From Bradyrhizobium sp. AZCC 1610 (GTDB lineage: Bacteria; Pseudomonadota; Alphaproteobacteria; Rhizobiales; Xanthobacteraceae): a stretch of DNA of 64,000 bases. The stretch spans positions 591,001-655,000 of the forward strand of contig NZ_JAZHRR010000001.1 in NCBI RefSeq assembly GCF_036924515.1, given 5' to 3'. Shown here in pieces: positions 1-64,000 of this stretch (the stretch's first letter is position 1; every line of letters starts with the position of its first letter). The position numbers and the translations under genes are program-made. A model generated the notes under the pieces. That model worked only from the letters and a program-made list of their open reading frames with translations, had not been told where the DNA came from and did not search any database.

Positions 1-1485
1 GGTAGGTTCCCTGGAAGCTTCTGCCGGCGCGTTATCCCGCGACTGAACCGGGTTCGTGCCCGGTATCAACTGGTTGAGCGCAACGAACCAGCCGGCGGCT
101 GCGAGCCCGCCAAGAACGAAGCCGATCATCGCGAGCAGGCTCATGGCCGGCGGGAAGGTGCGCCGCTGCGGCACGGTGGCGTCGCCGATGATGCGTGCGT
201 TCGAGGTGTTCAGGCTCTCCTGCTCCTCGGTTTCGCGCGATCGCTTCAGGAACGACTGATAGACGTCGCGGCTTGCCTCCACCTCGCGTTCGAGTTCGCG
301 CAGGCGCACCGAGGCCTGGCTCATCTGGACGCTCTGGCGCTTCTGGGCTTCCAGCGCCTTGTTGAGCGAGGCTTCATAGTCGCGGGCGCGGATCAGGTCG
401 TTCTTCGCGGCCTGCGCGTAGCGCTCGACCTCTTCGTTGATGGCGCGGCGCAGGTCCTGCACCTGCTGTTCCATCTGGCGCAGCGCCGGATGACGCGGTC
501 CCAACTCGCTCTGCAATTCCGCCTGGCGCTTCCGCGCCTCGGCATATTGCGCGCGCAGATTGGCGATGGTCTGCGACTGCAGCGCCTCGGGAATGGCGCC
601 CGCATCGGAGGATGCCTTGCGGCTGGCTTCGATCTGGTCGTACTTGGCCTGTGCGTCGAGCGTCAGGGCGCGGGCGGCAGCGAGCCGCTGGTTGCTGGAG
701 GAGAGCTGCTGGTCGCTGATCAGCGTGTCCTGGGTGCCGACGAAATTGTTCTGCGCCTTGTATACCGCGAGCGTGTTCTCGGCGTTGCGAAGCCGTTCCT
801 GCAATTCCTTCAGCCGGCCGGAAAGGTCGCTGGTTGCACGCCGCGCGGCGGCGGCCTGCGACTGCTTGGATTCGGCGAGATAGGCCTTCGAGATTGCGTT
901 GGCGAGCATCGCCGCCTTGGCTGGCTCATACGACCAGACGTCGATATCGACGATGAAGGTGCGGTCGGTCTTCTTGACGTTGATGTGGCGATTGAGCGCT
1001 TCCAGCGCGCCCATCTCGATCTGCTTCTGCTGCTCGGCGGTCGGGCGCAGTTCGACCCCGAACAGGCCGAGCAGCGATCCCAGAATGCCCTTTGAATCGC
1101 CGCCGCCGAACTCCGGGTCCTTTTCCAGATGGGTATCGCGGATCACCTGCAGCAGCACATTGTTCGAGGTGATGACGCGCGCCTGGCTCTCCACCACCAT
1201 CGCGAGGCCGGAAATGTCCTGGGCGCGCGGCGTCAGTTCGCGATCGACCAACTGCAATTCGCGGGGATCGACGTAGAGCTGGGCGGAAGCGGTGTATTTC
1301 GGCGTCAGGCCCTTGCCGATCGCAACCGCGACGCAGGCGGAGATCAGTGCCGCTGAGGCGATCGCGACCTTCCGCTGCCACAGGAGCTGGGCCAGATCGA
1401 GCACGCTGAAACCCGCCGGCGCGGCTGCCGCCGCCGGTCCGGCCTCAGGCTTCGCCCGGTCTATCGGCTGGTCATAGATAAGCAT
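1..1485 (-). CDS. GumC/Wzz-type exopolysaccharide chain-length/export protein (partial)
   Basis: The reading frame is open from an ATG at 1485 through the left edge, giving 495 residues without a stop, so the C-terminus is missing. It has the layout of polysaccharide co-polymerases: an N-terminal membrane segment around residues 31-50, a periplasmic Wzz-like part, a long Gln/Glu/Arg-rich coiled coil (about 165-400), and a second membrane segment around 445-467 just after a PxxP-type stretch. Such inner-membrane proteins set chain length and link polymerisation to export of exopolysaccharide. Whether a tyrosine-kinase domain follows lies outside the window. The genes that follow on both strands are polysaccharide genes. 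The family call is firm; the polymer is unknown. Confidence 0.88.
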   Translation of the reverse strand, partial: MLIYDQPIDRAKPEAGPAAAAAPAGFSVLDLAQLLWQRKVAIASAALISACVAVAIGKGLTPKYTASAQLYVDPRELQLVDRELTPRAQDISGLAMVVESQARVITSNNVLLQVIRDTHLEKDPEFGGGDSKGILGSLLGLFGVELRPTAEQQKQIEMGALEALNRHINVKKTDRTFIVDIDVWSYEPAKAAMLANAISKAYLAESKQSQAAAARRATSDLSGRLKELQERLRNAENTLAVYKAQNNFVGTQDTLISDQQLSSSNQRLAAARALTLDAQAKYDQIEASRKASSDAGAIPEALQSQTIANLRAQYAEARKRQAELQSELGPRHPALRQMEQQVQDLRRAINEEVERYAQAAKNDLIRARDYEASLNKALEAQKRQSVQMSQASVRLRELEREVEASRDVYQSFLKRSRETEEQESLNTSNARIIGDATVPQRRTFPPAMSLLAMIGFVLGGLAAAGWFVALNQLIPGTNPVQSRDNAPAEASREPT

Positions 1486-1641
1486 CGACCCCAGCTTCCA
1501 TTCGAACTGCCGTACGCTTCGGCTGAGGGGCTACTCCTCGGGTTACGCCATGGGCGCCGAAAAAAAGCGCTGAACAAACGCAACAGGGAAAATTAACCAT
1601 ACTCACTGAGGGACTATTCCCCGAATTGGCAAACAAAGCGT

Positions 1642-2394
1642 TTAAACGCGGGCGCATCGCATCGCCTCCGCCATGGTGAGAACCGGAATCTTCCGCCGCG
1701 ATGCCGCTTCCAGCGCATGCGCGAGCAGGGCGGGCGAACAGCCATAGGGACTCGGCCGGTCGGTGACGTCGTGACCGTAGAAAATTAACCATCCGTTATT
1801 GGTTTGCGCTTCGTCGAACGCACGGTCGATCCCGCCGCAATCCATCTCGCGATCGATCAGCGGCATGGCGCGCAGGAACTGCAAGTCGACGCTGCCGGTG
1901 TTGACGCCCTGCACGATGCTGCGGCAGGTCTGGAACGCCTTCCTGAGCTGACGCTTCCGGGCGTAGGAGCCGTATCCGAACGGGTAGGCAAAACTATCGA
2001 CCCGTATCGAATGATCGAGCGCGCGAAGGTAAGCGCTGTTGCGCGTGATTTCCTGCCGCATCGCGGCCTCGTCGAGATCGCAGGCGCGCTGATGCGAGAA
2101 CGTGTGGCAGCCGATCTCGTGACCCCTGCGGTGAAGCGCGACCACGTCCTCGGCATCGCCCGCCACCCAGTCCGGCGCGTCGGCGCCGACCAGGCTGCCC
2201 GAGACATAGAACGTCCCGCGTGCGCCATGCGCTTCGAGCATCTCGGCGCCGGCCGTCACCGCACTCTTTGGAAGATCATCGAAGGTGAAGCTGACCATCG
2301 GCGTGCTGTTGCGCAGCCGGAATAAATCGACGCGCAGATGCATCGCCAGCCGGTGACCGACCTTCGCCCTTGCCTCTGACAACATCGTATTCAT
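1642..2394 (-). CDS. Polysaccharide deacetylase family protein (NodB homology domain)
   Basis: The product has 250 residues. The NodB-type metal site is visible: the catalytic Asp pair in TFDD (residues 39-40) and the zinc-binding His pair HTFSH (97 and 101), followed by a YPFG motif and a late FYGHD segment. Enzymes of this family remove N- or O-acetyl groups from polysaccharides using a divalent metal. No signal peptide is obvious, so it may act on a lipid-linked intermediate in the cytoplasm. It lies 4 bp after the methyltransferase stop on the same strand, so the two are probably co-transcribed. Its exact substrate cannot be read from sequence. Confidence 0.88.
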   Translation of the reverse strand: MNTMLSEARAKVGHRLAMHLRVDLFRLRNSTPMVSFTFDDLPKSAVTAGAEMLEAHGARGTFYVSGSLVGADAPDWVAGDAEDVVALHRRGHEIGCHTFSHQRACDLDEAAMRQEITRNSAYLRALDHSIRVDSFAYPFGYGSYARKRQLRKAFQTCRSIVQGVNTGSVDLQFLRAMPLIDREMDCGGIDRAFDEAQTNNGWLIFYGHDVTDRPSPYGCSPALLAHALEAASRRKIPVLTMAEAMRCARV

Positions 2395-2398
2395 GGTC

Positions 2399-3223
2399 TC
2401 AACGCTTTCGCAGGATCACGTGGTAGTCGCCGTGCCGCACGTCGATGCGGCCGGGCAGGAAGAAGTTCATCACCTTCGCCGCGGCATCGACCATGGCGGC
2501 GAACAGAGGCTTGCGCAGCCGCATCTCCGGGTAGCGCGGGCTCTCATACTGCTTGCGGTAGATCATTTGCAGGCCGTGCTGCTCGGCGAACGCCTCCAGG
2601 TTGGAAAGCGTGACCAGCGGATGGAACAGCGTTGGGAACGGCGCGTGGCCGGGCAGGCCGGCTTTCTTGTCGCCGCGGACGTGGCGATAGAACCAGACAT
2701 GGAACCAGTGCGGCGAGTATTTGGTGACGACGCCGGACAGCGACCTTGGATTGGGCGCGCCGATCAGGATCATGCCGTTCGGCTTCAACGATTCGTGGAA
2801 ATTCAGCAGGGCTGCTTCGACGTCGGGCACGTGTTCGATCACGTTGTAGCAGATCACCAGATCGAAGCTGTTGGGCTTGAAGCGATAGGTCTGGATGTCG
2901 CCGAGGATAGCCTGCTGCGCGTAGTCGTTGTTGCGGACCTGGTCCTCGTCGATGTCGACCACGGTGACATGGGCGCGATGCAGCACCTTGAGCGGCAGGA
3001 AGCTGGTTGAGCCGCCACCGGCTTCGTAGATCGAGAGTTCGCCCGCAGGCAGTGTCGCTTCAAGGATGCCGTGAACGGTCAGCAGGCTCTGCCGTGCCTG
3101 GCCGTGTGCCAGCTCGAGCAGCGCCTGCGGATGCTTCACGGTTTCGGTCGCCTGCCTGCGGTCGATCGTGGCTGCCTCGTTCATCGACTTCATCCATTCT
3201 GACGTGGGAGTTGCCTTGCTCAT
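2399..3223 (-). CDS. Class I SAM-dependent methyltransferase
   Basis: The product has 274 residues. The SAM-binding glycine motif EAGGGST is at about 67-73, the acidic end of strand beta2 (VDIDED) follows near residue 90, and a post-motif CYNVIEHVPD segment is typical of Methyltransf_11/12 proteins. It probably methylates a sugar or lipid-linked glycan, since it sits between a glycosyltransferase and a deacetylase with spacers of 1 and 4 bp. Start ATG 3223 lies directly after the stop of the upstream glycosyltransferase. The target atom and acceptor are unknown. Confidence 0.85.
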   Translation of the reverse strand: MSKATPTSEWMKSMNEAATIDRRQATETVKHPQALLELAHGQARQSLLTVHGILEATLPAGELSIYEAGGGSTSFLPLKVLHRAHVTVVDIDEDQVRNNDYAQQAILGDIQTYRFKPNSFDLVICYNVIEHVPDVEAALLNFHESLKPNGMILIGAPNPRSLSGVVTKYSPHWFHVWFYRHVRGDKKAGLPGHAPFPTLFHPLVTLSNLEAFAEQHGLQMIYRKQYESPRYPEMRLRKPLFAAMVDAAAKVMNFFLPGRIDVRHGDYHVILRKR

Positions 3224-3224
3224 T

Positions 3225-4439
3225 TTAGTTTTCCCAATCGACGCGCTGAAAAGCTTCCATCAATGCCTGGTCTGCCGTGTGAATCGACGGATCGAACGGC
3301 ACGCGGTTGGTCCGTTGATACTTCCAATTGCTGCCGATCTCGCGGAAGTGTCGAAACGAAAAGTCCCTGGTGCAGAAATAGGACGCCCACCAGGAGAAGA
3401 TCGAATGGACATGCCATTGCGCATGCGTGGGGCATCGGGCGGGAACCACCGTCCATTTCGGCAGACACTCGTTCGAGTCGCACCGCATCACGAGCCTTGA
3501 GAACGCGTATTTCGGCGGCATGAGAATCGAGAAGTCGGCGTGGCGATGGGGCGCCTTGCTTGCGTTGTCGCGGACCCCATCGTCGATGCCGATGATCCAT
3601 CGCCCGCGATATCGGACAAGCCCGGTCCACGATTGTTCGGCGGCTTCAAACACCGACTTTCCCGTCTTTGACAGGACCAGCTCGTCGATGTCGGAGTTCA
3701 TGGCGCTCCGGGCATTCTGCAGGAAACGCCATCTGGCGTGCTCCCACGCCCCCAGCTGGCAGAAATCGGAATCCCAGTGATCCCAGCTGTTCGCGCCCTG
3801 CGGACCGTATTTGAAAGGCCACTCCATCACGACCGAGCATTGGATGCCCGGGACCGAGCGGAGCGCCGCGCTCAGCGTGGCGCTGTCGTAGGCGCTGGAG
3901 CCGTTGTCATAAATCAGAACGGCATCTGCGCCGTGAATGTCCCGGTTGAACCTCACCCAATCGAGGATCCATTCGATCGGATTGTCCTTCGACATCGTGA
4001 AGATGACACGGCGATCCCGGAACATCTCCGACTCGTTCGGCGACACCGAGAACGCGAAGCTCCCCAGTTCGCCCAATGCCTGGATCGGGCCTGCATGCTC
4101 GGGAATGTCCAGCCACAATTGGGCATGGCGGTCGAGGTGCCTTGTCCGCGCCTTGCGGGTCCCGGCGCCGCTGATGAAGTTCGTCGTCGCGACGTCGCGC
4201 GCGAGGTTGAAGAATGGCGGTGCAAACAGGGCAATCTTCGATTTGCTCACCTGCACTGCATCGTAGAACAACGTATTGCTGTCGAAGTCGCGGTCGAAAT
4301 TCTCGCCCCGAAACTCGAGCGGGCGCGCCGCCTCGCGCCGCTTGTCGGTAAAGTCCGACAGCGACATCGGGTTGGTCCGGCAGATGACATGTCGATTGTC
4401 GGTTGCAACGACCGCATTTTTGCTTGCCAGCCGCATCAT
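3225..4439 (-). CDS. Glycosyltransferase family 2-like (GT92 / Glyco_tranf_2_4 type)
   Basis: The product has 404 residues. A segment around 160-185 (WVRFNRDIHGADAVLIYDNGSS) resembles the nucleotide-sugar-binding start of Glyco_tranf_2_4/GT92 proteins, and the metal-binding acidic motif is SDIDE at 249-253. The gene starts at ATG 4439 in an ATGATG pair that overlaps the TGA of the flippase gene (ATGA coupling); the same frame stays open far upstream, but that stretch is antisense-like filler inside the flippase gene. A transfer step in repeat-unit assembly is inferred from the locus. Donor and acceptor sugars are not predictable. Confidence 0.78.
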   Translation of the reverse strand: MMRLASKNAVVATDNRHVICRTNPMSLSDFTDKRREAARPLEFRGENFDRDFDSNTLFYDAVQVSKSKIALFAPPFFNLARDVATTNFISGAGTRKARTRHLDRHAQLWLDIPEHAGPIQALGELGSFAFSVSPNESEMFRDRRVIFTMSKDNPIEWILDWVRFNRDIHGADAVLIYDNGSSAYDSATLSAALRSVPGIQCSVVMEWPFKYGPQGANSWDHWDSDFCQLGAWEHARWRFLQNARSAMNSDIDELVLSKTGKSVFEAAEQSWTGLVRYRGRWIIGIDDGVRDNASKAPHRHADFSILMPPKYAFSRLVMRCDSNECLPKWTVVPARCPTHAQWHVHSIFSWWASYFCTRDFSFRHFREIGSNWKYQRTNRVPFDPSIHTADQALMEAFQRVDWEN

Positions 4440-5911
4440 GATTCTCTTGTCGACATGCTGGGTAGTCCCGGAGACGGGGCGGTGATGGACGGGGCCGGGA
4501 GATTGCGCCGCGCGGTATAGGCGATCACGGCCTTGCGCAAGCCGGTGATATCGAATGCGAAGGCCGCGGCGACGTAGACCAGGCAGCCGGTTGCGGCCAG
4601 CACGCCAAACGAGACCACGCCGATCGGAAGCAGTGGTTTGATGAACGTCAGCACCAGCGCCATGATCGCCGTCGCCGCGACGATGCGCATGGCCTGGAAT
4701 GCGTTGAAGGGGAGCGGAAATGCCTTTCGCGTGAGATACCAGCCGAAGGCCGCGCCGAAAGCTTCCACGATAACGAGGCTCGACGCCGCGCCGACCAGGC
4801 CAAATCTGGCGAGCAGGAGCGGCATGACCAGCAAATTCGCGATCAGCATCACGACGCTTTGCGTCGTCATCAAGAACGGCGTCTTGGCGAGGTGAAAGCT
4901 CGCATGAATGTAGGATTGGGAGATCGACTGAAACAGCCAGGCAAAGGCCAGGATCGGCATGATCTGCGCCGCGGTCTCCCTGAACTCGCTGCCGAGGACC
5001 ACGCCAGCGATATAGCTGCTCGTCAAGGCCACGCCGACCACTGCCGGCAAGACGGCGGCCAGCAGAATTTCGAGGCTGAATTCCAGATGCGGCCGCGCCT
5101 CGGCGGCGCCACCGGTGGCGCAGGCGCGCACCGCCAGCGGGATCGTTGCGGACGCGATGCTCACCGCCGGGATCAGGATGATCTGCCGGACGAGATCGGC
5201 GGATGCGCCGTACTGGCCGGCCGCGTGGTCGCCCATGAAATGAAACACCAGTATCCGGTCGAGCGCGGCGTGGATCGCAAAGACGATGCCCGACAGCGTG
5301 ATCGGAATGCCGAATGTCGCAAACGTCCGCAAATCGGAAATCTTCGGGCCGGCGACGGGGGATCGCAGGATCGTGCCCGCAAACAGCGTCGTCGTGACGA
5401 AGTAGGTGATGGTCACCATCGCGAGCTGGCACAGTCCGCCGCCGCCCAAAAGCGCCGCGGCCAGGCACAGCGTGAACGCCAGGCAGGCGCGAATGATCGA
5501 CGCTGACATGAATGCGAACGATTGCAATCGCGCCTTCAGCAGTTCCTGCCCGAGCTCAAAAAGGCCGAGCCCCAGCGCGAAAAAGATTGCTGCGAGATTT
5601 CGCTCCAGCGATACCGAAGTCGTCAGCGTGGCAATAAGGAGCGCGATCGGTGCGGCGAGGGCCGAGATGAGATAGGCGACGAAGATGGTCTTCCGGACGT
5701 CGACCGCGCCGCCTTCCGACTGGAAACGCAGCGCAGAGACGCGAACCCAGGTGAACAGCAGCGCCGAGACGATGCCCGCGGTGCTCAGACCGACGACGTA
5801 CACGCCATACTCTTCGGGCGAGAGCAGACGCGTGAACACGATCGCGCTCAGCAAGCCGATCGCGGCCGATACGACGCTCGCAACCGAATAATGGAACGTT
5901 TGGCTGAGCAT
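4436..5911 (-). CDS. Oligosaccharide flippase family protein (Wzx-like)
   Basis: The product has 491 residues and is almost entirely hydrophobic, with about 12-14 membrane segments and a polysaccharide-biosynthesis (MATE/MurJ-like) start: TRLLSPEEYGVY after the first helix. Wzx flippases move undecaprenyl-linked repeat units across the inner membrane. I chose ATG 5911, preceded by a GGCAGAAAG ribosome site; a TTG at 5980 would add 23 residues but lacks a clear site. It heads the minus-strand operon flippase-glycosyltransferase-methyltransferase-deacetylase. Confidence 0.88.
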   Translation of the reverse strand: MLSQTFHYSVASVVSAAIGLLSAIVFTRLLSPEEYGVYVVGLSTAGIVSALLFTWVRVSALRFQSEGGAVDVRKTIFVAYLISALAAPIALLIATLTTSVSLERNLAAIFFALGLGLFELGQELLKARLQSFAFMSASIIRACLAFTLCLAAALLGGGGLCQLAMVTITYFVTTTLFAGTILRSPVAGPKISDLRTFATFGIPITLSGIVFAIHAALDRILVFHFMGDHAAGQYGASADLVRQIILIPAVSIASATIPLAVRACATGGAAEARPHLEFSLEILLAAVLPAVVGVALTSSYIAGVVLGSEFRETAAQIMPILAFAWLFQSISQSYIHASFHLAKTPFLMTTQSVVMLIANLLVMPLLLARFGLVGAASSLVIVEAFGAAFGWYLTRKAFPLPFNAFQAMRIVAATAIMALVLTFIKPLLPIGVVSFGVLAATGCLVYVAAAFAFDITGLRKAVIAYTARRNLPAPSITAPSPGLPSMSTRES

Positions 5912-6500
5912 TATACTTTCTGCCTTTGAAGCGCGGAACTTCGCTTCGGCAATGGGTTCAGGGTTAACGACACGTTGCAATTCAGCTTAACAATCTGCCG
6001 GAGGCCCGCCGCTAACCGGCGCAGAAGTCCCGCAGTGCCCATGGAGCAAAATCGGTGCCGAACCGGCGCAGTACGTCTTGCGGCGCGTCGGCGTGGTTAA
6101 CTTGTCGCTTTCCCATCGTCTGTTGCGGATAAGGCGTCGCCGCCGCTGAAGCCCGGCATGTCCGGCACATCCGGCTCGTCTACGGTGTCCGCATTTGCGA
6201 CACGCCGATGCCGCTCCAGCTCCGCGGTAACCATGGCGCAGGCGCCGTTCGGGCATGGGCCCGTACTGGACTGGATATTGCAAAGCCGGTCGATGACATC
6301 GTCGACCCCGTCGGCGATTGGATTTCAGATGACCGATTTTCGAAGAAAACTCTTTTCGCAAGAAGCGGGCTGCGAGCCTCCTGTTCTTTTTGGTACAGCC
6401 GCCCTGTCCGGCCTGTATCCTTTTGCGACGGCGAGAGCCCACGATCGCAACGGCTTCCTGCTATCGGCCGCCTTTGCCAGAAAGCACGCGAGGGCAAGCG
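5912..6500. other. Intergenic region between divergent polysaccharide operons
   Basis: These 589 bases separate the minus-strand flippase operon from the plus-strand GH26-like operon and should hold both promoters. Several short frames cross it on both strands but none has a ribosome site together with recognisable protein features. I see no terminator, tRNA or dispersed repeat here. Confidence 0.5.
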
Positions 6501-7487
6501 ATGTTTCGAACTGATCCAAAGCGACCCAAAAGGCACGGCGTGAAGCGGTTGGTGCTGTTTCTGGCGGCCTTTGTCCTGACCGTGCTGCTGCTGGCGCGCG
6601 TCGACAGCAATGCCGCTTCGCGCGCCGCGTCCAACCCATCGAAGTTCGCAGGCGCCTTCGTCAATTGGGGGCCCATAGGGCGCGAGCATACGCTGCAGGC
6701 GTGGGAAAAATGGCTGAAGCAGAAGCCGTCCTCGGTGCTCGGTGTCGACTTCTATGGGCAAACGACCTGGGAGGATTTTTCCAAACTGAGCTGGGTTCCG
6801 GGCGTCTGGAAGAAGCTCAATCCTGCGCGCAATTTGGTCTGGTCGATCCCGCTGACCATGAAGGGGACGCCTCTCGCTGACGTTGCCGATGGGCTCCACG
6901 ATGCCGAATTCGAAGCCGCCGCCCGGGCGATTTCAGAGGCGCATCCGCAGGCGATCATTCGGCTCGGCTGGGAGATGAATCTGGCTGACATGGCGTGGTT
7001 CGCCAAAGGACATGAAGCCGATTACATCAGGGCGTTCCGGCGCGTCGTGGAAATATTCAGGCGTCATTCCACGGGCTTCAAGTTCGACTGGTGTCCGGGG
7101 TGGGGGCCGCAGGAGATGCCGGCGGATCTCAGCTATCCCGGCGACGACGTCGTCGACTACATCGGTCTCGACGTCTACGACTTCAAGCACGAGGGCACGC
7201 CTGAGGAGCGCTGGAACGCCTTCTACGTCAAGGCGCCATTCGGCCTGGAATGGCACCGCGAGTTTGCGCATCTGCACGGCAAGCGGATGAGCTACCCCGA
7301 ATGGGGCGTGGGCAATTTTGGCGACAATCCGTTCTTCATTCAGCAGATGCACGACTGGTTCATGAAGAACGAAGACAGGATTGCCTACGCCGCTTACTTC
7401 GACGTCAACGGTGCGTGGCCTACCCAGATCGACAACGGCCAGTTTCCGAATTCGCAGCGGCTGTTCCGAAAGCTGTTCAGCCGCTGA
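6501..7487 (+). CDS. Membrane-anchored glycoside hydrolase, GH26-like
   Basis: The product has 328 residues with a single N-terminal membrane segment (about 15-33) after a basic start, so the catalytic part is periplasmic. The catalytic pair expected for clan GH-A/GH26 is visible: the acid/base Glu in RLGWEMN (E158) and the nucleophile Glu in SYPEWGV (E267). Related hydrolases trim or release beta-linked polysaccharide, and Bradyrhizobium-type polysaccharide loci often carry one. Start ATG 6501 has a GAGGG ribosome site. It is the first gene of a plus-strand group with the glycosyltransferase and ligase genes. The assignment to GH26 rather than another clan A family is by motif only. Confidence 0.75.
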   Translation: MFRTDPKRPKRHGVKRLVLFLAAFVLTVLLLARVDSNAASRAASNPSKFAGAFVNWGPIGREHTLQAWEKWLKQKPSSVLGVDFYGQTTWEDFSKLSWVPGVWKKLNPARNLVWSIPLTMKGTPLADVADGLHDAEFEAAARAISEAHPQAIIRLGWEMNLADMAWFAKGHEADYIRAFRRVVEIFRRHSTGFKFDWCPGWGPQEMPADLSYPGDDVVDYIGLDVYDFKHEGTPEERWNAFYVKAPFGLEWHREFAHLHGKRMSYPEWGVGNFGDNPFFIQQMHDWFMKNEDRIAYAAYFDVNGAWPTQIDNGQFPNSQRLFRKLFSR

Positions 7488-7700
7488 TTGCGGCCAGCGT
7501 TCGTTCAGCGCTGATTAACTCCGTCCATTAACCGTCGTCGGAGTTCGTTGCTTCACGTTTTGCCGCCGGACCGAATATTGCACCGCTGCGCGCGTTACGT
7601 TCGCAAAGGCCGGATCAATCCCGGAATGAACGACCTTATCGAGACGGAAGTGTCCCGGCATGACGCCGGCCATCCCGTTTCGGGACGATGAGACATATTC

Positions 7701-8750
7701 GTGAACGACCTGAGCGTCATGGCAGAGATTTCGACCAGCGATCTCCGGATGGACGGGCCTGATCCGTCGGTCAGGGCTCTGCGCGCGCTGGTGGCGGTTT
7801 CGCCCGCGCTCGATCCCACGATCGAAACCGTCGTTTGCATCCCCTGTTTCCGTCGTCCTCAGTATCTGCGCCGGACGCTGGAGTCGCTTGCCGCTCAGCG
7901 CACCAGCCGCCGCTTCGCCGTCGTCATGGTGGAGAACGATGCGTCGAAGAGCGAGAGCGTCCCGGTTGCCACAGAGTTCCTGGCGTCGGGGAAATTCGCA
8001 GGGCTATGCGTGATCGAGCCGCGGCAGGGCAATTGCCATGCGATCAACGCTGCCTTCGAGACGGCGCTGCAGATGTTCTCGGCGGCAACCAGCTTCCTGA
8101 TGATCGACGACGACGAAATCGCGTCGCCGGACTGGCTGGAGCAGATGGTAAGGACTGCCAATGCGACCGGCGCCGACATCGTCGGTGGTCCGGTATTCCC
8201 CGAATTCGATGATGAACGGAAGCGCGGCTTGCGCCGCCATCCCGCTTTTGCCCCGGCGTACGACGTCTCAGGCTCGGTGCCGGTGATCTATGGCTGCGGT
8301 AATTGCCTGATCCGGCGTTCGGTGTTTGCCCGCTTGGGCACGCCGGCGTTTGACCTCCGTTTCAATTTTCTGGGCGGCGGAGATACCGATTTCTTCTACC
8401 GTTGTCGAAGGCTCGGCTTGCGGTTTCATTGGGTGGCCGAAGCCGTGATCAGCGAGACCGTGCCGCAAAGCCGGACCAGCCTGAAATGGTTGGCGATGCG
8501 CGGCCTGCGGATCGGCGCGATCAACTATCACGTCCAGCGCAAGGCGACGCCGACGCTTTGGCTGCGGACGAAGTTGACAGCCAAATTGCTGGCAGCCCTG
8601 CCGCTTTCTTTTGTCTATGCCGTGGGCGTAATCCTGACCGAACGTGAGCGGACCATGGCCATGCATCCCGTCACGGTGGCGATCGGCAGCGCGCTGGCCG
8701 TGTTCGGCCTCGAACCGCAACCCTACAAGGCTTCGAGGATCGTCTCATGA
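7701..8750 (+). CDS. Glycosyltransferase family 2
   Basis: The product has 349 residues. The GT-A fold begins with TVVCIPCFRRPQYLRRTLESL (about 43-63), the metal-binding DDD motif is at 136-138, and a later GGGDTDFFYR segment (about 222-231) fits the acceptor/catalytic loop. The C-terminus has one or two hydrophobic stretches that could anchor it to the membrane. I used the GTG at 7701; an ATG at 7719 would shorten it by six residues, and neither has a strong ribosome site. The stop overlaps the start of the O-antigen ligase gene by 4 bp, so they are coupled. Confidence 0.86.
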   Translation: MNDLSVMAEISTSDLRMDGPDPSVRALRALVAVSPALDPTIETVVCIPCFRRPQYLRRTLESLAAQRTSRRFAVVMVENDASKSESVPVATEFLASGKFAGLCVIEPRQGNCHAINAAFETALQMFSAATSFLMIDDDEIASPDWLEQMVRTANATGADIVGGPVFPEFDDERKRGLRRHPAFAPAYDVSGSVPVIYGCGNCLIRRSVFARLGTPAFDLRFNFLGGGDTDFFYRCRRLGLRFHWVAEAVISETVPQSRTSLKWLAMRGLRIGAINYHVQRKATPTLWLRTKLTAKLLAALPLSFVYAVGVILTERERTMAMHPVTVAIGSALAVFGLEPQPYKASRIVS

Positions 8751-10060
8751 GCCAGCTCGTCGACGCATCCGAAATCCGTAGCGTTGCTGCCGGGATAGAG
8801 CGCCAGCAGGTGATGGATGTCGTTCGCGGCGCGACCTTTGTCGGAACGCTGCTGCTCGGCTGGGTATCGCTGCATCCGTTCGTCAGTCTCGGCGACATGC
8901 AGATCGGCGACGTCGGCACCGGTAACGAGCTGGCGACCTATGCGATGTTCGGCGCCCTCAGCGTGCTGACGATCGCGCTCGCCATGCGAAATGACGCGCG
9001 AGGACTGGCGACGTTGCTGTCTCCGGCGTTCGTCCTGTTCGGCACCTGGGTGCTGGTGACGGTCGTGCTGTCGCTCGATCCGACAACGTCGGTCAGGCGT
9101 CTTTCGTTGACGATCTGCGTTGTCGCGGTGACCGCCGCCCTGATGCTGCTGCCGCGGTCGCAGCAGGAATTGATGCACTGGTTCACGATCGCGGCGCTCG
9201 CGTTATTGGCGATCTGCTATCTCGGAATATTGCTGGCCCCGGACCTTTCGGTTCACCTGGCGACCGATCCGCAGGAGCCCGGATTGGCCGGCAACTGGCG
9301 CGGCACGTTCGGCCACAAGAATCAGGCCGCGGCCATCATGGTGATGGTGCTGTTTCTCGGCGTCTACATTAACCGTTCCGGCCTATGGCTATCGGGGGCC
9401 GCGATTATCGCGCTTGCCTCGCTGTTCCTGCTGTATTCGGCCGGAAAGAGCTCGCTTACCCTGTGTTTTGCGGTGTTGTTGCTGACGTCGTTAGCGTCAG
9501 TCATCCGCTCGTTCTGGCTTCGCGCGATCATATTGCTGACGCCGCTGCTATTGCTGAACCTGCTGAGCGTCGGCACCGTGATGTTTGAGGGGCTTGCCGC
9601 GATTTCCAAACTGCTGCCGTTCGACTCGACATTCACCGGCCGTACCGACATCTGGGCGTTTGCGCTGCAGTCGCTCCATGCACGATTGCTCACCGGTTAC
9701 GGCTTTGCGTCCTTCTGGGGCAGCAGCGCCATTCAAAATCTTCCCGAGGGCAAGGAGTGGGCGAGCTTCGCCGCCCACAGCCACAATGGCTATCTCGACA
9801 CGGCGCTGGGCATGGGCGTTCCCGGGCTGCTCTTGCTCATTGTGGTACTCGTGATCGTACCCTTGCGGAATTTTCAGCGGGCGGACGAGGGCGGCAACAA
9901 CGGTCCGCTCGCCATGATGCTGCTGCGGATCTGGCTGTTCGGGCTCTATCTGTCGGCGATGGAAAGCTTCTTCCTCGACCGTGCCGATCCCCTGTGGTTC
10001 ACGTTCCTGCTGGCGGTATTCGGCCTGCACTATCTCGCGCGTTTCCGTGCGCGAGCCTGA
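8747..10060 (+). CDS. O-antigen ligase / Wzy-type polymerase family protein
   Basis: The product has 437 residues with about 10-12 membrane helices. The Wzy_C/O-antigen ligase signature is present: WRGTFGHKNQAA in the periplasmic region and the later AAHSHNGYLDTALGMG segment with the conserved His-Asn. These proteins either polymerise lipid-linked repeat units or ligate polymer to an acceptor. In this locus, which has a GumC-type co-polymerase and a Wzx flippase but no other polymerase in view, a Wzy role is the simplest inference. ATG 8747 overlaps the preceding stop (ATGA). Confidence 0.85.
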   Translation: MSQLVDASEIRSVAAGIERQQVMDVVRGATFVGTLLLGWVSLHPFVSLGDMQIGDVGTGNELATYAMFGALSVLTIALAMRNDARGLATLLSPAFVLFGTWVLVTVVLSLDPTTSVRRLSLTICVVAVTAALMLLPRSQQELMHWFTIAALALLAICYLGILLAPDLSVHLATDPQEPGLAGNWRGTFGHKNQAAAIMVMVLFLGVYINRSGLWLSGAAIIALASLFLLYSAGKSSLTLCFAVLLLTSLASVIRSFWLRAIILLTPLLLLNLLSVGTVMFEGLAAISKLLPFDSTFTGRTDIWAFALQSLHARLLTGYGFASFWGSSAIQNLPEGKEWASFAAHSHNGYLDTALGMGVPGLLLLIVVLVIVPLRNFQRADEGGNNGPLAMMLLRIWLFGLYLSAMESFFLDRADPLWFTFLLAVFGLHYLARFRARA

Positions 10061-10063
10061 GGC

Positions 10064-11155
10064 TCAAAGCTGCGCCCGCACCGCTTCGGCCACGTCCGTC
10101 CACCAGCCGTCGAAATCGAACGGCAACGGCACCGGCGGCCGTTTGACCGCCGCGGCGATCCGGTCGGCATAGGTCTCGTTATCAGCGCCGCGCGCGACCA
10201 GCACGACCGCGCCGCGGCCGATCAATTCCTTGAAGCGCGGATGGTGGTCGAATTCCTCCGGCAGCGCAGGGCCGGCGACGACGAGCGGACGGCCGGATTG
10301 CACGCAGGTGAGAATGCTGGAACGGCGCGCCGTGAGTCCCTCATCGAGCGGATAACAGAATGCGTCGATCTCGCTGAACAGGCCGAACACCTTGTGATCG
10401 GAGGCGACGAAGCCGGAGACGATCACGTCGTCGGCGATGCCGAGTTCTCTGGCGCGGGCATGAAACTCCGCCTCGACCTTGTCGACGCCGCGGATGAAGG
10501 AGCCGATATAGACGATCAGCGGCTTGAGCCCGCGTTGCTTCAGAATGGCGCCGATCTCGAGCAGCGCATTGGGCTGCTTGCCCGGATAGATCGATCCGAA
10601 ATGACCGATCAAGAGCCGCCCGTCACCTTTCGCGGCGATGAGGCGATGCCGCAATTTCGAGTCTTCAATTCCTGCCGGGGCCTCGATGTTCGGCGGCAGT
10701 GGCGCCAGCACGCTCTTTTTGGCGGTCCAGCCGAGCAGGCGGTCACTGGCCAGCTCGCGCCGCACCAGCGGCGAGAACATGACAATGGCGTCGGCAAGCA
10801 GCAAGGCCGGCATGTAGGTGATGCGGCGCAGCCAATGCAGCCCGTTCCATTCGTGCTGGATCAGGACGAGCTTACGCCGGCGCAGCCGGGCGATCGCCAT
10901 CGCCACGAGCGGTGCGAACATCACGCGCTTCCAGGCCACGATCGGGAAGTTGCAGACCACGCTTTGCGCCGTGCCGACCGCGCGCCAGATCTCGGCAAGC
11001 GAACCTTCGCTGCGCGTTAGCGTTAACGTCGTGCTGGTTCCGGGCTCGAGCTTTTCGATCGCTTCCTGCAACAGGCGGGTGAACTGGCCGACGCCGCAAT
11101 GCATCTGCGGTCCCGCGCCGAGAAACAGCGCCTGATATCGGGTTTCTCCAGTCAT
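10064..11155 (-). CDS. Glycosyltransferase, GT4-like (GT-B fold)
   Basis: The product has 363 residues. The N-terminus (LFLGAGPQMHCGVGQFTRLL) is the first Rossmann unit of GT-B enzymes with a glycine loop; the C-terminal half has IGHFGSIYPGKQPNALLEI, and a later DEGLTARRSS stretch sits where GT4 proteins bind the donor phosphate, although the usual E-x7-E is not clean. It lies tail-to-tail with the O-antigen ligase (3 bp apart) and divergent from the cupin-like gene. Probably a sugar transferase of the same polysaccharide; sugar unknown. Confidence 0.8.
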   Translation of the reverse strand: MTGETRYQALFLGAGPQMHCGVGQFTRLLQEAIEKLEPGTSTTLTLTRSEGSLAEIWRAVGTAQSVVCNFPIVAWKRVMFAPLVAMAIARLRRRKLVLIQHEWNGLHWLRRITYMPALLLADAIVMFSPLVRRELASDRLLGWTAKKSVLAPLPPNIEAPAGIEDSKLRHRLIAAKGDGRLLIGHFGSIYPGKQPNALLEIGAILKQRGLKPLIVYIGSFIRGVDKVEAEFHARARELGIADDVIVSGFVASDHKVFGLFSEIDAFCYPLDEGLTARRSSILTCVQSGRPLVVAGPALPEEFDHHPRFKELIGRGAVVLVARGADNETYADRIAAAVKRPPVPLPFDFDGWWTDVAEAVRAQL

Positions 11156-11177
11156 CGTGCGGCGGCGAGGTTTTCTA

Positions 11178-11224
11178 AAAGCGTTTTCAAGCGAAGTGGA
11201 TCCTGGTTCGCGTTAAGAAAACGC
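11178..11224. repeat. Dispersed inverted-repeat element (GCGTTTTC / GAAAACGC)
   Basis: GCGTTTTC at 11181-11188 is answered by GAAAACGC at 11217-11224. The spacer contains a GAAGTGGATCCTGGTTCGCG core, which I recognise as a common intergenic palindrome of Rhizobiales. It lies between the divergent glycosyltransferase and cupin-like genes. Confidence 0.6.
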
Positions 11225-11437
11225 GCCGAAATAGATACCGGCGTTAGCCATACATCCCAGACATTAGCTTCCGGTAAGCGGCGGCGTCCGCCCGGCACCG
11301 TTCTTGCCAATCCGACCGTGAAGAGCGTCCGGCCGTCTCATAACGGGACATCGGGCGGTCACGGCAATGGCGGAAGGCCGCGATTTCGGGACAGCCGGAA
11401 TGCCGGCGGGCCAGGCAACGGAAGCAGGAGCGCGGCG

Positions 11438-12370
11438 ATGACGGGCAAGATCTTCGGCACATGGGATGAGACGCATTCCGAGCTTTGGAGCCATCAGCCG
11501 ATCCGGCTCGAACACGAGATGCACAAATCGCCGGCGTTCTCGATCGACGATCTCACCCAGTTGATCGAGAGCTATCCGCGCGAGCACTACAGCCTGGTGA
11601 AGACGGGCGCCAAGGGATCCAGCCGCGTGTGGCGCGAGGGCGATATCGGTAACCTCTCCGGCCGGCAGGTCATCGAAGCGATTTCCCGCGGTGGCCTCTG
11701 GCTCAACATGCGCGATGTCGGCTCGGTCGATAGCCGCTACCGCAAGCTGATAGACCGGATGTTCGACGAGATCGCGGCCAAGGTTCCAGGGTTCGTGGTG
11801 CCGAATCACCAGGCCGGCATTCTGATCTCCTCGCCGGACGCGCAGGTCTATTATCATGCCGATTTGCCGGGGCAGGGCTTGATCCAGATCGCCGGCCGCA
11901 AGCGGGTCTATGTCTATCCAAACACCGCGCCGTTCATCAAGCCGCAACACCTTGAGGACATTGCGCTGTTCGACGTCGAGGTCGATCTACCTTACGCGCC
12001 CTGGTACGACGCGCATGCGCAGGTGTTCGATCTCGAACCCGGCCAGATGCTGAACTGGCCGCTGAACGCGCCGCATCGCGTCGAGAATCTCGGCACCGTC
12101 AACATCTCCATGACGGTATCCTACGGCAACGACGAGATCCGCCGCGCCCAGATCGTCCACCTAGCCAACGGCCTGCTGCGTCACCGCTTCGGCTACACAC
12201 CGAAGACCCGCAATCTGCGCGGGCCGTCTTTCTTCGCCAAGAAGGTGCTGCAAAAACTCGTGCGCGACAGCAAGTGGGTCAAGCGCGAGCGCAACGCGCG
12301 CCGCGCGATCGATTTCCGCCTCGACGCCACTGAGCCCGGCAGGATCGTCGATCTGCCGAAGGCGGCATAA
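11438..12370 (+). CDS. Cupin-like (JmjC-type fold) domain protein
   Basis: The product has 310 residues. A double-stranded beta-helix is suggested by the YYHADLPGQGLIQIAGRKRV segment (about residues 131-150), which carries the H-x-D metal pair seen in JmjC/cupin_8 proteins, and by a later WPLNAPHRVEN segment offering the distal His. Such proteins are Fe(II)/2-oxoglutarate oxygenases or have lost activity; which applies cannot be decided here. ATG 11438 follows an AGGAG site. It is followed 12 bp later by an acyltransferase-like gene, and the pair closes the polysaccharide locus, suggesting modification of a glycan or its carrier. Confidence 0.72.
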   Translation: MTGKIFGTWDETHSELWSHQPIRLEHEMHKSPAFSIDDLTQLIESYPREHYSLVKTGAKGSSRVWREGDIGNLSGRQVIEAISRGGLWLNMRDVGSVDSRYRKLIDRMFDEIAAKVPGFVVPNHQAGILISSPDAQVYYHADLPGQGLIQIAGRKRVYVYPNTAPFIKPQHLEDIALFDVEVDLPYAPWYDAHAQVFDLEPGQMLNWPLNAPHRVENLGTVNISMTVSYGNDEIRRAQIVHLANGLLRHRFGYTPKTRNLRGPSFFAKKVLQKLVRDSKWVKRERNARRAIDFRLDATEPGRIVDLPKAA

Positions 12371-12382
12371 GTCGCAACGCCG

Positions 12383-13570
12383 ATGACGGTGCTGACGACC
12401 AGTGCGGGGCAATTGGCGGCGAGGTCCACAAGCCGCGCGGCCGGATTCCGCGTCGAGCTGCTGCGCGACTGGAAACAGGTCCTCGCGCGCTGGCACGACA
12501 TCAGCCCGTTTACGCCATTCCAGCACCCGCAATGGTATGACGCATGGTACGCCGCCTTCGCCGGCGCCGAGGGTATTGAGCCGCTGATCGCAGTTGTCAC
12601 TGACACCTCGACCGGCGAACCGGCGGTGCTGCTGCCGCTGATCCGCCGCGAGCAAGACAATATTGCAATTGTCGAATTCGCCGATCTCGATCTGACCGAC
12701 TACAACGCGCCGATCCTGGGCAGCGCCGCGCCGTGCGATGCCAGGGCGGCGCGCATGCTGTGGCGCAGCCTGTTGTCGGCGCTGCGCCGGATGCCCGAGA
12801 AAGCCGATCTCATCCGCCTTCGCAAGGTGCCTGTCGATCTCGACGGCAGGCCAAACCCGCTGGCTTTGCTCGGCGCCGGCGGTCCGTGCGCGCTCAACGG
12901 CAATCTCGTCACGTCAGGCGAGGATTACGACGCCTGGCGCCACACGCTGGGGAGGACCGTACGCAAGGAGCTGGAGCGGAACTGGCGTGTGTTCACGCGC
13001 GATCCGGCCGCGTCCTTTGCGATCATCACCGATACCAGTGAGGCGTTGCGGATACTCTCGATCACCGAGGTCCAGCAGGGCGAACGGATGCAGAGCCTCG
13101 GGCTGAACTACATTCTCAATGACGAGACCTGCGCGGCGTTCTACCGCAATCTGGTTCGCGACGGCGTCGGCAACGGCTATGCGCTGGTCTCAGTGCTCAC
13201 GGTCGGCGACGAGGTCGTGGCGACACTGCTCGGCATCAGGACGGGCTCACGCTACGTAATGATCCGCATCAGCAATGCCGGCGAGAAATGGTCGAACTGT
13301 TCGCCGGGCCGGCTGATCATCGAGCGTACCATGGCCGCCCTGCACAGGGATGGCGTTCGCGAGTTCGACTTCTCTGTCGGCAACTACGCTTACAAGCGCC
13401 GCTTCGGCGTGACGCGGCTGCCGCTGATCGACATCAGCGCCGCCTTGAGCTGGCGCGGATGGCCCTACGCACTTCGCGATCGTGTGGTACGCGCATTGCG
13501 CAACTACCCGCGGCTCGATGCCTGGCTGAGGCACGCGCTCGGTAAGCCGCTATCACGCGAAGAGAATTGA
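12383..13570 (+). CDS. GNAT/FemAB-like acyltransferase (BioF2/CelD type, Acetyltransf_6)
   Basis: The product has 395 residues. The opening (FTPFQHPQWYDAWYAAF) and the C-terminal SVGNYAYKRRFGVT segment are characteristic of the BioF2-like acetyltransferase domain found in CelD and PEP-CTERM/exopolysaccharide-associated proteins. These are soluble GNAT-fold enzymes thought to acylate or aminoacylate an exopolysaccharide precursor or carrier. It begins 12 bp after the cupin-like gene, so they are most likely one transcript. No direct evidence for the donor. Confidence 0.8.
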   Translation: MTVLTTSAGQLAARSTSRAAGFRVELLRDWKQVLARWHDISPFTPFQHPQWYDAWYAAFAGAEGIEPLIAVVTDTSTGEPAVLLPLIRREQDNIAIVEFADLDLTDYNAPILGSAAPCDARAARMLWRSLLSALRRMPEKADLIRLRKVPVDLDGRPNPLALLGAGGPCALNGNLVTSGEDYDAWRHTLGRTVRKELERNWRVFTRDPAASFAIITDTSEALRILSITEVQQGERMQSLGLNYILNDETCAAFYRNLVRDGVGNGYALVSVLTVGDEVVATLLGIRTGSRYVMIRISNAGEKWSNCSPGRLIIERTMAALHRDGVREFDFSVGNYAYKRRFGVTRLPLIDISAALSWRGWPYALRDRVVRALRNYPRLDAWLRHALGKPLSREEN

Positions 13571-13748
13571 CACATTGTTGCCGCACGGGAACGGCGTGCA
13601 AATATGCAACACATGCCAGGATTGTGCGGCTGTTCTTCCTGTGTTCACGAGAGTTGATGATCGCCTTTGCGGCAGCGGCGTATGCTCTGCGTCGGGTCAG
13701 GGACCACCGGTGAATGCTTTCTTGAAAGCTTTCTTGGGGAGAGCCGAC

Positions 13749-13940
13749 ATGCCAGCCTTTATCCATCAGCACGATATCGAACCAGCCTTCGTTCTCTGTC
13801 CGAGCTGCGTCGGACTGCCGATGTTTGTGCGCGACGTCGAGCCGCATTGGAGCATGGCGAAGATCGACTTCACCTATGAATGCGCCGACTGCGGCACCGA
13901 AGTTCGCCAGACCATCGTGAAACCGCAACTGCGGCATTAG
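13749..13940 (+). CDS. Small zinc-ribbon protein
   Basis: The product has 63 residues with two CxxC knuckles (C17/C20 and C45/C48) 24 residues apart, the pattern of a treble-clef or rubredoxin-like zinc ribbon. Start ATG 13749 has a strong GGGGAG ribosome site. It stands alone between the polysaccharide locus and a convergent DUF5996 gene. It could bind nucleic acid or act as an adaptor; function unknown. Confidence 0.7.
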   Translation: MPAFIHQHDIEPAFVLCPSCVGLPMFVRDVEPHWSMAKIDFTYECADCGTEVRQTIVKPQLRH

Positions 13941-14011
13941 CCGGTGAATTCACCGATTTCTTTGCTGCGATAGTGCGTTACGCCTGCGCCTAACCACCCT
14001 ACACAGCAGCA

Positions 14012-14959
14012 TCAAACCTGCCGCACCACACCCGGCTTGCCCGGATCGCATTCGAGTTCCCCGCGATTCCACTTCGCTGCAGTCGCCGCAGCCTCGTAGG
14101 TGCTCTGCAGGAAATCGAGCAGCGCCTCGTCGGGACCGGCAGCCGTTCGCACAGCGTCGTAGGGCAGAATGAATTCGCCGAGCGTTTCGCTGAAGAACGC
14201 AGCGTCCGGCCGCACCTTCGCCGCGCGGAAGCCTGATGGCTCGGGATAGGCATAGGAATAGAACGCGGGATAATCGATCGCGCCGCTGCCTGGCCAGAAG
14301 CCGGCGCTGCTGACCTCGTGTGAATAGGCTTCGTGTGCGACCGCGTCGGGCAAATTCGGTACGCCGCCGGGATGGCGCGGCGCGCGACGGCCCGAGAAGC
14401 GCGTCACCGCCAGATCGAAACTGCCCCAAAAGAAATGCACCGGGCTCGCCTTGCCGAGGAAGCCGGTTCGGAATTGCTTGAAGACGCGGTCGCAGTTGAC
14501 GAGGATTTGCAGGAAGCGCCCGACGGCATCGGGATCGTAGGAGGCATGCGCGGTATCTTCTGGGAAGCGCACCGGATCGGGCAGTTCGTTCGGCATCTCG
14601 TCGATGGCAACGGCAATGCCGAGTTCGGCAAGCGCTGCCATGGTGGCGGCGTAGAAGCTGGCGACCGAATGTCCTGCTAGCGTAAATTGCTCCAGCGAGC
14701 CGTCGCTGGTCGAGATGCGCAGCGTGTGGTCAATGAAATCGAAGTCGATCTGGAACGTTCGCGCGCCGTCGGGGACCGGCGACGTCGTCAATCCGCGCGG
14801 CGTGACATAGAGCGTCACGTGCCAGGAATGATTGAGCCAGGGCGATTTTGTCAGCCGGATCTTGCCGACGATCTGGGTCCAGAGGTGCAGCGTCGCACAG
14901 GTGTCACGCCACGCCGCAGTCGGCAATTCCGGCCACGGGCCTTGCGAATTGTTACTCAT
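14012..14959 (-). CDS. DUF5996 family protein
   Basis: The product has 315 residues and starts SNNSQGPWPELPTAAWRDTC, with WxxTxxTLHxWxQIVGKIRL and later FWGSFDLAVTRFSGRRAP, which I recognise as the conserved core of DUF5996. The family is widespread in actinobacteria and proteobacteria; its biochemical role is unknown. No signal peptide or membrane segment. Followed by an inert spacer on its left and an AT-richer region with a tandem repeat upstream. Confidence 0.78.
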   Translation of the reverse strand: MSNNSQGPWPELPTAAWRDTCATLHLWTQIVGKIRLTKSPWLNHSWHVTLYVTPRGLTTSPVPDGARTFQIDFDFIDHTLRISTSDGSLEQFTLAGHSVASFYAATMAALAELGIAVAIDEMPNELPDPVRFPEDTAHASYDPDAVGRFLQILVNCDRVFKQFRTGFLGKASPVHFFWGSFDLAVTRFSGRRAPRHPGGVPNLPDAVAHEAYSHEVSSAGFWPGSGAIDYPAFYSYAYPEPSGFRAAKVRPDAAFFSETLGEFILPYDAVRTAAGPDEALLDFLQSTYEAAATAAKWNRGELECDPGKPGVVRQV

Positions 14960-15001
14960 ACCAGAACCCTGCGCGTACCTGCTGTGAAGGCAGAAGGCGT
15001 A

Positions 15002-15035
15002 TCACGAATTCACGAGGCTCACGAATTCACGAGGC
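15002..15035. repeat. Perfect 17-bp tandem duplication
   Basis: TCACGAATTCACGAGGC occurs twice head-to-tail (15002-15018 and 15019-15035). It lies upstream of the DUF5996 gene and downstream of a small possible gene. A recent slippage duplication is the simplest explanation. Confidence 0.8.
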
Positions 15036-15051
15036 CTTTAAAAACCGCGGC

Positions 15052-15186
15052 TCACGATTTCGTGCACTCCCGGCAGCGCCGCTGGCCGCGCGAGGCACGG
15101 TAGAGGTTTCTGCACCACCAGCGCCGCGCCATGGCTTGCAGCGGCCGGCGCGCCAGTTGAGCGATAAAGAGAATTTCGACCATCAT
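15052..15186 (-). CDS. Possible small basic protein (44 residues)
   Basis: A 44-residue frame starts with ATGATG at 15186, has GGAAGA immediately upstream, and encodes an Arg-rich peptide with a hydrophobic start (MVEILFIAQL) and a C-terminal CRNLYRASRGQRRCREC stretch with three cysteines. It shows no family I recognise. It may be a real small gene or chance; the ribosome site is slightly too close to the first ATG but well placed for the second. Confidence 0.33.
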   Translation of the reverse strand: MMVEILFIAQLARRPLQAMARRWWCRNLYRASRGQRRCRECTKS

Positions 15187-15253
15187 TCTTCCGTCGTCCC
15201 GTGAGGGACGAGATAGGACGGCATTCCCGAATGAGAATGCCGCCCATATCGTA

Positions 15254-15853
15254 TCAGCCATGCAGTTTGTTCGCGGTCTCCGCGATCACGCGCCCTTGGT
15301 AGCGCGCGCCGGCGAGTTCGTTCTCGCTTGGCTGGCGGCTGCCGTCGCCGCCGGTGATCGTGGTCGCGCCATAAGGCGCGCCGCCGGTGACTTCGTCGAG
15401 CTTCATCTGGCCGGCGAAGCCGTAGTTCAGGCCGACGATCGTCATGCCGAAGTGCAGCAGGTTGGTGATGATCGAGAACAGCGTGGTTTCCTGTCCGCCG
15501 TGCTGGGTAGCCGTTGAAGTAAATGCACCGCCGACCTTGCCGTGCAGCGCGCCCTTGGTCCAGAGGCCGCCGGACTGATCGAGGAAGTTCGCCATCTGCG
15601 AGGCCATCCGGCCGAAGCGCGTGCCGGTGCCGATGACGATCGCGTCGTAATTGGCGAGATCCTCGATGTTGGCGATCGGCGCGGCCTGGTCGAGCTTGTA
15701 ATACGAAGCCTTGGCGACCGCTTCGGGCACCAACTCCGGCACGCGCTTGATGTCGACGGTAGCGCCGGCCTTGCGCGCGCCTTCTGCGACGGCATTCGCC
15801 ATCGCCTCGATGTGACCGTAGGCGGAATAATAGAGCACGAGAACTTTGGCCAT
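15254..15853 (-). CDS. wrbA: NAD(P)H:quinone oxidoreductase, WrbA (flavodoxin-like)
   Basis: The product has 199 residues, the usual WrbA length. The FMN phosphate loop is [12 protein letters not shown] near the start, and the flavin-binding [13 protein letters not shown] and [10 protein letters not shown] motifs follow. WrbA makes two-electron reductions of quinones and protects from oxidative stress in the cytoplasm. ATG 15853 begins the conserved [10 protein letters not shown]; the frame is open further upstream into a dispersed repeat but has no protein features there. It is followed upstream by a pirin gene, another quinone/redox-related protein, on the same strand. Confidence 0.95.
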
Positions 15854-15904
15854 GATGGCTTTCCTTTTGGGTTTGCAGATGTGTCCGTTGTTGATTTCTG
15901 AGGT

Positions 15905-15995
15905 GTCATTGCCGGGCTTGACCCCGGCAATCCATCGCGCTTCGAAAGACTCCTCGCGAAGAGGATGGATGCCCGGGGCAAGCCCGGGCATGACG
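15905..15995. repeat. Dispersed palindromic repeat, family A (copy 1)
   Basis: An imperfect palindrome with outer arms GTCATTGCCGGGCTTGAC and its counterpart ending GGGCATGACGA, about 90 bp in all. A second copy with the same layout is at 42137-42226. It lies between wrbA and the pirin gene. It could form a large cruciform or act as a transcript-end hairpin. Confidence 0.85.
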
Positions 15996-16009
15996 ATCAG
16001 CGAGTGGCG

Positions 16010-16708
16010 CTACGCCGCATCGACCAGCACCAGTTCGGAATCTTCCAGCGCGGTAATCGTCAGCTTCGCCTCGTCGCGGATCGCAGCACCATCGCGGGCG
16101 TTGACGCGAACGCCGTTGACTTCGAGGCTGCCGGCCGCCGGCACGAGATAAAGATGACGCGCCTTCTGCGGTTCGTATTCCGCGCTTTCGCCGGCCTTCA
16201 GCGTGGTAGCGAGCACCCGCGCATCGGCGCGGATCGGCAGCGCATCCTTGTCGCCGGCGATGCCGCTGGCGATGGTGATGAGCTTGCCGGAGCGATCCGA
16301 CTTCGGAAACGGTTTCGCGCCCCAGGTCGGCTGGCCGCCCTTCGTGGTCGGCTCGATCCAGATCTGGAAGATCTTGGTCTTCGAAGATTCCAGATTGTAT
16401 TCGGAATGACGAATGCCGCTTCCGGCGCTCATCACCTGCACGTCGCCGGCTTCCGTTCGGCCCTCGTTGCCAAGCGAGTCCTGGTGCGTGATGGCGCCTT
16501 CGCGCACATAGGTGATGATTTCCATGTTGGCGTGGGGATGGGCGGGAAAGCCGGTGTTCGGCGCGATCTCGTCATCGTTCCACACCCGCAACGCGCCGTG
16601 GCCCATATTATCGGGATCGTAATGGCTGCCGAACGAGAAGTGATGTTTTGCCTTCAGCCAGCCGTGATCGGCGCTGGCGAGTCTTGCAAAAGGTCTGAGT
16701 TCGATCAT
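16010..16708 (-). CDS. Pirin family protein
   Basis: The product has 232 residues. The first cupin domain has the metal site of pirins: the FPAHPHANMEIITYV motif (His57/His59 region) and AGSGIRHSEYN (about 95-105). Pirins of this YhhW/YhaK type may act as quercetin 2,3-dioxygenases or redox-sensitive cofactors. It is divergent from a LysR-type regulator with a palindrome in the shared 115-bp spacer, so it is probably the regulated target. Confidence 0.92.
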   Translation of the reverse strand: MIELRPFARLASADHGWLKAKHHFSFGSHYDPDNMGHGALRVWNDDEIAPNTGFPAHPHANMEIITYVREGAITHQDSLGNEGRTEAGDVQVMSAGSGIRHSEYNLESSKTKIFQIWIEPTTKGGQPTWGAKPFPKSDRSGKLITIASGIAGDKDALPIRADARVLATTLKAGESAEYEPQKARHLYLVPAAGSLEVNGVRVNARDGAAIRDEAKLTITALEDSELVLVDAA

Positions 16709-16782
16709 TGGATTTCTCCGTTGCTTGCATTCCGATGGCCATTGGATATGCCGCCCGGCGTGGTATAGAAATAGAAACTATT

Positions 16783-16797
16783 GAAACGCATTGTTTC
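16783..16797. promoter_or_regulatory. Candidate LysR operator between pirin and lysR genes
   Basis: GAAAC-GCATT-GTTTC is a perfect inverted repeat with 5-bp arms and 5-bp spacer, in the 115-bp divergent spacer and 27 bp before the LysR-type start. Fifteen-bp dyads of this size are typical LysR-type binding sites. It is the only clear dyad in the spacer. Confidence 0.45.
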
Positions 16798-16823
16798 CAG
16801 AATTGACCTTGAAGGCGATCCGC

Positions 16824-17735
16824 ATGTCAAAGCTCCCGGATTTCGAGGCGCTGGCGATTTTCGCAAAAGTCGTGGAAATGCGGTCGTTTGCAGCAACCGC
16901 GACCGAACTGGCGCTGTCCAAGGCGACGGTGTCCAAGGCGGTCAGCCGGCTGGAGCAGCGGCTCGGCGCGCGGCTGTTCAACCGCACCTCGCGGCGGCTC
17001 GCATTGACCGATGCCGGGCAGAAGCTCGCCGGGCGTGCGGCGCGCCTGCTGGCTGATGGTGAAGACGTCGAGAACGAGGCGTTATCGCAATCGATGGCGC
17101 CGCGCGGGCTGGTGCGGCTCGCGGTACCCATGACATTCGGCGTGAAAGCCGTCGCGCCGATCTTGCCGGAATTTCTTAGCACCTATCCGGAAGTCTCGAT
17201 CGACCTGCACCTGAGCGACGCAACGGTGGACCTGATCGGCGAAGGGTTCGATGCCGGCCTGCGCATCGCGCGGCTGCCAGACTCTTCGCTGATCGCGCGG
17301 CGACTGTGCGCGATGGCGCGCTACACGGTAGCGGCGCCGTCATACCTGAAACGCCACGGCAGGCCGACGCATCCCATGCATCTTGCGGAGCATAAATGCT
17401 TCGACTACGCCTATCTCTCCACACCCGGCGTCTGGCACTACACCAACGGCTCTGGCGAGCAGGCCAGCGTGCGGCCCGCGGGCCAGCTCCGCGTCAATAA
17501 TGGCGAGGCGTTGTTGCCGAGCGTCATCGCCGGGCTCGGCATCGCCGACCTGCCGGACTTCATCGTGGGCGACGCCGTTGCATCGGGCGAAGTCGAGGTG
17601 ATCCTGAAAGGCTGGCACCAGCCGGAAGGCGCGGTGCATCTGGTCACCCCGCCCGGCGGCCCGCGGCCCGCGCGCGTGGAAGTGCTGGCGGAGTTTTTGG
17701 CGAAGCATTTTGCGAAGGCGAAGAAGCGGAAGTAG
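16824..17735 (+). CDS. LysR family transcriptional regulator
   Basis: The product has 303 residues. The winged helix-turn-helix is at about 5-63 (FAKVVEMRSFAATATELALSKATVSKAVSRLE), followed by a LysR substrate-binding domain beginning around 90 (GLVRLAVPMTFG). I chose ATG 16824 because the conserved helix starts just after it; a TTG at 16791 would add 11 residues inside the candidate operator. It most likely controls the divergent pirin gene and itself. Confidence 0.93.
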   Translation: MSKLPDFEALAIFAKVVEMRSFAATATELALSKATVSKAVSRLEQRLGARLFNRTSRRLALTDAGQKLAGRAARLLADGEDVENEALSQSMAPRGLVRLAVPMTFGVKAVAPILPEFLSTYPEVSIDLHLSDATVDLIGEGFDAGLRIARLPDSSLIARRLCAMARYTVAAPSYLKRHGRPTHPMHLAEHKCFDYAYLSTPGVWHYTNGSGEQASVRPAGQLRVNNGEALLPSVIAGLGIADLPDFIVGDAVASGEVEVILKGWHQPEGAVHLVTPPGGPRPARVEVLAEFLAKHFAKAKKRK

Positions 17736-17739
17736 TCTC

Positions 17740-17860
17740 GTAGGGTGGGCAAAGCGCAGCGTGTCCACCGCTGATATGCACGGCCGGAAATTAGCTGAAC
17801 GCGCACAATGAACACCGAGGCCCTAGAGATGGAGGCCACGCTGCGCTTCGCCCACCCCTA
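17740..17860. repeat. Dispersed palindromic repeat, family B (copy 1)
   Basis: Outer arms GTAGGGTGGGCAAAGCGCAGC and GCTGCGCTTCGCCCACCCTAC flank about 75 bp containing ATGCACGGCCGGAAATTAGC. The right half is shared with the copy at 18510-18599, and the arms with 55302-55394. It fills the spacer between convergent genes. Confidence 0.85.
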
Positions 17861-17870
17861 CGGTTTGAGG

Positions 17871-18380
17871 CTAACGCCCATAAGAAATGCTGTGATCGCA
17901 GTCATAACGGGCCGTCGGATCCTGACTTCGCAACGCCTCGATCCGCTTCCACGTGTCCTGCCATGGGCCTTCGTCCGTTAGCGGAGTGCGAGCTCCGTCG
18001 CCAGCAGCCTTGAAAATCCGCCAGATAGGAAGCCGAGTAGCTGCGGATGAGTCGAAAAAGGCTTCGAGAAAAGTTGGAAACCAGCCAGAATCCATACCCA
18101 TGCTTTGATGCTGTGGATCGTCCGCGTAGTGAAGCAGCCCCCACGGGCAACGCGGTCCAAAGCCGTATTCGCAATAGCCGATCGCCGTGTCCGAATGCCC
18201 AGCATCGTTGAGAACGATCCAGCAAGGATACTGTTGGCCTGGTGAGCCATAGTCCCAATCGCGAAGCACAACCTTCGGGGATACCAGCAATCCCCGAATG
18301 TGCGCGACAACGCGAGCGTCGGTTACAGTTGCCAGTTCGCGCCTGACGATGTCGTTCAATGTTTGGGCGTTGATCGGCAA
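17871..18380 (-). CDS. Conserved hypothetical protein
   Basis: The product has 169 residues with no signal or membrane segment. It looks like a real protein: a regular N-terminal helix (TLNDIVRRELATVTDARVVAHIRGLL), then many Trp/Gly/Tyr residues (DWDYGSPGQQYPCWIVLND) and a C-terminal FLEAFFDSSAATRLPIWRIF segment. It resembles small cytosolic SMI1/immunity-like conserved proteins but I cannot place it in a family. Start is TTG 18380 with a GGGGGA ribosome site 7 bp before it; there is no ATG nearby in frame. Confidence 0.65.
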   Translation of the reverse strand: MPINAQTLNDIVRRELATVTDARVVAHIRGLLVSPKVVLRDWDYGSPGQQYPCWIVLNDAGHSDTAIGYCEYGFGPRCPWGLLHYADDPQHQSMGMDSGWFPTFLEAFFDSSAATRLPIWRIFKAAGDGARTPLTDEGPWQDTWKRIEALRSQDPTARYDCDHSISYGR

Positions 18381-18509
18381 CTCGAATCCCCCGACTTTGC
18401 ATGAGAGATTTGGGGCGCGGGTTCATTGTAGATCGGATGACGAGGCAGCGAAACCGGATTGAGCCCTTCCGGAATGGGAGATTGAGGTGGTGGCCGCTAT
18501 CGCTCCCGC

Positions 18510-18599
18510 AGATGCGCACGGCCGGAAAGTTCGTTGAACGCACGCAATGAGCGCCAAGGCCGAGGGATGGTGGGCACGCTTCGCTTTGCCCACCCTACG
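18510..18599. repeat. Dispersed repeat, family B (partial copy 2)
   Basis: About 88 bp match the right two-thirds of the copy at 17740-17860 (GCACGGCCGGAAAG, GAACGC-ACGCAATGA, ending CTTTGCCCACCCTAC). The left arm is missing. It lies just upstream of the solute-binding protein gene. Confidence 0.75.
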
Positions 18600-18655
18600 A
18601 AATGAGGTTAGGCTGTCTTCAACAACGAAAACAAACGCCGAGGAGGCACCCACCA

Positions 18656-19645
18656 ATGAACCGCCGCGAACTTCTCAAGGCCGCCGCCGCGCTGCCGCTG
18701 GCGCAAGCCGCGCTCTCCAACGCCGCCTCCGCGCAAGCCCCATATCCCTCGCGCAACATCACCATGATCGTCCCATTCCCGCCCGGCGGCCAAGCCGATC
18801 TCGCCGCACGCCCGATCGCGCAGGCGCTGGAGCGGATCCTCGGCAAGCCCGTGATCGTCGACAACCGCGCCGGCGGCGGTGGCGGATCGGTCGGCAATGC
18901 GGCAGCAGCGCGCGCCGAGCCCGATGGCCACACGCTATTGATGACGCTGTCCTCGCTGGCCGTATTGCCCGAAGCCGACCGGCTGTTCGATCGCCCGGTG
19001 GCGTATGAGGTCGCGCAGTTCGCGCCGATCGCGCGCGTGCTGGCCGATCCCACGCTATTGGCGGTGCCGGCGTCTGCGCCGTGGAAGACGCTGCAGGATT
19101 TCGTCGATGACGCCAAAAAACGTCCCGGGCAAATTCCGTATGGCTCGTCCGGTCCCTACGGCACGCTGCATGTGGCGATGGAAATGTTTGCGGCGAGCGC
19201 CGGCATCAAATTGCTGCATGTGCCGTTCCGCGGCGCCGGCCCCGCACTAGCCGCGCTCTTGAGCGGCACCGTACAGGCGATGGCATCCGCCCCGGGCACG
19301 CTGAAGCAGCAGGTCGATGACGGCAAGATGCGCGTGCTCGCCAATTGGGGCGCCGAGCGCGTCAAGAGTTTCCCCGACCTGCCGACCTTCCGCGAACTCG
19401 GCTACAAGGATGTCGAGTTCTACATCTGGGCGGGATTGTTCGCGCAAGTAGCCTTGCCGGCACCGATCATGACGCGGCTGCGTGAGGCGATGGCGCAAGC
19501 GGTGAAGGCGCCGGAGGTGGTGAAGACCTTCGAGACCGCCGGCAGCCCGGTCGCCTATCTCGACGCGCCGGAATTTGCAAAATTCGTCGCGGAAGACAGC
19601 GCGCGGCTGGTCGCGGCGGTGAAGAAGATCGGCAAGGTGGAGTAG
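18656..19645 (+). CDS. Bug-family (tripartite tricarboxylate transporter) solute-binding protein
   Basis: The product has 329 residues. A twin-arginine-like export signal (MNRRELLKAAAALPLAQAAL) ends at SAQA-PYPS; the Bug domain follows with the hallmark PFPPGGQADLAAR loop and the VDNRAGGGGGSVGN loop that bind carboxylate ligands. Such periplasmic proteins feed TctA/TctB carriers or act as sensors. No tctA/tctB genes are adjacent, so it is an orphan receptor, common in this group. ATG 18656 has a GAGGAGG site. Confidence 0.92.
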   Translation: MNRRELLKAAAALPLAQAALSNAASAQAPYPSRNITMIVPFPPGGQADLAARPIAQALERILGKPVIVDNRAGGGGGSVGNAAAARAEPDGHTLLMTLSSLAVLPEADRLFDRPVAYEVAQFAPIARVLADPTLLAVPASAPWKTLQDFVDDAKKRPGQIPYGSSGPYGTLHVAMEMFAASAGIKLLHVPFRGAGPALAALLSGTVQAMASAPGTLKQQVDDGKMRVLANWGAERVKSFPDLPTFRELGYKDVEFYIWAGLFAQVALPAPIMTRLREAMAQAVKAPEVVKTFETAGSPVAYLDAPEFAKFVAEDSARLVAAVKKIGKVE

Positions 19646-19768
19646 GGAACCCGCTTCACAATTTTTTGTTCGCACTAACGTCGCGTGGCCGCATTCATTC
19701 CGCAGGCTGAACGCCGCCGCCGCGCGGAGTTCCGCGTCAACTCGAAATCGAACGAAAGGACTTTATCC

Positions 19769-20131
19769 ATGCGAACGCAGCGGATTGTCCTCGGCCTCGC
19801 CATCGCGATCGGCGGAATAGGCGTGATCGCTCCCGCGTCGTCGCAGGAATACCGCGGAACCTGGGAACAGCAGATGGCCTGCACGCCGGATGTCTGGCGG
19901 CTCTGCGGCGACCAGATCCCGGATGTCAACCGGATCGTGGCCTGCTTGCGGCAGAACACGCCGCAGCTCTCCAGCAATTGCCGCGCGGTATTCGAATCGC
20001 AGGCCAATGCACAGCAGCCAACACAGCGTGTGCCACAGCAGATGGTGCCTCGTTCGCGCGCGCCGCAACAAGTGCAGCCGCAGGCCGTGCGGCCCCAGCC
20101 GCGACCGTTCTATTATGAGGAAGACGAATAG
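19769..20131 (+). CDS. Secreted cysteine-rich-repeat protein
   Basis: The product has 120 residues. A signal peptide (about 1-25, ending ASSQ) precedes one cysteine-rich unit, CTPDVWRLCGDQIPDVNRIVACLRQN...SSNCRAVF, with four Cys spaced as in the GLG1-type repeat, then a Gln/Pro/Arg-rich tail ending in an acidic YYEEDE. Exported single-unit proteins of this kind are frequent in Bradyrhizobium; function unknown. ATG 19769 has AAAGGA upstream. The tail overlaps the convergent YbaK gene by 19 bp. Confidence 0.78.
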   Translation: MRTQRIVLGLAIAIGGIGVIAPASSQEYRGTWEQQMACTPDVWRLCGDQIPDVNRIVACLRQNTPQLSSNCRAVFESQANAQQPTQRVPQQMVPRSRAPQQVQPQAVRPQPRPFYYEEDE

Positions 20132-20613
20132 GCCGGCTCTTCCGGCGCGGGCCTGAGTTCGCAGACGTCGACCCATTCGGCTGCCGTCAGCTCCGCCATG
20201 CGTGCCGGCGTAATCTTCACCGCGCTATGGGTCGAGCCCGCGGCCGGCACCACGATATCGAACGCCTTCAGCGAGACGTCGCAATAGACCGGCAGCGGCT
20301 TCTTCAATCCGAACGGACAGACGCCGCCGACTTCGTGCCCGGTGATCTCGGCGACTTCCTCGAGGCCGAGCATTTTCGGCTTTCCCCCGAACAGCGCCTT
20401 CACCTTCTTGTTGTCCATTCGCGAGGTGCCGGCGGCCACGATCAGCACCACGCGGTCTCCGACCCGCAGGGACAGCGTCTTGGCGATCCGCGCCGGCTCG
20501 ACGCCATAGGCTTCGGCGGCTAGCGCGACGGTGGCGGAGCTCATGCTGGATTCGATCACGGAGATATCGGGCGCCTTTTCTGCGAAGAAGGCGCGGACGG
20601 ACTCAAGGCTCAT
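20113..20613 (-). CDS. YbaK/EbsC family aminoacyl-tRNA deacylase-like protein
   Basis: The product has 166 residues and shows the YbaK/ProX fold: AAEAYGVEPARIAKTL, then the catalytic-lysine region DNKKVKALFG, EVAEITGHEVGGVCPFGLKK and a C-terminal VVPAAGSTHSAVKI. These proteins hydrolyse mischarged Cys-tRNA(Pro) or related species in the cytoplasm. ATG 20613 is 5 bp after the stop of the upstream dehalogenase gene, so the two are co-transcribed. Confidence 0.9.
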   Translation of the reverse strand: MSLESVRAFFAEKAPDISVIESSMSSATVALAAEAYGVEPARIAKTLSLRVGDRVVLIVAAGTSRMDNKKVKALFGGKPKMLGLEEVAEITGHEVGGVCPFGLKKPLPVYCDVSLKAFDIVVPAAGSTHSAVKITPARMAELTAAEWVDVCELRPAPEEPAYSSSS

Positions 20614-20618
20614 CTTGT

Positions 20619-21365
20619 TCAGGACCTTTGGGCAGACACCAGGGTGGGAAGTTCGGCGAGGCCGTGGATGCGATGATCGGGCATGACGCCGAGTTCATCC
20701 ATCTGGGTACGCAACGCCCAAAACATCGTCAATGGCGGCAGCGTCTCGCTTTCGAGGCAGGCCAATGCCATCGCTTCCGGCGTCACCCGCTCGATCCAGG
20801 CGACGTTGAGCCCGCACGCCTTGGCGCCGCAGGCGTCCCAGGGATTGGCCGAGATGAACAGCACCTCGCCGGGCGGCACATGCAGCACCTCCTCGATCAG
20901 CATGTAGGCTTCGGGGCTGGGCTTGAAAATCTTCCTGGCGTCGACGCTGATGACCGCATCGAGCACGCGGTCGAGCCCGCTGTTGCGCACCAGCGTGTCG
21001 AGCATATCGGGGCTGCCGTTGGACAGGATGGCGAGCTTGCGGTCCTTCATCGCCGAAAGCGTCGCAAGGGCATCCGGATAGAGATCGAGATGCAGGTATT
21101 TGTCGATGATGCGCGTGAACGTGTCGTCGTCATATTCGAGCCCGAGGCTATCAAGCGTGTAGGCCAGCGAGTCGCGCGTCACTTCGGAGAAATCCCGGTA
21201 GTGCCGCATCAGCGAGCGCAGCCAGGTGTATTCGAGCTGCTTGATGCGCCAGACCTGCGTGATGATCCCGCCATAGCCGGGAAACGCATCCTCGGTGACG
21301 TCAGCCACCGACTGGATGTCGTAAAGCGTGCCATAGGCGTCGAACACAACGGCTTTGATGGTCAC
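20619..21365 (-). CDS. Haloacid dehalogenase, type II (HAD superfamily)
   Basis: The product has 248 residues. HAD motifs are complete: nucleophile Asp9 in VVFDAYGTLYD, motif II LSNGSP, motif III Lys in KIFKPSPEAY, and the acidic motif in SANPWDACGAKACG, the last being typical of L-2-haloacid dehalogenases. The enzyme hydrolyses C-halogen bonds of short 2-halo acids, though many HAD type II members act on other substrates. Start is a GTG at 21365; the frame is open further upstream through the next gene but the homology begins here. A YbaK gene follows. Confidence 0.9.
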   Translation of the reverse strand: MTIKAVVFDAYGTLYDIQSVADVTEDAFPGYGGIITQVWRIKQLEYTWLRSLMRHYRDFSEVTRDSLAYTLDSLGLEYDDDTFTRIIDKYLHLDLYPDALATLSAMKDRKLAILSNGSPDMLDTLVRNSGLDRVLDAVISVDARKIFKPSPEAYMLIEEVLHVPPGEVLFISANPWDACGAKACGLNVAWIERVTPEAMALACLESETLPPLTMFWALRTQMDELGVMPDHRIHGLAELPTLVSAQRS

Positions 21366-21370
21366 TGTAA

Positions 21371-22195
21371 CTACTCTTTGGCGCCGATCGTTGAATCGAG
21401 AAATTCGCGCAGCGCCTCGGACGATTGATCTGTCGCCGACTGGTTGAATTCGAGGTGGTGACCCTTCAACAGGAGCGGCGTCGTGAGCTGCGGAGCATCG
21501 AATGCGTGATAGGCGCCGGGAAGGACCATCAGCTTGATCGGCACGCCCTTGTCCTTCTGCCGCGATATCCCCCAGTCGTCTCGGCGCTCCACCATATTCC
21601 GGCATTCCTTGGCCAAGGCCCAATCGTCGAGCTCGCCGATCAGGATCAGCGCCGGCGCGGTCATCTCGCCCTTCAAGTTAAGGCAAGACGGATAAAACGC
21701 AACGGCTGCGCGGAACTTGGTCGGCGATGCCTGTTCCAGATAGCCATGTTCGACCGACATCAGGGCCACCCGGCCGCCATTCGCAAAACCAATCACTGCA
21801 ACACGATTGGGATCGACGAATTGATCGCTCACCAGAAAGTTCAGCGCACGGTAGGCGTCCGTGGCCGAATCCTTCGGAGCCCTGCCGTCGCACGTTTTGA
21901 GACCGCGCGGACCCAAGCTATCTACCGTGAGCACCACATAGCCCCAGGACGCGATCCGCTTTCCCCAGCGTTCATCGATCCGTTTCCAGTTTCCATGGCA
22001 GCTATGCAGCAACACCACCGCGGGCGCGGGTCCCGTATTGTTGGCTCGCCTCAGGTAACCCTGGAGCGGATGCGTACTGGCAAGCGGGCTCTCGATTTCG
22101 ACCACGATCGCGGAAGATTCACCTGCAAAGCAATCAGCCACGCTTCCGGTCAGGAGCGCCGCGAGGAAGGTGATGGTCTTAGCGAATTTCGTCAC
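21371..22195 (-). CDS. Dienelactone-hydrolase-like secreted protein lacking the nucleophile
   Basis: The product has 274 residues with a signal peptide (KTITFLAALLTGSVADCFA). The alpha/beta-hydrolase core is clear: LLHSCHGNW oxyanion loop, TVDSLGPRG, acid region GELDDW (D190/D191) and GAYHAFD with the catalytic His230. The nucleophile elbow reads IGFANGG, with Ala138 where dienelactone hydrolases carry Cys or Ser. A second protein with the same change is at 62963-63796. I used GTG 22195 because the signal peptide starts there. It lies between amidohydrolase and dehalogenase genes on the same strand. Confidence 0.82.
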   Translation of the reverse strand: MTKFAKTITFLAALLTGSVADCFAGESSAIVVEIESPLASTHPLQGYLRRANNTGPAPAVVLLHSCHGNWKRIDERWGKRIASWGYVVLTVDSLGPRGLKTCDGRAPKDSATDAYRALNFLVSDQFVDPNRVAVIGFANGGRVALMSVEHGYLEQASPTKFRAAVAFYPSCLNLKGEMTAPALILIGELDDWALAKECRNMVERRDDWGISRQKDKGVPIKLMVLPGAYHAFDAPQLTTPLLLKGHHLEFNQSATDQSSEALREFLDSTIGAKE

Positions 22196-22233
22196 GGGCC
22201 ATCTCAACGCTTCGCCGATGAGGGAGCCTTTCG

Positions 22234-23118
22234 TTATATACCCAAAATCTTCCGCGCGTTGGCCTTCAAAACCTTCGGCCTGATTTCCTCGCGGATGTCG
22301 AGCTTGGCGAAATCCGCCAGCCAGCGGTCCGGCGTAATCACCGGCCAATCCGAGCCGAACAGCATCTTGTCCTGCAGGATCGAGTTGATGTAGCGCACCA
22401 GGATCGGCGGAAAATATTTCGGCGACCAGCCGGAGAGGTCGATATAGACGTTCGGCTTGTGGGTCGCGACCGACAACGCCTCTTCCTGCCAGGGGAAGGA
22501 AGGGTGCGCGAGGATGATTTTCAGGTCGGGGAAATCCGCCGCCACATCGTCCATGTACATCGGGTTGGAATATTTCAGCCGCATCCCCATGCCGCCGGGC
22601 ATGCCCGAGCCGACGCCGGTCTGGCCGGTGTGAAACAGCGCGATCGCGCCGCCGTCGTTGATCGCCTCGTACAGCGGATAGGCCATGCGGTCGTTGGCGT
22701 AAAAACCCTGCATGGTCGGATGGAATTTGAAGCCGCGGACGCCGTATTCCTCCATCAGCTTCTTCGCCTCGCGCACGCCAAGCTTGCCCTTGTGCGGATC
22801 GATCGAGACGAAGGGGATCAGAACGTCGAGATTGTCGGACGCGACTTCCAGCATCTCGTAATTGTTGTAGCGGCGGAAACCGGTTTCGCGCTCGGCGTCG
22901 ACCGGAAAGATCACGGCCGCGATGTTCTTGGAACGGTAATAGGCCGCGGTTTCCGGCACAGTCGGCGGATGTTTGTGCGGCGATTTGAAATAGTCGGCCA
23001 TGCGCTCCTGGAAATCGTCGTAGCCGTCGTCGCCATGCATGCCGCAGGGTTCTTCCGCATGAGTATGGATGTCGATCGCGACGACTTTTTCGATATCGGG
23101 CAGTTTGAGCTTGGGCAT
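22234..23118 (-). CDS. Amidohydrolase family protein (ACMSD-like, amidohydro-rel)
   Basis: The product has 294 residues forming a TIM-barrel metal hydrolase: metal-binding DIHTHAEE near the start, FKFHP after strand 4-5, ILAHPSFPW, and GSDWPV with the C-terminal Asp. This set matches amidohydrolase_2 enzymes that decarboxylate or hydrolyse aromatic-pathway intermediates. It is divergent from a pair of MaoC-type dehydratases, with a perfect dyad in between, so all three may serve one catabolic route. Confidence 0.9.
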   Translation of the reverse strand: MPKLKLPDIEKVVAIDIHTHAEEPCGMHGDDGYDDFQERMADYFKSPHKHPPTVPETAAYYRSKNIAAVIFPVDAERETGFRRYNNYEMLEVASDNLDVLIPFVSIDPHKGKLGVREAKKLMEEYGVRGFKFHPTMQGFYANDRMAYPLYEAINDGGAIALFHTGQTGVGSGMPGGMGMRLKYSNPMYMDDVAADFPDLKIILAHPSFPWQEEALSVATHKPNVYIDLSGWSPKYFPPILVRYINSILQDKMLFGSDWPVITPDRWLADFAKLDIREEIRPKVLKANARKILGI

Positions 23119-23161
23119 TTGAGCTTCCCCGGCGGCTTGATTTTTGGGTCTGGAAAATTGA

Positions 23162-23174
23162 TTATACTATATAA
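23162..23174. promoter_or_regulatory. Candidate operator TTATA-CTA-TATAA
   Basis: A perfect inverted repeat with 5-bp arms and 3-bp centre lies in the spacer between the amidohydrolase and MaoC genes. It is strikingly AT-rich against a high-GC background, as expected for a GntR- or MarR-type operator or a -10 region for one strand. Confidence 0.45.
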
Positions 23175-23224
23175 CAAATTCCGCAAGACGGCAGAAATAT
23201 ATGAGCGGAATCAGGGAGGATGGT

Positions 23225-23701
23225 ATGGCGCAGGCGGAGGTCTTCGAGACCGATTTCTGGAAAGACGCTAACTTGCGGAAAACATGGGACGACATCGTCC
23301 CGGGCGAGCCGCGCAAAACCATTCCCTACACGCTGACCAAAGAGGCGATCGAGCTGTACTGCAAATCGGTCGGCGAGGATCATCCTATCTATTTCGACGA
23401 GGCCTATGCCAAGACCACCCGCTATGGCGGGCTGATCGCGCCGCCCTCGATCCACATCCTCTTGATATTTTCCTGCACGCCAGCCGACGACTGGATGCGC
23501 TCGCCCGGCACCGTCAATGCCGGGCAGTCCTGGAGCTACAACATTCCGGCGCGCCCCAACGACGTCATCACCCTGCAGGCCCGCGCGCTCGACAAGTTCA
23601 TCAAGCGCGAGCGGCTGTTCGTGGTGCACGACAACGTCTTTTTCAATCAGAAAGGCGACGTAATCTGTTCCGGCCGCGGCTGGACGATTCGGCCGATGTG
23701 A
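23225..23701 (+). CDS. MaoC-like / FAS1-type dehydratase domain protein
   Basis: The product has 158 residues. It has the N-terminal MaoC (hot-dog) pattern: IPYTLTKEAIELYCKSVGEDHPIYFDEAYAK followed by RYGGLIAPPSIH, which contains the hydratase loop. These enzymes hydrate or dehydrate acyl-CoA thioesters. I prefer ATG 23225, which has a well-placed GGGAGG site, over ATG 23201, which has none. It forms an operon with a second MaoC protein 13 bp downstream, probably a heteromeric hydratase. Confidence 0.87.
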   Translation: MAQAEVFETDFWKDANLRKTWDDIVPGEPRKTIPYTLTKEAIELYCKSVGEDHPIYFDEAYAKTTRYGGLIAPPSIHILLIFSCTPADDWMRSPGTVNAGQSWSYNIPARPNDVITLQARALDKFIKRERLFVVHDNVFFNQKGDVICSGRGWTIRPM

Positions 23702-23714
23702 GAGGGAGCGATCA

Positions 23715-24164
23715 ATGACTGCTACGTTCGACAATCTCTCCGCCGGCGACGTCATCGACGGCCCGAAATTCGCGGTTTCACGCGAATCCATCCGCCTGTT
23801 CTGCGATGCCTCGCTCGACTACAACCCGCTGCATCTCGACGACGACTACATGAAGGGCAATTTCGGCAAGACCAATTTTGGCGGCATCATCATGCACGGC
23901 ATGAACAATTTCGGGCTGATCTCCCGAATGATCACCGATTGGGCCTGCCCCGCCGGTGCGGTCCACCGGCGGCTGGAGACGCGGTGGGTCAAGCCGGTCC
24001 GGCCCGGCGATACCATCCAGCCCACAGGAATCATCAAGGCCAAGCAATCGACTGAAAAATCCCGCTGGGTGTTGATCGACGTGGTGGTGAAGAACCAGGC
24101 GGGCGAAAAGGTCGCGACCGGCGAGGCCCTGGTCGAATTTCCGCGCGACCTGTTTTGCCAGTGA
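23715..24164 (+). CDS. MaoC family dehydratase
   Basis: The product has 149 residues. The catalytic Asp/His hydratase motif region is FCDASLDYNPLHLDDDY followed by GGIIMHGM, the form typical of R-specific enoyl-CoA hydratases. It starts 13 bp after the first MaoC gene with an AGAGGGAG ribosome site. The two halves resemble the split architecture of two-domain hydratases, so a heterodimer is likely. The substrate is unknown; the divergent amidohydrolase hints at an aromatic or polyketide-like acid. Confidence 0.88.
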   Translation: MTATFDNLSAGDVIDGPKFAVSRESIRLFCDASLDYNPLHLDDDYMKGNFGKTNFGGIIMHGMNNFGLISRMITDWACPAGAVHRRLETRWVKPVRPGDTIQPTGIIKAKQSTEKSRWVLIDVVVKNQAGEKVATGEALVEFPRDLFCQ

Positions 24165-24283
24165 TTCCGCAGAGTTCCACGGATGCGGAAGCTTGACTCC
24201 ACCAGGCTGAATGCCAAGTGGTATAAGCCATCCGGCGTTAGGTCCGGAACAGGACAGATGGAGCCGAAAACGGCCCATTTGGA

Positions 24284-24312
24284 TTGACATACGCTCCCGC
24301 GCTGCTTAGAAA
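24284..24312 (+). promoter_or_regulatory. Probable sigma-70-type promoter of rpmJ
   Basis: TTGACA at 24284-24289 and TAGAAA at 24307-24312 are 17 bp apart, upstream of rpmJ. A hairpin ACCGCCC/GGGCGGT lies just downstream, near where transcription would begin. Confidence 0.5.
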
Positions 24313-24422
24313 CCGCCCCATCCCGGGCGGTTACCGCTGGCGGGATTAACCCCATTTTGCCACTTTCGGGTAGCTCAGGTTCGGGCCTCCAGCACGGCCT
24401 TTCAAAGCATCAGGATTGTCCC

Positions 24423-24548
24423 ATGAAGGTCCGTAACTCCTTGAAATCGCTGCGTGGGCGTCACCGCAACAACCGTCTGGTCCGCCGCAAGGGCCGAGTT
24501 TACGTGATCAACAAGGTGCAGCGCCGCTTCAAGGCCCGCCAAGGTTAA
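24423..24548 (+). CDS. rpmJ: 50S ribosomal protein L36 (bL36), cysteine-free form
   Basis: The product has 41 residues and is the complete bL36: [17 protein letters not shown], then [21 protein letters not shown]. The four zinc ligands of the C+ form are absent, so this is the zinc-independent (C-) variant, as is usual for alphaproteobacteria. It stands alone with its own promoter and a probable terminator, away from the main ribosomal-protein operons. Confidence 0.97.
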
Positions 24549-24588
24549 GCCGCCAAGGCTAAGCCTCGGACGCTGAGCCGGCTTTTTT
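24547..24588 (+). terminator. Probable rho-independent terminator after rpmJ
   Basis: AAGCCG at the stop codon pairs with CGGCTT at 24579-24584, and further partial pairing lies between; a run of six T follows directly. The loop is long, so this is a moderate candidate. Confidence 0.4.
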
Positions 24589-24655
24589 CTTCGTTTCACA
24601 GGTCTTTGACGACGTGCCGCTTTGCGGCGCGATTTTGCGCGTCTAGACTTGCCCC

Positions 24656-25312
24656 ATGGCTTTGAGATTCCCAAGCGCCCGTAACTGCCGGATCGTGGTC
24701 CTCGCCGCAATCATGACGGCCGTCCCGGTGGTCGCTGTTGCCCAGGACGACCCCAGGGTCATTCCCCCGCCGAAAGCCCAAAAGAAATTGCCGGAAGCGC
24801 CGAGCAAGCTTCCCAAGGTCGGCGCCGATCGCACCCGCGGGCTGGATTTCCTGTTCGGCGCCCTGAAGGCCGCTCCCGATGAAGCCAGCGCCAAACATGT
24901 CGAGGCGCGGATCTGGGCGCTGTGGATGCAGACCCCGAGCGACACAGCTGCGCTGTTGATGCTGCGCGCCAAGGCCGCGATGGAAGCGCAGAAGGCCGAC
25001 GTTGCGTTGAAACTGCTCGATGCGGTCGTCAAGCTGCGTCCCGATTATGTCGAGGCATGGAACCGGCGCGCGACGCTGTACTACCTGAAGAACGACTACA
25101 CCCGTTCGCTGGAGGACATCCGGCAGGTGCTGATCCGCGAGCCCCGGCATTTCGGCGCGCTGGCAGGCCTTGGCATGATCATGCAGGACATCGGCGACGA
25201 AAGGCGCGCGCTGGAAGCGTTCCGCAAGGCGCTGGCCGTCAATCCGCATCTCGAGAAGGTGCCTGAGCTGGTCAAGACTCTCACCGAAAAGGTCGAAGGC
25301 CGCGATATCTGA
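24656..25312 (+). CDS. Exported tetratricopeptide-repeat protein
   Basis: The product has 218 residues. A signal peptide (about 1-29, ending VAVAQ) and a Pro/Lys-rich linker precede three TPR-like units (about 88-200), of which ALKLLDAVVKLRPDYVEAWNRRA and the following NDYTRSLEDIRQVLIREPRHFGA are clearest. Such proteins scaffold periplasmic complexes. The gene is separate from its neighbours; its partner is unknown. Confidence 0.85.
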   Translation: MALRFPSARNCRIVVLAAIMTAVPVVAVAQDDPRVIPPPKAQKKLPEAPSKLPKVGADRTRGLDFLFGALKAAPDEASAKHVEARIWALWMQTPSDTAALLMLRAKAAMEAQKADVALKLLDAVVKLRPDYVEAWNRRATLYYLKNDYTRSLEDIRQVLIREPRHFGALAGLGMIMQDIGDERRALEAFRKALAVNPHLEKVPELVKTLTEKVEGRDI

Positions 25313-25411
25313 TCTTTCGCGATTAACCTTGATGCCCCGCGAGCTGGTTCACGCAGGAACGTCGCGCCGCCAAAGCGCTATTATTGGCTGACGGCGTGAC
25401 AGGAGTGAGCC

Positions 25412-25687
25412 ATGAAATCATTGCTGCTGACCGGCGCGATGATTGTCGCGACCGGAACCTGCGCCTTCGCGCAAGGTGGTTTTTGGGTAGCCGGCAACCG
25501 CGCGACCAACAAATGCGAGATTGTCACGAGCAATCCCGTCATCAACGCCCAGGTCGGCGGAAATATCTGGTTTGGATCCGGGCCGTTCAAGTCGCTTGAC
25601 GACGCCAAGCTGGCCCGTTCGACCATCCGCGGTTGCCCGGCGGTGGAAGAACCGCCCGCGCAGGATGACGAGAACAAATCCGATTAG
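25412..25687 (+). CDS. Small secreted protein of unknown function
   Basis: The product has 91 residues: a clean signal peptide (MKSLLLTGAMIVATGTCAFAQ), then a compact domain with two Cys (CEIVTSNPVIN and RGCPAVEE) that could form one disulphide, and an acidic tail. AGGAGTGAG precedes ATG 25412. A match to SPOR-like or DUF-type short periplasmic proteins of Bradyrhizobium is possible, but I cannot name the family. Confidence 0.75.
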   Translation: MKSLLLTGAMIVATGTCAFAQGGFWVAGNRATNKCEIVTSNPVINAQVGGNIWFGSGPFKSLDDAKLARSTIRGCPAVEEPPAQDDENKSD

Positions 25688-25738
25688 AGCGCTTTTAAGC
25701 CGTTTCGTGTCGAGAACATGTGTCGACCCTAAAACGCC

Positions 25739-25918
25739 TTAGTGTACGGCGGTGCTACCGCGCGCCATGCCGTCGAGGCCAACCGCCGCGTAGAATTGCG
25801 CCAGCTCCGCCTCGAGCTGTTCGTTTACCCGCAGCAGGGCCTTGAGTGCGCCGCGGATGTCGCCATTGCAACTCGCTACGATCTGATCGATGGCGGCTTC
25901 GCTTGCGTCAGAAATCAT
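25739..25918 (-). CDS. Small conserved hypothetical protein (59 residues)
   Basis: The product has 59 residues, mostly helical: ASEAAIDQIVASCNGDIRGALKALLRVNEQLEAELAQFYAAV. ATG 25918 has an excellent GGAGGA ribosome site 9 bp upstream, which makes a real gene likely; the frame extends upstream but without protein character. No signal or membrane segment. The helix looks like a small dimerising or regulator-binding peptide; function unknown. Confidence 0.68.
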   Translation of the reverse strand: MISDASEAAIDQIVASCNGDIRGALKALLRVNEQLEAELAQFYAAVGLDGMARGSTAVH

Positions 25919-26181
25919 GGGGCAGTCCTCCGATGATACGCTGGAACAATTTGTAGTGAGCGCCCTTGTTCCTGTGGATGTTGGGTACAACGCAGCGCCC
26001 GGCTACCCCCTAATCAGGCACGCGCACACATGGCGAAAGTGTCAGCGCCACTGTACAAATTTGTCGATGACATCAGTATGACCCCGCTATCCACAGAATC
26101 GGTCCCCTGTGGACAACCTCGGAAACCAGCGCCGGTTTGGGCCGTAGCTCGCAGGTGCAAAAAATCAGCCGGAAATTCTCG

Positions 26182-27147
26182 ATGGCGATAGTGATCGTAG
26201 TGGCGGCGCTGGCGCTGCTGGCGCTGGTCACGCAAATCGGCGTCTTTCTCGCGCAGCGGGCTCATCCGGCCCAAGGCAGGATGGTCGAGGTGGCCGGCGG
26301 TGTCCTCCACATCCTCGAAATAGGGCCGCGCGATGCGGCCGGCCCGCCGATCGTGATGCTGCATGGCGCGAGTTCCAATCTCGAGGTGATGCGGCGGCCG
26401 GTCGGGGAACGGCTTGCCGGAAAGCACCGCGTGATCCTGATCGACCGGCCCGGACATGGCTGGAGCACCCGCCTCCGGCTGGAGGATTCGACGCCCGAAA
26501 TCCAGGGCCGGATGATCGGGGAGGCTTTGGCAAAGCTCGGCGTCGGCCCGGCGATCTTCGTGGTGCATTCCTGGGCGGGCGCCCTCGGCCTGCGCATGGC
26601 GCTGGATGAGCCGCAAACTATGGCGGGCCTCGTAATGCTGGCGCCGGTCGCCTATCCCTGGCCGGGCGGCATCGGGCGATACAACAAGGTCATCGCGACG
26701 CCGATGATCGGCCCGCTGCTCGCCCACACAATCACGCTGCCGCTCGGCCATCTCCTGGCCGAACGCGGCGCGCGCGTCGTCTTCCTGCCGCAGACCATGC
26801 CGGACGACTTTGTCAGGAACACTGCGACGCCGCTGCTGCTGCGGCCGCGCGAATTTATCGCCAATGCGCGTGACTTCGTGACGTTAAAGGCGGCGGTGGC
26901 CGAGCAAGCGCCGCGCTACGCCGAGATCACGGCGCCGATGACGATCATCACTGGCGATGGATCCGACAAAACGGTCTCGACCCACATCCATTCGCGACCG
27001 CTCGCCGCCACTGCGCCGAACGCAAAGCTGATCGTGCTGCCCGGCGTCGGCCACATGATCCAGCAGGCGGCGCCCGATCTCGTGATCGCGGAAGTGGAGG
27101 CGATGAAGGGCGCGATGACGCTGAGGGCGGCAGCGGCGGCCCATTGA
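26182..27147 (+). CDS. Alpha/beta-fold hydrolase, membrane-anchored
   Basis: The product has 321 residues. One N-terminal membrane segment (about 2-25) anchors a hydrolase domain with MLHGASSN oxyanion motif, RPGHGWS, the nucleophile elbow VHSWAG (Ser130), an acidic ITGDGSDK turn and GVGHMIQ with the catalytic His. Esterase or epoxide-hydrolase-like activity is expected, substrate unknown. ATG 26182 has GGAAA upstream; a TTG at 26137 would add 15 residues with basic character before the anchor. Confidence 0.87.
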   Translation: MAIVIVVAALALLALVTQIGVFLAQRAHPAQGRMVEVAGGVLHILEIGPRDAAGPPIVMLHGASSNLEVMRRPVGERLAGKHRVILIDRPGHGWSTRLRLEDSTPEIQGRMIGEALAKLGVGPAIFVVHSWAGALGLRMALDEPQTMAGLVMLAPVAYPWPGGIGRYNKVIATPMIGPLLAHTITLPLGHLLAERGARVVFLPQTMPDDFVRNTATPLLLRPREFIANARDFVTLKAAVAEQAPRYAEITAPMTIITGDGSDKTVSTHIHSRPLAATAPNAKLIVLPGVGHMIQQAAPDLVIAEVEAMKGAMTLRAAAAAH

Positions 27148-27334
27148 TGGGAACCGGAGCCCGGGTTCTATCGACCCGCGTTTTTCGCGTGATCCGGGGC
27201 GACGGTGACGCCGCACGTCGCCTGACGGCTTCAGATGCGATACGATCGGGCCGTGCGGGACTCCGCTGCTCGTCCCGCCAGGGATGAACCTGAGATTAGC
27301 GATATCGGGCAGCCGACCTTCGAGGGAGAGCGCC

Positions 27335-27628
27335 ATGTACGCCGCCATTCGTCAGGGCAAGGCCAAGGCTGGCAAGGCCGAAGAACTCACACGCAGGATC
27401 AAGGAAGGCGCGATTCCTGTCATCAGCGGGGTCGACGGTTTCATGGGCTATTACGTGGTCTATGCGCCCGACGACACCGTGATCGCGATCAGCCTGTTCA
27501 ACAATTTTGCGGCTGCCGAGGAATCCAACAAGCGCGCGCTGGCGTGGATCGAACACGATCTGGCACCGTTGTTGACCGGACCGGCCACCGCGACGGCCGG
27601 GCCGGTGATCGTGCACACGCTGGCTTGA
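27335..27628 (+). CDS. Small dimeric alpha/beta-barrel-like protein (ABM-related)
   Basis: The product has 97 residues: MYAAIRQGKAKAGKAEELTRRIKEG, then VISGVDGFMGYYVVYAPDDTVIAISLFNNFAAAEESNKRALAWIE. The pattern of an opening strand, a helix with regularly spaced charged residues and a strand rich in FMGYY is that of ferredoxin-like antibiotic-biosynthesis-monooxygenase folds. GGGAGAG precedes ATG 27335. No catalytic claim can be made. Confidence 0.7.
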   Translation: MYAAIRQGKAKAGKAEELTRRIKEGAIPVISGVDGFMGYYVVYAPDDTVIAISLFNNFAAAEESNKRALAWIEHDLAPLLTGPATATAGPVIVHTLA

Positions 27629-27691
27629 GGATGCGCGCACGACTTGGCGAGAAGCCGCGGCTCGGCAACGCGTGCAGAGCCGCTGATAACC

Positions 27692-28084
27692 TCACTTCGT
27701 CTTGCCGTCCTTGTCGAACGAGGAGACATAGGTCCAGAGATCGCCTGCCTCTTTCTCGTTCTTGATGCCGGCGAACACCATCTTGGTGCCGGGAATCTTA
27801 GCCTTCGGATCCTTGATGTATTCGAGGAACACGTCCTTGTTCCAGGTAATGCCGGAATTCTTGTTGGCGTCCGAATAGGAGTAGCCCTCGATGGTGCCGG
27901 ACTTGCGGCCATCGAGCCCGTTCAGCACGGGGCCGACCTTGTTCTTGGCGCCTTCGCCGATCGCGTGGCAGGCCAGGCATTTGTTGAACGAGGTCTTGCC
28001 GGCCGCGGCGTCCTGCGCCAGCGCGCCGGATACCGCGGTCAAGGAGGTAACGAAAACCAGCGCGCTCAAAGTCGATGTTTTCAT
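27692..28084 (-). CDS. Class I c-type cytochrome
   Basis: The product has 130 residues with a signal peptide (about 1-23, ending ALAQ). The haem motif CLACH (C36, C39, H40) and the axial Met in GTKMVFAG (Met102) are present, and the length and C-terminal helix (EAGDLWTYVSSFD) match cytochrome c2/c-552 proteins. It carries electrons in the periplasm. It is divergent from glcD, whose product passes electrons to the quinone pool, but a functional link is only suggested by position. Confidence 0.95.
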   Translation of the reverse strand: MKTSTLSALVFVTSLTAVSGALAQDAAAGKTSFNKCLACHAIGEGAKNKVGPVLNGLDGRKSGTIEGYSYSDANKNSGITWNKDVFLEYIKDPKAKIPGTKMVFAGIKNEKEAGDLWTYVSSFDKDGKTK

Positions 28085-28315
28085 GTGGTGCTCTTCGTTT
28101 CTTCCCGGGTCAGAGAGGCGAATTTCTTGTGGCAGGCCCGCCTGGACGGGACAAGCCACGAAACTTTGACAGGTTTCACCATTGCAGACTTGTCCCAGAG
28201 AGAACTGATCGTTTGGACTGTGGCAATCCAACCTTTGGATGGCCTACCCAAACTTTGGTGGACGTGCTTGATTTGTCACCATAAATCGTTAATTCGCGGG
28301 GCCTGGAGGACGCGC

Positions 28316-29809
28316 ATGGCCATCATGATGCCGGCTGCCGATCAGGCGGTTCTCAGCCGTCGCGGTGAAATCGTCACAGCCCTGCGCGCGATCGTGCCGG
28401 GTGAGGGCGTGATCGACAGCGCGGCCGAAATGCTGCCCTACGAGTCCGATGGGCTGATGGCGTACCGGCAGCCGCCGATGGTCGTGGTGCTGCCGGACAC
28501 CACGGAACAGGTCTCGCAGGTGCTGAAATACTGCTTCGAGCAGGGCATCAAGGTGGTGCCGCGCGGCTCCGGCACATCGCTATCGGGCGGCGCGCTGCCG
28601 CTCGCCGATGGCGTGCTGCTGGGGCTCGGCAAGTTCAAGCGCATCCGCGAGATTGATTTCGACAACCGCGTGGTGGTGACCGAGCCCGGCGTCACCAATC
28701 TTGCCATCAGCCAGGCGGTGGCGCATGCCGGCTTCTATTATGCGCCCGACCCGTCGTCGCAGATCGCCTGCTCGATCGGCGGCAATGTCGCGGAAAATTC
28801 CGGCGGGGTGCATTGCCTGAAATACGGCATGACCACCAACAACGTGCTGGGCTGCGAGATCGTGCTGATGTCGGGCGAGATCTTGCGGATCGGCGGCAAG
28901 GCTGTGGAGAACTCAGGCTACGACCTGATGGGCATCATCACCGGCTCCGAAGGGCTGCTCGGCGTCATCACCGAAATCACGGTGCGGATCCTGCAGAAGC
29001 CGGAGACGGCCCGCGCCCTGATGGTCGGTTTCGCCGAGGTCGAGGCCGCCGGCGAATGCGTGGCGCGGATCATCGGCAATGGCATCATCCCCGGCGGCAT
29101 GGAGATGATGGACAAGCCGGCGATCCACGCGGCGGAAGCCTTCGTCCATGCCGGCTATCCGCTCGACGTCGAGGCGCTTTTGATTATCGAACTCGATGGC
29201 CCGAGCGTGGAAGTCGACGAGCTGATCAAGCGGGTCGAGGCGATCGCGCAAGGCTGCGGCTCGACGACCTGCCAGATTTCCACGTCAGAGGCCGAGCGCA
29301 ATCTGTTCTGGGCCGGCCGCAAGGCGGCATTCCCGGCGGTGGGCAGGATTTCGCCCGACTATCTCTGCATGGACGGCACCATTCCGCGCGGCGCGCTGCC
29401 GAAGGCGCTGGCCCGCATCCGCGACCTCTCGGCCAAATACGGTCTGCGCGTCGCCAACGTGTTCCACGCCGGCGACGGCAATCTGCATCCGCTGATCCTC
29501 TACGATGCCAACCAGCCCGGCGAGATCGAGCGGGCGGAAGCCTTCGGCGCCGATATCCTGCGCGCCTGCGTCGAATTCGGCGGCGTGCTCACCGGCGAAC
29601 ATGGCGTCGGCATCGAGAAGCGCGACCTGATGCCAGAGATGTTTTCCGAGATCGACCTGAACCAGCAGCAGCGGCTGAAATGCGCATTCGATGCCCAGGG
29701 GCTGCTCAACCCCGGCAAGGTTTTCCCGACGCTGCACCGCTGCGCCGAACTCGGCCGCATGCATGTCCATGCCGGCAAGCTGGCGTTTCCGGATATCCCC
29801 AGATTCTAG
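28316..29809 (+). CDS. glcD: Glycolate oxidase subunit GlcD (FAD-linked)
   Basis: The product has 497 residues, the normal length. The PCMH-type FAD site is clear: VVPRGSGTSLSGGALPLADGV, ACSIGGNVAENSGG and GYDLMGIITGSEGLLGVITE; the C-terminal cap has NVFHAGDGNLHP and GEHGVGIEKR. GlcD oxidises glycolate (and D-lactate) to glyoxylate (pyruvate) with GlcE and GlcF at the inner membrane. ATG 28316 has a GGAGGA site; the frame is open for 670 bp upstream but only as antisense of the cytochrome gene. Confidence 0.97.
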   Translation: MAIMMPAADQAVLSRRGEIVTALRAIVPGEGVIDSAAEMLPYESDGLMAYRQPPMVVVLPDTTEQVSQVLKYCFEQGIKVVPRGSGTSLSGGALPLADGVLLGLGKFKRIREIDFDNRVVVTEPGVTNLAISQAVAHAGFYYAPDPSSQIACSIGGNVAENSGGVHCLKYGMTTNNVLGCEIVLMSGEILRIGGKAVENSGYDLMGIITGSEGLLGVITEITVRILQKPETARALMVGFAEVEAAGECVARIIGNGIIPGGMEMMDKPAIHAAEAFVHAGYPLDVEALLIIELDGPSVEVDELIKRVEAIAQGCGSTTCQISTSEAERNLFWAGRKAAFPAVGRISPDYLCMDGTIPRGALPKALARIRDLSAKYGLRVANVFHAGDGNLHPLILYDANQPGEIERAEAFGADILRACVEFGGVLTGEHGVGIEKRDLMPEMFSEIDLNQQQRLKCAFDAQGLLNPGKVFPTLHRCAELGRMHVHAGKLAFPDIPRF

Positions 29810-29878
29810 CTCCCGCGAGATGCGGAGGGCGACGACAAGCAATTGCCTCCCCCCGCAGCCGCTTGACCGGAGGCAGCT

Positions 29879-30217
29879 TCACATCAGCGCATATTGCGTA
29901 CGCTCGCGCCGCGCCAGCAGCGGCACGGCTTGCCCTGCTATATGGGTCTTGAAGTGCGCGCTGTCCTGATGCGCCTTAAAGGCCGCCTCATCGCGGAACA
30001 GCTCGTAGAACAGAAACTGCGCCGGGTTCTCGGTCGCGCGGCTGATCAGGAACAGCTTTACTCCGGGTTCGCTTTGCGCCTCGGGAAGAAAGTCGCGCAG
30101 GATCTCGGCGACCCTGTCGGCCTGTCCCTCCCTGGCTTCCCATTGCGCCACAACCAGAAGCCCTCCGCCGCTGATCGCCTCGTTGATGATTTGGTGGTTC
30201 ATTACCTGCTGGTTCAT
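29879..30217 (-). CDS. Antibiotic biosynthesis monooxygenase (ABM) family, putative quinol monooxygenase
   Basis: The product has 112 residues. The ABM domain reads VVAQWEAREGQADRVAEILRDF, then SEPGVKLFLISRATENPAQFLFYELFRDEAAFKAH and SAHFKTHI, matching YgiN-like quinol monooxygenases that form dimeric alpha/beta barrels. GAGGAG lies upstream of ATG 30217. It is embedded, on the opposite strand, between glcD and glcE, splitting the usual glcDEF operon. Confidence 0.88.
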   Translation of the reverse strand: MNQQVMNHQIINEAISGGGLLVVAQWEAREGQADRVAEILRDFLPEAQSEPGVKLFLISRATENPAQFLFYELFRDEAAFKAHQDSAHFKTHIAGQAVPLLARRERTQYALM

Positions 30218-30468
30218 GTGGAACTCCTCTTCGCACCTGCTCCCGATTGCCGCGTTGCAAAGGAACGTGACGGGGACAATTCGACAGATAGCGAAATTTG
30301 CACGTCAATGATTCGATACTCGCCGAAGTAAGGATGTCGCGGGTGCCGGCGGACGTGATCGCCCGAAGCGGTCCCGAACGCCAGTCCGCCGAAACCAGCG
30401 TGGCCGCCGCTTCGCGCATGGCGCCGCGAAATTTGATTTCCGCCGCAAATTTCGCTACCGGCTCACTC

Positions 30469-31707
30469 GTGGATACGCTCAAGGTACGTGACGCCAAAGA
30501 CGTCGAAGAGGTGGTGCGCGCGGCGATCGCCGACGATCAGCCGCTGGAGATCATTGGCCATGGCACCAAGCGCACGATCGGCCATCCGATGGCGACCAAC
30601 GCGGTGCTCGATCTCTCGGCGCTCAACGCCGTCACCTCCTACGAGCCGAACGAGCTGATCATCACGGTGCAGGCCGGTGCGCCCCTTGCCGACGTGCAGT
30701 CGCTGATCGATTCCAAGAACCAGCAATTCGCCTTCGAGCCGATGGACACTTCCGCGCTGCTGGGCGTGTCCGGCAGCGGCACCATCGGCGGCATGATCGG
30801 CGCGGGGCTCGCCGGTCCCCGCCGCATCAAGGCCGGCGGCGCCCGCGATCATCTGCTCGGCGCGCATGCGGTGTCCGGCTTCGGCGACAGTTTTAAAACC
30901 GGGGGTAAGGTGGTGAAGAACGTCACCGGCTACGATCTCTGCAAGCTGTTGGCGGGGTCGTGGGGCACGCTGGCGGTCATGACGGAAGTGACGCTCAAGG
31001 TGATGCCGAAGCCGGAGAGCGAGCGCACGCTGGTGCTAAGCGGGCTGGACGATGCGACCGCAAACCGGGCGATGACCTCTGCACTTGGCTCACCCTACGA
31101 CGTCTCGGGCGCGGCGCACCTGCCGAACTCGGCATTCCGGCCCGCGACGGGCGAGCTCGCGGGTTTTTCGACGCAGGGGCGGGCGGTCACGCTGCTGCGG
31201 CTCGAAGGCATTGCCGCATCGGTCGCCGATCGCGCCAATTCGCTGGGCAAGACGCTGGCCCCGTTCGGGTCTGTGGACATGCTGGAGGATGCGGCTTCGG
31301 CAACGGTTTGGGACGCCATCCGCGACGTCGAACCCTTTGCTGCCGGCGGCGCGCTCGGCGCCTGGCCGGTGTGGCGGATCGTTTGTCCACCGGCCGCAGG
31401 CGGCGCGCTCGGCCAGGCGCTGGCGCGCGACAGCGGGGGCGACGTGATCTATGATTGGGGCGGCGGCCTGATCTGGGCGGCATTGCCACCCAAGCCGGAT
31501 GCGCTAGCCGCGCTGGTGCGTCAGCGCGTCGAGGCCGCCGGCGGCCACGCCTCGCTGATCCGGGCGTCCGAGCAGACCAGGCAAAATGTCGACGTCTTCC
31601 ATCCGCAGGCTGACGGCCTCGCCGCGCTGAGCCAGCGCGTGCGCAACAGTTTCGATCCCAAGATCATCCTCAACCGCGGCCGGATGCTGCCGATGTCAGC
31701 GCCATGA
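30469..31707 (+). CDS. glcE: Glycolate oxidase subunit GlcE (FAD-binding)
   Basis: The product has 412 residues. The FAD domain includes LEIIGHGTKRTIG, NELIITVQAGAPLADVQSLI and a TGGKVVKNVTGYDLCKLLAGSWGTL segment that binds the flavin. It is the second subunit of the glycolate oxidase complex. I take GTG 30469 because the family alignment begins VDTLKVRDAKDV; an ATG at 30418 would add 17 residues. The stop overlaps the glcF start by 4 bp. Confidence 0.93.
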   Translation: MDTLKVRDAKDVEEVVRAAIADDQPLEIIGHGTKRTIGHPMATNAVLDLSALNAVTSYEPNELIITVQAGAPLADVQSLIDSKNQQFAFEPMDTSALLGVSGSGTIGGMIGAGLAGPRRIKAGGARDHLLGAHAVSGFGDSFKTGGKVVKNVTGYDLCKLLAGSWGTLAVMTEVTLKVMPKPESERTLVLSGLDDATANRAMTSALGSPYDVSGAAHLPNSAFRPATGELAGFSTQGRAVTLLRLEGIAASVADRANSLGKTLAPFGSVDMLEDAASATVWDAIRDVEPFAAGGALGAWPVWRIVCPPAAGGALGQALARDSGGDVIYDWGGGLIWAALPPKPDALAALVRQRVEAAGGHASLIRASEQTRQNVDVFHPQADGLAALSQRVRNSFDPKIILNRGRMLPMSAP

Positions 31708-33026
31708 AAACCGAGTTCTCGCTCACTCAGCTCGCCGATCCCGATATCGCGGAAGCCGACAAGATCCTGCGCGCCTGCGTGCATTGCGGGTTCTGCACCG
31801 CGACCTGTCCGACCTATGTCCTGCTCGGCGACGAGCTCGATAGCCCGCGCGGTCGCATCTACCTGATCAAGGAGATGCTGGAAAAGGACCGCCCGCCGAC
31901 CGCGGAGGTAGTCAAGCATATCGACCGCTGCCTCTCCTGCCTTGCCTGCATGACCACCTGTCCGTCGGGGGTGCACTACATGCACCTGGTCGATCAGGCG
32001 CGGGTCCGGATCGAACGGGATTTTTCCAGGCCGCTGGCGGAGCGGGCGTTGCGCGCGGTGCTGGCGCTGGTGCTGCCGCGGCCAAAGCTGTTTCGCGCCA
32101 GTATGATCATGGCGCGGCTCGCCCGGCCGTTTGCGGCCCTGCTGCCGGCGTCAAATGCGGCCGCGACACCCGGCCTGTTGCGGCGGATCAAGGCGATGCT
32201 GGCGCTCGCGCCGAACGGCCTTCCCCCGCCGGGGCCCTCGGGCGGCAGCGTCTTTGCGGCCGCGGGCGAGCGGCACGGGCGGGTCGCGCTGCTGCAGGGC
32301 TGCGCCCAGCAGGTGCTGGCGCCGCGCATCAACCAGGCCGCCATCAATCTCCTGACGCGCCATGGCATCGAGGTCGTCCTGGTCAAGGACGAGCAATGCT
32401 GCGGCGCGCTCACCCACCACCTCGGGCAGGACGGCGACGCGCTGGCGCGGGCGCGCGCCAACATCACGGTGTGGAAAAAGGAGGCGGAGCAGGGCGGCCT
32501 CGACGCCATCCTGGTCACGGCATCGGGCTGCGGCACGGTCATCAAGGACTATGGTTTCATGCTGCGCGAGGACCTCGATTTCGCGGAAAGCGCGGCGCAG
32601 ATTTCTGCGATGGCAAAGGATATCACCGAGTATCTCGCAGGCCTCGCGCTCACGCCATCGCGCCAGAAAGGCGACGTAACAGTGGCCTATCACTCGGCAT
32701 GTTCGCTGCAGCATGGACAGAAAATCACAGGCCTTCCGAAAGAATTGCTTTCCAAGAATGGATTCGTGGTGAAAGATGTGCCCGAGAGCCATTTGTGTTG
32801 CGGTTCGGCGGGGACCTACAACATTCTCCAGCCCGACATTGCGAGCAGATTGCGCGATCGGAAGATCGCCAATATTGCGACAGTCAAACCGGACATGATC
32901 GCTGCAGGCAATATTGGATGCATGGTTCAAATTGCCGGTGGTACGTCAGTTCCTGTGGTGCACACGATTGAGCTTCTCGATTGGGCGACAGGAGGTCCAA
33001 AGCCTGGATCGATCGGCCAGGATTGA
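31704..33026 (+). CDS. glcF: Glycolate oxidase iron-sulphur subunit GlcF
   Basis: The product has 440 residues. Two 4Fe-4S motifs CxxCxxCxxxCP are at C25/C28/C31/C35 and C76/C79/C82/C86, followed by two CCG domains (DEQCCGALTHHLG and SHLCCGSAGTYNI). It passes electrons from the GlcD/E flavins to the membrane quinone pool. The start ATGA overlaps the glcE stop. The last third of the gene is less GC-rich in codon third positions than the rest, which is worth noting but not enough to claim transfer. Confidence 0.95.
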   Translation: MKTEFSLTQLADPDIAEADKILRACVHCGFCTATCPTYVLLGDELDSPRGRIYLIKEMLEKDRPPTAEVVKHIDRCLSCLACMTTCPSGVHYMHLVDQARVRIERDFSRPLAERALRAVLALVLPRPKLFRASMIMARLARPFAALLPASNAAATPGLLRRIKAMLALAPNGLPPPGPSGGSVFAAAGERHGRVALLQGCAQQVLAPRINQAAINLLTRHGIEVVLVKDEQCCGALTHHLGQDGDALARARANITVWKKEAEQGGLDAILVTASGCGTVIKDYGFMLREDLDFAESAAQISAMAKDITEYLAGLALTPSRQKGDVTVAYHSACSLQHGQKITGLPKELLSKNGFVVKDVPESHLCCGSAGTYNILQPDIASRLRDRKIANIATVKPDMIAAGNIGCMVQIAGGTSVPVVHTIELLDWATGGPKPGSIGQD

Positions 33027-33250
33027 ATTGATCGATCGGCCTACGGGCGTGATCCGGAAAGCCTGCCCTGCATGTGGATGGCGGGATCGGCATCCGGTTT
33101 CTTCGGGACCAAACGCGAAGCGTTTGCCCGGAGATCGCGCCCGGACAAGGGATGGAGCGGGAGGGCACTTCGAAGAAGTGTCGCCCCGGTCTGGCCCACG
33201 GACTATTCGAAGCGCTCGACAGACATGGACAGCGGCAACAGGAGGACCAG

Positions 33251-33640
33251 ATGGCGAAGGCGAAGAAGAGCAAGAAGGGCAAGAAGGCTAAAAAGGCCAA
33301 GAAGGCCGTAGTGGCGAAGAAGAAGTCCGCCAAGAAGGCGTCGAAGAAGGCCGCCAAGAAATCTGCAAAGAAATCGGCGAAGAAGGCTGCCAAGAAGGGC
33401 GCAAAGAAATCCGCCAAGAAGGCTGCCACGAAGTCAAAGGCGGCCGCACCGAAGGCCGCAAAGAAGAGCCCGGCAAAGAAAAAGAAGGCCGTTGCCAAGC
33501 CTGCCGCTCCCAAGGCGGCGCCCGCGATGGCGGCGCCCGAGCCGGAACCCGCGCCCACACCGGCGCCGAGCTGGGCGACCCCGGAACCGTCCGCACCCTC
33601 ATGGGGGTCGGGCTCGTCCAACGGCGGCGACCACAACTAG
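33251..33640 (+). CDS. Histone H1-like Lys/Ala-rich DNA-binding protein
   Basis: The product has 129 residues. Residues 1-80 are almost only Lys and Ala in repeated KKAAKK/KKSAKK units, as in bacterial H1-like proteins and the C-terminus of eukaryotic H1; the last third turns Pro/Ala-rich and ends GSGSSNGGDHN. Such proteins bind DNA non-specifically through charge. ATG 33251 has GGAGGA directly upstream. A strong terminator follows. Not preceded by a promoter-like hexamer pair I can point to. Confidence 0.88.
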   Translation: MAKAKKSKKGKKAKKAKKAVVAKKKSAKKASKKAAKKSAKKSAKKAAKKGAKKSAKKAATKSKAAAPKAAKKSPAKKKKAVAKPAAPKAAPAMAAPEPEPAPTPAPSWATPEPSAPSWGSGSSNGGDHN

Positions 33641-33670
33641 ACGGTCGCCTGCCGGGAACAACGTTTCGGA

Positions 33671-33703
33671 AAGGCCGCAGCGTCCACCGCTGCGGCCTTT
33701 TTC
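33671..33703 (+). terminator. Rho-independent terminator after the H1-like gene
   Basis: GGCCGCAGCG (33673-33682) pairs perfectly with CGCTGCGGCC (33688-33697) across a 5-nt loop, followed by five T. It lies 31 bp after the stop codon. Confidence 0.9.
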
Positions 33704-34042
33704 GTGAGGGCCGCCTCGATGCACCGGCGCCGTAGTTTCACGGGGAGGTTGATTCGCAAAAAGCGCTGTCCGACTGCGTCCCCATAGTGGCTTTTCGGAT
33801 TCCCATGTCGTGAATACGACCCGGAAATCGCCAAAAATGTGATGGGAATGCAACACCCGCCGACAACATTTTCCGAAATGGTCAGAACGCCTAAAAAGGC
33901 GGCACATGCTTGCCTTTTTTGCTTCACGATCGTGACGCTGCGGACCAGATTGCAAACACGTTAAGAAATTTGGCCGCAGTCAGTTGTCGCTTGCCCTGGG
34001 GGCGCCGGTACAGGACTGTTTTAGAAGGTGATGGGGATCGTC
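33704..34042. other. Intergenic region upstream of the porin gene
   Basis: These 339 bases hold no credible gene. They are AT-richer than the surroundings around 33780-33930 and should carry the porin promoter, but I cannot fix a single -35/-10 pair with confidence. No dispersed repeat was recognised. Confidence 0.4.
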
Positions 34043-35050
34043 ATGAAGAAACTGGCTTTGTTGGCAACGGCGCTGGCAATGGTATCGGCTCCGGCTCTCG
34101 CTGCGGATATGCGGTTGAAGGCCGTCAAGGCGCCGCCGCCGGTCGCGTTCGATCCCTGGGATTTCGCCTTCGGCGGCGGGATCACCAATGACTACATTTT
34201 CCGCGGCATCACCCAGTCCAACCACAAGCCGTCCGTCAACGTCTATTTCGAGCCGCGCTACAACGTCACCAAGGATTTCCAGCTCTATGTCGGTGTGGGC
34301 GGCGCCAGCATCTCGTTCCCGAACCGTGCAGCGGCTGAAGTCGACGCTTACGGCGGCGCGCGCCTGACGGTTGGCCAATTCGCCTTCGACGTCGGCGCTT
34401 GGGGCTACATGTATCCGGGTGGAACCTGCCACTACGGCGCGGCCACCGATACTGCCGGCGTTCCGCTCAGCCTCGAATGCCAGACCAACGCGCTGATCAA
34501 CGGCAACGTCATCAAGAAAGACCTCAGCTTCTTCGAGGTCTACGGCAAGGTAAACTACACCTTCAACGACAACTTCTCGATGGGCGGCAACGTCTACTAT
34601 ACGCCGAGCTTCCTCAACAGCGGCGCCGAAGGCACCTATGCTTCGATCGTCGGCAAGGCGATCGCGCCGAGCACCTGGTTCGGCGCCAGCGGCATCGGCA
34701 TGTATGTGTCGGGTGAGTTCGGCCGCCAGTGGCTGGGCACGTCAGACTCGTTCTACGGTGTCCCTGCGTTCCCGAACGGCATCAACTATGCCGACTACAA
34801 CACTTGGAATGTCGGCATCGGCTTCACCTACAAGGTGTTCACGCTGGACTTCCGTTACTCCGACACCAACCTGTCGAAGGGTGATTGCAACGCCTTCACC
34901 AGCGACTTCTCAGCCCGCGGCAACCTCGCTGTAAACCAGGGCACCTTCGTCACCCCGATCAATCCGACCGGCGTGGGTTCGAACTGGTGCGGCGCCGCCG
35001 GTATCGTCAAGCTGTCGGCTGACCTGACCGCGTTGACCAACCTGAAGTAA
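34043..35050 (+). CDS. TorF-family putative outer-membrane porin
   Basis: The product has 335 residues. A signal peptide (MKKLALLATALAMVSAPALAA) leads into amphipathic beta-strands, with the family motif FAFGGGITNDYIFRGITQSNHKPS after a Pro-rich linker; aromatic residues at strand ends and alternating polarity continue to the C-terminus. Such proteins are outer-membrane channels of the TIGR02001 type. GGGGA lies upstream of ATG 34043; GTG 34028 or ATG 34031 would add a few residues. A terminator follows closely. Confidence 0.88.
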   Translation: MKKLALLATALAMVSAPALAADMRLKAVKAPPPVAFDPWDFAFGGGITNDYIFRGITQSNHKPSVNVYFEPRYNVTKDFQLYVGVGGASISFPNRAAAEVDAYGGARLTVGQFAFDVGAWGYMYPGGTCHYGAATDTAGVPLSLECQTNALINGNVIKKDLSFFEVYGKVNYTFNDNFSMGGNVYYTPSFLNSGAEGTYASIVGKAIAPSTWFGASGIGMYVSGEFGRQWLGTSDSFYGVPAFPNGINYADYNTWNVGIGFTYKVFTLDFRYSDTNLSKGDCNAFTSDFSARGNLAVNQGTFVTPINPTGVGSNWCGAAGIVKLSADLTALTNLK

Positions 35051-35068
35051 GATCTTCCTGTCGAAGAC

Positions 35069-35106
35069 GAGGGGCGGCAGAGCGATCTGCCGCCTCTTTT
35101 CTTTTT
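35069..35106 (+). terminator. Rho-independent terminator after the porin gene
   Basis: GGCGGCAGA (35073-35081) pairs with TCTGCCGCC (35086-35094) over a GCGA loop, followed by TCTTTTCTTTTT. It lies about 20 bp after the stop. Confidence 0.88.
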
Positions 35107-35117
35107 GGGTGGAGCGG

Positions 35118-35240
35118 ATGAAACGGGATTGGCGGCGCGCGGCGCAGAAGGCGATCTCCCGCAACGATCACCGCAGCGTCGTGGCGGGCGCGGTCGCGGG
35201 CCTCGGCGGCGCGATCGCCATCGGCGCCTTGGAAGCGTAG
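35118..35240 (+). CDS. Possible small membrane protein (40 residues)
   Basis: A 40-residue frame begins at ATG 35118 with GGAG 8 bp upstream. It has a basic N-terminus (MKRDWRRAAQKAISRNDHRS) and one hydrophobic Gly/Ala-rich helix (VVAGAVAGLGGAIAIGALEA), a plausible small inner-membrane protein. Its TAG stop is the first bases of a dispersed repeat (35237-35319), so the repeat may define its end. No family recognised. Confidence 0.45.
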   Translation: MKRDWRRAAQKAISRNDHRSVVAGAVAGLGGAIAIGALEA

Positions 35241-35319
35241 CCCGGATGAAGCGAAATCCGGGACCAGTTTACGAGCGGATGAATTTATCCCGGATTACGC
35301 TTCGCTTCATCCGGGCTAC
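35237..35319. repeat. Dispersed palindromic repeat, family C (copy 1)
   Basis: Arms GTAGCCCGGATGAAGCG and CGCTTCATCCGGGCTAC, with inner CCGGATT/AATCCGG pairing, flank a short centre. The same design is at 47291-47376. It sits between the small ORF and the convergent ABC transporter. Confidence 0.85.
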
Positions 35320-35323
35320 ACGC

Positions 35324-37066
35324 TCACGACGCAGCGACGCTCTTTCCCTTCTGCAGCGCGAATCGATCGCCGTCACGGGCGAGCACGATATTGCGCTGGT
35401 GGAAGGCATCCAGCGTCGAGCGATGGCCGATCGAGACGATGGTGGTCGTCAGCAGCTTCTTCTCGAGCAGTTGATACAGTGCTGCCTCCGAAGGTTCGTC
35501 GAGCGACGCCGTCGCTTCGTCCAGGAACAAATACTGCGGGGCGTGCAGCAGCGCGCGGGTCAGCCCAAGGCGTTGCTGTTCGCCGAGCGAAAGCGTCCGG
35601 TTCCAGTGCCCGTGTTCGTCGAGTTGCGGCGCGAGCTTCGGAAGTCCTACCGACGCGAGCGCGTCGGCGATTTGAACGTCGGTAAATGTCCCTTCCTTGG
35701 CGGGGTACTCGATCGCGCCCCGCAGCGACCCGGTCGGGAAATACGGTCGCTGCGGCAGCATCATCATGGTTGCTCCGGCCGGAATCGTGATGGAGCCGGT
35801 CCCGAACGGCCAGATACCGGCAATGGCACGGAACAGCGTCGATTTGCCGGAGCCGGAGGGACCCGTCATCAGCGTGCGCTCGCCCTTGCGCAAACTCAGT
35901 CCACTCGCGTTTACCAGCGGCGTTCCGTTCGGCAGCCGCAGCGCCAGCCCCTTGAGGTCGATGGTGCCGTCGCCTCCCTCGGTGACGTGAATCCGGTCGT
36001 CACGGGTGGCGAGTTCGCGCGCTGCCACAATGCCCGCCTCGAACCCGTCGAGACGGTTAACCACGGCCTGCCATTCCGCCAATTGACGGTAGATGGTGAT
36101 GAAGAACGAAAGCGCGCCCTGAACGTTCGAAAACGCCGATGCGGTTTGCATCATGCCGCCGAGTTGGATCTTCTCTGCGAAGTAGGCCGGTGCCACCAGC
36201 ACGTAGGGAAAGATCACTGAAGCCTGATTGTAGCTCGCCGTAAACGCCGTTATTTTCTTGGTCCGGTTCATGATGGCTAGCCAGTTTTCAACAACACGTC
36301 CGAAGCGAACCATAAGGCGCTCGCGCTCGGCCTGCTCGCCGTCCAGCAGCGCGATCTGTTCCGAGTTTTCCCGCACGCGCACCAGGTTGAAACGAAAATC
36401 CGCTTCGTATTGCTGCTGCCGAAAATCGATGCCGACCAGCGGCCAGCCGATCAGATGGGTCAGGATGGTGCCGAGTATCGAATAGATCAGCGCGCCCCAG
36501 ACCAGGTAGCCGGGGATCGGATAATCCTGACCGAACATGTGCAGCGGCGCGGCATTCGAAAGGCCCCACAGGATCGTGACAAACGACGCGATCGTGACGA
36601 TCGAGCTTAGCAAACCGACTCCGATGTTGAGCGTGCGATCGACGAACAGCTTGACGTCGTCGGTCATGCGCTGGTCGGGGTTGTCTGCGGCGTCGCCCTG
36701 AAGCTGCATCCGGTAGTGGTTGGCCTGATGCAGCCAGTCGCTGAGATATTGCGCGGTCATCCAGCGCCGCCAACGGATCTGCAGCCATTGATTGAGATAG
36801 AGCTGGTAGACCGCCAGCACGATAAAAACGGTCGCTAGCACGCTGAAATAGATGATCTCGCTGACGAAGTTGTCCCAGTTTCGTTCCTGCAGCGCGTTGT
36901 AGAAGCGGGCGTTCCACTGATTGATCAGGACGTTGATGCCGACGATCGCAAGCTCAATGGCGATCACGGCGGCAAGCAGCCCGCGGCCGGCCCATTTGTC
37001 CTCGGAGCGGAAGTAGGGGGCGGCGATGCGCCATACCGTGGTGAGCTTCGGGCGGATGTTGTTCAC
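35324..37066 (-). CDS. ABC exporter of the SbmA/BacA-like family, fused permease-ATPase
   Basis: The product has 580 residues: about six membrane helices in the first 330 residues with the ABC_membrane_2 landmarks (NARFYNALQERNWDNF, RWRRWMTAQYLSDWL, NPDQRMTDD), then an ATPase domain with Walker A GPSGSGKS (402-409), signature LSLGE (492-496, varied from LSGGQ) and Walker B YLFLDEA (512-518). Relatives move peptides, long-chain fatty acids or vitamins across the inner membrane and influence very-long-chain lipid A in rhizobia. Start is GTG 37066. Confidence 0.93.
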   Translation of the reverse strand: MNNIRPKLTTVWRIAAPYFRSEDKWAGRGLLAAVIAIELAIVGINVLINQWNARFYNALQERNWDNFVSEIIYFSVLATVFIVLAVYQLYLNQWLQIRWRRWMTAQYLSDWLHQANHYRMQLQGDAADNPDQRMTDDVKLFVDRTLNIGVGLLSSIVTIASFVTILWGLSNAAPLHMFGQDYPIPGYLVWGALIYSILGTILTHLIGWPLVGIDFRQQQYEADFRFNLVRVRENSEQIALLDGEQAERERLMVRFGRVVENWLAIMNRTKKITAFTASYNQASVIFPYVLVAPAYFAEKIQLGGMMQTASAFSNVQGALSFFITIYRQLAEWQAVVNRLDGFEAGIVAARELATRDDRIHVTEGGDGTIDLKGLALRLPNGTPLVNASGLSLRKGERTLMTGPSGSGKSTLFRAIAGIWPFGTGSITIPAGATMMMLPQRPYFPTGSLRGAIEYPAKEGTFTDVQIADALASVGLPKLAPQLDEHGHWNRTLSLGEQQRLGLTRALLHAPQYLFLDEATASLDEPSEAALYQLLEKKLLTTTIVSIGHRSTLDAFHQRNIVLARDGDRFALQKGKSVAAS

Positions 37067-37360
37067 AGATCACCGTCTCCGGAAAATGGGCTTAAGGCCC
37101 TGAAGGGATAGAGGAATCAGGTCTACGACTAAGGTTAGGAAGGGCTGCCTGCGACGGCTTGTCGCAAGGGTCGGCTTGACCCTAGCATGGCTGCGACGGC
37201 GAGGGGCGGCGGCCATCGAACTTCGCGAGGTTGTGAGCGTTGGGGCGCATTAATGCAGCCCAACCTCGCCTTGCAAGGTTGTTCCCGCAAATCGCTCAAC
37301 TCCGCATCCGGTCCCACCACGCTGCCGGGCGCGCCAATAACAAATGCGGGAGAACCAAAA

Positions 37361-37708
37361 TGTGGGACCAACACTATAATCTGCCTGGCAACACCGCCCC
37401 GTCGACGATGGCGGCCACCCTGCCTGTCGTCGCCCTGCTGGTGCTGATTGCCAACGGCAAGGTCAAGGCGCATCTCGCGGCCATCATCGCGCTTGTCGTC
37501 GCCAACATTGGCGTCATGGGCAAGATGATCGACGCAATCGATCGTCGTCGCCTCGACCGCAACCAACTGGTGCCTCGTCGGCGTGCCCGTGACGCTGCAG
37601 GCTTACGTCTATCCGTTCACGATGCTGGTGCTGAAGCAGGCGCTATCGACGGCAGCTAAAATCCCCGTGGCCGGCATCCGTGTTTTTTTTGCGGGCGCGG
37701 CCGTCTAG
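37361..37708 (+). pseudogene. Remnant of an L-lactate permease gene (lldP/lctP type)
   Basis: The first 50 codons encode the permease N-terminus (MWDQHYNLPGN...VVALLVLIANGKVKAHLAAIIAL) with a GGGAG site before ATG 37361. They are joined to what looks like the far C-terminal GVMGKMIDA segment; the +1-shifted frame then continues QSIVVASTATNW, followed by a CLVGVPVTLQAYVYPFTMLVLK tail and a stop at 37706-37708. About 400 residues of the middle, a short stretch before CLVGV, and the reading frame are all lost. The permease would take up lactate or glycolate, the substrates of the GlcDEF complex 4 kb away. Confidence 0.75.
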
Positions 37709-37775
37709 CCAACGACGGACTTGTCCAATAGAACGGCGCCCGGCGCGGTAGGTCAGGTATTTTTCGAGAGGTTGC

Positions 37776-38192
37776 ATGATTTCATTCGCAGGTATGGCGC
37801 GGGCAGGCACTGCTTCGCTCTTGCTGATCGCAACGGTCCTGGCGTTGAGCCCGGCCTTCGCCGATGACGGCTTTCCGTTCGGATCGGAAATGACACTCGA
37901 CGTGGATCGTCAGCGCGGGTCGAAGCGGATTCCCAATCTCGAGATCGGCGACAAGGGCGAGGTGATCCTCGAACTTTGGTGCAAGGGCGGCAAGGGCCAG
38001 TTCTCGGTCGCTGGCAATACCGTGATTTTCGTTCCCGGCGCGATGGAGAACCGCACTTGTCCGTCGGATCGCGCGCAACAAGATGATGAACTGATCGCGG
38101 CCCTGGCTGAGGCGGGCACCTGGAAGCGGCAGGGCGATTTCGTATCGTTCGTCGGCGCGAAGACGCTGCGCTTCCGGATCAATACGAATTAG
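37776..38192 (+). CDS. Secreted META/HslJ-like domain protein
   Basis: The product has 138 residues: a signal peptide (about 1-29, ending PAFA) and a small beta-rich domain with WCKGGKGQFSVAGNTVIFVPGAMENRTCPSD, in which two Cys could pair, and a DDELIAALAEAGTWKRQGDFVSFVGAKTLRF tail. The N-x-G-x-F/TxxxC layout resembles META domains of HslJ, but the match is weak and partial. GAGAGG lies before ATG 37776. Confidence 0.7.
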   Translation: MISFAGMARAGTASLLLIATVLALSPAFADDGFPFGSEMTLDVDRQRGSKRIPNLEIGDKGEVILELWCKGGKGQFSVAGNTVIFVPGAMENRTCPSDRAQQDDELIAALAEAGTWKRQGDFVSFVGAKTLRFRINTN

Positions 38193-38205
38193 GACGGAAG
38201 CCCAG

Positions 38206-38898
38206 TTACTGCGTCGCAATCAATCCGCTGGCAGTGGCAATGACCCAGCGGTTGCCCCAGCGCACGATGGACTCCACGCGTCCGATTCCGGGAATGGTGT
38301 CGCCGCGTGCGGCCATCCTGATACCGTCAGGACCTTCGAGAACAGCGGTGCCGTCCCGGACATCAACAACCGTCCAACCGGGAATCGTCGCCGGCCTGGT
38401 TTCCGGCGCCGCCACCAGCGGCTGCCGCATCGCGATCGCAGCGGCGGAAGGGCTCGCATTTGCCTGGGAGGCCGGGCTCGCAGACGGGCGTGCACCGCCC
38501 GGCAACAGCGCGGATGGCTTGGGAATGCTTCCGACAATGGCAGGCGCATCTGACGCGGATGCCGTTTTTCGAGTGCCTTCAATCCTGCCGCTTGATCGCG
38601 CTTCAGAAATTCGCGGCGAGGGCGTTTCGTTCTGCGCGACTGCTACAGGATCGAGCGTGTTTGCGAACTGGGGCCAATTCAGACCGCCGGCCCATCCCAG
38701 CCCAAAGCTTGCCACCGCTGCGACAGTGACCAGCAAAGCGGTGCGTGCCCGATCGCCAAATGGCTCCCGCACCACCAATACTTCGTCGCGATCGGGCTTC
38801 ACGAAATTCCACAGGTTCGCCCGTTGCTCCCGCCACTGGCCGGCAACCACATTCCCCGACAAGATGCTTTCAACGGTACTCGGCTCGCGGTCTTGCAT
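38206..38898 (-). CDS. Single-pass membrane protein of unknown function
   Basis: The product has 230 residues. A cytoplasmic N-terminus (about 1-50) precedes one membrane helix (ALLVTVAAVASFGLGWAGG), a long Ser/Pro/Ala-rich periplasmic linker, and a C-terminal beta domain (GWTVVDVRDGTAVLEGPDGIRMAARGDTIPGIGRVESI) that recalls the homology region of GspC/PilP proteins. I use ATG 38898; a GTG at 38910 would add four residues. Function unknown; the neighbour is convergent. Confidence 0.68.
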   Translation of the reverse strand: MQDREPSTVESILSGNVVAGQWREQRANLWNFVKPDRDEVLVVREPFGDRARTALLVTVAAVASFGLGWAGGLNWPQFANTLDPVAVAQNETPSPRISEARSSGRIEGTRKTASASDAPAIVGSIPKPSALLPGGARPSASPASQANASPSAAAIAMRQPLVAAPETRPATIPGWTVVDVRDGTAVLEGPDGIRMAARGDTIPGIGRVESIVRWGNRWVIATASGLIATQ

Positions 38899-39063
38899 GG
38901 CGTGACCCACATTTCGGCGAACCGATGATGTTCCTCTAAGCTGAATCGAATCTTAACAATCGAGGCACGGGACCAGATCATTGCGCACTGTACCGTGGCG
39001 GGAAGGCGTTGATACGCGCGCAGCCTGCCGGTCGCCCTCGCCCCATCGTGCTGGCATGCGACC

Positions 39064-40266
39064 TTACTTCCACACGCTCCTGTCGGCGTCCCAGCGCTGG
39101 CCCTTGAATTCCCTGGCCAGCGCTTCGACCGAACCGTTGTCGTCCTTTGGCTCGCCGCCTTCCTCGTCGCCGGTGGACTCTTCCGACAGGCTCAGCTTGG
39201 GGCCGGTGCCTTCATCCGCGGTCGTTATCACCGGGCTCGAGATCCACAGCATCAGTCTGTCGGATGGACCCGGTTTGTCCGGCGAGACCAGCGCGGTGAC
39301 CTCGACGCTTTCGGTGAGGCCGAGCGCCGGATAGACCGGGCTCGGCCGCTTCAAGGTCAATGTCAGTTTTCCGGTGTTGGCGTCCCACTCGGTGCCTGCG
39401 GCCTTGGCGGCCAGCGTTTTCGCGAGCACGCCCGAAATCGCCGATGCGATCTTGTCCTTGTTGATCTTGTCGCCGTCGCGCCATTCGGCCGCGGCAAAGC
39501 GGATGGTGCGGTCCATCTCGACAGAGCCGCTGGTCCATCCCGCCGCGACCACGCCCGGCATCGATTTGGCCTTTGCAATCAGCGCAGCCGTGCGCTCCGG
39601 ATCGGCCGTGAGGCTGATGGTCTGCTCGCCCGCGCGCAGTGCATCGCAGGAGATCGAAAGGCTCGAGAGCCCGACCTCGACGGCCTCGCCCTTCAGGCTT
39701 TTGAGGAAATCGAGCGCGGCGTCGAGCTTGACCCGCACGCCGAACGCCTCAGGCGAAACGTCGGTAAAATCCTTCGGCGCCGGGGTGATGCCGTCGTCGC
39801 TGGTCTGGTTGTCCAGAAATTCCTTCTCGCTGAGATCGGAATTGTCCGTCGAGGTCACTTCGGTGACAGCCTGACCAATCGTGATCTGGCCGCGGAATTC
39901 GAAGGTGTCGCCGACAGGCTTGCGCGACAGCTTGACGGTGACCGGCAGCTTGTCACCGAGGCTCTGCGTGATGCCGGTCAGGTTCTGCCCGTTGAGGACG
40001 GCGAGATTGGCGACGAAGCGGTCCTTGCGGTCGGAGCCCTTCGCGGCGGGGTAACAGACGTCGAGCACGGCCGCGGTGACGGCCTTGCCCTGGCGGGTTT
40101 CCTTCAGGATGACATCGGCGTTGCCGTCCATCAGGCCGTCGATTGCGGTGAAATAGCGTGTCTCGATGGCGCCCGGCGCCGTCTTGGAGGGAAGTTTCAT
40201 CTGGGCGAAAGCGAGGCTTGGGGAGACCGTGATCAGACCGAGCAGGAGAAGGGAGCGCACGCGCAT
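39064..40266 (-). CDS. Secreted protein of unknown function
   Basis: The product has 400 residues. A signal peptide (about 1-22, ending AFAQ) is followed by a repeated alpha/beta pattern with two Cys (LDVCYPAAKG and ISCDALRAG) and no known catalytic motif. The C-terminus is acidic (SEESTGDEEGGEPKDDNG). AGGGA lies upstream of ATG 40266. I do not recognise the family; it is compatible with a periplasmic or outer-membrane-associated protein. Confidence 0.75.
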   Translation of the reverse strand: MRVRSLLLLGLITVSPSLAFAQMKLPSKTAPGAIETRYFTAIDGLMDGNADVILKETRQGKAVTAAVLDVCYPAAKGSDRKDRFVANLAVLNGQNLTGITQSLGDKLPVTVKLSRKPVGDTFEFRGQITIGQAVTEVTSTDNSDLSEKEFLDNQTSDDGITPAPKDFTDVSPEAFGVRVKLDAALDFLKSLKGEAVEVGLSSLSISCDALRAGEQTISLTADPERTAALIAKAKSMPGVVAAGWTSGSVEMDRTIRFAAAEWRDGDKINKDKIASAISGVLAKTLAAKAAGTEWDANTGKLTLTLKRPSPVYPALGLTESVEVTALVSPDKPGPSDRLMLWISSPVITTADEGTGPKLSLSEESTGDEEGGEPKDDNGSVEALAREFKGQRWDADRSVWK

Positions 40267-40372
40267 ATGAAATTCCCTGAAACGATGGAATCGGCAGGGG
40301 TCGTAAGTAGCAAACCCCGGCAGAGTTTTCGAGCCAAGCACGTCTGGAACCGATCGGGCGTGCTTCATCGCC

Positions 40373-40412
40373 AAAAAAAGCCAAAAAAGAAGGCCGCCCG
40401 GAGGCAGCCTTC
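40373..40412 (-). terminator. Rho-independent terminator of the groESL operon
   Basis: Read on the minus strand, GAAGGCTGCC pairs with GGGCGGCCTTC (one G-T pair) over a short loop, followed by a run of T interrupted once. It lies 28 bp after the groEL stop. Confidence 0.88.
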
Positions 40413-40439
40413 GATCTGTTTGCTTGGGAAAGCCAGGCC

Positions 40440-42226
<1,787 letters not shown>

Positions 42227-42258
42227 TTGGTGTGCGGCGGCGGTTCGGGTCTATTCGG

Positions 42259-42555
42259 TCAGCTCAGCACGCCCATGATGTCGGACTCCTTCATGATCAG
42301 GAGTTCCTCGCCGTCGAGCTTGACCTCGGTACCCGACCATTTGCCGAACAGCACGCGGTCGCCGACCTGAAGGTCGATCGGAATCAGCTTGCCGGCCTCG
42401 TCGCGGCCGCCCGGGCCCACGGCGGTGATTTCGCCTTGCGACGGCTTTTCCTTGGCGCTGTCGGGAATGATGATGCCGCCCTTGGTCTTCTCTTCGGCAT
42501 CGATGCGCTTTACCACGACGCGGTCGTGCAGCGGACGAAATTTGGATTTAGCCAT
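42259..42555 (-). CDS. groS: Co-chaperonin GroES (Hsp10)
   Basis: The product has 98 residues: [19 protein letters not shown] at the start, the mobile-loop [16 protein letters not shown], and a C-terminal [17 protein letters not shown]. It caps GroEL. The conserved MAKSKFRPL start fixes ATG 42555; the frame open upstream has no homology. The CIRCE operator and promoter lie 111-178 bp upstream. Confidence 0.98.
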
Positions 42556-42665
42556 GACGTCTCCTCTTGAAGTTCCTTTGGAAGGCGTGGTTTCAGGTCT
42601 GTGCCATCGAAAATGGCTGGGAATACCGGGTATTCGACGCCGCCCCGGGCGGGGCAGCACGACCC

Positions 42666-42692
42666 TTAGCAATCTTTGTATTTGAGTGCTAA
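42666..42692 (-). promoter_or_regulatory. CIRCE element (HrcA operator) of groESL
   Basis: On the minus strand TTAGCACTC-N9-GATTGCTAA, i.e. the CIRCE consensus with exact 9-bp spacing and one mismatch in one arm. It lies between the promoter and groES, so HrcA should repress groESL and heat should relieve it. Confidence 0.92.
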
Positions 42693-42704
42693 ACGTGGGG
42701 CCGG

Positions 42705-42733
42705 GGAATATGGCTTGGCGCCGATCCTGTCAA
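42705..42733 (-). promoter_or_regulatory. Housekeeping-type promoter of groESL
   Basis: On the minus strand TTGACA and TATTCC are separated by 17 bp, and the -10 ends 13 bp before CIRCE, the usual position for HrcA-controlled promoters. No RpoH-type sequence was needed to explain it. Confidence 0.75.
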
Positions 42734-42919
42734 GCAAACAAGGGGGTTAAAGCCTTGGTGAGGCCAATATAGGATGGTGCTACGGAAACCAAATCGGCGC
42801 AGCGGCGTAATTTTAACCGACGTCATTGCTCCGGCAGGCTTTTTGCGGTTGGCTGCTTATCGGCGGCTGCTTATCGGCTGCTTGACGGGAGCGGCCAAGG
42901 ATTTGCTCGGGGGAATGCG

Positions 42920-43435
42920 ATGATCAGCTCACGTAATGCGCGTACGGTTGCCAATCTGGCGATCGCGTCGGCGCTGACGATCTTGCTGGCGGCGTGCAGC
43001 AGCATGAGCCTGCCGTCGCTGTCGTCCAGTCCGCCCCCCGACGCCGAGCCCGGCCTCGCGCCGGAAATGCCGGCGACCATCCGCTCCGACGAGATCGTCG
43101 GCCGCTGGGGCCTCGCTTCGTTCCAGAATCCCAATGACCGCGCCCGCACCGAAGCGGCGGCGCGAGGGCAGTGCAAGCAGCCTTATGTGATCGGCGCCGG
43201 CCAGAGCGGCGGCGTCGTCATGCATCTGGCCGACCAGGCCACCCCGCAGGAACTGCGCCTCAAGGGCAGCCCGGGCGGCAAGAACTATATCGGCCCGCCC
43301 GGTCCCGCCGGCAGCGACCAGGACCGCGAGATCGTCTCGTTCGACGGCCGCGTGCTCGTGACCCGCTTCATCGAAAAGGATGCCGCGGTCCGTTACGGCA
43401 ACATGGTCTATGTGCGCTGCGCGCCGCGGGCGTGA
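42920..43435 (+). CDS. Lipoprotein of unknown function
   Basis: The product has 171 residues. A lipoprotein signal ends in the lipobox LLAAC (Cys26), followed by a Ser/Pro-rich linker and a beta-rich domain (IVGRWGLASFQNPNDRARTEAAARGQC, then GGVVMHLADQATPQELRLKG). GGGGGA precedes ATG 42920. Probably outer-membrane attached; I cannot assign a family with certainty. Confidence 0.8.
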   Translation: MISSRNARTVANLAIASALTILLAACSSMSLPSLSSSPPPDAEPGLAPEMPATIRSDEIVGRWGLASFQNPNDRARTEAAARGQCKQPYVIGAGQSGGVVMHLADQATPQELRLKGSPGGKNYIGPPGPAGSDQDREIVSFDGRVLVTRFIEKDAAVRYGNMVYVRCAPRA

Positions 43436-43456
43436 GGCAAACTGCATTCCCTTGCC

Positions 43457-43565
43457 GTCATGCCCCGCCAACGGGTCGCGCGAATGCGCGCCCGATGACA
43501 GGCTCCGGCGGGGCATCCAGTACGCCGCGGCTTCTCCGCTGAATCGCTGACGTCTCTGGAATACT
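43457..43565. repeat. Left half of a dispersed palindromic repeat, split by the IS element
   Basis: GTCATGCCCCGCC pairs with GGCGGGGCAT (43507-43516), and the element continues through CCAGTACGCCGCGG to CTCTGGAATACT at 43565, where the IS begins. The expected continuation GGATCGCCCGCC is found on the other side of the IS at 45280. Confidence 0.8.
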
Positions 43566-43684
43566 TGTATGGGGGTGATCAAGAGTGATCGTTGTCAGAT
43601 CATTGCTGTCGTCTCCTTGTTCGACGAAGACCGACATCTCCTCGTCCCGACCCCGAGACGACTAGCCGCCTGGGCGGAACGACG

Positions 43685-43729
43685 GTCAAGGGTGGCCGCA
43701 GGCCATCGCGGAGCGACGCAGCCCTTGAC
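43685..43729. other. Three-way-junction palindrome inside the IS noncoding end
   Basis: GTCAAGGG (43685-43692) pairs with CCCTTGAC (43722-43729) and encloses two perfect hairpins, TGGCC-GCA-GGCCA and TCGC-GGA-GCGA. The arrangement is exact and can form a compact Y-shaped RNA or DNA fold. It lies in the long noncoding end of the IS element. Confidence 0.7.
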
Positions 43730-43824
43730 GGTCGTGAGCCCGGCGGCAGGCTTGAGGGCGGGACGAGGTTTGGCGTTAGCGGCATAGGGACGATTTCCGA
43801 GGCGAGCCCACCGTGGACGCGATA

Positions 43825-43985
43825 CCGCGTCGCAGACTTGTATTCGGTTGATCGATCGGGACCAGAACCATGATGCATGCATGCGCATCGGGGGGCGAAG
43901 CTCCGGGGCGGCGGGTCCATTCTGGGTCGCGGCGCAAAGGCCATGTATTCCGGCGGATCACCGCCACCTCGGATGTCGTCGGCAG
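43825..43985 (-). ncRNA. Candidate guide (bridge/seek) RNA of the IS element
   Basis: IS1111-type elements are known to encode a guide RNA in the end downstream of the recombinase. On the minus strand this stretch has GGTGATCC (pairs with the right target flank GGATCGCC with one G-U), then GGAATAC (same as the left target flank) 3 nt later, and further along ATACAAG (complement of CTTGTAT at the element's own left end). Limits are only a guess around these three sites. Short matches by eye are not proof. Confidence 0.35.
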
Positions 43986-44036
43986 ACTGCCGGCTGCTGA
44001 ACCGTCAATCGTGTTGGAGTTGCGGAAGCTGCATGG

Positions 44037-45209
44037 TCAAGTGCCGGCCGGGCGCAGCCTGAGCCCCTCAGTTATCTCGCCGGTGGTTGCCAGCCGCCAC
44101 AGCGCGATGAGCAGCTTGCGCGCCAGCGCCACGATCATGGTTTTGCGCGTGGTGCTGCGGCCATCCGCTGTGCGCTCGCGGAACCAACGGACGAGCCGGC
44201 TATCCTTCTGGAAGATCAGAAAGCGCCAGGCCAGTTGGATCATGCCGCGGCGGACCCGACCGTTGCCGGCGCGGGCCAGTCCCTTCTCGCGGTGGCGCTT
44301 GCCGCTTTCGTCCGGCGCGCCGGTTAGTCCGGCATAGCGCGCCACGGCTCTGCGATCACGCAGATTGCGCACCAACGCCTCATTCACCAGCATGTCGGCA
44401 GTCTCGATGCCGACGCCAAAAACCCTTGCGATCAGACGCACCATCGCGTGAGGACCTGTCGCAGCCGCCGGCGCAACAGCGGGCCGGCGCACCCGTTCGC
44501 TCTCGATGATGCGGATCTGGTCGCGCACCAGGCGCAGCCGCTCCAGATCGTGGCGCAGCTCCGCGTCGGCATTCTGCGGCAGCGGCGTTCCTTCCGCGGT
44601 GCGCAGCGTCGCAAGCTTCTGCGCCGCCTTGCGCAGCTTCGGATTGAACCCGCCGATGCCGAACAGGGCGAGGACACCCTTGATCCGGTTGACGATCCGT
44701 GTCTGCTCGCCCACGAGGCTCTCCCGTTCGCGGCTCGGCCGCCGCGCATCTTCTTCTGCCATGGTCGGGATCGCGACCATGCTGCAATGGCGCTTCTCGC
44801 CATGCAGCCAGCCGAGAAACGATCGCATCAGCAGTTCCGTGTCGATCCGATCGGTCTTGGCGCGCCGGTGCTCGCGGGACACCGCAATACTCGCAGCATG
44901 GATGACGTAGGTCTCGATGGCGCGCGCCTGCAGCCAGCGCGCCAGCCAGAATCCGTCTCGCCCGGCCTCATAGGCGCAGACGATCCGCCTGACCGTCCGC
45001 CCGGCCTTGCGCGCTTCATCCTGCCAGCGCTGCAACAGCTTCAGCAGAGCGTCCGCATTTGCACCAAGCTTCTTCAGGGGCTGGCGCTCGACCCCCGGGA
45101 TCACAGCCGCAACGAGCCACTTCGACTGGCTCATCTCGATCACTGCGACCAATGTGCTATCCTGTTCGAAGGCGGTGAGGGACCTGCTGGCGTCAAACGA
45201 TTGCGACAT
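44037..45209 (-). CDS. IS110-family transposase (DEDD recombinase)
   Basis: The product has 390 residues. The N-terminal RuvC-like DEDD domain includes VAVIEMSQSKWLVA with Glu25 at the position usually held by Asp, AYEAGRDGFWLARWL (Glu81), and KTDRIDTELL (Asp120/Asp123). The C-terminal Transposase_20 domain has FGVGIETADMLVNEA, RYAGLTGAPDESGKRHREKG with the conserved Ser, and GNGRVRRGMIQLAW. It cuts and rejoins DNA guided by an element-encoded RNA. ATG 45209 has GGAG 8 bp upstream; ATG 45221 is an alternative. The frame is intact. Confidence 0.95.
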   Translation of the reverse strand: MSQSFDASRSLTAFEQDSTLVAVIEMSQSKWLVAAVIPGVERQPLKKLGANADALLKLLQRWQDEARKAGRTVRRIVCAYEAGRDGFWLARWLQARAIETYVIHAASIAVSREHRRAKTDRIDTELLMRSFLGWLHGEKRHCSMVAIPTMAEEDARRPSRERESLVGEQTRIVNRIKGVLALFGIGGFNPKLRKAAQKLATLRTAEGTPLPQNADAELRHDLERLRLVRDQIRIIESERVRRPAVAPAAATGPHAMVRLIARVFGVGIETADMLVNEALVRNLRDRRAVARYAGLTGAPDESGKRHREKGLARAGNGRVRRGMIQLAWRFLIFQKDSRLVRWFRERTADGRSTTRKTMIVALARKLLIALWRLATTGEITEGLRLRPAGT

Positions 45210-45279
45210 GGGGTGCTCCATTGCGTGATCACGGCGCTCGAGGGCATTCACACCCTCGCCGCCGCTCCCCATAGCATCT

Positions 45280-45326
45280 GGATCGCCCGCCCCAGTGCAC
45301 AATTGCGCACAAGGCGGGCGACGACA
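45280..45326. repeat. Right half of the dispersed palindromic repeat split by the IS
   Basis: Starting at GGATCGCCCGCC, with a central GTGCACAATTGCGCAC dyad and closing GGCGGGCGACGAC. Joined to the left half at 43565 it restores an uninterrupted repeat. Confidence 0.78.
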
Positions 45327-45351
45327 GGGGAGAAGTTGGCCGCTCAAACAG

Positions 45352-45387
45352 AAAAAAACGCCGGCATCGCTGCCGGCGTTTTTATTT
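45352..45387. terminator. Bidirectional rho-independent terminator (downstream of cheZ)
   Basis: AACGCCGGCA (45357-45366) and TGCCGGCGTT (45371-45380) form a perfect stem over a TCGC loop, with A-run on the left and T-run on the right, so it can work in both directions. It ends the minus-strand cheZ transcript and shields it from the IS element. Confidence 0.9.
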
Positions 45388-45408
45388 AGTCTGCGTTAAC
45401 CAGTCCGA

Positions 45409-46188
45409 TCAATCGAACAGCGCGTCGATGTCGTTCTGCGAGGCGTGACCGTCGTCGCCGTCCAGCTTCGGGCCGTTCAGCAGCTTGGCGTCGCCTTCGC
45501 GGGCATCCACGATCGGGGGGGCGTGCGCCTTGATGGCATCGACGCCGCCCCAGATATCCATCATCGCATTGATGTGCTGTTCGATGAACTTCATCGTGCT
45601 CATCACTTTGCTGATGCGCTGGCCGGTAAGGTCCTGGAAGTTGCAGGCCTCGAAGATCGCGACGACGCGTTCCTGGATATCCTCGCTGAGCAGCTTCTGC
45701 TGGTCGGCCGAGATGTTCTTGGACAATGCGGTGGCGGCCTGGTCGATCGCCTCGACGGCCTCGAGAATCTGCTGGGTGGCCTGTTCGGTGCCGCCGACGA
45801 CGGCGCCGAGCTCGCCATTGACCTTGGCCATTTCCTGACCGTCAAAGCTCTTGCCGTGCAGCGTGGCGATTTCGCGCTTGGTGCGGTTGATGGCGTCGTG
45901 GATGAGGTCGAGCTCGACCTTGAGCTTCGCGCACTGCTCGATCTGGGCGCGATAGGTTTCCAGCAACGCGTGCGATTCGGCAATCTCGCGCGTGGTGATC
46001 CCCGACTGCTCGGTCGAAGCGGCGGGGGTGTGGCCGAAGCCCGCCATCTGTGCGCGGATCGCGCGCAGCTCGGCCATGATCTCACGATGCATCGGGCCGA
46101 TCTCGCCGCCTTCGACGGCAGGCATCATAATTGGCGCGTCGCCCAGAAGAGCTTGTTCGATACGAAAACGTTTGCGATTGACCGACAT
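45409..46188 (-). CDS. cheZ: Protein phosphatase CheZ (chemotaxis)
   Basis: The product has 259 residues, mainly a long helical hairpin. The catalytic DLTGQ motif (Asp186, Gln190) lies in NFQDLTGQRISKV, and the C-terminal CheY-binding peptide NDIDALFD ends the protein. CheZ dephosphorylates CheY-P to end the flagellar switching signal. ATG 46188 has a GGGA site; upstream in-frame codons lack protein character. No other chemotaxis gene is in view. Confidence 0.9.
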   Translation of the reverse strand: MSVNRKRFRIEQALLGDAPIMMPAVEGGEIGPMHREIMAELRAIRAQMAGFGHTPAASTEQSGITTREIAESHALLETYRAQIEQCAKLKVELDLIHDAINRTKREIATLHGKSFDGQEMAKVNGELGAVVGGTEQATQQILEAVEAIDQAATALSKNISADQQKLLSEDIQERVVAIFEACNFQDLTGQRISKVMSTMKFIEQHINAMMDIWGGVDAIKAHAPPIVDAREGDAKLLNGPKLDGDDGHASQNDIDALFD

Positions 46189-46492
46189 GAGTTTTTCCCA
46201 CCCCTTCACTTCACGTGTGTCTTAAACCGATGCGATTTAACGTGAGGTTCACGCCGGAACATCGCGTATCGACGCTTTGCCCGCGGCCGCACACCAACGA
46301 TTAACCATGAGGGGCGCGCGTTCACGCAAAATAAACGCTACCGGACAAATCCGCGCGCCATTGCCGAAATGGTGAATCGAAACGCCTGATCTGTTTACCA
46401 AACCGATTAGGTTTTGATTTGTATTGATCGCGTGCAGCGGCGTTTGTCGAGCCGCCGCCAACCCGCAATGACGAACAGTACAGAGTACGTCG
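46189..46492. other. Divergent spacer between cheZ and L,D-transpeptidase genes
   Basis: These 304 bases should carry two promoters. The only dyad noted is AAACC-GATTA-GGTTT at 46400-46414. No gene or dispersed repeat was seen. Confidence 0.4.
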
Positions 46493-47281
46493 ATGTCCGG
46501 AAAAATCTCCCTTGCGCTCCTTGCGAGCGCGTCTTGCCTTTGCTTCACCAGTGAGGCCAGTGCGATCGACGCCTTGCCAATTGCCGAACCCAACGTGATC
46601 TACGCCCGCGAGCCCGCGCCGGTGCGGACCGCCTCTGCCGAACGCTCGCAGATGGGCGGCGGCTTCATCGAATTCCTGTTCGGCGACCTGCCGCCGGGCG
46701 GGCGCTATCAGCAACAGCCGGCCTATCAGACGCAGCCCGATTACGGATATGGCGGGCGGCGCGCGCTGCTGCCGCCGATGGATCCGCAGCAATCGATGCA
46801 CCGGGAGGAGGAGCTCGACCCCGCGCAGCGTCCGCTCGATCCGAAGTACGAAAAGCAGGTGGTCGAGTATCGCGGCAAGGAAAGCCCGGGCACCATCGTG
46901 ATCGACACCCCGAACAAATTCCTGTTCCTGGTGCAGGGCGACGGCAAGGCGCTGCGCTATGGCGTCGGCGTCGGCCGTCCCGGCTTCACCTGGTCGGGCG
47001 TCAAGACCGTCTCCGCGAAGAAGGAATGGCCGGCCTGGACGCCGCCGCCGGAAATGCTGGCGCGGCGCCCCGATCTGCCGCGGCACATGGAGGGCGGTCC
47101 GCAAAATCCGCTCGGCGCGCGCGCGATGTATCTGGGTTCGTCGCTCTATCGCATCCACGGCTCCAACGAGCCCTGGACCATCGGCACCAACGTGTCGTCC
47201 GGCTGCATCCGGATGCGCAATGAAGACGTCATCGATCTCTACGGCCGCGTCGGCGTCGGCGCCAGGGTCGTGGTGATCTGA
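46493..47281 (+). CDS. L,D-transpeptidase (YkuD domain)
   Basis: The product has 262 residues with a signal peptide (about 1-24). After a Tyr/Gln-rich linker the YkuD domain runs from about 130 to the C-terminus and ends in the catalytic motif: IHGSNEPWTIGTNVSSGCIRM with His222 and the nucleophile Cys238. It forms 3-3 cross-links or tethers proteins to peptidoglycan. Full length and all key residues present. Confidence 0.95.
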   Translation: MSGKISLALLASASCLCFTSEASAIDALPIAEPNVIYAREPAPVRTASAERSQMGGGFIEFLFGDLPPGGRYQQQPAYQTQPDYGYGGRRALLPPMDPQQSMHREEELDPAQRPLDPKYEKQVVEYRGKESPGTIVIDTPNKFLFLVQGDGKALRYGVGVGRPGFTWSGVKTVSAKKEWPAWTPPPEMLARRPDLPRHMEGGPQNPLGARAMYLGSSLYRIHGSNEPWTIGTNVSSGCIRMRNEDVIDLYGRVGVGARVVVI

Positions 47282-47290
47282 GCGGTAGCC

Positions 47291-47376
47291 GTAGCCCGGA
47301 TGGAGCGAAGCGAAATCCGGGGCGGTCTCACCGCGGATCGATTATCCCGGATTGCGCTTCGCTCCATCCGGGCTAC
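47291..47376. repeat. Dispersed palindromic repeat, family C (copy 2)
   Basis: Arms GTAGCCCGGATGGAGCGAAG and CGCTTCGCTCCATCCGGGC, with an inner AATCCGGG/CCCGGATT pair. Same layout as 35237-35319. It separates two convergent genes. Confidence 0.87.
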
Positions 47377-47409
47377 AAAACAAAAACGGCCGCCCGATTG
47401 GGCGGCCGT
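47377..47409 (-). terminator. Rho-independent terminator downstream of the DUF2076 gene
   Basis: ACGGCCGCCC (47386-47395) pairs perfectly with GGGCGGCCGT (47400-47409) over GATT; on the minus strand it is followed by TTTTGTTTTG. Confidence 0.88.
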
Positions 47410-47433
47410 ATTGATTTTCAGCGCGCGCGTCGA

Positions 47434-48267
47434 TCACGCGTAATCGCCATCACCACCATCGTCGCCGTCGAAGCCGTCGGCATCGTGGTCCATGTCGTCA
47501 TCGTCATGCGAGGCCTGATCGAAGAAGCCCTGCCGCGAACCGGAATCGTTGTCGTTGTTGTCGGCGCGCTGGCTGGACGAGCCGCGCGAACCGATGTCGT
47601 TGATTCCGGCGTCCCGCGCCAGGTCGCCGCCGGATTGGTCGCTCGACGGCCTGCGGTCTTCGATGCCGCCGCTGTGGCCCGCCGTGTCGCCGAACGCCTG
47701 GTGGTTGCCGCCGCCGCCCATCATCGAGCGGATGCTGCCGGCCAGCAGTGATCCGCCGACCACGCCGGCCGCGGCCGCCGCCGCCGTTCCGAGGAACGAG
47801 CCGCCACCGCCGCCAAATGCGGAAGGCTGCTGCTGTGCGCCGCCATAGGGCTGGGCGTAGCCCGGTTGATTATAGCCCGGTTGATTATATTGCCCGGGCG
47901 CCTGGTTCTGCTGCAGCACCTGCCCGGTGTTCCAGGTCGGCCGGCTGCCGGCCATATCGGGCGCACGCACGTTGGGCACCGAACCCTGCGGCTGGTTCTG
48001 CCCGAAAATTGCATCGCGCATCGAATCGAGGAAGCCGCCGGATTGATTTTGCTGATCCGCTGCTTCCAATTCCTGGATGCGCATGTCGGCGCGTTTCAGC
48101 GCTTCGTCCTGCACCAGCGCCGTCTGCACCAGCGCGTAGACCGCATTGGGCGCGTTGCGCAGGCCCTGCATGATCGCTGACATCGCCTCCGGATCGCGCT
48201 TGGCGCTCTCCAGCTTGGCGAGCCGGTCAAAAAGATCGTCAATCAGTTGGCGTTCTTGCGGTGTCAT
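47434..48267 (-). CDS. DUF2076 domain protein
   Basis: The product has 277 residues and starts MTPQERQLIDDLFDRLAKLE, the hallmark of DUF2076 proteins, with a helical N-terminus (about 1-70), a Gln/Asn/Tyr/Gly-rich centre containing NQPGYNQPGYAQPYG repeats, a short glycine/alanine hydrophobic stretch (FLGTAAAAAAGVVGGSLLAGS), and a very acidic C-terminus rich in Asp. Function is unknown; the fold suggests a periplasmic or membrane-associated protein. Confidence 0.9.
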   Translation of the reverse strand: MTPQERQLIDDLFDRLAKLESAKRDPEAMSAIMQGLRNAPNAVYALVQTALVQDEALKRADMRIQELEAADQQNQSGGFLDSMRDAIFGQNQPQGSVPNVRAPDMAGSRPTWNTGQVLQQNQAPGQYNQPGYNQPGYAQPYGGAQQQPSAFGGGGGSFLGTAAAAAAGVVGGSLLAGSIRSMMGGGGNHQAFGDTAGHSGGIEDRRPSSDQSGGDLARDAGINDIGSRGSSSQRADNNDNDSGSRQGFFDQASHDDDDMDHDADGFDGDDGGDGDYA

Positions 48268-48415
48268 GGCCCTCTCCTTCGCGTCGGATCGTCGTCAACG
48301 CGCCGGGAAGATGTAGGGTGAGCTTTGTGTCGCAAGTAGTGGGTGGCCGAATTAAATTTTGGTATGCGACAAAACGCCAGGCGGATTTCCCGGGTCTTAT
48401 CAACTCCGAGTCTTG

Positions 48416-49258
48416 TCAACTTAATGTAATTTTATTCGCCACAAGTAATGTCGGGAATCGATCGCTGGCCAGAAACGCGTGTTCCGCCTCGCGCTGGGTG
48501 GTCAGGGGATCGAGATTCTCGAGCGTCTCGTCGACGAAACCAGGGTGGCACATCACGAGCCCGCCTTCCGGCAAGTCCTGAAGGAACTCACCCATCAGCA
48601 CGCCGAAATCGGACGCTTTCGAAAAATCATAGGCGCCGGCGAAGGCAGGGTTGAACGGGATTTTTGCGTCGGTGGCGCGCTTGCGGAATTGCGCGCTGAG
48701 AACGTCGAGCACCAGCGCCTTCGGCGCGCCGACGAGCTTGGCCAGCGGCTTGAGGCGTCCGCCCTGACGGACCCAGGCGCCGGGGGCGGCTTCCTTCACC
48801 GCGCGCAGGAAGGCGTCGCGCACCTGCGGGAAGAGTTGCGCGTGCTGGTGGCCGTCGACGAAATCGGGCGCGCGGCCGAACAGCTCCTTGAAGGCTGCGA
48901 GCTGCGCGAGCAGTTCGTCCTCGATCAGTTCAGGATCGAGCCGCCGCAACAGCCCCGATCGCAGCATGGCTGGAAACGGCAGGAACAGACCACCATTGAG
49001 CGGCCTGAAATACATCGTCAGCGGACGAAACGGCGCGGTCAGCGTCGCGTGCAGGCCGATCGCGCAGCGCGGGCTCGCCGCCGCGATGTCCTGCAACGCG
49101 GTGACCTCGGCGCGGCCGATCGCCGGGCCTACCACCATCACCGAGGTGGCATTGAGACGGCCGCCGGAGATCAGATCGCGAATGGCGCGGTTGACGCCCT
49201 CGGCCAGCCCGTAATCGTCGGCGCACAGCCAGATCCGGCGCAGCGCGTCGTCGTTCAT
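48416..49258 (-). CDS. ChbG/HpnK family deacetylase (YdjC-like)
   Basis: The product has 280 residues. Metal-site motifs are the opening LCADDYGL, FVDGHQHAQLF and MCHPGFVDE. The family removes acetyl groups from chitooligosaccharides (ChbG) or from hopanoid precursors (HpnK). Its start overlaps the end of a GtrB-like glycosyltransferase by 4 bp, so the pair probably works on a lipid-linked sugar: the transferase adds an N-acetyl sugar and this enzyme deacetylates it. Confidence 0.9.
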   Translation of the reverse strand: MNDDALRRIWLCADDYGLAEGVNRAIRDLISGGRLNATSVMVVGPAIGRAEVTALQDIAAASPRCAIGLHATLTAPFRPLTMYFRPLNGGLFLPFPAMLRSGLLRRLDPELIEDELLAQLAAFKELFGRAPDFVDGHQHAQLFPQVRDAFLRAVKEAAPGAWVRQGGRLKPLAKLVGAPKALVLDVLSAQFRKRATDAKIPFNPAFAGAYDFSKASDFGVLMGEFLQDLPEGGLVMCHPGFVDETLENLDPLTTQREAEHAFLASDRFPTLLVANKITLS

Positions 49259-50301
49259 TCGGCGGCGGTCCGCTCAGTGGCGCTCGCCGCCGTCTCGCCA
49301 TCGGCACGTTTTTCGGAGTGCTCGGCGACGAAGTAGATCGGGCGCGCCTTCAGCTCGGAGAGGATCTTGCCGATATATTCGCCGACGATGCCGATCATGA
49401 TGAGCTGCACGCCGCCGATCGTCATCAGGCCGATCATCAGCGAGGGATAGCCGGGGACCTGCTTGCCCGTGGTCCAGACCTCCCAGAGAATGGTCAGGCC
49501 GAACAGGAAGGCGCTGATCGCCAGCAGCACGCCGAGCAGGCTCGCAAAGCGCAACGGCGCCACCGAGAACGACGTCAACCCCTCGATCGACAGTCCGATC
49601 AGCCGGCCGGGGCTGAACGTCGTGACGCCGTGCGCGCGCGGCGCCGGCTCGTAATCGACGCGGATCTGGCGGAAGCCGATCCAGTTCGACAGGCCCTTGA
49701 AGAAGCGGTTGCGCTCGGGAAGCTGGCGCAGCGCCGTGGCCGCCCGCGGCGACAGCAGGCGGAAATCGCCGGCATCCTCGGGGATCTTCTGCCGCGCGCC
49801 CCAGTTGATCAGCGCGTAGAAGCCGTGCACGGCCTGGCGGCGCAGGAACGATTCATTGTCGCGATGCGCCTTGGCCGTATAGACGACGTCGTAGCCGTCA
49901 TCGATCCAGTGCGCGACCAGTTTTTCGACCAGGCTCGGTGGATGCTGCCCGTCGCCGTCCATGAACAGCACCGCGCCGCGGCGGGCATGGTCCAGCCCCG
50001 CCATCAGCGCGGCCTCCTTGCCGAAATTGCGCGACAGCGACACCACCTGGATGTCGAGCGCGTCAGCGTCAAGCGAACGCGCGATCGCCAGCGTATTGTC
50101 GGCGCTGCCGTCGTCGACATAGACCACTTCGCTTCCGAGGCCGTAACGTGCCTTCAGCGTGCGGGCGAGGCCGACCAGCCGCTCGTGCAGCAAAGCGAGC
50201 CCCGCCGCCTCATTGTACAGCGGCACGACAATCGACAGGCCTTGCGCGGCGGCGCCGGCTGCGGTCGTCGACAGGCGGGAAACGTCAGAGCCGAGCATCA
50301 T
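49255..50301 (-). CDS. Glycosyltransferase family 2, GtrB/DPM1-like, with membrane anchor
   Basis: The product has 348 residues. The GT2 domain opens with LSIVVPLYNEAAGL, has DDGSADNT, and the metal motif DGDGQHPPSL; after the domain two membrane helices (about 245-270 and 283-308) anchor it. Relatives make undecaprenyl- or polyprenyl-phosphate sugars. It is coupled to an HpnK-like deacetylase, suggesting a modification of lipid A or hopanoid head groups. Start MM at 50301. Confidence 0.88.
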   Translation of the reverse strand: MMLGSDVSRLSTTAAGAAAQGLSIVVPLYNEAAGLALLHERLVGLARTLKARYGLGSEVVYVDDGSADNTLAIARSLDADALDIQVVSLSRNFGKEAALMAGLDHARRGAVLFMDGDGQHPPSLVEKLVAHWIDDGYDVVYTAKAHRDNESFLRRQAVHGFYALINWGARQKIPEDAGDFRLLSPRAATALRQLPERNRFFKGLSNWIGFRQIRVDYEPAPRAHGVTTFSPGRLIGLSIEGLTSFSVAPLRFASLLGVLLAISAFLFGLTILWEVWTTGKQVPGYPSLMIGLMTIGGVQLIMIGIVGEYIGKILSELKARPIYFVAEHSEKRADGETAASATERTAAE

Positions 50302-50345
50302 CGATCAGGTCCCAGATTATCCAACCGTATATGTTACGCGCCGCT

Positions 50346-50389
50346 AGCTGTCGCAACGATGAACGAAAGCTGTCGCAACGATGAACGAA
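50346..50389. repeat. Perfect 22-bp tandem duplication upstream of gtrB-like gene
   Basis: AGCTGTCGCAACGATGAACGAA occurs twice head-to-tail (50346-50367, 50368-50389), between the start of the glycosyltransferase and the end of hisG. A recent duplication in the likely promoter region. Confidence 0.85.
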
Positions 50390-50398
50390 ACGGCAGCC

Positions 50399-51376
50399 TT
50401 ATTGCCGCAAGAACGCCTCGAGCCTGGCAAACAACGGGTTTTCCCGGTCGAGCACATAGTCGAGCGAGGCGATCGAAACCGTGTCGGCGCCATGCTCACG
50501 CAGGAAACTGCCGAGCGCGTAAAGCTGCATCGGCGGGCAGTGCAGCGTGATCATGCCCGAGGAGGTTGGCCCGCCGAACGGCGCCACCACACCAAAACGA
50601 TTATGGGCTTCCGCCAGCAACGCATCGTTGCAGCCGGCGAAACGCGTTCTCACCTCGCGGTATTTGCTGGCCCGCGCCCGCGCGGCGATGTGGTCGAGGA
50701 TGACGCGCGCAGTCTCGCGGGCGTCAGTCGACCAGTCGGCGTCCTTGGAGGCCACGAGGTTGGCCTGGCTGCGCAGGATCACGCCGTCGTCGAGCACCTT
50801 GAGGCCATTGGCGGCAAGCGTGGCGCCCGTGGTGGTGATGTCGACGATCATCTCGGCGGTGCCGACGGCGGGCGCGCCCTCGGTGGCGCCGGCGCTTTCG
50901 ACGATGCGGTAATCGACCACGCCGTGCGCGGCGAAGAAGTTGCGGGTCAGGTTGATGTATTTGGTCGCGACCCGCATCCGCCGGTTATGCTTGGCGCGGA
51001 AGCCGGTGGTGACGTCGTCGAGATCGGCCATGGTGCGGACGTCGATCCAGGCCTGCGGCACCGCGACCACGACATTGGCGCTGCCGAAGCCGAGACTGTC
51101 GATCAGCAATATGCGCTTGTCGGCGTCCGCAATGCTTTCGCGCAACAGATCCTCGCCGGTGACGCCGAGATGCACCATGCCGCGCGCCAATTGCGAAGCG
51201 ATTTCGCTCGCGGAGAGATAGGCGATCTCGACATTGTCGAGGCCCGCGATGGTGCCGCGATAGTCGCGCGCGCCGCGCGGTTTCGCCAGTGAGAGCCCTG
51301 CGCGGGTGAAAAACGCCTCAGCGTTCTCCTGCAGGCGGCCCTTGGAGGGAACGGCAAGAACGAAGGGAGCGGTCAT
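50399..51376 (-). CDS. hisG: ATP phosphoribosyltransferase HisG
   Basis: The product has 325 residues. It begins [19 protein letters not shown] and has [28 protein letters not shown] and the PRPP loop [27 protein letters not shown]. It catalyses the first step of histidine synthesis. The C-terminal extension is that seen in Bradyrhizobium. Its ATG overlaps the expected hisZ stop by 4 bp, so both should be translated together; AAGGGAG lies upstream. HisZ is needed as partner if this is a HisG-S-type enzyme. Confidence 0.96.
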
Positions 51377-52567
51377 GCGGCGCTCCCTTGTTTGCCGAGT
51401 TGCGTCAAGGCTTCGATCCACACCGAGAATCCGACCGCCGGGATCGGCGTGGGCGAACCGAGTTGCGTCATCAGGCCATCATAGCGCCCGCCTGCTACAC
51501 AGCGGTTCGACGCCGTTAGCCCTGGTATTTCCCTTCGGTGTTCCCTTGGCATTTCCCTTGGCGTGCAGCTCGAATTCGAAGCCGGTGTAGTAGTCGAGCC
51601 CGCGGCCGAACGAGGTGGAAAACCGCGTCAGTTTCGTGTCGATGCCGCGCGCAGCCATGAAGCCGATACGGCTTTCGAGCTGATCGATCGCCGCTGACAG
51701 ATCAAGTTTTGCGTCCGAGGCCAGCGCACGCAGTTGCGCGACCGATTCATCGGGATCGCCCGCGATCGCGAGGAAGCGCTTGATGATATCGAGTGCGTCG
51801 CGCGGCAGCGCGCCGCCCTTCAAGGTCGATTGTTCGAGGAAGCGGTCGGCGATTTCGGCCACCGTCCGTCCGCCCACATTGGTAGCGCCGGCGATCGACA
51901 TCAGGTCGGTGACCAGCGCCAGCGCCGCCTTGCGGTCGGAGCCGGCAAGTGCGGCCAGCACGCCCTCATATTCGTTGCGGCCGGGCGCGGTCGAAAGCGT
52001 CAGCCGCTCGATGTCCTCGGCGAGGCTGATCTTGCGGTTGAAATCCTTGATCAGCCGCCGCCGCCAGACCGGGTAGAGATTAAGCGCGTCGATCAGCGCG
52101 GTGAACAGGGCGACGTCGCCGGTGCGGATTTCGACGTCCTTCAATCCGAAGGCGGTGGTAGCTTCGAGCGCCAGCGCCAGCATTTCCGCATCCGCTGCGG
52201 CGCGGTCCTGCCGGCCAAAGGATTCGATGCCGGCCTGGAGAAACTCGCTCGGCTGGCCGCCGCGATAGCGAAACACCGGCCCGAGATAGCTGAAGCCGGC
52301 GGGCTGGCCGGCGCGCCCGGAGGCGAGATAGTCGCGCGCCACCGGAATGGTGAGGTCGGGGCGCAGGCAGAGCTCCTCGCCGGACGCGTCGGTGGTCAGA
52401 TAAAGGCTCTTGCGAATGTCCTCGCCGGAGAGGTCGAGGAACGGCTCGGCCGGCTGCAGGATGCCGGGGTGGGCCTGGACGTAGCCGCCTTGTGCAAACG
52501 ACAATAGCAGCGCATCCGCCCAGTTGGCGGATCCGGCAGCACCTTTGACGGCAGCAGTCGCGGTCAT
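51373..52567 (-). pseudogene. hisZ: ATP phosphoribosyltransferase regulatory subunit HisZ, frameshifted near the 3' end
   Basis: HisRS-like domain with LRPDLTIPVARDYL, FSYLGPVFRYRGGQPSEFLQAGIESFG and RGLDYYTGFEFELHA, about 345 residues in frame. The continuous frame ends at 51479 with a spurious tail. One extra base near 51499 displaces the true end, which resumes in the next frame as [16 protein letters not shown]...[13 protein letters not shown] and stops at 51373-51375, overlapping hisG by 4 bp. Just before it lies a degenerate run (AKGNAKGTPKGNT), probably a repeat expansion. Either a recent mutation or a sequencing error. Confidence 0.85.
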
Positions 52568-52745
52568 TTCACGTCCAAATATCCGGAAAAGCCGGGTTCC
52601 AGGGTTCTTTGGGGCGCCCCAGGGTTCCTAGGGGCCTCGTTGGCGCAGGCCTTAGCATGGCCCGGCCGGCGTTTCGACAGGGATTGGCCAACTGACTTAA
52701 TGGGCGGTGGCTTGATGGTGGCTTGGCCGGTTAGTCCTCCCCCGT
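52568..52745. other. Spacer between hisZ and rsmE
   Basis: 178 bases with a GGGTTCCAGGGTTCTTTGG-type duplicated stretch around 52597-52630. No gene seen. It should carry the promoter of the hisZ-hisG operon. Confidence 0.35.
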
Positions 52746-53498
52746 CTACCCCGGCCCGTGCCAATCCCCCAGCGCGGCCTGCACCAGCGCCAGCGCGGCA
52801 ACAGCAGCCGTATCCGCGCGCAAGATGCGGGGGCCCAACGACAGCCGCAGCGTCCTGGGCTGCCGCACCAAGAGCGCCCGTTCTTCCCCGGCAAATCCGC
52901 CCTCCGGGCCGATCACGACGTCGATCCCATCGGTGGCGATCAACCCCTGTTGCAGCGCCTCGATGGGATTGCCGATGTCGGCCGCCTCGTCGCAGAACAC
53001 CAGCAGGCGGCTGGTTTCGCGCTTCTCGAGAAAGCGGTCGAGCGCAACAGGCTCAGCAACCTCAGCAAGGCTCAGGATGCCGCACTGCTCGGCGGCCTCG
53101 ATGACATTGGCGCGCATCCGCTCGCTATTGACCCGCGAGACCTGGGTGTGCCGCGTCAACACCGGCTGCAGGAGCGACGCACCCATCTCGACCGCCTTCT
53201 GCACCATGTAGTCGAGACGGGCGTGTTTCAGCGGCGCGAAGACATAGGCGATGTCGGGCAGGCGGTCCTGCGGCCGCGTCCGCGCGACGATGCTCAGACT
53301 GTCGGGCCGCTTGCGGCCGTCGATCTGCGCCCACCATTCGCCGTCGCGGCCGTTGAACACCAGGATCGATTCGCCGGCCGAAAGCCGCAGCACATTGCCC
53401 AGATAATTGCTCTGGTTGCGCTCCAGCGCGATTCGCTCGCCCTCGCGCAAGGGAGCGTCGACGAACAGGCGAGGGGCGCGAAAATCGAGTTCGGGCAT
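52746..53498 (-). CDS. rsmE: 16S rRNA (uracil(1498)-N(3))-methyltransferase RsmE
   Basis: The product has 250 residues. The SPOUT knot motifs are complete: VIGPEGGFAGEE, and the trefoil-closing RLSLGPRILRADTAAVAAL; the N-terminal PUA-like part has LGNVLRLSAGESILVFNG. It methylates U1498 of 16S rRNA using SAM. ATG 53498. Confidence 0.95.
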   Translation of the reverse strand: MPELDFRAPRLFVDAPLREGERIALERNQSNYLGNVLRLSAGESILVFNGRDGEWWAQIDGRKRPDSLSIVARTRPQDRLPDIAYVFAPLKHARLDYMVQKAVEMGASLLQPVLTRHTQVSRVNSERMRANVIEAAEQCGILSLAEVAEPVALDRFLEKRETSRLLVFCDEAADIGNPIEALQQGLIATDGIDVVIGPEGGFAGEERALLVRQPRTLRLSLGPRILRADTAAVAALALVQAALGDWHGPG

Positions 53499-53703
53499 TG
53501 GTAATGTTCCGTTTCCGGGCGCTTTTAGCCTAAAGCGCTAGAATCCGGAGGCTATTTTTACCTTTCCGGCGGCCATGCGCCGCGCTGCTGCCCCAATCAA
53601 CGGCTTGTTAAGCGTCGGCAGGAATCGTAAAAATGCCCGTTGCAAATCCGCTTCGTTCGGAACACGCCGGGGCTGCCTGGACCTCGCCGGAGATACACCC
53701 TTG

Positions 53704-54360
53704 ATGATCCGCCGCCTGATTGTGCCGCTGACCGCTGCCGTCGTGACCGTTCATGCCGGGCAAGTGCTTGCGCAAGGTGCTTTTCCGGCGCCATTGCCCA
53801 ACCAGAGCGCAGCACCTGCGAATGCTTCGCCGTTTCCGCCGGTGAATGGCGCTGCGCCGTCGGCCTCGGTCGGCGCCCCTTCGGCGTTCCCGTCGCAAGG
53901 TGCCGCCCCGGTTTCCAGCGGCTTCAGTGGGCCGCCGCCACAAGCCAGCGGTTCGGCAGACGCCTGCATGAAAGGGTTCGTTCCCTTGCGCGAGGAGGCC
54001 GAGCGACGCGGCAAGATGATCAAGGCCGCGAGCGATCGCAAGGCACCGCCGGACGAGGCCTGCAAGCTGATCGGAAATTTCGGTCAGGCCGAAATCAAGA
54101 TGATCAAATATGTCGAGACCAACTCGGCCAAATGCGGAATTCCGCCGCAGATCGCCGACCAGCTCAAGAACGGCCACAAGAACACCGAGAAGATGCAGAA
54201 GCAGGTCTGCGGTGTGGCGGCACAGGCGCAGGCGCGAGGGCCCGCCGGTCCCAGCCTGAGCGAAGTGCTCGGCTCTTCGGCGGCGCTACCTGAGGCGCAA
54301 ACCGTGAAGAAGGGCGGCAGCACCTTCGATACGCTGAACGGCAACGTTCTCGCGCGATGA
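53704..54360 (+). CDS. Secreted protein of unknown function with Cys-containing C-terminal domain
   Basis: The product has 218 residues. A signal peptide (about 1-24, ending VLAQ) precedes a Pro/Ala/Ser-rich low-complexity linker, then a helical domain with four Cys (DACMKGFVPLREEAERRGKMI, DEACKLIGNFGQ, AKCGIPPQI, KQVCGVAA). It is likely periplasmic with disulphides. The stop is 11 bp before ubiA, suggesting one transcript. Function unknown. Confidence 0.75.
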   Translation: MIRRLIVPLTAAVVTVHAGQVLAQGAFPAPLPNQSAAPANASPFPPVNGAAPSASVGAPSAFPSQGAAPVSSGFSGPPPQASGSADACMKGFVPLREEAERRGKMIKAASDRKAPPDEACKLIGNFGQAEIKMIKYVETNSAKCGIPPQIADQLKNGHKNTEKMQKQVCGVAAQAQARGPAGPSLSEVLGSSAALPEAQTVKKGGSTFDTLNGNVLAR

Positions 54361-54370
54361 TCCCGGTCCG

Positions 54371-55297
54371 ATGAGCGACGCGACCACCCGCGTTGCCGAT
54401 GCCACCGGCAACTGGGTCGATACGCGCGCGCCGTCCTGGTCGCGGCCTTACTTGCGGCTTTCCCGTTTCGACCGTCCGATCGGATCGTGGCTGTTGCTGA
54501 TGCCGTGCTGGTGGTCGGCGGCGCTCGCCGCCGGCATTGCCCGCGACGTCTCGCAATTGCCGCTCGTGATCGTGCTGTTCTTCGTCGGCGCCTTTGTCAT
54601 GCGCGGGGCGGGTTGCACCTGGAACGACATCACCGATCGCGATCTCGACGCCAAGGTCGAGCGGACGCGGTCGCGGCCGCTGCCCGCCGGGCAGGTCAGC
54701 GTGACGCAGGCGTTTGCCTTCCTGGTCCTGCAGGCGCTGATCGGATTGGCAGTGCTGCTGCAGTTCAACCGTTTTGCGATCATGACCGGCATTGCCTCGC
54801 TCGTCATCGTCGCGGTCTATCCCTTCATGAAGCGCATCACCTGGTGGCCGCAGGTCGTGCTCGGGCTGGCGTTCTCATGGGGCGCACTGATGGGATTTGC
54901 CGTCACGCTCGGGCGGATCGATCTGACCGCGCTCGTGCTCTATGCCGGCTCGATCGCCTGGGTGATCGGCTACGACACGATCTACGCCCACCAGGACACC
55001 GAGGACGACGCGCTGATCGGCGTCAAGTCCACCGCACGCCTGTTCGGCGCGCGCACCCATCGGGCGCTCGCGGTGTTTTATGCGCTCGCGGTGATGCTGA
55101 TCGGCGTAGCGCTGGTGCTGGGCGGCGCACGCTGGCCGGCATGGATCGGCCTGGCCGCCTTCGCCGCGCATCTCGTCTGGCAGATCAGGCGCTTGGACAT
55201 CAGCGATCCCGCGCTGTGCATGCGGGTATTCTGGTCGAACCGCGATGCGGGACTGTTGCTGTTTGCGGGATTGCTGGTCGATGCGGTGATGCGCTGA
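54371..55297 (+). CDS. ubiA: 4-hydroxybenzoate octaprenyltransferase UbiA
   Basis: The product has 308 residues with about eight membrane helices. The two Asp-rich motifs are NDITDRDLDAKVERTRSRPL and YDTIYAHQDTEDD. It attaches the polyprenyl tail to 4-hydroxybenzoate in ubiquinone synthesis. It begins 11 bp after the preceding gene and is followed by a dispersed repeat. Confidence 0.95.
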   Translation: MSDATTRVADATGNWVDTRAPSWSRPYLRLSRFDRPIGSWLLLMPCWWSAALAAGIARDVSQLPLVIVLFFVGAFVMRGAGCTWNDITDRDLDAKVERTRSRPLPAGQVSVTQAFAFLVLQALIGLAVLLQFNRFAIMTGIASLVIVAVYPFMKRITWWPQVVLGLAFSWGALMGFAVTLGRIDLTALVLYAGSIAWVIGYDTIYAHQDTEDDALIGVKSTARLFGARTHRALAVFYALAVMLIGVALVLGGARWPAWIGLAAFAAHLVWQIRRLDISDPALCMRVFWSNRDAGLLLFAGLLVDAVMR

Positions 55298-55301
55298 ATT
55301 T

Positions 55302-55394
55302 GTAGGGTGGGCAAAGGCGCGTTACTGACGTGCCCGCCATCTTTCATCGCATGCGCTTTTTGATGGTGAGCGCGCTTTCGCTTTGCCACCCTAC
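55302..55394. repeat. Dispersed palindromic repeat, family B (variant copy)
   Basis: Arms GTAGGGTGGGCAAAGGCGCG and CTTTCGCTTTGCCACCCTAC; the centre differs from the copies at 17740 and 18510. It directly follows ubiA. Confidence 0.78.
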
Positions 55395-55412
55395 GGTTCT
55401 CGTGTCCCGGAC

Positions 55413-55441
55413 GCGGTGCAGCGTTCTTAACGCTGCACCGC
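55413..55441. repeat. Perfect 11-bp hairpin
   Basis: GCGGTGCAGCG and CGCTGCACCGC are separated by TTCTTAA. No T-run follows, so it is not a classic terminator; it is probably part of a dispersed repeat. Confidence 0.75.
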
Positions 55442-55639
55442 AGAGCCGAGACCCATGGACCCGGATCAGCAGCGCGCCACTTCGTGCTGCGCAGCATCCG
55501 GGGAACGCAATAACCCATGGCGCACTGCGAACTGATTTTGCTTTGCCCGCAAGCGCAATTGCAGGTAGCGGCCAACCCGACGTGCAAATCAGTAAAACCT
55601 GTCCAGTCCCTCGCGCAAAAATATTCTGCTTTCGTTCTC

Positions 55640-56070
55640 ACCCAAATCACCCGCATAACTCCGCCTGTCTCACCGCGGATGAGGGGCGCTCGCGATCGTC
55701 ACGAACGCGCGGTGAGATGCGATGGACGCAAGAGGCGCGCTAGACGTACGCGCCTTGAGCGTAGGGTGAAGTCGTGTGGTTCGGGCGCCGCGGTGCTGGC
55801 GTTAAGCGTGCGATAAGAAGCGCAGGCGACGGAGGCAAGAAAGCCGTTCTCCGGGAAGAGCACGAAGTAAGCCGTAAAGCCATTGCGCAGGGAAGGCCGG
55901 AGTGTTCCCGCTGCCCTGTATGCTCGTGTGCATCTTGTTACGCGCAAATCGCACGCGGGACCGCGGGTGCAGCAAGCACCCGGTCTTCCCTGCGCCCTCT
56001 GATAAAGAGGGCGGGAAGTTATCAGCAAACCTCGGGCGAATTGCGCCGCGAGATCGCGAAGTCGTATCCG
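55640..56070. repeat. Probable long interspersed repeat (multi-copy intergenic block)
   Basis: From memory, the stretch with CTGTCTCACCGCGGATGAGG, CGCGGTGAGATGCGATGGACG and GAAAGCCGTTCTCCGGGAAG is found many times in Bradyrhizobium genomes and gives spurious small frames. In the window there is only one copy, so this rests on recall. No real gene was seen in it. Confidence 0.5.
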
Positions 56071-56152
56071 CGTAGGATGGGTGGAGCGAAGCGATACCCA
56101 TCGCCATCCGCACCGGCATTGATGGGTATCGCTTCGCTCCACCCATCCTACG
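56071..56152. repeat. Dispersed palindromic repeat, family D
   Basis: Near-perfect long arms CGTAGGATGGGTGGAGCGAA and TTCGCTCCACCCATCCTACG with GCGATACCCATC inside. It can form a stem of about 31 bp. It lies just beyond the stop of the DUF6101 gene. Confidence 0.87.
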
Positions 56153-56172
56153 AGAGCAATGACGGGTCTGGC

Positions 56173-56700
56173 CTAATCCCGCGCGATGATCTCGCGCTCG
56201 TCGCTATGAATGGTCTCGGTATTGGTCAGGTTACCACCCCGGCGGCGCACCAGGAATTTCGGACGGCGGCTCCGGACCGCGTTGTGCCGGCGGCGGCGGG
56301 CGGCCGGTTCGCGGTGGTCGTCTTCGGTCAGCAGCGGCAGCGCGAGGATGTCGCTCCACATCTGCCAGGCGGAGGCGATCTCTTCGTGGTCGGAGCTCAC
56401 GCACAGCGGAATGTTCAGCGAGGGATCGCGATGCGCCAGCACCAGCATCTGCGCGTCGTCGTCGAGACCACGCAGTGCGACGCCGAGAAAGTCGCTGACG
56501 CGAACGTTGATCGCCATCCGCATGCCCTTGATGGCACGGTGCAGCACGACGCGTTCGCGATGGAGTTCTATCCTCCGCACGCCGCCGTCTGCGCGGGTGT
56601 CGTGCGCATGGAAGCTGAGCGGCAGAGAAAGAGGGTCGAGCCGCAGTGCGCGGCTCGACCCGGCGGGATTGATCCCGCTTGTTGCTGTTTGACGCCTCAC
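56173..56700 (-). CDS. DUF6101 family protein
   Basis: The product has 175 residues. RLDPLSLPLSFHAHDTRADGG, RRIELHRERVVLHRAIKGMRMAINV and FLGVALRGLDDD form the family core; the C-terminus is basic with RRRRHNAVRSRRPKFLVRRR. Start is GTG 56700 with a GGGGAG site. It is restricted to Bradyrhizobium and relatives; function unknown. Confidence 0.88.
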   Translation of the reverse strand: MRRQTATSGINPAGSSRALRLDPLSLPLSFHAHDTRADGGVRRIELHRERVVLHRAIKGMRMAINVRVSDFLGVALRGLDDDAQMLVLAHRDPSLNIPLCVSSDHEEIASAWQMWSDILALPLLTEDDHREPAARRRRHNAVRSRRPKFLVRRRGGNLTNTETIHSDEREIIARD

Positions 56701-56820
56701 GGCTCTTATCTCCCCGCCGGGATTATGTTCCCGGTCGATACGCGAGACCTTAGCCGAGCGATTTCCGTTTCGTCTTAAAAAGCCTGGTTAAGGAGACGTC
56801 ACCCGCCCTGGATCTCCCCG

Positions 56821-56891
56821 CATGATTGACAAGACCTTGGCACGCATGATTGACGAGACCTTGCGCAAATGCCGAAATTGTTTGGCATTTG
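56821..56891. repeat. Tandem 24-bp duplication followed by an 8-bp inverted repeat upstream of pmbA
   Basis: CATGATTGACaAGACCTTG and CATGATTGACgAGACCTTG are repeated 24 bp apart (56821, 56845), followed by CAAATGCC (56866-56873) and GGCATTTG (56884-56891) with a 10-bp spacer. They could form a control site for pmbA. Confidence 0.7.
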
Positions 56892-56968
56892 GTGTCGCAA
56901 AATGCTTGAAATCCCTGTGAATCAGGCACATCTGAGAGCCTTGCGGATTTGCGTTCCCGCCCTCTTAA

Positions 56969-58393
56969 ATGTCAGGGATTTCGTTTGTGAACTCTTCACC
57001 ATCCAGCACGTCACAGCTTTCCCAGAAGGCCTCCGACGCGACCTCCGACCTGTTCGACCAATCGGCGCTCTCGACGCTGGCGCAGCGACTGGTCGAGGCC
57101 GCCAAGCGCGCCGGCGCGGATGCTGCCGACGCTGTCGCGGTGCGCGGCGTTTCGCAAGGGGTCGAGGTCCGCGACGGCCGGGTCGAGGAATCCGAGCGCT
57201 CCGAAGGCGACGACGTCGGATTGCGTGTATTGGTCGGACAACGCCAGGCCGTGGTTTCGACCAACGATATTTCCGGCGATGGCGTCGCCAAACTCGCCGA
57301 GCGCGCGGTTGCGATGGCCCGCGTCGCGCCCGATGACAAATATGTCGGCCTCGCCGATCCCTCGCTGCTGGCGCGCGAGTTCGCCGATCTCGATCTGCTC
57401 GACCGCAATGTTCCGACCACAAGCGAACTGGAGCGCCGCGCCTGCGAAGCGGAAGCCGCAGCTCTAGCGGTCAAGGGCGTGACCAAGTCGAGCGGCGCGT
57501 CCGCGTCGAGCGGCATCGGCGGCATGGTGCTGGTGACCTCGACCGGCTTCCACGGCTCATATCTGCGCTCCAGCCAAGGCATCTCGGTGACCGCGATCTC
57601 GGGCGAAGGCACCAGCATGGAGCGCGATTACGATTTCACTTCGGCCCCGCATGCGTCCGACCTCGATTCGCCCGAAAGCGTCGGCCGCAGGGCAGGGGAG
57701 CGTACCGTGGCGCGGTCCAATCCGCGCAAGGTCGAAACCTGCAAGGTGCCGGTCGTGTACGATCCCCGGGTGTCGGCTTCGCTGGTTGGCCATCTCGTCG
57801 GCGCCATCAACGGCGCCTCGATCGCGCGCAAGACGAGCTTTTTGAAAGACCGGATGGGCGAGCAACTGTTCGCGAAGAATATCCGCATCATCGACGATCC
57901 CTTGCGGGTGCGCGGCCTGCGGTCGCAGACCTTCGACGCCGAGGGCGTAAGCGTGAAGAAGATCGCGCTGATCGACGAGGGGGTGTTGACCACGTGGCTG
58001 CTCGATTGCGCAACCGCGCGCGAACTCGGGCTGGTTACGACCGGGCATGCCCATCGTGGCGTCTCGTCCTCGCCGTCGCCGGGATCGTATAATCTGCATC
58101 TCGAGCCCGGCGAGATGACGCCGAAGCAACTGATCTCCGACATCAAGCAGGGGTTTTACGTTACCGACCTGATCGGCTCCGGTGTCAACGGCGTGACCGG
58201 CGATTACAGCCGCGGCGCCTCCGGCTTCTGGATCGAGAACGGCGAGATCACTTACCCCGTCAGCGAGGTGACGATCGCGGGCCATCTGCTGGCGATGTTC
58301 AAATCGCTGGTTCCGGCCAACGACCTGGAATTCCGCTACGGCGTCAACGCGCCGACGCTGCGCATCGAGGGCCTGACGCTTGGCGGACGCTGA
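56969..58393 (+). CDS. pmbA: TldE/PmbA family metallopeptidase
   Basis: The product has 474 residues with the two-domain TldD/PmbA fold: EVRDGRVEESERSEGDDVGLRVLVG at the start, and the late GLVTTGHAHRGVSSSPSPGSYNLHLEPGE and GFYVTDLIGSGVNGVTGDYSRGASGFWIENGEI. PmbA/TldE and TldD form a protease that matures microcins and CcdA-type antitoxins. ATG 56969 lacks a ribosome site; GTG 56987 with AGGGA upstream may be the real start. The next gene overlaps its end by 14 bp. Confidence 0.93.
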   Translation: MSGISFVNSSPSSTSQLSQKASDATSDLFDQSALSTLAQRLVEAAKRAGADAADAVAVRGVSQGVEVRDGRVEESERSEGDDVGLRVLVGQRQAVVSTNDISGDGVAKLAERAVAMARVAPDDKYVGLADPSLLAREFADLDLLDRNVPTTSELERRACEAEAAALAVKGVTKSSGASASSGIGGMVLVTSTGFHGSYLRSSQGISVTAISGEGTSMERDYDFTSAPHASDLDSPESVGRRAGERTVARSNPRKVETCKVPVVYDPRVSASLVGHLVGAINGASIARKTSFLKDRMGEQLFAKNIRIIDDPLRVRGLRSQTFDAEGVSVKKIALIDEGVLTTWLLDCATARELGLVTTGHAHRGVSSSPSPGSYNLHLEPGEMTPKQLISDIKQGFYVTDLIGSGVNGVTGDYSRGASGFWIENGEITYPVSEVTIAGHLLAMFKSLVPANDLEFRYGVNAPTLRIEGLTLGGR

Positions 58394-59189
58394 TATCGCC
58401 GACAGGATCTGGGCGCGCGACGCCGCGCTGTTGCGGGACACCGTGCGCGAAGCCGGCGCGCTGGCCTTGTCGCTGTTTCGCACCGAGCTGAAGAACTGGA
58501 CCAAGGGCGCCTCGTCGCCGGTCTCCGAGGCCGACATCGCCGTCAACGACCTTGTCGAGCGGCGGCTGCGCGCGGCGACGCCGGATTATGGCTGGCTGTC
58601 GGAAGAGAGCGTCGACGATGATTCCCGTCTCGGCAAGGAACTGGTCTGGATCGTCGACCCGATCGACGGCACCCGCGGCTATCTCGCCGGCCGTGAAGAC
58701 TGGTGCGTGAGCGTGGCGCTAGTTGCGGGCGCTACGCCGGTGCTGGCGGCGGTGTTCGCTCCCGCCAGCGACGAATTCTTCGTCGCGATCCGTGGCGAGG
58801 GCACCACGCGCAACGAAAGGCCGGTGCGTGCGGCTGCTGGCACGGAACTCGATTTTTCCCGCATGGCTGGACCAAAACCGCTGGTGCAGCGGCTGAGTTC
58901 GTCACCGGATGAGATTACGCTGCATCCGCGGATCGGATCGCTGGCGCTTCGGCTGTGCCGGGTCGCTGACGGCAGCCTCGATGCCGCTTTTGCAGGCGGT
59001 CAGAGCCGCGACTGGGATCTTGCCGCAGCGAATTTGATCGTGCAGGAAGCGAATGGTAGAATGACCGCACTCTCGGGGGATGCGATTGAGTATAATCGCC
59101 GGGAGGTGGTGCACGGGGTGCTGGTGGCGGCGGGACAGGATCGACATGCGCGGATTGTCGAGCATTTCCGAAATCGTCCGCTGCCCTGA
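58380..59189 (+). CDS. Inositol monophosphatase family protein (CysQ/SuhB-like)
   Basis: The product has 269 residues. Metal-site motifs are LSEESVDD (Glu75/Glu76), the catalytic VDPIDGTRGY (93-102) and the C-terminal RDWDLAAANLI. Members dephosphorylate inositol phosphate, 3'-phosphoadenosine 5'-phosphate or similar compounds; which one cannot be decided. Start is TTG 58380, overlapping the pmbA stop by 14 bp with GAGGG upstream; no ATG is available near. Translational coupling is likely. Confidence 0.92.
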   Translation: MADADIADRIWARDAALLRDTVREAGALALSLFRTELKNWTKGASSPVSEADIAVNDLVERRLRAATPDYGWLSEESVDDDSRLGKELVWIVDPIDGTRGYLAGREDWCVSVALVAGATPVLAAVFAPASDEFFVAIRGEGTTRNERPVRAAAGTELDFSRMAGPKPLVQRLSSSPDEITLHPRIGSLALRLCRVADGSLDAAFAGGQSRDWDLAAANLIVQEANGRMTALSGDAIEYNRREVVHGVLVAAGQDRHARIVEHFRNRPLP

Positions 59190-59282
59190 ATCGGTCTAAA
59201 TCCGTGCCACAAATCATCCCGTCTACGCCGCGATATACGTTGTCGCTGTTGCTTGCCGGGCACCTCGTTAGGAAAGACCATC

Positions 59283-59531
59283 ATGCCAGATAGTGCCCCG
59301 CAGCAATTGCTTCACCTCGTCATCGGCGGCGAGTTGACCGATCTCGAACACATCACGTTCAAGGACCTCGACCAGGTCGACATCGTCGGCGTGTATCCCA
59401 ATTACGCATCCGCACACGCGGCCTGGAAGGCGAAGGCGCAGCAGACCGTTGACAATGCCCACATGCGCTACTTCGTGGTTCACCTCCACCGGCTGCTCGA
59501 TCCAGGTCAAGACACGAAGTCCTCCAGTTGA
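59283..59531 (+). CDS. DUF4170 domain protein
   Basis: The product has 82 residues: LHLVIGGELTDLEHITFKDLDQVDIVGVYPNY, then AHMRYFVVHLHRLLDP. It is a small cytosolic protein usually found next to lipid A genes in alphaproteobacteria, as here. AGGAAA lies before ATG 59283. Its TGA overlaps the TTG start of the next gene by 4 bp. Function unknown. Confidence 0.88.
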   Translation: MPDSAPQQLLHLVIGGELTDLEHITFKDLDQVDIVGVYPNYASAHAAWKAKAQQTVDNAHMRYFVVHLHRLLDPGQDTKSSS

Positions 59532-60241
59532 AACGATTCCTTCGCGATTTGCTGCGCAGCAGCTGGGTTCAGCGCGCGCTGGGTGTGCTTGCGGCCGAAT
59601 ATCTGCGGCTGGTCTGGCTGACCAACCGCTTCAGCTATGATCCGGCCAACGTTTACGACATCGTCGAGCCGGAGATGCCGGCGATCTTCGCATTCTGGCA
59701 CGGCCAGCATTTCATGACGCCGTTCATCAAGACCAGGGAGAGCCATCGCGCCAAGGTGCTGATCTCGCGGCATCGCGACGGCGAGTTCAACGCCATCGCC
59801 GCCGAGCGGCTCGGCATCGGCACGATCAGAGGCTCCGGCGATCACGGCGGCGCCTTTCACCGCAAGGGCGGCGTCGGCGCCTTCAGGGAAATGCTGCAGG
59901 CGCTGGAAGATAAGTGGAACGTCGCTACCACCGCCGACGTGCCGAAGCGCGCGCGAGTCGTGGGGCTTGGAATCATCATGCTGGCGCGGGAGTCGGGCCG
60001 GCCGATCATGCCGTTTGCGATGGTGACCTCCAGGTTCATCCGGTTGAAGAACTGGGACTCTACCACCATCAATTTGCCATTCGGGCGCGGTGCCGTGGTA
60101 GGCATTGAACATGTATACGTGCCGCCGGACGCCGATGCCGAGACTATGGAAAAGTTGCGTATTCAGGTAGAATCTTATCTGAACGAAGCGACCCGTCGTG
60201 CCTATGCCGCCGTCGGGCGTCCGGAGGCCGCTCTTGGCTAG
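59528..60241 (+). CDS. Lysophospholipid acyltransferase family protein (DUF374)
   Basis: The product has 237 residues. IFAFWHGQHFMTPF holds the acyltransferase His (with a WHGQ core), and ISRHRDGEFNAIAAERLGIGTIRGSGDHGG matches DUF374. Such LPLAT-type proteins acylate lipid A or Kdo-lipid precursors at the inner membrane. TTG 59528 is the start, coupled to the DUF4170 stop; the 3' end runs 8 bp into waaA. The location with waaA and lpxK supports a lipid A role. Confidence 0.9.
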   Translation: MKRFLRDLLRSSWVQRALGVLAAEYLRLVWLTNRFSYDPANVYDIVEPEMPAIFAFWHGQHFMTPFIKTRESHRAKVLISRHRDGEFNAIAAERLGIGTIRGSGDHGGAFHRKGGVGAFREMLQALEDKWNVATTADVPKRARVVGLGIIMLARESGRPIMPFAMVTSRFIRLKNWDSTTINLPFGRGAVVGIEHVYVPPDADAETMEKLRIQVESYLNEATRRAYAAVGRPEAALG

Positions 60242-61538
60242 TTCGCTGCCGATGACGTTGCGCGTCTACCGGAAACTGTCGTCCGTGATCGTGCCGCTGT
60301 CGCCTGCGTTGATCAGCCGGCGGTTAAAGCTCGGCAAGGAAGACCCGGCGCGGGTCGGCGAGCGCCGCGGTCTGAGCGCCGATATCCGGCCCACCGGGCC
60401 GCTGGTGTGGATTCACGGCGCCAGCGTCGGCGAGGTGCTGGCGGCGGCGGCGCTGATCGAGCGGCTGCGGGCGCTCGACCTGCGTGTCCTCGTGACCTCC
60501 GGCACGGTGACCTCGGCTGCGATCGTCGCCAAGCGGTTCCCCGCTGACGTCATCCATCAATATGTGCCCTACGACTCGCCACGCTACGTCACGCGGTTTC
60601 TCGATCACTGGCGGCCCTCGCTGGCGCTGTTCATCGAATCGGACCTGTGGCCGAACCTGATCCTGTCGAGCGCCGCGCGGCGGCTGCCGATGGTGCTGAT
60701 CAACGGCCGGATGTCGCAGCGCTCGTTTCCGCGCTGGCGCCGGGTCGCAGGGACGATCTCGGCACTGCTCGGCAAGTTTGACATCTGCCTGGCGCAATCG
60801 CAGACCGATGCGGATCGTTTTACCGCGCTGGGCAGCCGCAACGTCATCGTCACGGGAAATCTCAAGCTCGACGTTCCTGCGCCGCCAGCCGACGGCAACA
60901 AACTGGATATGTTGATGTCGATGACGCGCGGCCGCCCGGTGGTGGTCGCAGCCTCCACGCATCCCGGCGAAGAGGAAATCCTCACGGAAACCCACCGGAC
61001 GCTCGCCCGCTATTTTCCAAAGCTGTTGACCGTGATTGTGCCGCGGCATCCCGATCGCGGCGAGGCCATCGCGCGCATGATCGCAGCTTCCGGCCTCAAT
61101 CCGACCCTGCGCTCGCATGAGGACTTACCCACCGCTACGACCGACATCTATGTCGCCGACACCATGGGCGAACTGGGGTTGTTCTACCGGCTGGCGCCGA
61201 TCGTGTTCATGGGCGGATCGCTGGTCGAGCATGGCGGGCAGAATCCGATCGAGGCGATCAAGCTCGGTGCCTCGATTGTCCACGGCCCCCACGTGTTCAA
61301 TTTCACCGATGTGTATGAGGCGCTCGATTCCGCCGGCGGCGCGCGGCGGGCTGATACGCAGGAAGCGCTGGTCAAGCAGCTCGGGCAGATGCTCGCCGAT
61401 CCCAAGGCGCGCGAAGCCGTGCTGGCTGCGTCCGAGCGCGTGGTCGGGCAGCTCGGCGGCGCGCTGGAGCGCACGCTCTTCGCGCTCGAGCCGTATTTGC
61501 TGCAACTGCGGATCGAGATGGGAGCGGCCAATGCGTGA
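60234..61538 (+). CDS. waaA: 3-deoxy-D-manno-octulosonic acid (Kdo) transferase WaaA (KdtA)
   Basis: The product has 434 residues. WIHGASVGEVLAAAALIERLRA has the catalytic Glu region, FIESDLWPNLI and SRNVIVTGNLKLDV follow, and the donor site is near PVVVAASTHPGEEEIL and GGSLVEHGGQNPIEAIKLGA. It adds Kdo to lipid IVA. TTG 60234 overlaps the preceding stop and has a GGAGG site; ATG 60252 is a shorter alternative. lpxK overlaps its end by 8 bp. Confidence 0.96.
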   Translation: MASSLPMTLRVYRKLSSVIVPLSPALISRRLKLGKEDPARVGERRGLSADIRPTGPLVWIHGASVGEVLAAAALIERLRALDLRVLVTSGTVTSAAIVAKRFPADVIHQYVPYDSPRYVTRFLDHWRPSLALFIESDLWPNLILSSAARRLPMVLINGRMSQRSFPRWRRVAGTISALLGKFDICLAQSQTDADRFTALGSRNVIVTGNLKLDVPAPPADGNKLDMLMSMTRGRPVVVAASTHPGEEEILTETHRTLARYFPKLLTVIVPRHPDRGEAIARMIAASGLNPTLRSHEDLPTATTDIYVADTMGELGLFYRLAPIVFMGGSLVEHGGQNPIEAIKLGASIVHGPHVFNFTDVYEALDSAGGARRADTQEALVKQLGQMLADPKAREAVLAASERVVGQLGGALERTLFALEPYLLQLRIEMGAANA

Positions 61539-62550
61539 GCCGGGCTTCTGGCACGGCCCGTCTTCGCTCAACTCGCATCTATTGAAACCGCTCGCCGCAC
61601 TCTATGGCGCCGTTGCCGCAAAGCGCCTGCAGCGCAAGGGACTGAACGCCGGCATTCCGGTGCTCTGCGTCGGCAACTATAACGTCGGTGGCGCCGGCAA
61701 GACGCCGACCGTGCTGGCGCTGGCGAAGCTGCTGCGCGAGCTCGGCGAGACGCCGGTCGTGCTCAGCCGCGGCTATGGCGGCGAATTGCGCGGCCCGGTC
61801 AGGGTCGATCCTGTCAGGCACGCGGCTTCCGATGTCGGCGACGAGCCGTTGATGCTGGCAGGCCATTTGCCGGTCGTGGTGTCGCGCAAGCGCGCGGACG
61901 GCGTGCCGCTGGCGCTGTCGCGGGGCGCCACCGTGATCCTGATGGACGACGGCTTCCAGAGCCCGGCGATTGTCAAGGACGCTTCCCTGATCGTGATCGA
62001 TAGCGAGCGCGGAATAGGCAACGGGCAGGTATTTCCCGCCGGCCCCCTGCGTGCGCCGTTGCGGCCGCAACTGGCGCGCACCGACGCGCTGATCGTCGTC
62101 GGCAACGGCAGTGCTGCCGAGCAGGTCGCGGCCGAGATCGTGGCGCAGGGCAAGCCGGTGTTATCAGCGCATCTGAAGCCGGATGAGGCGCAGGTCGCAC
62201 AGCTTCGGGGCAAGCGCGTGCTGGCGTTTGCCGGCATCGGCGATCCCACCCGATTCTTCAACACGCTGCGCGCCAGCGGCATCGAAGTGGCCGGGCAGCG
62301 CGCCTTCGCCGATCATCATGCTTATTCGCAGGCCGAGATCGAAAGCCTGATCGCCGAGGCGAGAGGCGAGGCGCTGACGCTGGTGACGACGGAAAAGGAT
62401 CTGGCGCGGCTGTGGTATGGCGGGACCTTGCCGGAATGGGCAAAGCAGATCGTACCGTTCGGCGTGGCGCTCGAATTCGATGACAAGGGATTGCTGCGGA
62501 AGTTCATATCGGCGCGCCTGTTCAAGGCGCGCGAGAGGCCGGCTGACTAG
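61531..62550 (+). CDS. lpxK: Tetraacyldisaccharide 4'-kinase LpxK
   Basis: The product has 339 residues. The P-loop is NVGGAGKTPT (51-60), followed by SRGYGGELRGPVRVD, DVGDEPLMLA, VILMDDGFQSP and a C-terminal FADHHAYSQAEI. It phosphorylates the 4' position of the lipid A disaccharide at the inner membrane. ATG 61531 overlaps waaA with GGAGC upstream, completing the DUF4170-DUF374-waaA-lpxK operon. Confidence 0.97.
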   Translation: MREPGFWHGPSSLNSHLLKPLAALYGAVAAKRLQRKGLNAGIPVLCVGNYNVGGAGKTPTVLALAKLLRELGETPVVLSRGYGGELRGPVRVDPVRHAASDVGDEPLMLAGHLPVVVSRKRADGVPLALSRGATVILMDDGFQSPAIVKDASLIVIDSERGIGNGQVFPAGPLRAPLRPQLARTDALIVVGNGSAAEQVAAEIVAQGKPVLSAHLKPDEAQVAQLRGKRVLAFAGIGDPTRFFNTLRASGIEVAGQRAFADHHAYSQAEIESLIAEARGEALTLVTTEKDLARLWYGGTLPEWAKQIVPFGVALEFDDKGLLRKFISARLFKARERPAD

Positions 62551-62780
62551 CCCTGCGTCTTCAGCGCGCCGGGAAAGTGCCGCTGCAGCACGGCGGTCGG
62601 AACCGAATAGGCCTCCTGCAGGTCGACGCTCCAGTACTTCAATTCGTCGAGCGGGATCCGCACGTCGGTGATGGCGCAGCGCACATAGGTACCGGGCGAG
62701 ATCACGCGGAAATCGCCGTCCAGATATTGCACCTGCGCTTCGCCATGGCCCGAGGGTCCGAATTTATTGAGCACCGTCAA
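62547..62780 (-). CDS. DUF2093 domain protein
   Basis: The product has 77 residues: AQVQYLDGDFRVISPGTYVRCAITDVRIPLDELKYWSVDLQEAY is the family core. Start is TTG 62780 with GGAG 7 bp upstream. It converges on lpxK, sharing the CTAG stop bases. Frequently found beside lpxK in Rhizobiales; function unknown. Confidence 0.9.
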   Translation of the reverse strand: MTVLNKFGPSGHGEAQVQYLDGDFRVISPGTYVRCAITDVRIPLDELKYWSVDLQEAYSVPTAVLQRHFPGALKTQG

Positions 62781-62962
62781 ACTCTCCGATGGACCGGCCC
62801 GCGCGGGCTGGCCTTAAGTGTATTTTCCAAGATTTCATCTATCATAAATAGGTCGTACTGTCCGCCCCGGAAACTGACCTACTTGTGATGATTTTGTGCC
62901 GACCTGCATGATAGCGTGAATTTCACTGTGCCCGCAGCGTCATACCGATCCGACCGAGACCG

Positions 62963-63796
62963 ATGCGCCTGTTGTCAGCAACGCTATTCCTGACGCTCCT
63001 TACTGCGGCCTGCACGGCCGGTGCCGCGCCGTTGCCGGCCCCGCGCCAGGTCGATATCCCGGCAAGGGGTCTGACCCTGCATGCCCAGCTCTACAAGCCG
63101 GATGGTGACGGCCCGTTTTCCACCGTGATCGCGCTGCATGGCTGCGGCGGATTGAGCGGGCAGTCGGAGCCCGTGCTGCCGCGCTACCGCGACTGGGCGG
63201 AACAGCTGTTGAAGGCGGGCCATGCGGTGCTGCTGCCGGACAGTTACGGTTCGCGGGAGCTCGGCCCGCAATGCCGCGTCAATGAGCGCCGTGTGCTCGC
63301 CCGCCGCGAGCGGGTGGCCGATGTCAATGCATCGCGGCAATGGTTGCTGCAGCAACCCTGGGCCGCGCGTGACCGGATCAGCCTGATGGGATGGGCGAAC
63401 GGCGCCAGCGCGGTGCTGTGGGCGGTGCGTCCGCAATCGTCAGCGCGCGGTATCGGGCCGGATTTTCGCTCGGCGATCGCATTCTATCCGGATTGCCGGA
63501 TCTCGTCCGGCCTCGGCTGGAGCACGCGCATGCCGACGCTGCTGCTGATCGGCGCGCAGGACGACGTCAGTTCGCCGTCCGCCTGTCGCCAGATTGTGGA
63601 TGACGCCCGCGGCCGCAGCGCGCTGGTGCAGATCGTGATCTATCCCGGCGCATCCCACGATTTCGACCGCGCCAACCTGCCGCTGCGGGCGATCGCAGGC
63701 TCCGATGCCGCGTTGCCCGAACGCGGTCATATCGGCACGGATGCGGACGCGCGCAGGGACGCGCAACGGCGCGTTGCGGAGTGGCTGGCGCGCTAG
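62963..63796 (+). CDS. Dienelactone-hydrolase-like secreted protein lacking the nucleophile
   Basis: The product has 277 residues. The signal peptide ends near LLTAACTAG, so it may be a lipoprotein, though the lipobox is not ideal. Hydrolase landmarks are [25 protein letters not shown] (Asp200/201) and GASHDFD (His232). The nucleophile elbow reads LMGWANGAS, with Ala145 instead of Ser or Cys. The protein at 21371-22195 has the same replacement. Followed at once by a convergent xseA end (stop codons overlap). Confidence 0.85.
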
Positions 63797-64000
63797 AACA
63801 GACTTCCCTGATCAACCGGCTTGGCCACGCGCTTCGGCGCCGCCGGCTTCGCCTCGTGCGGCGTCGCCTTCGGCGTACTCGCGGCGGGAGCCGTGGTCTG
63901 GGGCCGATCCGCATCCGCGGTGGCGCCGACGCGGCCATCGGCGAATTCGATCGACAGATGCGCGCTCGGTCCGATCGCGGCGGCGGCATGCACCGCGTGC
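63793..64000 (-). CDS. xseA: Exodeoxyribonuclease VII large subunit XseA, C-terminal end (partial)
   Basis: Only the last 69 codons are in the window. They read [28 protein letters not shown], the conserved OB-like C-terminal strand of XseA, then an Ala/Pro/Lys-rich tail ending in PVDQGSLF. The gene continues past the right edge. XseA with XseB degrades single-stranded DNA. The identification rests on the FADGRV segment and QGSLF end, typical of rhizobial XseA. Confidence 0.8.

Follow-up and report, generated by a model that had tools for sequence, protein, structure and literature searches.

The window, a stretch of 64,000 nucleotides from Bradyrhizobium sp. AZCC 1610, contains an insertion element whose recombinase gene and 471-nt noncoding end both lie on the minus strand (Table 1). 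The host genome is a single contig of 7.75 Mb. In addition to its Pfam assignments, the recombinase matches the NCBIfam model NF033542, "IS110 family RNA-guided transposase", with 164.3 bits against a cut-off of 140, and a sequence search against solved structures at 1e-3 returned no match. The family name DEDD leads to the expectation of aspartate as the first conserved acidic residue; the residue found is glutamate (E26) throughout two alignments of relatives (20 of 20 and 26 of 26), and its position is presumably among the catalytic ones. Just upstream, on the minus strand, two genes judged by eye to be groEL/groES-like chaperonin genes were observed (40440-42086 and 42259-42672), the smaller of which has two further partial matches in the genome search.

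Table 1. Features of the element and of its noncoding end, in coordinates of the window
Feature	Position	Strand	Basis or remark
Insertion element, both copies of the 2-bp core AG (CT on the plus strand) counted	43564..45279	-	alignment of 12 copies
IS110-type recombinase, 391 aa	44037..45212	-	Pfam DEDD_Tnp_IS110 and Transposase_20, above cut-off
Left end in the sense of the recombinase: core AG, ATGC, TATGGGG; 3' arm = right donor	45267..45279	-	aligned copies
Right end: CCCCATA-CA-AG; left donor = ATACA and core AG	43564..43574	-	aligned copies
Bridge/seekRNA, span covered by covariance model R1 (true RNA ends may differ)	43787..43983	-	comparative alignment
GGTGATCC, structural, not a guide	43955..43962	-	no flank tracking; 5/8 bases helical
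Right-target guide (RTG) GGAATAC, pairs with right flank GTATTCC (sense of the recombinase)	43945..43951	-	tracks right flanks in relatives
Left-target guide (LTG) GCGACCCAG, includes core AG; same sense as left flank GCGAYCCAG	43922..43930	-	tracks left flanks
Hairpin GATGC..GCATC; 3' arm GCATC (43872-43876) = candidate right-donor guide (RDG)	43872..43889	-	co-varies with left end
Left-donor guide (LDG) ATACAAG, same sense as right end ATACA-AG	43837..43843	-	invariant, 16-sequence alignment
Second hairpin GTCAAGG..CCTTGAC, model R2	43652..43764	-	conserved across IS110 lineages
TTGATC, -35-like box that circularization would bring next to a -10 in the left end	43577..43582	-	TTGA[CT] kept in relatives

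The extent of the element was established from 12 copies identified by a search of the genome, among which identity ends at the core on both sides, the AG being present at both junctions in all 12; with a single core copy, the element measures 1,714 bp. The 11 other copies are 94.5-97% identical to the window copy over the aligned region, and the full 391-residue recombinase is matched in one piece in 8 of the 12. Every copy occupies the same position, in the same sense, of the palindromic repeat GGGCGAYCC-AG-TATTCCAGAG. The joined pattern corresponding to an unoccupied target occurs at 12 places in the same genome with up to two mismatches, two of which are exact; of the possible empty sites picked by repeat similarity, L043 is without an insertion sequence and L044 contains one that has diverged. 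The CCCCATA of the right end is a perfect 7-bp inverted repeat of the TATGGGG of the left end, set 6 and 2 bp from the ends if the core is included on the left side; distances of 7 and 3 bp result only from trimming the repeat to 6 bp. Among relatives, five held-out elements were observed with GG or AA instead of AG at the right junction; in three of them (L299, L300, L360) the left junction is still AG, and in the remaining two (L349, L317) the left end was not found. A mismatch in the core may be tolerated.

Within the noncoding end, downstream of the recombinase, relatives of the same genus share one conserved stretch, which matches the coordinates of a candidate guide RNA proposed in a first-pass annotation of this DNA. 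The consensus fold obtained from an alignment of 16 distinct relatives comprises 41 pairs, 8 of which show double changes, and 96.9% of the cells pair, compared with 36-46% in controls whose pairing partner was shifted by 1-3 columns. In 66 distinct relatives from named genomes, fitted to the covariance model R1, 95.2% of the cells pair, double changes are found in 20 of the 41 pairs, and the shifted controls collapse. A search of the window against Rfam at gathering scores found nothing. Thermodynamic folding of the minus-strand end, which the annotation had put forward as a check, gave a divided result: the whole 471-nt end is more stable than its shuffles (z -3.27), whereas the 231 nt around the RNA are as stable as theirs (z -0.07), and this shorter fold was discarded as evidence. 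Because the 231-nt fold of the lone sequence is no better than shuffles, the RNA structure rests on comparison. In the consensus, helices 1 and 2 enclose an internal loop, the 5' strand of which contains the RTG, while the 3' strand contains the LTG, placed after a small hairpin UGGC..GCCG; the first G of the LTG is paired in this small hairpin and its other eight bases are free. The window copy's GGAATAC falls within alignment columns 34-41, and GGTGATCC occupies columns 22-29.

Both target guides follow the flanks of the elements that carry them. Of the 80 sources searched for the first set, 61 were tabulated and the 19 with weaker scores (≤50.2 bits) were left out; the end motif was found at 47 left and 52 right ends, which yielded 15 and 24 guides once duplicates were merged. 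The LTG agreed with its own flank at 4.60 of 6 positions compared with 1.82 for the flanks of other elements, and the RTG at 5.00 of 7 compared with 2.57, each with 0 of 20,000 permutations; permitting G-U pairs left the outcome unchanged. This set is not independent, because the guide position had initially been spotted by eye in part of it. For the held-out test, the guide columns, end motifs and score were set in advance, and loci in named genomes were chosen by the recombinase alone, 80 being kept of 114 confirmed. R1 was applied to 68 of these 80 loci and matched 65, with a lowest score of 75.6 bits; exclusion of nine loci from Bradyrhizobium or Taklimakanibacter left 56, which provided 40 left and 49 right ends and, after collapsing, 29 and 36 distinct guides. 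Own-flank agreement was 4.83 of 6 versus 1.61 for the LTG and 5.69 of 7 versus 2.46 for the RTG. When only guides new with respect to the first set were retained (6 left and 2 right guides being shared), the values were 4.78 versus 1.62 (23 guides) and 5.65 versus 2.47 (34 guides), and in all four comparisons the permutation count was 0 of 20,000. Together, the two sets contain 38 distinct left and 58 distinct right guides from elements with readable flanks.

The correspondence extends to single bases. Guide GTCTTGAG accompanies flank CTTTTGAG in L371, and guide GTCATGAG accompanies flank GGCATGAG in L342; the two left guides differ at one base and the flanks at the corresponding base, the recombinases of these two elements being 91% identical and other flank bases beyond the matched part differing as well. 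A swap of whole guides is seen between L119 and L120, whose recombinases are 89% identical and in which both guides and both flanks are different. The agreement is also imperfect in places: one of six LTG positions of the window copy is mismatched to its flank, and the first core base faces an A in the RTG instead of a T. Among the held-out elements, misfits were recorded for the RTG of L375 (0/7), L330 (2/7) and L343 (2/7) and for the LTG of L299 and L348 (3/6 each); in L343, as in L116 and L222 of the first set, the bases match after a frame move of one or two bases, which the score disallowed.

It is highly probable (about 0.93) that this element of the IS110 family carries, in its 3' noncoding end, the gene for a bridge/seekRNA that reads both target flanks and that, together with the recombinase, would bring about excision of the element as a circle and its insertion at the repeat. 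The sequence-based parts of this reading are the element ends and core, the RNA structure with its compensatory changes, the co-change of guides and flanks, and the identity of the donor guide. In the proposed mechanism, a second, multibranched domain of the RNA with the same layout (GCAUC-AUGG..hairpin..ACCG-AUACAAG) would read the element's own joined ends, and integration of the excised circle by recombinase and RNA together would take place at the AG core within the repeat TATTCCAGAG/GGCGAYCC. By analogy with the family, we infer circle formation, a promoter at the junction, processing of the RNA from the recombinase transcript and the order of pairing during recombination. What had been a guess made by eye becomes a measured case of natural reprogramming, single-base co-change included.

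The second RNA domain likely reads the donor ends. ATACAAG, which the annotation had named as the donor guide, keeps this role as the likely LDG: it is identical, letter for letter, to the right end with its core, and it does not vary among the 16 aligned relatives, which makes it uninformative for co-variation. On the other side, the left end and the candidate RDG were compared in a two-by-two table of 35 rows collapsed by left guide, in which ATGC ends occur with GCATC 21 times and with GCTTC 0 times, and AAGC ends occur with GCTTC 11 times and with GCATC 3 times; four further collapsed rows, with ATAC, GTAC or ATTC ends, show an RDG mismatch. The stem of the RDG hairpin itself co-varies in both the 16- and the 66-row alignments, and the co-change can also be read as upkeep of this stem; since the RDG bases form a co-varying stem in any case, donor reading is likely rather than proven. 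It is conceivable, if unlikely, that the guide RNA is encoded as described and the donor is read by protein and inverted repeats, with ATACAAG and GCATC being structural. The seven ends that mismatch their own RDG (three AAGC and four others) suit such a division of labor, as do the invariance of ATACAAG and the position of GCATC in a conserved hairpin, but it does not account for the letter-for-letter sharing of ATACAAG with the right end, for the 11 cases in which left end and RDG have changed together with ATGC-GCTTC at 0 of 35, or for the layout C-AUGG-hairpin-CCG-guide-AG common to both domains.

Regarding the target side, the annotation's general proposal of an element-encoded RNA, downstream of the recombinase, that reads both target flanks and the donor end is supported by comparison, and the three minus-strand segments on which it was built (GGTGATCC, GGAATAC and ATACAAG) are placed as it claimed. 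GGAATAC, proposed as a target guide, proved to be the RTG, situated in the segment that tracks the right flanks of relatives. The further claim that GGTGATCC and GGAATAC together constitute the two target guides is very improbable: although GGTGATCC adjoins GGAATAC and can form eight pairs, one of them G-U, with the right target flank GGATCGCC, it shows no tracking of flanks across the 15 elements whose left guides are distinct, five of its eight bases lie in consensus helices 1 and 2, and the left flank is explained by a neighboring segment. Scored as a guide, GGTGATCC agreed with its own left flank at 1.53 of 6 positions versus 1.38 for others, a difference equaled in 5,499 of 20,000 permutations, and it was rejected. 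The true LTG GCGACCCAG, located some 20 nt closer to the 3' end of the RNA, was absent from the annotation, as were the extent of the RNA and the candidate RDG.

How easily such segments arise was gauged by shuffling the dinucleotides of the 471-nt end 5,000 times. A segment able to pair over 8 nt with GGATCGCC, G-U included, turned up in 834 of the shuffled sequences; GGAATAC was present in 66 and ATACAAG in 27. At least one exact 7-mer matching one of the flanks, read in one sense or the other, turned up in 4,105, and a segment pairing with GGATCGCC within 25 nt of GGAATAC in one. As matches found by eye alone, the segments are weak evidence. The annotation's expectations that guide segments would vary with the flanks of elements inserted elsewhere and would lie in loops held for GGAATAC, in the internal loop, and failed for GGTGATCC, which lies partly in helices. 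The annotation had also remarked that two of the sites resemble each other, a resemblance that follows from the layout shared by the two RNA domains. As GGTGATCC illustrates, a short segment adjoining a true guide can mimic a guide by chance. Scarcely credible is an explanation without any guide RNA, in which the recombinase recognizes the palindromic repeat and the similarities reflect shared ancestry of element end and repeat, since the residence of all 12 own copies in one palindromic repeat, a kind of target used by IS elements of several families according to PMC1525189, is outweighed by relatives that have other guides matching their other targets, by recombinases 89-91% identical that nevertheless have different targets with matching guide changes, and by the held-out guide-flank test, which contradicts recognition by protein alone.

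Besides the bridge/seekRNA, the noncoding end holds the second hairpin, which sits between the guide RNA and the right end and, in 15 sequences, has 21 pairs, 8 of them with double changes. Within the genus, 24 of the 40 genomes have matches to R2; for the order, searched with stricter filters, the figure is 8 of 199. Of 36 loci examined, 25 adjoin one of four recombinases, which are pairwise about 25-30% identical in longer local alignments, and L258 and L269 share an end stretch of such hairpin-bearing elements. The hairpin has the opposite sense to the gene in the IS621-like lineage, and several relatives of the present element, whose right end comes within 100 nt after the RNA, have no room for it. 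One tentative interpretation, held with little confidence, is that the hairpin is an accessory cassette of RNA-guided elements, exchanged among IS110 lineages with recombinases only about 25-30% identical, in either orientation at the downstream end, and serving a common step; if so, this step might be to terminate or protect the transcript ahead of the circle junction. Seven others of the 36 hairpin loci (L261, L262, L263, L268, L270, L272, L279) have long common flanks and no IS110 gene nearby, and the open frame adjoining it in L261 is lytic transglycosylase-like by eye. An IS621-like IS110 element (324 aa) was noted in the same genome at G000:C1:3271, 666887, 1875550, 3669921, 4023222 and 7321419; it carries the second hairpin in the opposite sense, and L236, L239, L242, L245 and L246 cover five of the copies.

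All 81 distinct right ends collected from relatives have TTGA[CT] in the 40 nt that precede the last CCCATACA, against 2.6 expected, and the motif mostly stands 22 nt before the core. It could serve as the -35 box of a circle-junction promoter, by analogy with the junction promoter on the circular form described for this family in PMC11187229.

In IS1111 elements the RNA lies downstream and the match to the top strand precedes that to the bottom strand, and in IS110 elements the arrangement is the reverse, with some IS110-type elements having a downstream region (PMC11187229). The present element is a member of the IS110 family in the broad sense and is IS1111-like in RNA position and guide order. 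Its recombinase combines the RuvC-like DEDD domain with Transposase_20, a short core is common to target and donor, and the loops of its noncoding-end RNA match and change with both target flanks, as expected of the broad family. The upstream noncoding region and leading bottom-strand match of the narrow IS110 group are lacking; the long noncoding region and RNA are downstream (R1 in 65 of 68 loci), and the RTG, the top-strand match, lies 5' of the LTG on the minus strand. Subterminal inverted repeats, set back by 7 (or 6) bp at one end and 3 bp at the other, characterize IS1111; the spacing observed is 6 and 2. The element is filed under broad IS110 because, despite its IS1111-like position and order, its recombinase of 391 aa falls outside 330-350 aa. 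A literature search, mostly of sources outside subscription journals and preprints, found no paper naming this element group. The group combines IS1111-like RNA position and guide order with a longer recombinase, and therefore its guide rules and two-domain layout are testable as a new recombination scaffold.

The element adds to the known RNA-guided IS110/IS1111 kind, for which co-variation of guide and target has been described, together with multibranched donor domains in many IS1111 RNAs (PMC11208160). It resembles the IS1111 seekRNA elements ISEc11, ISPa11 and ISKpn4 in the noncoding region downstream of the recombinase, in the top-strand match 5' of the bottom-strand match and in inverted repeats set back from the ends, and it differs from them in recombinase length (391 versus 330-350 aa), in the 471-nt noncoding end with an extra hairpin and in the perfect 7-bp inverted repeat, theirs being usually 11-13 bp (PMC11187229), within a range of 7-17 bp given for IS1111 in PMC11208160. 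The REP-like target is shared with ISPa11 (PMC11187229), and IS110 members have been found in REP repeats (PMC1525189). With IS621 and the bridge RNA of the IS110 group, it has in common the recombinase family, the 2-bp core of target and donor and a two-domain RNA with LTG/RTG and LDG/RDG, whereas the RNA here lies on the other side of the gene, the guide order is reversed and the donor domain is multibranched (PMC11208160); identity to the IS621-like protein of the same genome is low, 31.5% over 111 aa. The nearest named relatives among the matches listed (plasmid rows) are ISRel9-type transposases, with which the recombinase is 42% identical over 93%, a comparison of proteins alone. Finally, ISPpu9 of Pseudomonas putida, likened here by description, is an IS110-family element with an AG repeat at its insertion point in REP sequences and with a downstream-encoded RNA that has the orientation of the gene and is optional between copies, but this downstream RNA has been studied as a regulator (PMC8450116).
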